A DNA stretch of 24,588 nucleotides from Rhodospirillaceae bacterium (GTDB lineage Bacteria; Pseudomonadota; Alphaproteobacteria; UBA8366). Each line of letters begins with the position of its first letter. Position 1 is the first letter of the stretch. The DNA lies in assembly GCA_002722095.1 (NCBI GenBank), contig PBKG01000017.1, positions 6,070-30,657 on the forward strand, read 5' to 3'. The notes beneath the pieces are model-generated. The model was not told the origin of the DNA, did no database searches, and saw only the letters and a program-made list of their open reading frames with translations. Positions 1-24,588 of the stretch are shown here, piece by piece. The position numbers and the translations under genes are program-made.

Positions 1-1
1 A

Positions 2-703
2 TCAGGTGCAGTTTTTTTAATCGGTAATCGGGTATTTCTTGGAGGGATAAAACACTTGTTCGGATGGTCACATCGACCCTCAGGAAAAACTTACTTGGAT
101 CAGATTTTATCCAATGAAATCTATTCCACTGTCACGGAATGGCGTTGGGTCACTCACACCATATCGGATGGAGAAGGCGGGACCGAAACGATCCGCGTGC
201 GCGAGAGATACGATCAGTGGGTCGATACCAGTGCCAATGGTGGTAACGATACGCTTCAACTCGGCGCCGGTATTTCAGCGGCCGATCTTGTATTCCGAGG
301 GGATGGCGCCGACCTTTTGATCGGTATTCAAGATCCCGCAAATCCGGGTGTGCCGTTTGAAAATCTGACCGACGTTGTGCGTGTGGTTAACTGGAGTGAT
401 GCGTTCGATCGGGTAGAGACCATTGAATTCGATGATGGCTCGACGATGGATATCTCCGGCATTACGCCAACCGTCGCCGAGGCTGAAACAGTCGATCTTG
501 GAGACGGCGATACAGTGGCGGATGTATATGGCGATGCAGACGACAGCGGCGGAGAGACTACCGGCAGCGAAACCGAAAATTCGGTCCAGCAGCTTGTCGA
601 GGCGATAGCCGGCTTCGATAGCGGTGGAGGCGAAGTCGTTGAAACGCCTGTCGAGCTGTCGGATCAGCTGCAGGGCGTATTCGAGGCCGCGCCGGATACG
701 TAG
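2..703 (+). CDS. RTX/HCBP-related type I secreted protein, C-terminal part (partial)
   Basis: The reading frame is open from the left edge, so the true start lies outside the window. The internal TTG at 56 has no convincing ribosome site. The segment from about GNDTLQLGAG through VVNWSDAF to IEFDDGSTMDI matches the haemolysin-type calcium-binding-related (HCBP-related) domain, which usually sits near the C-terminus of RTX proteins exported by type I secretion. The last part, LVEAIAGFD, a gly/glu linker, then LSDQLQGVFEAAPDT, resembles the conserved tail of this family (LVxAMAxF...PV.AA), which probably acts as the uncleaved secretion signal. No nonapeptide GGxGxDxxx repeats are visible here; they would lie upstream. 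The gene converges with the exporter operon, with 18 bp between stop codons. I infer it is a substrate of that exporter. Its enzymatic or adhesive function cannot be told from this fragment. Confidence 0.8.
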   Translation, partial: SGAVFLIGNRVFLGGIKHLFGWSHRPSGKTYLDQILSNEIYSTVTEWRWVTHTISDGEGGTETIRVRERYDQWVDTSANGGNDTLQLGAGISAADLVFRGDGADLLIGIQDPANPGVPFENLTDVVRVVNWSDAFDRVETIEFDDGSTMDISGITPTVAEAETVDLGDGDTVADVYGDADDSGGETTGSETENSVQQLVEAIAGFDSGGGEVVETPVELSDQLQGVFEAAPDT

Positions 704-721
704 CAACGCCTATTCGAATCT

Positions 722-2209
722 CTATCCGTAGATCAGTGCGAAACGGCCCCGATGTCGGTCCTCATGGGATTTCGCAAGGGCGACTTGTACGTCTGGATCC
801 AACTCTTCACCAAGCGAATAAATAGCCATCTTGGCGAGCCCATTGAAGGTCTCTGCTTCGGTCCCGTCGCTGTTGAAAACGCGATTATAGGTTGGTCCGC
901 GTTCGAGCTCGGACAGCCATAATTTTGCGTTTTCGTCGAGCACGAGATCGAAGGCGACGAATTTAGGGCCGTAGGCAGCGCGTATGCCGTCCGGCGCATG
1001 GGCTCGGAAAAAGCCTTGAGTCGCCATGGCGTCGATCAATGTTGTGGCGATATTGCGCGCCTGGTTCCAAATTTCCGCAGGATCGAGACCTTCGCGTTCG
1101 AGAAAGAGGAAGAGTTGGTCGACGGTCCACCAGCCTTTCTCTCCCACATCGGCCGCGAGCTCAGCTTTTAGATCCGTGCGGTGTCTATCGGGGCGCGTAT
1201 GTTCCGTATGGACCGAAGTTAGGTGAAAGCTCTCGGGATCGGTCGTGTATTTGCGAAGCGCGATTTTCGCCGTTCCGCCTTGGAATAGATAGGCGCGGGG
1301 AGGGTCATAGGAGCTTACCAGTAGATAGAGCCTGAGCGCGAACTTACGTCCCTTAATAAGATAGGGATTGGCGATGTAGTCCTGCACGATCCAGTTGGGC
1401 TCGTCCTTGAGATGACTGATGTCGTTGATCAAATGGGTGCCGACCGAGGCGCTTAGGGTCGTCGATTTGACTATCCAGATGGGGTTCTCTCTGATTTTGG
1501 CAGATTGTTCGAGCACTTGCCTATCACTGGGCAAAATATAAGTCGCGGGCAAAAAGTCTGGCCAATTGCGTTCTGTCGCAGCGCACCATCCTCGCACTGA
1601 ATTCACGAATGCGTCCTTGTCGGCCCAAGCCTTCCATCCCGCGTAATCATATCCTTGATGAAATGTAACCAAGTCGAGGCCACTCTCGGGATACCTGCCG
1701 AATCCCTTCCGGATTTGGCGTGCGTGCTGTTCCGCCGTCGAGTGGTTCGCCCGGTCTCGTTCGGCGCCCATCAAACAATAAAGCAGACTCGCATTGGTCG
1801 GCGCACGCTTCAGCAATGGTTGGTAACGCGCGATTGCCTCGTCGGGATCGCCTTTCCGGTGGACCGTGAGCCCGCCAATTAATCCAGCTAAGATCGAATC
1901 CGCACCTGCGGCCTCGGCTGCTCGGTCATAATAGGTGAGGGCATCGTCCTGGCGGCCGAGTTCTCCGAAACAGATGCCCGCATTGAAAAGCGCCATATAG
2001 GCGCCGCCTTCGAGCGCATAACTTTTCTCGAACATCGCCGCCGCGTCTTCATGGCGATTAAGTGACTTATATATAGTTGCGAGGAAAAAGTGGCATTCCG
2101 CGTCGTTCGGATTGGACCGAGTCAATGCCTCCGCTGTCTCCATCGCCTCAAAAGGGCGGAATGGAAGCACATTCTCTCTAAGGTCTTCGATTTTTTCCGT
2201 TGTGCTCAT
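722..2209 (-). CDS. TPR protein with tubulin-tyrosine-ligase-like (TTL) ATP-grasp domain
   Basis: The 495-residue product has two parts. Residues about 10-165 are helical TPR-like repeats (for example the FNAGICFGELGRQDDALTYY stretch). Residues about 215-470 match the TTL family: IWIVK (K248), the VQDYIANPYLIKGRKFALRLY block at 275-295, and FDLVLDENAKLWLSELERGP at 420-439. TTL enzymes use ATP to ligate an amino acid to a protein carboxylate. The metal-binding motif, usually WLLEVNxxP, reads WLSELERGP here: E434 is kept, but the usual Asn is E436. The glycine-rich loop after K248 is also atypical (STTLSASVGTHL). The ATG start shares a base with the stop of the upstream fusion-protein gene (TAATG), so it is translationally coupled to the type I secretion genes. 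I infer a role in modifying the secreted substrate or secretion machinery; the substrate is unknown. No signal peptide is seen, so it is cytoplasmic. Confidence 0.8.
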   Translation of the reverse strand: MSTTEKIEDLRENVLPFRPFEAMETAEALTRSNPNDAECHFFLATIYKSLNRHEDAAAMFEKSYALEGGAYMALFNAGICFGELGRQDDALTYYDRAAEAAGADSILAGLIGGLTVHRKGDPDEAIARYQPLLKRAPTNASLLYCLMGAERDRANHSTAEQHARQIRKGFGRYPESGLDLVTFHQGYDYAGWKAWADKDAFVNSVRGWCAATERNWPDFLPATYILPSDRQVLEQSAKIRENPIWIVKSTTLSASVGTHLINDISHLKDEPNWIVQDYIANPYLIKGRKFALRLYLLVSSYDPPRAYLFQGGTAKIALRKYTTDPESFHLTSVHTEHTRPDRHRTDLKAELAADVGEKGWWTVDQLFLFLEREGLDPAEIWNQARNIATTLIDAMATQGFFRAHAPDGIRAAYGPKFVAFDLVLDENAKLWLSELERGPTYNRVFNSDGTEAETFNGLAKMAIYSLGEELDPDVQVALAKSHEDRHRGRFALIYG

Positions 2210-3627
2210 TATCGTTCGCGCAACGCCTCGGATTGATACCTTAACAGCGGGGCCATGACGAATTCGATGATGCGCCGTTTGCCGGTCTTGATTTCCACCG
2301 TGACTGCCATGCCTGGGGCGAGCGGTACTTCCTTGCCGCCGGCGAGGATCGTGCTCTTAGCCAGGGAAACCCGGCCCGCGTAAACAAGGCCAAGCTGCTC
2401 GTCCTGGATGGCGTCGCCGGAAAGATGCTTAAGTTTGCCGTCGATGGTGCCGTATTTGGTAAAGGGGAAACTCTCGACTTTAATTTCCGCTACCTGGCCG
2501 GCATGAACAAAGCCTTTGTCTTTGTTCAGCACCATCGCTTCCGCCTCGAGCCTGGTGTCTTTCGGTACCACGACCATCAACACTTGGGCTGGCTGAACGA
2601 CGCCGCCCACCGTGTGGATTTGCAGCTGCTGAACCCTGCCATCCACCGGAGCGGTCAATTGCTGCAGACGTTCGCGCTTTTCGGCGGCGCGGAGTTGAAG
2701 TTCGGCCGCGTTCATCCTATTGCGAGCCTCGACCATCTGAGACAGCGCTTCGCGCCGCGCGTCCGCGGAAAGTTGGTCACGCTGTTTCTTGGCTGAAATC
2801 ATTGCCGCTTCCGCTTCGACCGCGCGATGGCGTTGGATGATCAGATTTTGCTCCTGCTCGATCAGCGCTTGTTTGACTTCGAGCCATTGCCGCCTGGGGG
2901 CGTTGCCGGTTTTGATAAGTTTGCGAAGAGCTCTTTCCCGCTCGCGGATGAGTGGGATCGTGCCTTTAAGCTTGGCAATTTCGGCCAAAATAGCCGCGCG
3001 TTCCGCGACCCGGCGTGAGAATTCGGCGTCATACGCCGCCGCTTGCGCTTCGTGGGCCAGGAGGTCGGACTTTAGTTTTTCACGATGCATCCGCATCAGA
3101 TGATCCGGCGCGTCTTCGGGAGGCGCAAACTCCGCCACTTCGCCATCGAGTGCGCGCAAATTCGCTTCCAATCGTCGAAGTTCGGTGCGCGAGGCGATGA
3201 ATTCCCTAATCACCTGACCTTTGTCCACTTCGCTTTCGGTCGGATCGAGTTCGACCAGAAGGTCGCCTTTTTTCACCTCTTGTCCGTCGCGCACATGTAT
3301 TGCGCGAACGACACCGATTTCAAGCGGTTGGATCGATTGGAGGCCGCCCAAGGGCACGATCTTGCCTTGTGCGACCGCGACGATATCGACCTTTCCAACG
3401 ATCGCCCAAACAACGGCAATAACGAAAAAGGCGGATAGCGACAGGGCGATAGCCCGAGCGGCCGGTGAGGCGGGGCGTTCCATGACCTCGATCGCCGATG
3501 GCATGAAGGCTAGTTCATCCTCACCCCTCCGCCGGGCTTGCCGACGGGCCCACCATCCGGCGAGACCGGCTTTAGGCTTTTCGGGCTCCGCGGCTGCGAG
3601 CTGCATTTCAGGGCTATTCGGCGGCAT
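2209..3627 (-). CDS. Type I secretion membrane fusion protein (HlyD family)
   Basis: The 472-residue product bridges the inner-membrane exporter and an outer-membrane channel. It has a short cytoplasmic N-terminus rich in Arg, one membrane span at about residues 57-77, a first lipoyl half starting IVAVAQGKIVP, and a long periplasmic alpha-hairpin coiled coil at about 140-330. The second lipoyl half follows (LTAPVDGRVQQLQ), and then a beta-barrel region ending in the family pattern LAPGMAVTVEIKTGKRRIIEF. Length is typical of HlyD/PrtE-type proteins. I chose the ATG at 3627 because an AAGG lies upstream and the start overlaps the exporter stop by 14 bp. The frame stays open further upstream to 3807, but that part is antisense-like low-quality sequence inside the exporter gene. 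No TolC-like gene is in the window. Confidence 0.93.
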   Translation of the reverse strand: MPPNSPEMQLAAAEPEKPKAGLAGWWARRQARRRGEDELAFMPSAIEVMERPASPAARAIALSLSAFFVIAVVWAIVGKVDIVAVAQGKIVPLGGLQSIQPLEIGVVRAIHVRDGQEVKKGDLLVELDPTESEVDKGQVIREFIASRTELRRLEANLRALDGEVAEFAPPEDAPDHLMRMHREKLKSDLLAHEAQAAAYDAEFSRRVAERAAILAEIAKLKGTIPLIRERERALRKLIKTGNAPRRQWLEVKQALIEQEQNLIIQRHRAVEAEAAMISAKKQRDQLSADARREALSQMVEARNRMNAAELQLRAAEKRERLQQLTAPVDGRVQQLQIHTVGGVVQPAQVLMVVVPKDTRLEAEAMVLNKDKGFVHAGQVAEIKVESFPFTKYGTIDGKLKHLSGDAIQDEQLGLVYAGRVSLAKSTILAGGKEVPLAPGMAVTVEIKTGKRRIIEFVMAPLLRYQSEALRER

Positions 3628-5821
3628 CTTCGTTCGCCTTGTTGTCTGTCTTATCTCCGCTGGCCGTGCCCGACTGCAACGCGTGGAGCTTGGCATAACG
3701 CCCGCCTTTGGCGAGCAATTCGTCATGGCTGCCTTGTTCGACGATCTCGCCGGCCTCGACCGTGATGATCCTGTTCGCATCGCGCACCGCGGAGAGGCGA
3801 TGGGCAATGATGATCACGGTCCGACCCTGACAGATGGCGCGCATATTTTTTTGAATCGCGACTTCGGATTCGTAGTCGAGTGCGCTGGTGGCCTCGTCAA
3901 AAATCAAAATTCGCGGATTGGTGACAAGAGCGCGCGCGATGGCGATGCGCTGACGTTGTCCGCCGGAGACCGTGCTACCGCGCTCGCCGATTTCCGTGTC
4001 GTAGCCTTCCGGAAGTTCGAGAATGAAATCATGGGCGCCGGCGAGTTTTGCCGCCGCTACGACGCGTTCCATGGTCATACCCGGGTCCGACAGGGCGATA
4101 TTTTCTCGGACGGTGCGGTTGAAGAGTACATTTTCCTGAAGGACGACACCGATCTGGCGCCTGAGCCACGTGGTGTCGACCATGGCGAGATCGACACCAT
4201 CAACCAAAACCCGCCCGCTTTCGGGGACATAGAGCCTTTGTACCAGTTTGGTGAGCGTACTTTTACCCGATCCCGAGGGGCCGACGATGCCGATAACCTC
4301 ACCTTGGGTTATGCGGAGATCCACACGGCGCAAAACCTCCGGTGCGTCCGGGCGGTATCGAAAGGTGACGCCTTCAAAAGTCACTTGGCCTTTGATTTCG
4401 GGCAGTGTCGCTCGGTTGAGGTTTTGTCGCGGTTCGGTTGGCGTATTTAGGATATCGCCCAGTCTTTCGACCGAAATTCTCGCCTGCTGAAATTCCTGCC
4501 ACAAATTGGCAAGGCGGAGGATCGGGCCGATCACTCTTTGCGACAGCATGTTGAAGGCGACGAGCTGACCCACTGTGAGGTCGCCGCCCACGACCATGAG
4601 AGCGCCGAAATAGAGGGTGAGGGCGAGCGTAATCTTACTGATGAGTTGCGCGGTTTGCCCGGCGACATTGCCAAGATGGGTGGTTTTGAAGCTTGCACCC
4701 ACATAGCCCGCAAGCTGGTCTTCCCAGCGCCGCTGCATTTGCGGCTCGACGGCCATAGCCTTTAGGGTCTCGACCCCATTGATCGATTCCACGAGAAAAG
4801 CCTGGTTGACGGCACCGCGCTGGAACTTTTCTTCGAGGCGACGGCGCAACACCGGCGTCACCAACACGGAGAGCACGACGTAGAACGGGATCGATCCGAG
4901 CACGATCCAGGTCAGGGTCGGTGCGAAAATGTACATCACAATAAAAAAGACAAAGGTGAAGAACAGATCGATCACCAGCGTTAGCGACGAGCCGGTAATG
5001 AAATTTCGGATATTTTCCAACTCCCGAACCCGAGCGACGGATTCGCCTGTTCGGCGTGCCTGGAAATAGGCAAGGGGCAGCTTCAGGAGATGGTCGAAAA
5101 GTTTGGCGCCGAGTTCTACATCAACCCTATTGGTGGTGTGCGAGAAGACATATGTGCGTAGCAATCCGAGAAGGACTTCGAATACCGAAACCACGAGGAG
5201 GCCGAACACCAACACATCGAGTGTTGTGAGCCCTCGGTGGACCAGCACCTTGTCGATGACCACCATGAAAAAGAGCGGTGAGACCAAGGCGAAAATTTGC
5301 AAGAAGAACGAGGCGACGATGACTTCGGAAAAGATTCGTTTGTAGCGAAGCAGGACCGGGATAAACCAGGAAATATCGAATTTGCCGCCTTTGCCGAGGA
5401 TAGGAACCCGCCGGGTGACCAAAATGACCTCGCCGCTCCAAATTTCCTCGAATTCTTCTCGAGACAGGGTTTGGGGTTTGTTGATCGTCGGGTCTTGAAC
5501 CAGAATTTTATCTTCTGCGATTTGCCCGAGCACGATATAGGCGCCGTCTTTGCGTCGGCCGATTGCGGGGAGGCTGGTTTTACCGAGGCGCTCCCAGCTT
5601 GACGTGACCGAGCGCGATTTGAGGCCAAATTTTCGCGCTGCACGTAAAATGTCATCGGTTTCGAGTGCTTTGTCTGCTTCGCCGAACTCGTGGCGGATCG
5701 ATTCCACGTCGCCCGGCATGCCGAAAAACCGCAATAGCAGGACGAGGCAGGCCGCACCGCTGTCGATGGTACCGTCAGCGGGCGGTGTGGAATCTGCCGA
5801 AAGGTTTTCGGTTTCGCTCAA
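3614..5821 (-). CDS. Type I secretion ABC exporter (HlyB-like) with inactive C39-like domain
   Basis: This is an inner-membrane ATPase/permease of about 735 residues that drives export of an unfolded substrate. The N-terminal ~135 residues are a C39-peptidase-like domain. The catalytic Cys position is Ser (DSGAACL, S21) and the catalytic His position is Ala (DGAYIVL, A94). It should therefore bind substrate without cleaving a leader, as in RTX exporters. A type-1 exporter membrane domain with about six spans follows. The nucleotide-binding domain has Walker A GPSGSGKST (514-522), signature VSGGQRQR, Walker B ILIFDEA and H-loop IIIAHR, all intact. I prefer the TTG at 5821, which has GGGAGAG at a good distance. 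A TTG at 5854 would add 11 residues but lacks a ribosome site. It is the first gene of the operon and overlaps the fusion-protein gene. Confidence 0.93.
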   Translation of the reverse strand: MSETENLSADSTPPADGTIDSGAACLVLLLRFFGMPGDVESIRHEFGEADKALETDDILRAARKFGLKSRSVTSSWERLGKTSLPAIGRRKDGAYIVLGQIAEDKILVQDPTINKPQTLSREEFEEIWSGEVILVTRRVPILGKGGKFDISWFIPVLLRYKRIFSEVIVASFFLQIFALVSPLFFMVVIDKVLVHRGLTTLDVLVFGLLVVSVFEVLLGLLRTYVFSHTTNRVDVELGAKLFDHLLKLPLAYFQARRTGESVARVRELENIRNFITGSSLTLVIDLFFTFVFFIVMYIFAPTLTWIVLGSIPFYVVLSVLVTPVLRRRLEEKFQRGAVNQAFLVESINGVETLKAMAVEPQMQRRWEDQLAGYVGASFKTTHLGNVAGQTAQLISKITLALTLYFGALMVVGGDLTVGQLVAFNMLSQRVIGPILRLANLWQEFQQARISVERLGDILNTPTEPRQNLNRATLPEIKGQVTFEGVTFRYRPDAPEVLRRVDLRITQGEVIGIVGPSGSGKSTLTKLVQRLYVPESGRVLVDGVDLAMVDTTWLRRQIGVVLQENVLFNRTVRENIALSDPGMTMERVVAAAKLAGAHDFILELPEGYDTEIGERGSTVSGGQRQRIAIARALVTNPRILIFDEATSALDYESEVAIQKNMRAICQGRTVIIIAHRLSAVRDANRIITVEAGEIVEQGSHDELLAKGGRYAKLHALQSGTASGDKTDNKANEDAAE

Positions 5822-5893
5822 GCGAACTCTCCCGATCTTTGTGCGCGGGATCAAATAGGCTGATCGCGCCGCCGCTCGGATATCCTTTAAACT

Positions 5894-5899
5894 ATTATA
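5894..5899 (-). promoter_or_regulatory. Candidate -10 box for the type I secretion operon
   Basis: Read on the minus strand, this is a perfect TATAAT within an AT-rich island (5880-5910) about 75 bp upstream of the exporter start. The matching -35 element is poor (TTCGGC at 18 bp spacing), so the call rests mainly on the -10 match and on the location in the divergent gap between the secretion operon and the cytochrome gene. Confidence 0.3.
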
Positions 5900-5991
5900 A
5901 ACAAAGCAGGATTAATAGCCGAACCTGCAAAATATTGCTTGTCTCCCTTTTCCGCTTAGGTGCAAACTTGAGGGGAGTTGAGGGAGAATTC

Positions 5992-6696
5992 ATGGCGAAG
6001 AAAGACGGCGGAAAAGCCGTCCAACTGCTCGTATGGGACTTGCCGACGCGGCTTTTCCATTGGTGTCTTGTGACGCTGGTGACGATTTCGCTTTTGACTG
6101 GTCTCGGCTGGACATGGCTGGAGGACGAAGCCGAAATCCACGAATGGAGCGGGATCGGAGTGTTGGTCCTTTTGGTCTTTCGCCTTTTTTGGGGCTTCGT
6201 CGGGGGACGTCATGCCCGTTTCGCGGATTTTCTCGCCGGACCGAAATCAATCATGAAATATGCGAAGGAAGTCCTGACGGGAACACTCGTCCATTGGCGT
6301 GGGCACAATCCGATCGGCGGCTTGTCGGTATTTGCCATGCTGACCTTGTTGATCGCGCAAGTGGGCACAGGCCTTTTCGCCAATGACGATTCCGAATATG
6401 AAGCCCCGCTCTTTGACCTAATTGAGAAGGACACCAGTGATTGGTTGACGACATGGCACTACGACATTGCAACCGCGATTTATTACCTAATCGGCATTCA
6501 CATTGCCGCCATTCTTTTCTATCGGTTCAAGGGCGAAAAATTAACCGGGCCTATGATTCACGGTCGCAAACCCTCCGCTACCCATGCGAAATCGGAGCGA
6601 GGCCCCGCAGAATCAGGGCATCCCGTGCGGGCGCTGATCGTGCTTGCGGTTAGCGTGGGTCTCGCATACGCGATACTTGCCCTCGGCGACTGGTAG
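5992..6696 (+). CDS. Cytochrome b561-type di-haem membrane protein
   Basis: The 234-residue product is a predicted inner-membrane b-type cytochrome of the bacterial cytochrome b561/Ni-Fe-hydrogenase b-subunit family. It starts with the family opening VWDLPTRLFHW and has membrane spans at about 22-40, 52-70, 108-128, 158-178 and 212-231. Candidate haem ligands are H23, H50, H105 (GHNPIGG), H156 and H170. Such proteins pass electrons between the quinone pool and a partner, often a soluble or periplasmic cytochrome. No partner gene is adjacent, so the electron donor and acceptor are unknown. The ATG at 5992 has AGGGAG five bases upstream. The frame stays open back to 5665, but that part is antisense to the exporter and was discarded. 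It converges with glnS with 3 bp between stops. Confidence 0.88.
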   Translation: MAKKDGGKAVQLLVWDLPTRLFHWCLVTLVTISLLTGLGWTWLEDEAEIHEWSGIGVLVLLVFRLFWGFVGGRHARFADFLAGPKSIMKYAKEVLTGTLVHWRGHNPIGGLSVFAMLTLLIAQVGTGLFANDDSEYEAPLFDLIEKDTSDWLTTWHYDIATAIYYLIGIHIAAILFYRFKGEKLTGPMIHGRKPSATHAKSERGPAESGHPVRALIVLAVSVGLAYAILALGDW

Positions 6697-6699
6697 AAT

Positions 6700-8388
6700 T
6701 TATTTGCCCTTGATCTTGGCCCAACTATCGCGGAGCGCGATGGTTCGATTGAAGATCGGCTTTTCCGGCGTTGCGTCCGGGTCGACACAGAAATAGCCGG
6801 TGCGCTCGAATTGAACGGCTCGACCGACCACCGCATCCCTCAAACTCGGCTCGAGCTTGCACCCGGTGAGAATTTCCAGCGAATTGGGGTCGATATCCTC
6901 GGTAAATTCGCCCTCGGCGCCGGGCGTTTCGGCGTTGAATAGCGGGTTATACAGGCGCACTTCCGCATCGATGGCATCGGCTGCGGAGACCCAATGGATC
7001 GTGCCTTTCACCTTGCGTCCGTCGGGCGCATTGCCGCCTTTGGTTTCAGGATCGTAGGTGCAACGTAGTTCGGTCACCTCGCCGTTGGCATCTTTGATGA
7101 CATCGGTGCAGGTGAGGAAATATGCGAAACGGAATCGCACCTCGCGTCCCGGGCCTAGGCGGAAGAACTTTTTCGGCGGATCTTCCATGAAGTCGTCACG
7201 CTCCACAAAAAGCTCGCGGCCGAAGGTCATGGGGCGCACGCCGGCCTCCGCGTCTTGCGGATTGTTGACCGCTTCTAGCTCTTCTGTCTCGCCTTCTGGG
7301 TAGTTCTCGATCACGACCTTGAGCGGATTCAGGACAGCAAGCCTCCGTTCCGCATGGCGGTTGAGATGCTCGCGAATCTCGAAATCGAAGGCGGCCATCT
7401 CCACGGTTCCTTCATTTTTCGAGATAGAAAGTTTTGCGATGAAATTTTTGATCGCTTCCGCAGGCACGCCCCGACGGCGGAAGCCGCGAAGTGTCGGCAT
7501 TCGTGGGTCGTCCCAGCCGGCGACATGGCCCTCATCCACAAGCTGCATCAGGCGGCGTTTGGAAAGGACCGTATGGGACACGTTGAGGCGGGCAAATTCG
7601 TATTGTTTTGGCTGTGACGGTACCGGCAAATTTTCGATCAGCCAGTCATAAAGCGGCCGATGATCCTCGAATTCCAAGGTGCAGAGCGAATGGGTGACGC
7701 TTTCGATCGCGTCCGACTGACCATGGGCGAAATCGTAAGTGGGGTAGATTTTCCATTCGGTGCCGGTGCGCGGATGCTCTGCGTGCATGATCCTGAACAG
7801 TACCGGATCGCGCAGGTTGATATTACCGGACGCCATATCGATCTTGGCTCGTAGCACCATTTGGCCGTTCTCGAATTCGCCCTGTTTCATACGTTCCAAT
7901 AACGACAGACTCTCTTCAGGTGGCCGCTCGCGATTAGGACTGTCGCGACCAGGCTCCGTAAGCGTGCCCCGATATTCCCGGATTTCGTCGGCGCTGAGGT
8001 CGTCCACGTAAGCCTTGCCGCCCTCGATCAGACTTCTCGCCATCTCGTAGAGCTGGTCGAAATTGTCCGACGCAAAATAGAGGTGCTCGCCCCAATCGAA
8101 GCCGAGCCATCTTACGTCTTCCTTGATGGCCTCGATAAATTCTTCGTCTTCTTTGCTGGGATTGGTGTCGTCGAGACGGAGATGGCAGCGCCCGGAGAAC
8201 TCTTCCGCGACGCCGAAATTGAGACAGATGGACTTCGCATGACCAAGATGGAGATACCCATTGGGTTCCGGTGGAAATCTGGTGACGATGGTGGTGCGCC
8301 GCCCGGCCTCTAAATCGCTACGAATTTGTTCGCGAATAAAGTCGCTCGGGGCCTCGGAAGCGTCGTCGGTCTCAGGTGTTTCGCTCAT
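6700..8388 (-). CDS. glnS: Glutaminyl-tRNA synthetase
   Basis: The 562-residue class I aminoacyl-tRNA synthetase charges tRNA-Gln with glutamine. The HIGH-type motif is in [12 protein letters not shown] (39-50), followed by [15 protein letters not shown]. The KMSKS-equivalent is VLSKRRL. The region [19 protein letters not shown] is typical of GlnRS rather than GluRS, and the C-terminal part is the beta-barrel anticodon-binding domain. Length is close to the enterobacterial enzyme (about 554). No clear ribosome site precedes the ATG at 8388. The YnfA-family gene lies 39 bp upstream on the same strand, so the two may be co-transcribed. Many alphaproteobacteria lack GlnRS and make Gln-tRNA with GatCAB, so its presence is informative. 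Confidence 0.95.
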
Positions 8389-8427
8389 AACAATGCTGTG
8401 CCAGAAAAAATTGTCGCCGCCAAGCGG

Positions 8428-8754
8428 TTATGCCGCTCGTGGCCCGAATAAGATGATTCCGGCCCCAACGAAGCAAATTACGGCGCCGATCGCGTCCCAA
8501 CGATCGGGCATCTGTTGCTCGACGATCCAAAGCCATGCCAGCGAGGTGGCGATATAGACACCGCCATAGGCAGCGTATGCGCGGCCCGCAAAGCCGCTGT
8601 CGATTTTGGTGAGAAGATAGGCGAACAGGACCAGTGAGAGGGCGCCCGGGACCGTCCACCATATCGACTTGTCGAGCTTCAACCAGGCCCAGAAGGCAAA
8701 GCAGCCGGCGATTTCCGCTAATGCCGCGCCGATATAGATCGCGTACGAGGTCAT
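8428..8754 (-). CDS. YnfA/UPF0060 family small membrane protein
   Basis: The 108-residue product has four predicted membrane spans and matches the UPF0060/YnfA family. Visible family signatures are [20 protein letters not shown] near the start and [14 protein letters not shown] in the middle, with a terminal [12 protein letters not shown]. The family resembles small multidrug resistance (SMR) transporters in fold. A drug efflux role has been proposed for some members, but the substrate here is unknown. I chose the ATG at 8754 because MTSYAIY gives the family's usual 108 residues; an ATG four codons earlier (8766) is possible. It lies upstream of glnS on the same strand and is divergent from the MmgE/PrpD gene across a 62-bp gap. 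Confidence 0.88.
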
Positions 8755-8816
8755 GGTCCGCACCATGCCATAAAAGTGTAGACTGGAGTGGTTAAGTTTC
8801 GAGGGGAGAGAAATTC

Positions 8817-10187
8817 ATGGCAAAGGCATCCGCGATCAGTCCTGAAATGAAGGCGCTGTCCTCTTATATGACGCGAGCGCTTGGCCGCCGCCTGCCGGCA
8901 AAAGTGGCGGAAAAAGCGAAACACCATATTCTGGATACCTTGGCGGCGATCATTTCGGGCTCGCGCCTGGTGCCGGGAGAGAAGGCAATTTCCTTCGTCC
9001 GCAGTCAGGGCGGCAAGAAGGAAGCCCTGGTGCTGGGTACCCGATATATGACCACTGCGATCAATGCCGCCATGACAAACGCGATCATGGCCCATGCGGA
9101 CGAAACCGACGATTCTCATTTTCGTGCCAATATGCATCCGGGCAGCATCATGGTGCCGGCGGCACTGGCGATCGCCGAACGCAATGGCTTGTCCGGCGAC
9201 GCGTTCTTGAAAGCGGTCGCGCTCGGTTACGATGTCGGGTGCCGCTGCAATATGGCGTTGGATGCGACCAATCTGCGCCGGCTCGAATTCGATTCCCACT
9301 CATTCGGTGGCTCGTTCGGGGCCGGTGCGGCTGCGGGCGCATTGTTGGGATTGAATGCGGAACAGATGCGGTTCGTTTTGTCGTACGCGGCCCAGCAAAC
9401 TTCTGGCATGCGCACTTGGCGGCGCGATCCGGAACATGTTGAGAAAGCTTTCGTCTTTTCCGGTATGTCCGCACGCAACGGAGTAACGGCAGCGTTGATG
9501 ATCGAAGACGGATTTACCGGCGTGGATGACGTCTTTTCCGGTGATCCAAATTATCTCGACATTTATGTAGATCGCCCGAAGCGGAAGGAACTTTCTGCCG
9601 AACTCGGCAAGCGGTACGAGGTGATTTACACCAACATCAAGAAATGGTCGGTCGGCTCGCCCATACAATCGCCCCTCGATGGAGTACAGGCAATCATGCG
9701 CGAACATGGGGTCGGCGCCGAAGATTTGGACAGTATGCTGATCCATTTGCCCACCGAACGGGTGAAGACGGTGGATAATCGCGATATGCCGGATATCAAT
9801 CTGCAGCATTTGGCAGCGGTAATGCTGTTGGATGGCACGGTGAGCTTTGAATCGAGCCACAAATACGAGCGGATGAACGATCCCAAAACCAAGGCGCTTC
9901 GCGGCCGAATTTCGCTCGCCGGCAGCGATATGTTGTCCCGCGCGCGGCCCGGGCGGCAGGCAATCGTCGAAATGGTCTGCAAGGATGGGCGCAAGCTGAA
10001 AAAACGCATTCGCGCGGTGCGGGGCACCGCCGACAATCCGATGACGCGCCATGAAGTCGAAGATAAAGCCGTCGATTTGATGGCGCCCGTTCTTGGCAGT
10101 GCACGCACTCGGAAATTGGTGAATGCTATTTGGTCGTTGGAAAAAAGGCGTAATGTCTGTACCTTACGCAAAATTATGACAGCTTAA
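8817..10187 (+). CDS. MmgE/PrpD family protein
   Basis: The 456-residue product belongs to the MmgE/PrpD fold, whose characterised members include 2-methylcitrate dehydratase and cis-aconitate decarboxylase. The N-terminal helical domain carries HHILDTLAAIISGS and MAHADETDDSHFRANMHPGS, family hallmarks that contribute to the active site. GAGAAAGALLGLNAEQM and a smaller C-terminal domain follow. The substrate cannot be predicted; no methylcitrate synthase or lyase gene is nearby, so a propionate pathway is not supported. The start is clear: GAGGGGAGAG lies six bases upstream of the ATG. The transhydrogenase-like gene follows 22 bp after the stop, suggesting one transcript. Confidence 0.9.
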   Translation: MAKASAISPEMKALSSYMTRALGRRLPAKVAEKAKHHILDTLAAIISGSRLVPGEKAISFVRSQGGKKEALVLGTRYMTTAINAAMTNAIMAHADETDDSHFRANMHPGSIMVPAALAIAERNGLSGDAFLKAVALGYDVGCRCNMALDATNLRRLEFDSHSFGGSFGAGAAAGALLGLNAEQMRFVLSYAAQQTSGMRTWRRDPEHVEKAFVFSGMSARNGVTAALMIEDGFTGVDDVFSGDPNYLDIYVDRPKRKELSAELGKRYEVIYTNIKKWSVGSPIQSPLDGVQAIMREHGVGAEDLDSMLIHLPTERVKTVDNRDMPDINLQHLAAVMLLDGTVSFESSHKYERMNDPKTKALRGRISLAGSDMLSRARPGRQAIVEMVCKDGRKLKKRIRAVRGTADNPMTRHEVEDKAVDLMAPVLGSARTRKLVNAIWSLEKRRNVCTLRKIMTA

Positions 10188-10209
10188 TTCTTTGCGAGAG
10201 GGGCGGCCA

Positions 10210-11760
10210 ATGGCAGCGAAGAAAGCGACAAAAGCAACAAAATCCAAGAAAAAGGCACCCAAGCGGGCGGCACGTAAATCAGCGAGAAAGGCCAATGGCA
10301 AGACGCCGACCTCGTTCGATTACGACCTTTTGGTAATTGGATCGGGCCCGGGCGGGCATCGTGCGGCGATTCAGGGGTCGAAACTCGGCAAACGTGTCGC
10401 ACTGGCGGAAAAGAACGTGCTGATGGGTGGCGTTTGCGTCCATACCGGCACGATTCCGTCGAAAACGCTACGCGAGGCGGCGCTGCACCTGACCGGTTAT
10501 CGCGAGCGCGCGATCTACGGGGCGTCCTATACGGTGAAAGAAGACATCACCATGGGGGACCTGCTGCAGCGCGCCCACTATGTGATCAATCACGAACAAG
10601 ACGTGCTGTGTCACCAATTGCGCCGTAACGGCGTCGATATACTTGGCGGTGCTGCGAAATTCGTCGATCCCCATACGGTGCGCGTCGGCGGCGACAATGG
10701 CGGTGCCAGTCGGACGGTCACGGCAGATAAAATCGTCATTGCCACCGGTACGAAAACCGCCAAAGACCCTAGCATCCAGTTCGATGGCGAAAATATTTTT
10801 ACGTCCGACGAACTGCTGGATCTCAATAATCTCCCGTCCTCGATTACGGTTATTGGCGCCGGTGTGATCGGTCTCGAATATGCGACGATCTATGCGGCGA
10901 TCGGTACGCGCGTTACGCTAGTCGATTCCCGGCCCCGCTTGCTCGATTTTATCGATGCGGAAGTGATCGATACGCTTGTCTATCAGATGCGTCAGAACCG
11001 GGTCACGATCCGTCTCGGCGAGACAGTTTCCGCGGTTGAGACCTTCAAGGACGGCGACCAGACCCGGGTTAAGGTGTCGCTTGAAAGCGGCAAGGAATTT
11101 GCGACCCAAAAGGCTTTGGTTTCGGTTGGCCGAATGGGGGCCACGGACAAACTCGGCCTAGAAAACGCGGGTATTACGCCGGATGGGCGGGGACGCCTCA
11201 AAGTTAACGACGAGTTCAGGACAGAGGTGGCGCATATTTTCGCAGTCGGCGACGTGATCGGCTTCCCGAGCCTGGCGTCCACATCGCGCGAACAGGGCCG
11301 GCTCGCAGTTTGCCATGCTTTCAATTACGAAGCCGAAAGTATGTCATCGCTGTTTCCCTACGGTATCTACACCATTCCCGAAATCTCGGTTTGCGGACGC
11401 ACGGAAGAGGAACTGACCGAAGCGGGCGTGCCGTACGAAATCGGCAAGGCAAGCTATCGGGAAATTTCACGCGGGCATATCATCGGCGATGAGCTGGGCT
11501 TTCTGAAGCTGCTTTTCCACCTCCAGACCCGCGAATTGCTCGGCGTTCACATTATCGGCGAAGGCGCGAGTGAACTCGTTCACATCGGCCAGGCGGTAAT
11601 GGGGGCGGGCGGCAAGATCGACCATTTCATCAAAACGGTGTTCAACTATCCGACCCTTGCCGAATGTTATAAGGCCGCTGCCTTCAACGGCATCAACCGT
11701 TTGGCGCAATTGCCCCCGAGCGCGGATGTGGATAAGGACTCCTTACCGGTTACGCTCTAA
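10210..11760 (+). CDS. sthA: SthA-type soluble pyridine nucleotide transhydrogenase with lysine-rich N-terminal tail
   Basis: The 516-residue flavoprotein is of the dihydrolipoamide dehydrogenase fold. The FAD-binding motif is GSGPGG (44-49) and the second nucleotide-binding motif is VIGAGVIGLEYATIY. The redox motif reads GGVCVHTGTIPSK (73-85): the first Cys is kept (C76), but the second is Thr (T81). With TIPSKTLRE and the C-terminal FNYPTLAECYKAAAFNG, this identifies the Si-specific transhydrogenase (SthA/UdhA) rather than lipoamide dehydrogenase. It would transfer hydride between NADPH and NAD+ in the cytoplasm. The first 31 residues are an unusual Lys/Arg/Ala tail (23 of 31 residues), absent from ordinary SthA. 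I chose the ATG at 10210, preceded by GAGAGGGG; a TTG at 10192 is less likely. Confidence 0.88.
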   Translation: MAAKKATKATKSKKKAPKRAARKSARKANGKTPTSFDYDLLVIGSGPGGHRAAIQGSKLGKRVALAEKNVLMGGVCVHTGTIPSKTLREAALHLTGYRERAIYGASYTVKEDITMGDLLQRAHYVINHEQDVLCHQLRRNGVDILGGAAKFVDPHTVRVGGDNGGASRTVTADKIVIATGTKTAKDPSIQFDGENIFTSDELLDLNNLPSSITVIGAGVIGLEYATIYAAIGTRVTLVDSRPRLLDFIDAEVIDTLVYQMRQNRVTIRLGETVSAVETFKDGDQTRVKVSLESGKEFATQKALVSVGRMGATDKLGLENAGITPDGRGRLKVNDEFRTEVAHIFAVGDVIGFPSLASTSREQGRLAVCHAFNYEAESMSSLFPYGIYTIPEISVCGRTEEELTEAGVPYEIGKASYREISRGHIIGDELGFLKLLFHLQTRELLGVHIIGEGASELVHIGQAVMGAGGKIDHFIKTVFNYPTLAECYKAAAFNGINRLAQLPPSADVDKDSLPVTL

Positions 11761-11901
11761 CTGGGCAGACATGCGGTGGCGCGGTAATCTGGTAACGCGC
11801 TTCTGGAGCAAACTTGATCAGGCGTTATTATTGGCAACGCGCAGACTTCTTTATGTTTGCGGGTGTTTCGCGTGCGGCTTAATACCGAGTTGCGGATTGA
11901 T

Positions 11902-11918
11902 GTCGATAAGTAATCGAC
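11902..11918. repeat. Short perfect inverted repeat upstream of the ABC-like gene
   Basis: GTCGAT and ATCGAC are separated by AAGTA, forming a 6-bp stem 24 bp before the ATG at 11943. The gap 11761-11942 is AT-rich towards its right end. The hairpin lies just 5' of the ribosome site GAGGAG and could be an operator or leader structure, but a stem this short may be chance. Confidence 0.3.
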
Positions 11919-11942
11919 TATTGTAATTGAGGAGTAGTTGAG

Positions 11943-14900
11943 ATGCCGAGCAATATTATACAATATGCTTGGAAAAATTCTAAATTACAGCAAATATACC
12001 TTGTAGTATTAACGGTAGTATTTATGCCGTTATTATACTTAACATTTGAATTACCGAAAATAATTATTAATGACGCCATATCTATGGAGGCGTCTACTTT
12101 CCCTCGATCGCTTTTGTCTTTTGAATTCGATCAGATCGGCTACCTTCTTGTCCTGTGTTTCATTTTCCTGGGTCTCGTTCTGGCGAGTTTCGGGATGCTC
12201 TATTATATGAGCGTTTATAAGGGGGTGTTGTCGGAAGTTCTGCTTCGCCGGCTTCGTTTCGATCTCTACAAGCGAATTTTGCGGTTCCCGGTCAGCCATT
12301 TGCGCAAGGTAAATTCCGGCGAACTGGTCACCATGACGACCGCGGAAGTGGAACCGATCGGGCGTTATCTGGGCATCCTCTTCGCAGATCCGATTTTGAA
12401 TGCGGGCACCATGTTGACGGCGATGGTGTTTCTTTTCGCGCAGGACTGGATCTTGGGTCTGGCCGCGATCGCGTTGTTCCCGCTTCAGACGGTTATTATC
12501 CCGCGGCTCCAATTGAAATTGAATCAGGTCTCCCGGCGACGGGTCGTTTCTGTGCGTCGATTTGCCGGACAGGTCAACGAAACCCTAATGGGTGCGCGTG
12601 ACATTCACGCCAACGATACGGTCGAATTCGAGTTAGGCCGCACCGCGGAACGGCTCGGGAAGCTTTTCCGCATCCGCCGCGAAATGTATCACCGGGAAAA
12701 TTTCATCAAGTTTCTAAATGCGCTGATGACGCAGATCACGCCGTTCTTCTTCTATGCGATCGGCGGCTGGTTGGTGATCGCCGGCGACTTGACGCTGGGC
12801 GCGCTCGTCGCAGTCATTGGTGCCTATAAGGAGACCGTGCGGCCCTGGACCAAACTGATCGAAAACTATCAGAAGCATGAAGAAAACAAGGTCAAATATC
12901 AGACGCTGGTCGAAAACTTCAACGTGGAGACGGACGAAGAATCGACCAAGACCGGTACTGCCTCAGAAGCGGCCAATTTAGAGATCAATGGACCGTTGTC
13001 GGTGTCCAATGTGACCGTTAGCGATGGCGATGCGCGATTGTTGGAAGAAGTGAGCTTTGAATCCGATTTGCCGGGACAGATTGCGATCGTGGGGCCTGCG
13101 GGATCGGGCAAGGTCGAACTTGCGGAGTTGTTTTGCCAACTCCGCTACCCGACAGCAGGTGGCATTTGTTTTGGCGATTTTGCCCTAGGCGATCTCGGTC
13201 GTGGCGATATTGGCCGGATCGTCGGATATGCAGATCACGATGCGCATGTGTTTACCGGCAGTTGGCGTGACAATCTCTATTACGGCCTCAAACATCGTCC
13301 GGTCGCCGAGCGCGACTATGACGGGTCCGAACTGAAGGAGCGTGAAAAATGGGTGTCTGAGGCGGAGGCCGCTGGAAACCCAAGCCATGACATGGAGGCC
13401 GATTGGATCGATTATGGCCGCCTTGGCATTACGGGCCCGGATGAATTGGAGCGCGAGGCCTTAGCTATCGTAAAGAAGGTGGGCCTTGAGGAAGATTTGT
13501 TCCAGCGCGGCCTATCGCAACTGGTGCGGCCTGAGGACAAGCCAGAAACGGCGGTTAAAATACTCGAAGCGCGGCACTTATTCGCCGAACGTTTGGCGAA
13601 AACCGATTTTCCTGGTGCGGCCGAATTATTCAGCGTCGACGGTTACAACACTAATGCGACGTTATCGGAAAATTTCCTGTTCGGGCGCCATAGAGATGAG
13701 ACGTTCGATGTCTATCATCTCGGCAAGAACGAGTACGTCCTAAACATACTTCGCGAGATCGGCCTATATGATTGTCTGCTCGATATCGGGCGGCGCGCGA
13801 CGATGCATTTGCTCGATATGTTTGGCGACATGGCGGCTGGCGACCAGCGCATTTCGCAGCTCAGCCTGATCGGGTCGGACGATCTTCCGAAATACGAATC
13901 CCTGATGCGTAAAATCGATAGCGACGGGATGCATACACTCGACGACGACGAAAAGAACATGCTGTTCTCGATAGCCTTCATGCTTGCGCCCGCGCATCAG
14001 CGGTTCGGTCTTATCGATGCGCCGATCCAGGGGATGGTGATCGAGGCGCGCAGGAAGTTTCTAGACGGATTGCCGGACGACCTGCGCCCGAAATTGGAAG
14101 TGTTCGATTCCGACGCGGTATGCGGCGGCATCACCGTACAGTGTAATTTGCTCTATGGCCGAATTGCCCAGCGCCGCCATCGCGCCAAGGTCAATAATTT
14201 GATGTCGGAAGTGGTCGGTGAGATCGGGTTGCGCGAAGAAATTATCCGCCTCGGCCTCGATTCCGATGTGGGCGAGGCAGGGTCGCGGCTGTCTCCTGGA
14301 CAACGCCAGAAACTTGCGCTTGGCCGAAGCCTAATCAAGAAACCCGACCTGCTGGTAGTCAACGAAGCGCTTACGGCGCTTGATGCGGAAGAGCAGTCGA
14401 CTATCCGTAGGGAAGTCGTGACGACCATGGCAGAGGGTGCATTGATTTGGATCGATCGCGAAGACCAGGATGTCTCGGAATTCGATCAGGTGATCCTGAT
14501 GAAAGGCGGGCGTGTCGTCGAGCAACGCCAACGCGACGGCACCATGCTGCAGGCAGCGGAAACGACCGTCCCCAAGGCTGCTGAGGTCGGTCTCGAAGAC
14601 GAAATCAATGTGCTGCGGTCGGTACCTTTATTGGCCGGCCTTGCGCCGGAAACATTGAAGCTGGTGGCTTTTTCGAGCGAGCGGCACAATTTCGATCCCG
14701 ACGAGTACGTTTTTAAATCCGGCGACAAGAGCAACGGTGCCTATATCGTCCTGTCGGGTCAGATGGAGACAAGCGTCGAAGTCAACGGGTCGAAGCTGGT
14801 CATTGGGACGGTTGAAGTTGGCGATATTGTCGGTGAGGTGGGTGTGTTGTCCAACGTAGCACGTACCGCTTCCGTTGCCGCTACCGATGGCGGCGCGTCC

Positions 14901-15038
14901 GCCTTGTTGCTGACGCGCGACGTGTTCACCAATCTCATCGACAGCGACAAGAGCGTCAATGAGAAGGTGATCGAGCTTTTGTCGGAACGGTTGGCCTCGA
15001 CGATCCTCGAATTGGAGAAAACGCGCCAAGAGGCTTGA
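11943..15038 (+). CDS. Degenerate ABC-exporter-like protein with triplicated NBD segment and C-terminal cNMP-binding domain
   Basis: The 1031-residue inner-membrane protein starts with a type-1 ABC exporter membrane domain (about 15-320). Its nucleotide-binding domain is altered. Walker A is GPAGSGKV (384-391), with Val for Ser/Thr; Walker B is LLVVNEA, with N807 for Asp; the H-loop His is D838 (IDR). The signature LSPGQRQ (783-789) and catalytic E808 remain. Between Walker A and the signature, the Q-loop/helical segment recurs three times: WRDNLYYG (441-448), LSENFLFG (574-581) and VQCNLLYG (732-739), each followed by a [VI]GL helix (514, 607, 762). Residues about 891-1025 are a cyclic-nucleotide-binding domain with GEVGVLSNVARTASV (964-978), keeping the Glu and Arg that contact cNMP. 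ATP hydrolysis is probably impaired; substrate unknown. The start has GAGGAG upstream. The first 135 bp are about 28% GC, unlike the rest. Confidence 0.85.
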   Translation: MPSNIIQYAWKNSKLQQIYLVVLTVVFMPLLYLTFELPKIIINDAISMEASTFPRSLLSFEFDQIGYLLVLCFIFLGLVLASFGMLYYMSVYKGVLSEVLLRRLRFDLYKRILRFPVSHLRKVNSGELVTMTTAEVEPIGRYLGILFADPILNAGTMLTAMVFLFAQDWILGLAAIALFPLQTVIIPRLQLKLNQVSRRRVVSVRRFAGQVNETLMGARDIHANDTVEFELGRTAERLGKLFRIRREMYHRENFIKFLNALMTQITPFFFYAIGGWLVIAGDLTLGALVAVIGAYKETVRPWTKLIENYQKHEENKVKYQTLVENFNVETDEESTKTGTASEAANLEINGPLSVSNVTVSDGDARLLEEVSFESDLPGQIAIVGPAGSGKVELAELFCQLRYPTAGGICFGDFALGDLGRGDIGRIVGYADHDAHVFTGSWRDNLYYGLKHRPVAERDYDGSELKEREKWVSEAEAAGNPSHDMEADWIDYGRLGITGPDELEREALAIVKKVGLEEDLFQRGLSQLVRPEDKPETAVKILEARHLFAERLAKTDFPGAAELFSVDGYNTNATLSENFLFGRHRDETFDVYHLGKNEYVLNILREIGLYDCLLDIGRRATMHLLDMFGDMAAGDQRISQLSLIGSDDLPKYESLMRKIDSDGMHTLDDDEKNMLFSIAFMLAPAHQRFGLIDAPIQGMVIEARRKFLDGLPDDLRPKLEVFDSDAVCGGITVQCNLLYGRIAQRRHRAKVNNLMSEVVGEIGLREEIIRLGLDSDVGEAGSRLSPGQRQKLALGRSLIKKPDLLVVNEALTALDAEEQSTIRREVVTTMAEGALIWIDREDQDVSEFDQVILMKGGRVVEQRQRDGTMLQAAETTVPKAAEVGLEDEINVLRSVPLLAGLAPETLKLVAFSSERHNFDPDEYVFKSGDKSNGAYIVLSGQMETSVEVNGSKLVIGTVEVGDIVGEVGVLSNVARTASVAATDGGASALLLTRDVFTNLIDSDKSVNEKVIELLSERLASTILELEKTRQEA

Positions 15039-15069
15039 CGGCAAGGCCGCTATCCCTACTGGTAGGATT

Positions 15070-16671
15070 ATGAAAGTGCCGCCGACACCGCTGGCCAATA
15101 GCTTCGCCGAGGCCGCTCTGGCCGAAGTTCCGAAGCTGTTGATGCTGCAGGATCGCAATCCTCATAGCCCCACCTACGGCTGCTTCGACCGGAATTATTG
15201 GCAATATCGCCGCACCGATTTCCCAACCGGCATGGCGCAAGAATTCGTTTATCCCCTCGCGTTGGCCTATCGGCTGGAAGCCGAAAGCAATGCCTATCGA
15301 GGGGATCCGGCGTTAAAGGATTGGATCGAGGCCGGCATACGCTTTGCCGCCTTAAGTTCCCATCGGGACGGCGCGTGCGACGATTTTTTCCCGTTCGAGC
15401 GCGCGTCCGGTGCCGCCGCATTTTCGTTGCTGGGATGCATGCAGGCTTACGATTTGCTCGATCTCGACGATCCCGAATTGGAATCCTTCTTTGCAACGCG
15501 CGGACGTTGGCTCGCGGCGCACCAGGAAAGCGGTCAGCTCAGCAACCACGAGGCGCTCATCGTTTATTGCCTCTATCTGCTATGGACACGCTTCGGCGTG
15601 GACGATCTTGAGAGCGCGTATCGGGCGCGTCTGGAACGTCTTTTATCTTGGCAAGATGAAGAGGGTTGGTTTCAGGAATACGAAGGGTGCGATCTCGGGT
15701 ACCAGACGCTCACCATCGGTTTGCTGGCGCAGCTCTACGAGGCTTCGGGCGAAGAATCCCTGCGCCAGCCTCTGGAACGCGCCATTTCCATGACGGCGTC
15801 GTTTATGCACCCCGACGGCAGCCTTGGGGGGGAGGTTTCGAGCCGCAATACCTACAATTATTTCCCCCACGGTTTCGAGTTGGCCGGCAAATGGTTTCCC
15901 GCGGCGCTCGCACTCAATGACCGCTTTGGGCAGGCACTCCAATCCGGACGTGCACCCTGCTATTCCGACGACCACATGGTGGCGCACCACCTCTGGAGCT
16001 ATTTGCTTGCGGCGGCGAATTGTTTGACCGAGCGTGATGGCGACACCGAGGCGTCACCGTCGCAAATTCATTTTCCCGGTGCTGGGCTTTTGGCGGTACG
16101 TGATGGCGATCAGGACCTCTTTGTCGCGTTGAACAAGGGCGGCGTCTTCAAACTCTTCCGCGACGGCGATCTGGTTTTTTCCGATACCCAGCTCTCTTTC
16201 AAGCTGGCCGATGGGCGAACCGCTGTTTGTCACATGATCGACGAGTATGACATCGACATCGGCGATGGGGTGCTGACGGTTTCCGGGCGCGCGGGGTTCG
16301 CGAAACAGAAAGTCATGCGGCCGGTCGACAACCTTCTATTGCGCGGTTTCATGTTTGTCTTCGGCAGATTCTTTCCGACACTGGTTCGTAAATTGTTGCA
16401 GCGGCTATTAATCACCGATAAACGTCCGGCCCCTTTCGAGTTCTCGCGCCGGTTAGAGTGGGGCGGGGAGAATTTTACGGTGCAAGACGAGGTTAAATCC
16501 GACCGCTGGGCGGATGTGGTGTCCGCCGGCATTAGCGGGCATCAGACTTCTATCTCAGTGGTTCAGAGCCGGCCTTATCACGAGAGCCAGCACCAAGCCT
16601 GGTTCGATGTTACCGATCAAGTGAAGCAATTGGACGCGGGCGAGCCGTTTAAAATCGAACGAAGCTACTAG
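15070..16671 (+). CDS. Predicted alpha-toroid/beta-sandwich protein, polysaccharide-lyase-like
   Basis: The 533-residue product was not firmly assigned to a family. Residues about 1-325 are helix pairs with aromatic and acidic loops typical of an (alpha/alpha) toroid: YPLALAYRL, DGACDDFFPFERASGAAAF, SNHEALIVYCLYLLW, CDLGYQTLTIGLLAQLY and HPDGSLGGEVSSRNTYNYF. Residues about 335-430 look like beta-strands (LLAVRDGDQDLFVALN). This order resembles heparinase II/III-like and related polysaccharide lyases. Candidate catalytic residues are H160, Y262, Y264 and H267, by inference only. A hydrophobic-basic helix at about 424-447 is unusual. No signal peptide is seen, so it appears cytoplasmic, which is odd for a lyase. 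It starts 31 bp after the ABC-like gene and is probably co-transcribed with it. Confidence 0.65.
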   Translation: MKVPPTPLANSFAEAALAEVPKLLMLQDRNPHSPTYGCFDRNYWQYRRTDFPTGMAQEFVYPLALAYRLEAESNAYRGDPALKDWIEAGIRFAALSSHRDGACDDFFPFERASGAAAFSLLGCMQAYDLLDLDDPELESFFATRGRWLAAHQESGQLSNHEALIVYCLYLLWTRFGVDDLESAYRARLERLLSWQDEEGWFQEYEGCDLGYQTLTIGLLAQLYEASGEESLRQPLERAISMTASFMHPDGSLGGEVSSRNTYNYFPHGFELAGKWFPAALALNDRFGQALQSGRAPCYSDDHMVAHHLWSYLLAAANCLTERDGDTEASPSQIHFPGAGLLAVRDGDQDLFVALNKGGVFKLFRDGDLVFSDTQLSFKLADGRTAVCHMIDEYDIDIGDGVLTVSGRAGFAKQKVMRPVDNLLLRGFMFVFGRFFPTLVRKLLQRLLITDKRPAPFEFSRRLEWGGENFTVQDEVKSDRWADVVSAGISGHQTSISVVQSRPYHESQHQAWFDVTDQVKQLDAGEPFKIERSY

Positions 16672-16676
16672 GGCTT

Positions 16677-16692
16677 TAGGTCGAGCGACCTA
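16677..16692. terminator. Hairpin between convergent genes, possible bidirectional terminator
   Basis: TAGGTC and GACCTA form a stem around a GAGC loop, in the gap between the toroid gene and the stop codon of the leftward fusion-protein gene. There is no T-run on either side, so intrinsic termination is uncertain; position is the main support. Confidence 0.3.
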
Positions 16693-17787
16693 CTTCTTCA
16701 GCCAAGCTAGTGCTTTTTTGACGAAGCCGGGCACCGCGCGTTCATGCTTGGTGTCGATTTCGACAATTACGCTCATGCCAGCCCGAAGTTTCGGTTCGCC
16801 GCCTTGATCCACGATGGAGAGGCGCACCGGGATGCGCTGCACCACCTTGACCCAGTTGCCGGTGGCATTCTGCGGCGGCAGGATCGAGAATTCCGCCCCC
16901 GTTGCTGGGCTGATACTGGAGACTTCTGCGGTCCAGACCTTGTCTGGATAGGCGTCGACGGTGATCTTGGCGGTTTGGCGTACAAGCACGTGGGTCAACT
17001 CTGTTTCTTTGAGATTGGCTTCGACCCAAACTTTATCTGCGCCAACGATACTGAAAACGGGTTTACCGGCTACGACGTATTCGCCGACCTGTAGGTCATG
17101 TTTGGTTATGTAGCCGGAAACAGGCGCCCGAATTTCCGTGTCCTTGAGATGTAGTTCGACCCGCTCCAAACGGGCTTTTGCTTCCAGAACGCGGGGGTGC
17201 GATTCCACTTCCATCTCCGGATCGCCGCCCAGTTTGGCCAGTATTTCGCCAAGTTCTTGGCGGATGCCATCGGCGCGGCCTCGGGCGCGCTCCATATTGG
17301 AACCGGCTGCATCGAAACGGTTTTGCGTCACGACGCCGCGTTTCATCAATGCAACGCGGCGATCGAATTCTTTCTTGAAAAAGGCGGCGGATTTTTCGCC
17401 CTCCTCTAGTTCCTTGGATTTGGCCGCATAGAGTTTTTGCAGCGTCGTAATATCGTTGCGAATGATGGCGAGTTCAGCGGTGATGCCCTGGCGTTTGATC
17501 AGTAGCGTCGATTTGTCGAGACTGAACAGTAATTGATCTTTGCCGACATACTGGTTCTCCAGGACATGAATATTGGATACGCGACCCGATACGTCAGTGC
17601 TGATGGCTATCTTATCGGCTTTCACATATGCGTTTTCGGTCGAAATAAATCGGCCACCGGTCGCGTAATAATACGCACCGACTAGCAACAGAACGGCGGG
17701 GCCCAGACACAACAGAACTAATCTGATCAGAAATGGGCTCTTGAGCCGGCCGAAGACCGAAAATCCGCGTTTTACAATGCCTGCCAT
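16690..17787 (-). CDS. EmrA/HlyD-type membrane fusion protein
   Basis: The 365-residue product is a periplasmic adaptor anchored by one membrane span (about 20-42). TENAYVKAD (50-58) is the family signature of EmrA-type proteins. A lipoyl half (VSGRVSNIHVLENQYV), a coiled-coil hairpin at about 90-200, the second lipoyl half (IRAPVSGYITKHDLQVGEYV) and a beta-barrel with the family pattern LRAGMSVIVEID follow. Such adaptors connect an inner-membrane MFS or ABC pump to an outer-membrane channel. No pump or TolC gene lies beside it, so the partner is elsewhere; the convergent ABC-like protein is a possible but unsupported partner. The ATG at 17787 has GAGGAAT upstream, and a strong hairpin sits 18 bp before it. 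Confidence 0.88.
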   Translation of the reverse strand: MAGIVKRGFSVFGRLKSPFLIRLVLLCLGPAVLLLVGAYYYATGGRFISTENAYVKADKIAISTDVSGRVSNIHVLENQYVGKDQLLFSLDKSTLLIKRQGITAELAIIRNDITTLQKLYAAKSKELEEGEKSAAFFKKEFDRRVALMKRGVVTQNRFDAAGSNMERARGRADGIRQELGEILAKLGGDPEMEVESHPRVLEAKARLERVELHLKDTEIRAPVSGYITKHDLQVGEYVVAGKPVFSIVGADKVWVEANLKETELTHVLVRQTAKITVDAYPDKVWTAEVSSISPATGAEFSILPPQNATGNWVKVVQRIPVRLSIVDQGGEPKLRAGMSVIVEIDTKHERAVPGFVKKALAWLKK

Positions 17788-17804
17788 CGATATTCCTCGC
17801 TCAT

Positions 17805-17823
17805 TGCCGCTATTTTAGCGGCA
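17805..17823. promoter_or_regulatory. 8-bp perfect inverted repeat in the leader of the EmrA-like gene
   Basis: TGCCGCTA, TTT and TAGCGGCA form a perfect 8-bp stem with a 3-base centre. It ends 18 bp from the start codon at 17787 on the minus strand. No T-run follows, so it is better read as an operator for a dimeric repressor or as a leader hairpin. Efflux adaptor genes are often controlled by local repressors, but none is encoded here. Confidence 0.45.
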
Positions 17824-18017
17824 CCTTCTATGTTTATCCAAGAGGGCCACCGTTGGGGTGCCGGCGGCGTATCGATCTGCCTGTGCGATGATCCTTCGTT
17901 CAGGATACAACGTCGGTGGCTGACCATCATTGATTTGGAAATTATGTGAACGTTTTAGCGGCTTCTGCCATAATCCGCCATAGGTTTGTGGACGAGCTAA
18001 CTTTAAGGATACGAAAA

Positions 18018-18443
18018 GTGAGCGAGGGAAAATATGCGGGTGATATAAGTCCGGCCGACGCATGGGCAAAGCTTCAAAGCGATCCTGATACTGTTTTGGT
18101 GGATGTAAGAACCGATGCGGAATGGACCTATGTCGGTGCCCCTAATTTAGAAACAATAGGCAAAGAAACGGTATTTGCGGCGTGGGTTAATTACCCCGGT
18201 GGCACAAAGAATGATGAATTTATCGAACAAGTGAAAGCTGCAGGAATCCGGAAAGATCAGACCGTTCTCTGTCTTTGTCGCTCGGGTCAACGCTCGATTG
18301 CGGCGGCGATTGCGCTAACCGAACAAGGCTATGATAACGCATATAATATCCTTGAAGGATTCGAGGGCGACAAGGACGCGGACGGTCGACGGGGCGCAAC
18401 CGGCGGATGGAAAAAGCGCGGCCTACCCTGGTCGCAGTCGTAG
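18018..18443 (+). CDS. Rhodanese-like single-domain sulfurtransferase
   Basis: The 141-residue product is a single rhodanese domain. It begins with the usual SPADAWAKLQ and VLVDVRTDAEW blocks, and the active-site loop is CRSGQRS with C87 as the sulfur-carrying residue. The pattern VNYPGG before the loop and the tail GATGGWKKRGLPW are typical of short bacterial rhodaneses. It probably moves sulfane sulfur to an acceptor such as cyanide or a thiol protein; the partner is unknown. I chose the GTG at 18018 because AAGGAT lies seven bases upstream and the domain starts at once. An earlier GTG at 17946 would add 24 residues without homology. It is divergent from the EmrA-like gene and monocistronic. 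Confidence 0.9.
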   Translation: MSEGKYAGDISPADAWAKLQSDPDTVLVDVRTDAEWTYVGAPNLETIGKETVFAAWVNYPGGTKNDEFIEQVKAAGIRKDQTVLCLCRSGQRSIAAAIALTEQGYDNAYNILEGFEGDKDADGRRGATGGWKKRGLPWSQS

Positions 18444-18459
18444 GGCAAAAGGTCAGCGA

Positions 18460-18471
18460 AATACCGGTATT
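18460..18471. repeat. 12-bp perfect palindrome
   Basis: AATACCGGTATT reads identically on both strands, 16 bp after the rhodanese stop. It is a possible protein-binding site. Confidence 0.4.
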
Positions 18472-18501
18472 GGGGTACGACTCGGGGTGCGTATTGGCGG
18501 T

Positions 18502-18513
18502 CCGGGTACCCGG
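18502..18513. repeat. 12-bp perfect palindrome
   Basis: CCGGGTACCCGG is a second perfect palindrome, 30 bp after the first. It is GC-rich and could form a cruciform or a factor-binding site. Confidence 0.4.
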
Positions 18514-18560
18514 GCACGCGGTTCTGCCGATCACAATCTAAATGTTGCGAAATAAACGAA

Positions 18561-18577
18561 GAATCGAGTCTCGAATC
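18561..18577. repeat. Imperfect 17-bp palindrome
   Basis: GAATCGAG, T and CTCGAATC are symmetrical about the central T, with one mismatch in eight pairs. It is a possible operator; no known binding consensus was recognised. Confidence 0.35.
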
Positions 18578-18779
18578 TCGCGACTTGCGTGACGGTGTCG
18601 AAAATGGGATAGAAAGGCGGAAAGGTGCTGAAAACCGGGTTTTTACACGCTTTTAGATAAGATGCTTGTGTTCACTGATGTGAGCCGATAACGTCGCAAA
18701 TATTGGTGGTTATTGGCTTTTAGTGGGCTGATAGCAAAAACGAAAACGAAATGAGGGGCGACTCGCGATCGTTTAACGG

Positions 18780-18829
18780 CAAGAGCCCAGAGCTAAAATC
18801 GAAGTTAAATTCGATCGACCATGCTCTTG
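18780..18829. repeat. Nested inverted repeats upstream of the M23/bactofilin operon
   Basis: The outer arms CAAGAGC (18780-18786) and GCTCTTG (18823-18829) enclose the inner arms ATCGAA (18798-18803) and TTCGAT (18810-18815) with a GTTAAA loop. All arms pair perfectly. An RNA could fold as an outer 7-bp helix, an asymmetric internal loop and a 6-bp apical hairpin. It lies 72 bp before the M23 start, so it could be a leader element or part of a small RNA. Confidence 0.4.
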
Positions 18830-18901
18830 TTTGAAAATCGATTCCCGTAGTGGCGCAGTCACCTCTCGCCGGAATGACTTGAACGCGGGATTACTTTTTT
18901 G

Positions 18902-20410
18902 ATGCTACGGTTTCTTTCTACGGTCTTTCGGGAACGGGAACTCATTCTGCGTTCGCAAGGCCGAGTTTACTTTCTCCGGCTGACATCCGGACTTCAGGTA
19001 TGCGCCATTTTGTTGGTTGGCGGCGTCGTGCTTTGGGGTACCGGTATGACAGTGGCCTCGATTGTTCAGGGCGGTGTCATCGGCATTAAGAACGATGAGA
19101 TTCGCGAAGCGCGGGTGGGTTATGAAAACCTGTTCAAAGAAGCGCTTGGATCGCTCGGCCAATTGGAAAAAATCACCCAGTCGATCAAAAGCAATCAGGA
19201 AGTACTGGTTTCGAAGCTCGAAAAGGGCGAAGTCGCCGAGACGGGCACGCCATTGAAATCGAAGCTGTCCGAGCTTGAAGACAAAGCGCAGAAGATGAAC
19301 CAGGCGAAATCGGTACTCGCCAAGTCGCTCGACAAAATCAAATTCGAATTTGCAATGGCGGAAGACCAGCGCACCCAGATTATCGCCACACGTGCTGCTT
19401 TACGCGATCGTGTCGCGGAGCTTGAGAATCAGCTTACGGGCACTCGCAATCTGGCAACGAAGCTCGACAAAGAAGTTGCATCGCTGTCCACTGATCTTTC
19501 GCGCTCACGCACCAAACACAAAGAAGAACAAGACCGACGCGAACAACTGGTTGGTAAGGTTGAAGAGCTCGAGGAAAGCCTAGCCAAGGCTAAACAGTAC
19601 AAACAAGCTGCGGAAAAGGATCTACAGACCGTGCTCGGCCAATTAGCCAAAGCGACGGGTGAGATTCAAGATTCAGCGATTAAAGATAAGCCACTGAGAG
19701 ACCAGACCGTTGCGTTGTTAAATCGCCTGTCGGTCCTGCATTCGTCTCATGAGAATATCCTGGAGCAGCTCTCCGAACGGACGGTCGGTAATATCGAAGA
19801 GGCGGAAAAGCTGATTGCGATGACCGGAATAAAGGTCGCGAGCATTATTAAGTACGTAAAAAGCCCGACCGCTAATCAGGGGGGGCCGATGGTTCCGGCT
19901 TCGGGATCGGGTCAGCTCGCCGATGGATTGAGCGGCACGGTAATGAATGTGGACAGCAAGCTGGGGCGTTGGCAGGCATTGCGTCAGGTGCTTGGGATAA
20001 TTCCTTTGATGTCGCCTCTGGATTTTTATCACCTCGCCAGCCCATATGGGCTCCGCCGTGATCCATTCACCAAGAAGCGCGCGATGCATTATGGCGTCGA
20101 CCTTGCCGGCTGGGTTAATGCGCCGGTTTATTCGACCGCGCCAGGTAAAGTCGTTTTTGCCGGCCGCAAGGGCCGTTATGGCAAGATGGTCGAAATCGAT
20201 CACGGCTTTGGGATCAGAACAAGATATGCGCATTTGCGCAGAATATCCGTTAAAACCGGCCAGCAATTGGTCCACCGACAAAAAATAGGCGCACTGGGCA
20301 ATACCGGCCGCAGCACCGGCCCACATGTCCACTATGAAGTGCGTTTCGAAGGGAAGCCGTTGAATCCTCGCAAATTCATTATGGCAGGTAGGTATGTTTT
20401 CAAAGGCTAA
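18902..20410 (+). CDS. Membrane-anchored M23 (LytM-type) peptidase with coiled coil
   Basis: The 502-residue product has a basic cytoplasmic N-terminus, one membrane span (about 31-54), a long coiled coil (about 75-280) and a C-terminal LytM/M23 domain (about 375-490). Zinc-site residues are visible: H396 and D400 in HYGVD, and H475 and H477 in HVH. It therefore looks like an active periplasmic peptidoglycan endopeptidase rather than a degenerate activator such as EnvC. ASPYGLRRDPF and GNTGRSTGPHVHYE are family hallmarks. The bactofilin start lies inside its last codons, so the two are translationally coupled. M23 peptidases paired with bactofilins act together in cell-shape control in several alphaproteobacteria (the LmdC/BacA type). 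I chose the ATG at 18902; GCGGGAT upstream is only a weak ribosome site. Confidence 0.9.
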   Translation: MLRFLSTVFRERELILRSQGRVYFLRLTSGLQVCAILLVGGVVLWGTGMTVASIVQGGVIGIKNDEIREARVGYENLFKEALGSLGQLEKITQSIKSNQEVLVSKLEKGEVAETGTPLKSKLSELEDKAQKMNQAKSVLAKSLDKIKFEFAMAEDQRTQIIATRAALRDRVAELENQLTGTRNLATKLDKEVASLSTDLSRSRTKHKEEQDRREQLVGKVEELEESLAKAKQYKQAAEKDLQTVLGQLAKATGEIQDSAIKDKPLRDQTVALLNRLSVLHSSHENILEQLSERTVGNIEEAEKLIAMTGIKVASIIKYVKSPTANQGGPMVPASGSGQLADGLSGTVMNVDSKLGRWQALRQVLGIIPLMSPLDFYHLASPYGLRRDPFTKKRAMHYGVDLAGWVNAPVYSTAPGKVVFAGRKGRYGKMVEIDHGFGIRTRYAHLRRISVKTGQQLVHRQKIGALGNTGRSTGPHVHYEVRFEGKPLNPRKFIMAGRYVFKG

Positions 20411-20906
20411 CGAAAAAGGCACCGCTCCCCAGGTGGTGCCCTCCGGCGCTAACAAAAACCACACCCCTTCGATCATCAGCGCAAACTTGAGAATCTCGGG
20501 AAACATGGTCACGGATGGCGTGATCCAGCTCGATGGCATCGTCGACGGCGATGTGACCAGCGACGATCTCACGTTGGGTGAGTCTGCGGTTATCAACGGA
20601 TCGATCGAGGGTAATCGCGTTCGGGTCTCCGGTACCGTGAATGGAGAGATTTCAGCCCGAAGCGTCGAACTTACCCGAACCGCAAAGGTTACAGGCGATA
20701 TCAATCATACCAGTTTGATGATCGAAGCCGGTGCGTATGTGCAAGGTCTCTGCCGTCATGTTGAGATGAACGACACGAAGGCTGTCCCGAAACTTACCGA
20801 ATCAGCAAAGCCTAACCTTGTGGTGGCCGAAAAAGATAAAACGACCACCAAAGCAGCTGCCAAAGCACCAGCGGCAAAGGCTGCGGCAGGCGGTAAAAAG
20901 GGCTGA
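20394..20906 (+). CDS. Bactofilin (polymer-forming cytoskeletal protein)
   Basis: The 170-residue product has a short disordered N-terminus, a central beta-helix domain at about 28-125 and a Lys/Ala-rich tail. The beta-helix shows the bactofilin pattern of short repeated strands: ISANLRISGNMVTDGVIQLD, VDGDVTSDDLTLGESAVING, SIEGNRVRVSGTVNGEISAR and VELTRTAKVTGDI. Bactofilins polymerise without nucleotide at the inner face of the membrane and position cell-wall enzymes. The gene overlaps the M23 peptidase by 17 bp, which supports a functional pair in which the bactofilin localises the peptidase. The basic alanine-rich tail (AAAKAPAAKAAAGGKKG) may aid membrane or partner binding. It converges with the hydrolase gene across 25 bp with no terminator seen. 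Confidence 0.94.
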   Translation: MFSKANEKGTAPQVVPSGANKNHTPSIISANLRISGNMVTDGVIQLDGIVDGDVTSDDLTLGESAVINGSIEGNRVRVSGTVNGEISARSVELTRTAKVTGDINHTSLMIEAGAYVQGLCRHVEMNDTKAVPKLTESAKPNLVVAEKDKTTTKAAAKAPAAKAAAGGKKG

Positions 20907-20931
20907 GAAACCTCGATTGGTGACGCCGAGC

Positions 20932-21780
20932 TTATAGCCGGGCGAGAAACCCATCGATCGCCGCTTCCGATTGCGGCTCCCAAAGCGAAGGAACGTGCCC
21001 GGTCTCCGGGATCGTAACGGACGTGAAGTCCGGGTGGCTGTTTGCCATGCGCTCGAAGGTTTCGGGCAACAATAGGTCCGACACTTCGCCGCGGATGCCG
21101 AGCACGGGAATTTGCTTCAGCGCATAGAACAAAGGCCAAAGATCCGGCAGGTCGCCGTCACGAAGTAACGGCTTGACCATCTTCAAATCCCAATCCGGAT
21201 GAAATACACCGTCGTCGTCGATACGGTAGGTGGCTTCTGCGGCCTCCCGCCATTCTTGGTCGGACCTGAGCGACAATGTCGGAAATTTTTCTCGTAACTC
21301 CGCCGCCGCAGCATCCCAATCCGCCGGCGAGGTGTCAGTGCCGATATATTCCATGATCCTTTCGCGCCCGTTATTGGCGACTTCTGGTCCGATGTCGTTG
21401 AGGATGACAGCTTTGATGGCCGACGGCATAACCAATGCCATTCCCATCGCAAGTAGGCCGCCGAGGGATGTCCCGATTATGATGACCTTGTGCAAGCCGA
21501 GCAGCGTCAGAAGATGTCGCGCATCGTTGAGGTATGTGGTTGGAATATAGTTATAGGGATCGCTATCGCGCTCGGACTGTCCTCGTCCACGGTAATCCAT
21601 GGCAACAACGCGGTGGGTTTTCGAAAGTCGCTCAGCGGTGCGATGAAAATCCTTCGAGTTTCGTGTCAGGCCCGATAGGCAAAGTATTGGTGTTGTTGCG
21701 CGATTGGCCTCGCCATAGTCGCGAAAGTAAAGACGCAAACCATCTTGCGCGGTGAAGAGTTTCTCAGTGTAGGAAGGCAT
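20932..21780 (-). CDS. Alpha/beta hydrolase
   Basis: The 282-residue cytoplasmic hydrolase has a full apparent triad: S105 in GTSLGG, D235 in GEVSDLL and H262 in TGHVPSL. MDYRGRGQSE (61-70) and the CLSGLTRNS loop near 34 are typical of the fold; the usual HG oxyanion pair is SG here. No lid insertion identifies a substrate, so esterase, lactonase or C-C hydrolase roles are all possible. I chose the ATG at 21780, which gives a standard start for the domain (QDGLRLYFRDYG). The frame stays open to 22092, but that part lies inside the slt gene and is low-complexity in this frame. The gene follows slt by 16 bp on the same strand and is likely co-transcribed. Confidence 0.9.
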   Translation of the reverse strand: MPSYTEKLFTAQDGLRLYFRDYGEANRATTPILCLSGLTRNSKDFHRTAERLSKTHRVVAMDYRGRGQSERDSDPYNYIPTTYLNDARHLLTLLGLHKVIIIGTSLGGLLAMGMALVMPSAIKAVILNDIGPEVANNGRERIMEYIGTDTSPADWDAAAAELREKFPTLSLRSDQEWREAAEATYRIDDDGVFHPDWDLKMVKPLLRDGDLPDLWPLFYALKQIPVLGIRGEVSDLLLPETFERMANSHPDFTSVTIPETGHVPSLWEPQSEAAIDGFLARL

Positions 21781-21796
21781 CGAGGAAAGACGGAAC

Positions 21797-24142
21797 TTAC
21801 GGTGATTCTTCGAAATCGACGTCGGGCTCCGCTTCTGGAGCACTGTCTGGATCGGGTTTGGGTTCTGGTGCGGCTTGGGTCTCGGTCGAGGAATCCTCGT
21901 TGAACGATTCGCCCCACGATTCCGTGGTATCGGATTCCGAAGCTGTATCGGTCGTATCTTCACGATCAGAAGAAGATTCTTTTTCGTCACCGGTTGTCGG
22001 TTGATCAGCCGGTACGTCGGTCGGAGTTGTTGCAGTCTCGTCTTCCGGGGTGGTCTGGGTTTCTGTTTCTGTATTCGGCGTCCCATTGGCATTTAGCCGG
22101 GCGAGTTCGAAGCTTTCTTCGCCTATTGCGATGGCAACCTGAAGGTTGTGCTCGCGGCTGTGATAGACCGTGCGGTTTTCCAATACCCGTTGGACATAAT
22201 TACGTGTTTCGGTAAAGGGAATCTGTTCGATCCAATCGATCATATCGAGGATCGAAGAGCCGGGCTTGCCAAAGGCGCGAATCCAGCGTTCGACAGCGCC
22301 TGGTCCCGCATTGTAAGCCGCAAGCGCAAGGATTACCGATCCGTCGAAACGGCCTAGCATCTGTTTTAGATAGGATTGGCCGAGCCGAATATTGTAAGCG
22401 GGATCGCGAACTAAGCGAGCTTTCGAATATCGAATGCGGAGCTTCCGTGCGACCCGATGTGCGGTGCGTGGCATCAATTGCATCAGTCCGCGCGCGCCGG
22501 CTCGGCTGACTGCTTTTTGGTGGAAAGCGCTTTCCTGACGAATCAGCCCGTGCACTAACGATGCGTCCAATTCGGAATCGGTTTCCAGTTCGAGATTCGG
22601 GTAGCCGGTTTCGGTGAGTGCGATGCCTTGGCGAAGCGCATAGCGGGCCGCGTGTATCGCGTAGTCTCCGCGACCGGTCGCCTTGGCCAGTTGCCCAACC
22701 AGAACCCAAAGAGCCGGGTCCTTGTTGTTGCGGATCATGTGTCTCAGAAAACGTTTTACCAATCGTTTCTGATCCATCTGAGCCATCAAGTGCAGCAGCT
22801 GGACGAGCTCGCTTTCCTGAAACTCCTGGACCTTGGCGTCGATGGGCGTTGGCTGCGGAGGTAGCGTAAGGCGGTCCTTCGGCGATAGATGAAGGGCAGC
22901 AAGCTGACCATAGAAACGAGTATTGTGCGCGGCGGCGACACCATACCACTGGGTGGCGATTTCGGTTTTGCTCGCGGCATCGGCGGCGCGTCCGGCCCAG
23001 TAGGCGGCACGCGCCCGGCTGATCGGGTAGCGCACCTCGTTGAACAGCAGTTTGAAATGATCGAACGCGTCTTCATATTCGTGCAGAAACCTGAGCGCTA
23101 TCCATCCCGCCAGCCATTCCGCTTCGGCGCGTTCGACGCGCCCGGTTTGACCGTGGTTCTTCGCGAGCCGGTAGGCGACAGAGACATCACCGCGTCTTAG
23201 TGCCCAGCGCGCTAGAATGCGGCGTTCGAGGCCCCATTTGTCAGGTCGCGTGAGGTTCTCCGTCGGCGCGGTTTCCATAAGCTCAAAGGCTTTGTCCGTT
23301 AGGCGGTGCCGCCGCCGCCAGCGAATTCGGTCGTAGACCAGGCCCGGATCGTCCTTCAATTCGGCCGGTACCTTGCTTACGGCATAATCAACGCCCGGTC
23401 CGCGCCGGATCAATTGAATGCGCGCTTGCGCCAAACGTTGGCGGCCTTTGTCGACGAGTAGCAGTTGGCGTTTTGCCGCATAGGTTTGATCGTCCCACAA
23501 TAGCCGGTCGAGCCGATCCGCATGATCTTCTTTTGTCAGGTGCTTGCGATGTTTGCGGCGGAAGGCGCGCGCCTGTTTGTGGTTGAACTTCTTTTCGACC
23601 CACGCGGCTCTTAGCGCTTCGATACCTTCTTCCTCACGGCCTTCTTCGATCAGTGCTTCCGCAAACCGCTGGGCTGCAACACCGGAGATCGGTGGATACT
23701 TTTCGAACCATGCCAGAACCTCATCGGGTTCCATGTCTTTTGGCAATCTTTCTTGAGCCCGTAGGATCAGACGGCGGCGGTGTGGCCAATCGGGATTGTT
23801 CTCAAGGAAAGCATTGATAGCGTCGAAAGTGGCCGTGGAATTTCGAGTTTTAAGGTAGAGCCATCGGATTACCTTGGCAGGTAACGGATTTTCGGCGTTG
23901 GTGGCAATTTTCATTGCTCGGTCGAATTTCAACCGGCGCGCGGCCTTGAAGGCCCGCTTGTAAATTTTTACGTCTTCATCCGAAAGGGTAGGGGTTTCGG
24001 CATAGGCTCTAACCGGCACGTGCGCTGCCAGCGGTAGGAAGATTACGAGGCCAAAGGCCAGCAAACGCGACAAAATGTTTCGCGACAAAGCGCTCTCGCT
24101 GATTGGTTTGCCGAAACGTAGGTCCATCATATTACTTGCCAT
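21797..24142 (-). CDS. slt: Soluble lytic murein transglycosylase (Slt70-like) with acidic C-terminal tail
   Basis: The 781-residue periplasmic enzyme cleaves peptidoglycan between MurNAc and GlcNAc to leave 1,6-anhydro ends. A signal peptide spans about 1-47 (hydrophobic FGLVIFLPLAA, probable cleavage after AYA). A helical superhelical domain covers about 50-500. The SLT catalytic domain at about 520-650 has E537 in RQESAFH, then RGLMQLMP, and AAYNAGPG further on. After ARLNANGTP the last ~97 residues are a low-complexity tail rich in Thr, Glu, Asp, Ser and Pro, which ordinary Slt lacks. There is no good ribosome site before the ATG at 24142; Met5 or Met6 are alternatives. It is divergent from dapA, an arrangement seen in other alphaproteobacteria, and followed by the hydrolase gene. 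Confidence 0.94.
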   Translation of the reverse strand: MASNMMDLRFGKPISESALSRNILSRLLAFGLVIFLPLAAHVPVRAYAETPTLSDEDVKIYKRAFKAARRLKFDRAMKIATNAENPLPAKVIRWLYLKTRNSTATFDAINAFLENNPDWPHRRRLILRAQERLPKDMEPDEVLAWFEKYPPISGVAAQRFAEALIEEGREEEGIEALRAAWVEKKFNHKQARAFRRKHRKHLTKEDHADRLDRLLWDDQTYAAKRQLLLVDKGRQRLAQARIQLIRRGPGVDYAVSKVPAELKDDPGLVYDRIRWRRRHRLTDKAFELMETAPTENLTRPDKWGLERRILARWALRRGDVSVAYRLAKNHGQTGRVERAEAEWLAGWIALRFLHEYEDAFDHFKLLFNEVRYPISRARAAYWAGRAADAASKTEIATQWYGVAAAHNTRFYGQLAALHLSPKDRLTLPPQPTPIDAKVQEFQESELVQLLHLMAQMDQKRLVKRFLRHMIRNNKDPALWVLVGQLAKATGRGDYAIHAARYALRQGIALTETGYPNLELETDSELDASLVHGLIRQESAFHQKAVSRAGARGLMQLMPRTAHRVARKLRIRYSKARLVRDPAYNIRLGQSYLKQMLGRFDGSVILALAAYNAGPGAVERWIRAFGKPGSSILDMIDWIEQIPFTETRNYVQRVLENRTVYHSREHNLQVAIAIGEESFELARLNANGTPNTETETQTTPEDETATTPTDVPADQPTTGDEKESSSDREDTTDTASESDTTESWGESFNEDSSTETQAAPEPKPDPDSAPEAEPDVDFEESP

Positions 24143-24235
24143 TTATTTGGCAACATGAACAAAAGAGAATATTCAATTTTTATGCCGAGTCTTTAGCGCG
24201 ACGTTTCAAATTGGGCAAAATTTCCGGGAATACTT

Positions 24236-24255
24236 GCCGTTGCTTGAAAAACGGC
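24236..24255. repeat. Inverted repeat in the slt-dapA divergent gap
   Basis: GCCGTT and AACGGC form a 6-bp stem around an 8-base loop, about 50 bp before the dapA start. The 164-bp gap must hold both promoters; no clear -10/-35 pair was assigned. The repeat may be an operator or chance. Confidence 0.25.
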
Positions 24256-24306
24256 GTTAAGGTAGGCCTAAAGCAGGGAAATCCGGTCAAAGTAAGGTGG
24301 TAAACT

Positions 24307-24588
24307 ATGTTTAAGGGATCGATGACGGCCTTGGTGACGCCATTTCGCGACGGCAAGGTGGACGAAGAAGCTTTTCAGGCCTTCGTCGAATGGCAAATCG
24401 AACAGGGTACCCACGTACTGGTACCGGTTGGAACGACCGGCGAGTCGCCGACGTTGTCTCATGAAGAACACAAACGTGTGGTCGAGCTTTGCATCGAAGC
24501 CGCTGCCGGTCGCGTGCCGGTAATCGCAGGTGCGGGGTCGAATTCAACCGACGAGGCGATCGACTTTACCCGCCATGCCAAGGAAGCC
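24307..24588 (+). CDS. dapA: 4-hydroxy-tetrahydrodipicolinate synthase, N-terminal part (partial)
   Basis: The first 94 codons run off the right edge without a stop. The product begins [13 protein letters not shown], followed by [17 protein letters not shown] (39-55) and PVIAGAGSN, which are the DapA family signatures. T43 and T44 belong to the catalytic proton relay; the Schiff-base lysine lies beyond the window. DapA condenses pyruvate with aspartate semialdehyde in the cytoplasm, the first committed step towards diaminopimelate and lysine. The ATG at 24307 is well supported by AAGGTGG six bases upstream. The gene is divergent from slt. Confidence 0.95.

Follow-up and report, generated by a model that had tools for sequence, protein, structure and literature searches.

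A probable pseudo-transporter, predicted to be a cNMP-responsive membrane regulator

In textbooks, ABC exporters are pumps driven by ATP. What, then, does an exporter-like protein do when the residues of its ATPase are changed and a cyclic-nucleotide (cNMP) type domain is joined to its end? This question is raised by a gene in the window, by which we mean the whole stretch of DNA that was analyzed (24,588 nucleotides from a Rhodospirillaceae bacterium). A sequence-only reading had described the product as an ABC-exporter-like protein with a broken ATPase, three copies of the Q-loop/helical segment and a cNMP sensor, and had left the choice between a cNMP-responsive membrane regulator and a slow, gated exporter. 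On our best reading of the sequences, the protein is predicted to be a pseudo-transporter turned cNMP-responsive membrane regulator.

Domain layout and ATPase residues

The open reading frame proposed for this gene is real, and a GAGGAG lies 8 nt 5' of its ATG. Its features, with residue numbers of the protein, are given below.

11943..15038, + strand: whole pseudo-ABC open reading frame, 1031 aa, with a C-terminal cNMP domain; relatives found by search
11955..12920, + strand: type IV exporter transmembrane domain, residues 5-326
13092..13115, + strand: Walker A GPAGSGKV, residues 384-391, Ser/Thr replaced by Val
13209..13601, + strand: module 1, residues 423-553, with Q-loop strand (Gln replaced by His432), WRDNLYYG, VGL helix and end helix with Arg544
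13602..14069, + strand: module 2, residues 554-709, with strand, LSENFLFG, IGL helix, extra helices 645-680 and end helix 693-708 with Arg703
14070..14336, + strand: module 3, residues 710-798, with strand, VQCNLLYG, IGL helix, signature LSPGQRQ (783-789) and signature helix with Arg795
14349..14366, + strand: Walker B LLVVNE, residues 803-808, Asp replaced by Asn807, catalytic Glu808 retained
14451..14462, + strand: H-loop site IDRE, residues 837-840, His replaced, aligned residue Arg839
14595..15002, + strand: cNMP-binding domain, about residues 885-1020 (PF00027, 7.9e-15)
14832-14864, + strand: cNMP phosphate cassette, Gly964, Glu965 and Arg974

The window protein has the PF00664 membrane domain and the exporter fold that are expected of an active type IV ABC exporter, and the best structural matches of its predicted model, in which parts of the membrane domain are of low confidence, include 3qf4, 6quz and TmrAB. 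Its nucleotide-binding domain (NBD) is interrupted by an insert of ~286 aa (residues 450-735). A CRP/PKA-type cNMP domain was recognized by its Pfam profile together with the cassette Glu and Arg, and the phosphate-pocket residues Glu965 and Arg974 are present as had been claimed. This domain is C-terminal, not N-terminal as in HetC-like PCAT, and Pfam revealed no C39 peptidase domain in the protein.

How damaged is the ATPase? The protein contains a single Walker A (GPAGSGKV) and a single signature (LSPGQRQ), in agreement with the sequence-only reading. V391, H432, P785, N807 and R839 stand where Ser/Thr, Gln, Gly, Asp and His would be expected, and Lys390 and Glu808 are retained. The replacements by Val391 in Walker A and by Asn807 in Walker B had both been called correctly, and so had the loss of the H-loop His; its position had not, because Arg839 rather than Asp838 lies opposite the His in an ungapped alignment with BmrA. 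Two further changes, those of the Q-loop Gln to His432 and of the first signature Gly to Pro785, had been overlooked. Of the residues expected of an active exporter at four sites (GK[ST] in Walker A, the Walker B Asp, the catalytic Glu and the H-loop His), the window protein has only Lys390 and Glu808, and in place of the canonical LSGGQ signature it has LSPGQ.

Is this damage peculiar to one protein? The comparison comprised 200 rows, of which 120 are database proteins and 80 come from loci; there are near-duplicates among them, and both sets were selected by similarity to the window protein or its alignment. Within these rows, Walker A GK[ST] was retained in 60, the Q-loop Gln in 83, the S.G of the signature in 14, the Walker B Asp in 23, the catalytic Glu in 154 and the H-loop His in 27, the latter being 27 of the 84 rows without a fused cNMP domain. 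The Walker A Lys was found in 156 rows and the D-loop Asp in 161. No homologue with normal Walker and H-loop residues emerged: 0/200 rows combined the GK[ST] of Walker A with the Walker B Asp, the catalytic Glu and the H-loop His, and the largest number of features retained was four of six, in 3 of the 200. The replacement residues themselves, whose conservation had been raised as a check, are not uniformly kept, with position 391 variable, position 807 Asn in 154/200 rows and Asp838 mostly restricted to the clade of the window protein (35 of the 39 rows in that clade). Ten more divergent members, taken for their weak matches, are 25-31% identical, so that their alignments are less certain; the P-loop Lys was found in none of the ten, and four had neither Lys nor Arg. 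The P-loop pattern is gone from the divergent proteins L122-L126, which carry a fused cNMP domain.

As far as these alignments reveal, damage to the ATPase is a trait of the family. The Lys in 156 of 200 rows means that nucleotide binding may persist in many members, and the joint retention of the catalytic Glu, Walker A Lys and D-loop Asp suggests that such binding, perhaps with slow hydrolysis, still matters in many of them.

Triplication of the Q-loop/helical module

What is the material that separates Walker A from the signature? The three motifs reported from this region, WRDNLYYG (441), LSENFLFG (574) and VQCNLLYG (732), are all present, and [VI]GL helices follow them at 513, 606 and 761. 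Comparison of the modules as hhalign profiles gave repeat scores of 39.6, 40.3 and 78.3, which are two to four times the top control value (control maxima: column-shuffled, 19.7, n = 60; reversed, 16.2, n = 3; other segments, 18.4, n = 21). The proposal of three Q-loop/helical copies is thus supported above chance. Asn, Gly, Gly and Arg positions are near-invariant in every one of the three modules across the 200 rows, and the three module Arg positions were Arg in 29 of 30 cells across the ten divergent members.

The ends of the modules required a revision. Module 1 too has an end helix of the signature-helix kind (534-553), overlooked by the sequence-only reading, in which Arg544 is Arg in 200/200 rows; in the end helix of module 2 (693-708), Arg703 is Arg in 199/200. 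By profile, the equivalence of the end helices of modules 1 and 2 with that of module 3 fell below significance. A second-look structural alignment reaches residue 708, so that helix 693-708 falls where the signature helix would lie. This helix takes the place that had been given to MLFSIAFMLAP (673) and FGLIDAP (688), and we reject these two stretches as a faded signature/Walker B pair.

When the insert was folded alone, a second-look fold alignment put ABC NBDs first, with low Z; Foldseek by itself returned no significant fold match for the model, and sequence searches with residues 450-735 gave neither a PDB match nor a consistent match in Pfam. The profile search did not reveal an unrelated domain at 450-730. 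Judged by the profiles, the insert shares homology with the Q-loop/helical parts of the NBD on either side of it. It measures 281-326 aa and is present in all 80 loci kept.

Conserved parts, gene neighborhood and spread of the family

Which parts of the protein does the family keep? The membrane domain averaged 55% pairwise identity, compared to 38% for the core NBD (RecA core), and it was the more conserved of the two in 99.5% of about 1500 sampled pairs. As a control, we used the window's own C39-type secretion (T1SS) ABC exporter and 117 homologues, 3 of the 120 listed having been excluded as copies or pieces of it. The corresponding values were 80.4 versus 80.5%, with the membrane domain higher in 51% of pairs, although only the ratios can be compared, given that the control proteins are closer to one another than are those of the pseudo-ABC family. 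The seven catalytic positions were intact in 118/118 control proteins.

The cNMP pocket is conserved as well. In the 116 rows with a fused domain, the pocket Gly was found in 116, the Glu in 114 and the Arg in 112; in the fused domains of L122-L126, the Arg was present in 5/5 and the Glu in 3/5, with Asp in the other 2. Nine of the 80 locus proteins carry a fused cNMP domain. A separate cNMP gene lies 3' of the main gene in 56 of the 80 loci, with a spacing from 70 nt of overlap to 109 nt downstream, and three further cNMP genes lie elsewhere within their loci; 56 of these 59 separate genes match the pocket pattern. The Pfam architectures among the 120 relatives listed were membrane plus NBD, the same with cNMP, and the same with cNMP and GGDEF. 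Among the fused rows, the 47 longest (at least 1140 aa) are nearly all labelled GGDEF, and a test for diguanylate cyclase found the GG[DE]EF motif in 0/47 of their aligned C-terminal domains. The nearest relatives (P0002-P0006) are 61-74% identical, and most of the 120 listed are unnamed in annotation. The names in use include "ABC-type multidrug transport system," "putative ABC transport system ATP-binding protein," "cyclic nucleotide-binding domain-containing protein" and "diguanylate cyclase," of which those referring to transport and cyclase are probably misleading.

Can the membrane domain occur without the NBD? A whole-genome search revealed frames matching residues 1-334 only, and five loci (L115, L116, L117, L119 and L120) contain membrane-domain-only open reading frames of 345-413 aa. 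Pfam found no NBD in any of the five, nor any family match at all in L115, and an NBD query against all open reading frames of these loci gave no match. Their best matches within the pseudo-ABC family were at 51.5% (L116), 47% (L115), 46% (L117), 36% (L119) and 33% (L120), compared to only short or weak matches with the secretion-type control. L116 occupies the usual place of the main gene in a glycosyltransferase cluster, beside two GT28 genes, two GT4 genes and a PDA-type gene, and its genome, which may be incomplete, gave no match to the insert. L115 and L117 lie amid apparent metal-resistance genes, and their genomes also encode a full-length member. These relatives could have acquired other functions.

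The neighborhood of the family was surveyed in 80 loci, retained out of 553 relatives, which extend at most 8 kb to either side, or less where the contig is short; 55 of the 80 had 4 kb or more on both sides. Neighbor genes were sought by tblastn with the genes of one locus (L009), and related queries may match one and the same gene. By this measure, a first GT28-type transferase and a first GT4 were each found in 62 loci, a second GT28 and a second GT4 in 51 and 50, and the histidine phosphatase, PDA-type and Methyltransf_17 genes in 41, 39 and 35, respectively. At least three of six genes (two GT28, two GT4, phosphatase and PDA) were present in 55 of the 80 loci and none in 14, some of which lie on short contigs. 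The weaker GT28 scored just below the Pfam curated cutoff, and the PDA-type gene has no Pfam match, "polysaccharide deacetylase" being an impression only. Apart from the main gene itself, the 80 loci yielded no type IV exporter membrane domain by tblastn. In the window, tblastn matched none of the genes of the glycosyltransferase cluster, only the protein's own cNMP domain, and the sole other exporter among the open reading frames scanned is the C39-type secretion ABC protein, with its own HlyD.

The insert was found in 131 of 385 genomes from the class of Sneathiella and in 31 of 398 from its phylum (genomes of unstated quality), as a single match in 125 of the 131 positive class genomes. The named loci are mainly from Alphaproteobacteria, among them Azospirillum soli (L033) and Tistrella mobilis (L040), with some records labelled Gamma- or Betaproteobacteria.

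Regulator or exporter, and known systems

How can these observations be brought together? Our favored explanation, which we consider probable, is that the window protein is a non-hydrolytic ("pseudo") ABC protein, nucleotide gated, with the membrane domain as output, the NBD as relay and the cNMP-type domain as input. The type IV exporter membrane domain would be the working output, and the NBD, enlarged by two extra Q-loop/helical modules, would serve as a structural relay. The likely input is the cNMP-type domain, which is fused in the window protein and in most loci examined is the product of the following gene. A small nucleotide would bind this domain (cAMP or cGMP is a first guess, and another nucleotide is possible), the ligand-bound domain would shift against the triple-module NBD dimer, and the membrane domain would thereby switch conformation, gating passage or contact with a partner. 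There would be no cycle of ATP hydrolysis, in the manner of CFTR or SUR, eukaryotic ABC proteins that serve as a gated channel or a regulator, rather than of MsbA. Dimer formation, absent hydrolysis, ligand binding and gating are steps that we infer, and for relatives within the glycosyltransferase cluster a link to glycan export or assembly may be added.

A family in which the membrane domain is most conserved, the cNMP pocket and the modules are kept and the ATPase is variously broken fits a conformational output under a nucleotide input. The regulator proposed from the window protein now rests on this family-wide pattern instead of one sequence, and of the two roles first offered it is the better; the slow, gated exporter is less likely, because the P-loop Lys is absent from all ten divergent members and one locus is reduced to the membrane domain. 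The absence of a glycosyltransferase cluster from the window counts against our explanation, as does the retention of the catalytic Glu, Walker A Lys and D-loop Asp in most rows.

Because the Lys and the Glu are often kept, the most serious rival is an exporter that is slow or driven by binding. Here an unusual but working NBD would bind ATP and hydrolyze it slowly by means of this Lys and Glu, with the extra modules and the cNMP domain regulating only the rate. The retained Walker A Lys, catalytic Glu, D-loop Asp and, in 27 rows, H-loop His speak for it, as do the glycosyltransferases that are its usual neighbors, whose product would call for an exporter. In HetC, a catalytic ATPase residue is reported to be required in vivo (PMC10986499), so a cNMP domain alone is no argument against a working ATPase. 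The scarcity of the Walker B Asp and of the signature S.G, the 0/200 rows with the full four-residue set, the divergent members without the P-loop Lys, the membrane-only L116 inside a glycosyltransferase cluster and the lower conservation of the NBD core compared to the membrane domain, unlike in the control exporter, make this reading unlikely.

There are well-known heterodimeric exporters in which one of the sites is degenerate (TM287/288, TAP1/2), and the presence of 3qf4, 6quz and TmrAB among the model's best matches would suit a degenerate half whose canonical partner, encoded elsewhere, provides the working ATP site. We regard this as more doubtful still, given that no other type IV exporter membrane domain accompanies the main gene in the 80 loci, that the one other scanned exporter of the window is C39-type with its own HlyD, and that the losses span Walker A, Walker B, signature and H-loop. 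Could the insert be an unrelated domain with chance repeats, or the gene be decaying or misassembled? The want of a PDB sequence match, a consistent Pfam match or a significant stand-alone Foldseek match for the insert would allow it. This very improbable account is already contradicted by repeat scores far above the controls, by the near-invariant Asn, Gly, Gly and Arg of the three modules, by the insert in every locus and by its occurrence in 131 of 385 class genomes, as a single match in 125 of these.

Under the non-hydrolytic reading, a bolder generalization can be put forward tentatively, at somewhat less than even chances: a bacterial class of the ABC fold without any ATP hydrolysis, nucleotide gated, with three serial helical subdomains as a new NBD topology, found in about a third of sampled alphaproteobacterial species, linked in most loci examined to a single, so far unstudied glycosyltransferase cluster in which the bare membrane domain can substitute for the entire protein. 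The family is common and apparently undescribed, our search having found no paper on it in the literature library covered. A widespread bacterial family that retains the membrane domain and the cNMP-type pocket but not the ATPase would make it possible to ask what the exporter fold does without hydrolysis, and in small proteins; serial triplication of an NBD helical subdomain is unusual protein evolution; and the linked glycosyltransferase cluster is a source of testable phenotype.

How does the family compare with known systems? The likeness to CFTR and SUR would be one of working only, drawn from anatomy; the window protein is a single half-molecule, and neither CFTR nor SUR is known to have a triple module. 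With TM287/288 and TAP it shares a degenerate ATP site in an exporter fold, but it has no canonical partner nearby in the 80 loci and its losses are wider. With BmrA, MsbA, TmrAB and Sav1866 it shares the type IV membrane domain and exporter fold; unlike in these exporters, the catalytic set is lost family-wide, the ~286-aa insert forms two extra Q-loop/helical modules, and a cNMP domain is either part of the protein or, in most loci examined, supplied by the gene that follows. The Gly-Glu and Arg of the phosphate cassette are those of CRP/PKA-type domains (PF00027), which are joined to a DNA-binding domain, kinase or channel, whereas here the domain is fused to or beside a pseudo-ABC protein. 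HetC of Nostoc PCC 7120, the nearest described case that we found, is an ABC exporter with an N-terminal cNMP domain, which bound ppGpp and was not protected by cAMP, and a C39 peptidase domain (PMC10986499). The window protein differs from HetC as described there in its C-terminal cNMP domain, lack of a peptidase match, damaged ATPase and triple module. The pairing of exporter and cNMP sensor is thus already known from HetC, with a working ATPase there; new, as far as we have seen, are the tripling of the helical module in series and the loss of ATPase residues throughout a family that keeps the cNMP pocket.

Other genes in the window

Two features of the window stand out besides the pseudo-ABC gene.

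722-5854, minus strand: type I secretion set
15070-16671, plus strand: gene for a 533-aa protein, directly 3' of the pseudo-ABC ORF

The secretion set, which looks intact, comprises a C39-type ABC exporter and an HlyD protein, together with a TPR protein that carries a tubulin-tyrosine-ligase domain. As listed, the minus-strand ORFs for HlyD (2209-3807) and the ABC exporter (3614-5854) overlap by 194 nt; the true start of the HlyD ORF is probably a codon internal to the listed one. The 533-aa protein had no Pfam match and is rare (4 of 385 genomes drawn from the class of Sneathiella). Our impression is of a resemblance to alpha/alpha-toroid polysaccharide-active enzymes.

Relatives with altered C-terminal or nucleotide-binding domains

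A third C-terminal domain was found in P0037, P0044, P0060 and 44 further aligned relatives, and also at locus L015. Pfam labels it GGDEF in nearly all of these rows, and the GGDEF motif is kept in 0 of the 47. Divergent members (L122 to L126, 976-1053 aa) have lost the Walker A pattern (no GK[ST]), yet the Arg of their cNMP pocket persists, as do most motifs of the modules. A single genome holds L122, L123 and L124, so that divergent members reach three per genome.

The glycosyltransferase cluster and membrane-domain-only relatives

The same cluster genes recur in most of the relatives' loci, as in this example.

L009:1544-7732: glycosyltransferase cluster

This conserved cluster, apparently undescribed, contains two GT28-type and two GT4 glycosyltransferases, a histidine phosphatase and a polysaccharide-deacetylase-like gene. 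A Methyltransf_17 gene is frequently present too, as is an oligopeptide-type ABC importer. Five relatives (345-413 aa) consist of the membrane domain only, without the NBD.

L115:6868-8094: NBD-less relative
L116:2194-3231: NBD-less relative
L117:7540-8781: NBD-less relative
L119:8068-9111: NBD-less relative
L120:7045-8247: NBD-less relative

The neighbors of the L115 and L117 genes look like metal or copper handling genes. At L116, the membrane-domain-only gene stands within the glycosyltransferase cluster in place of the full pseudo-ABC protein.
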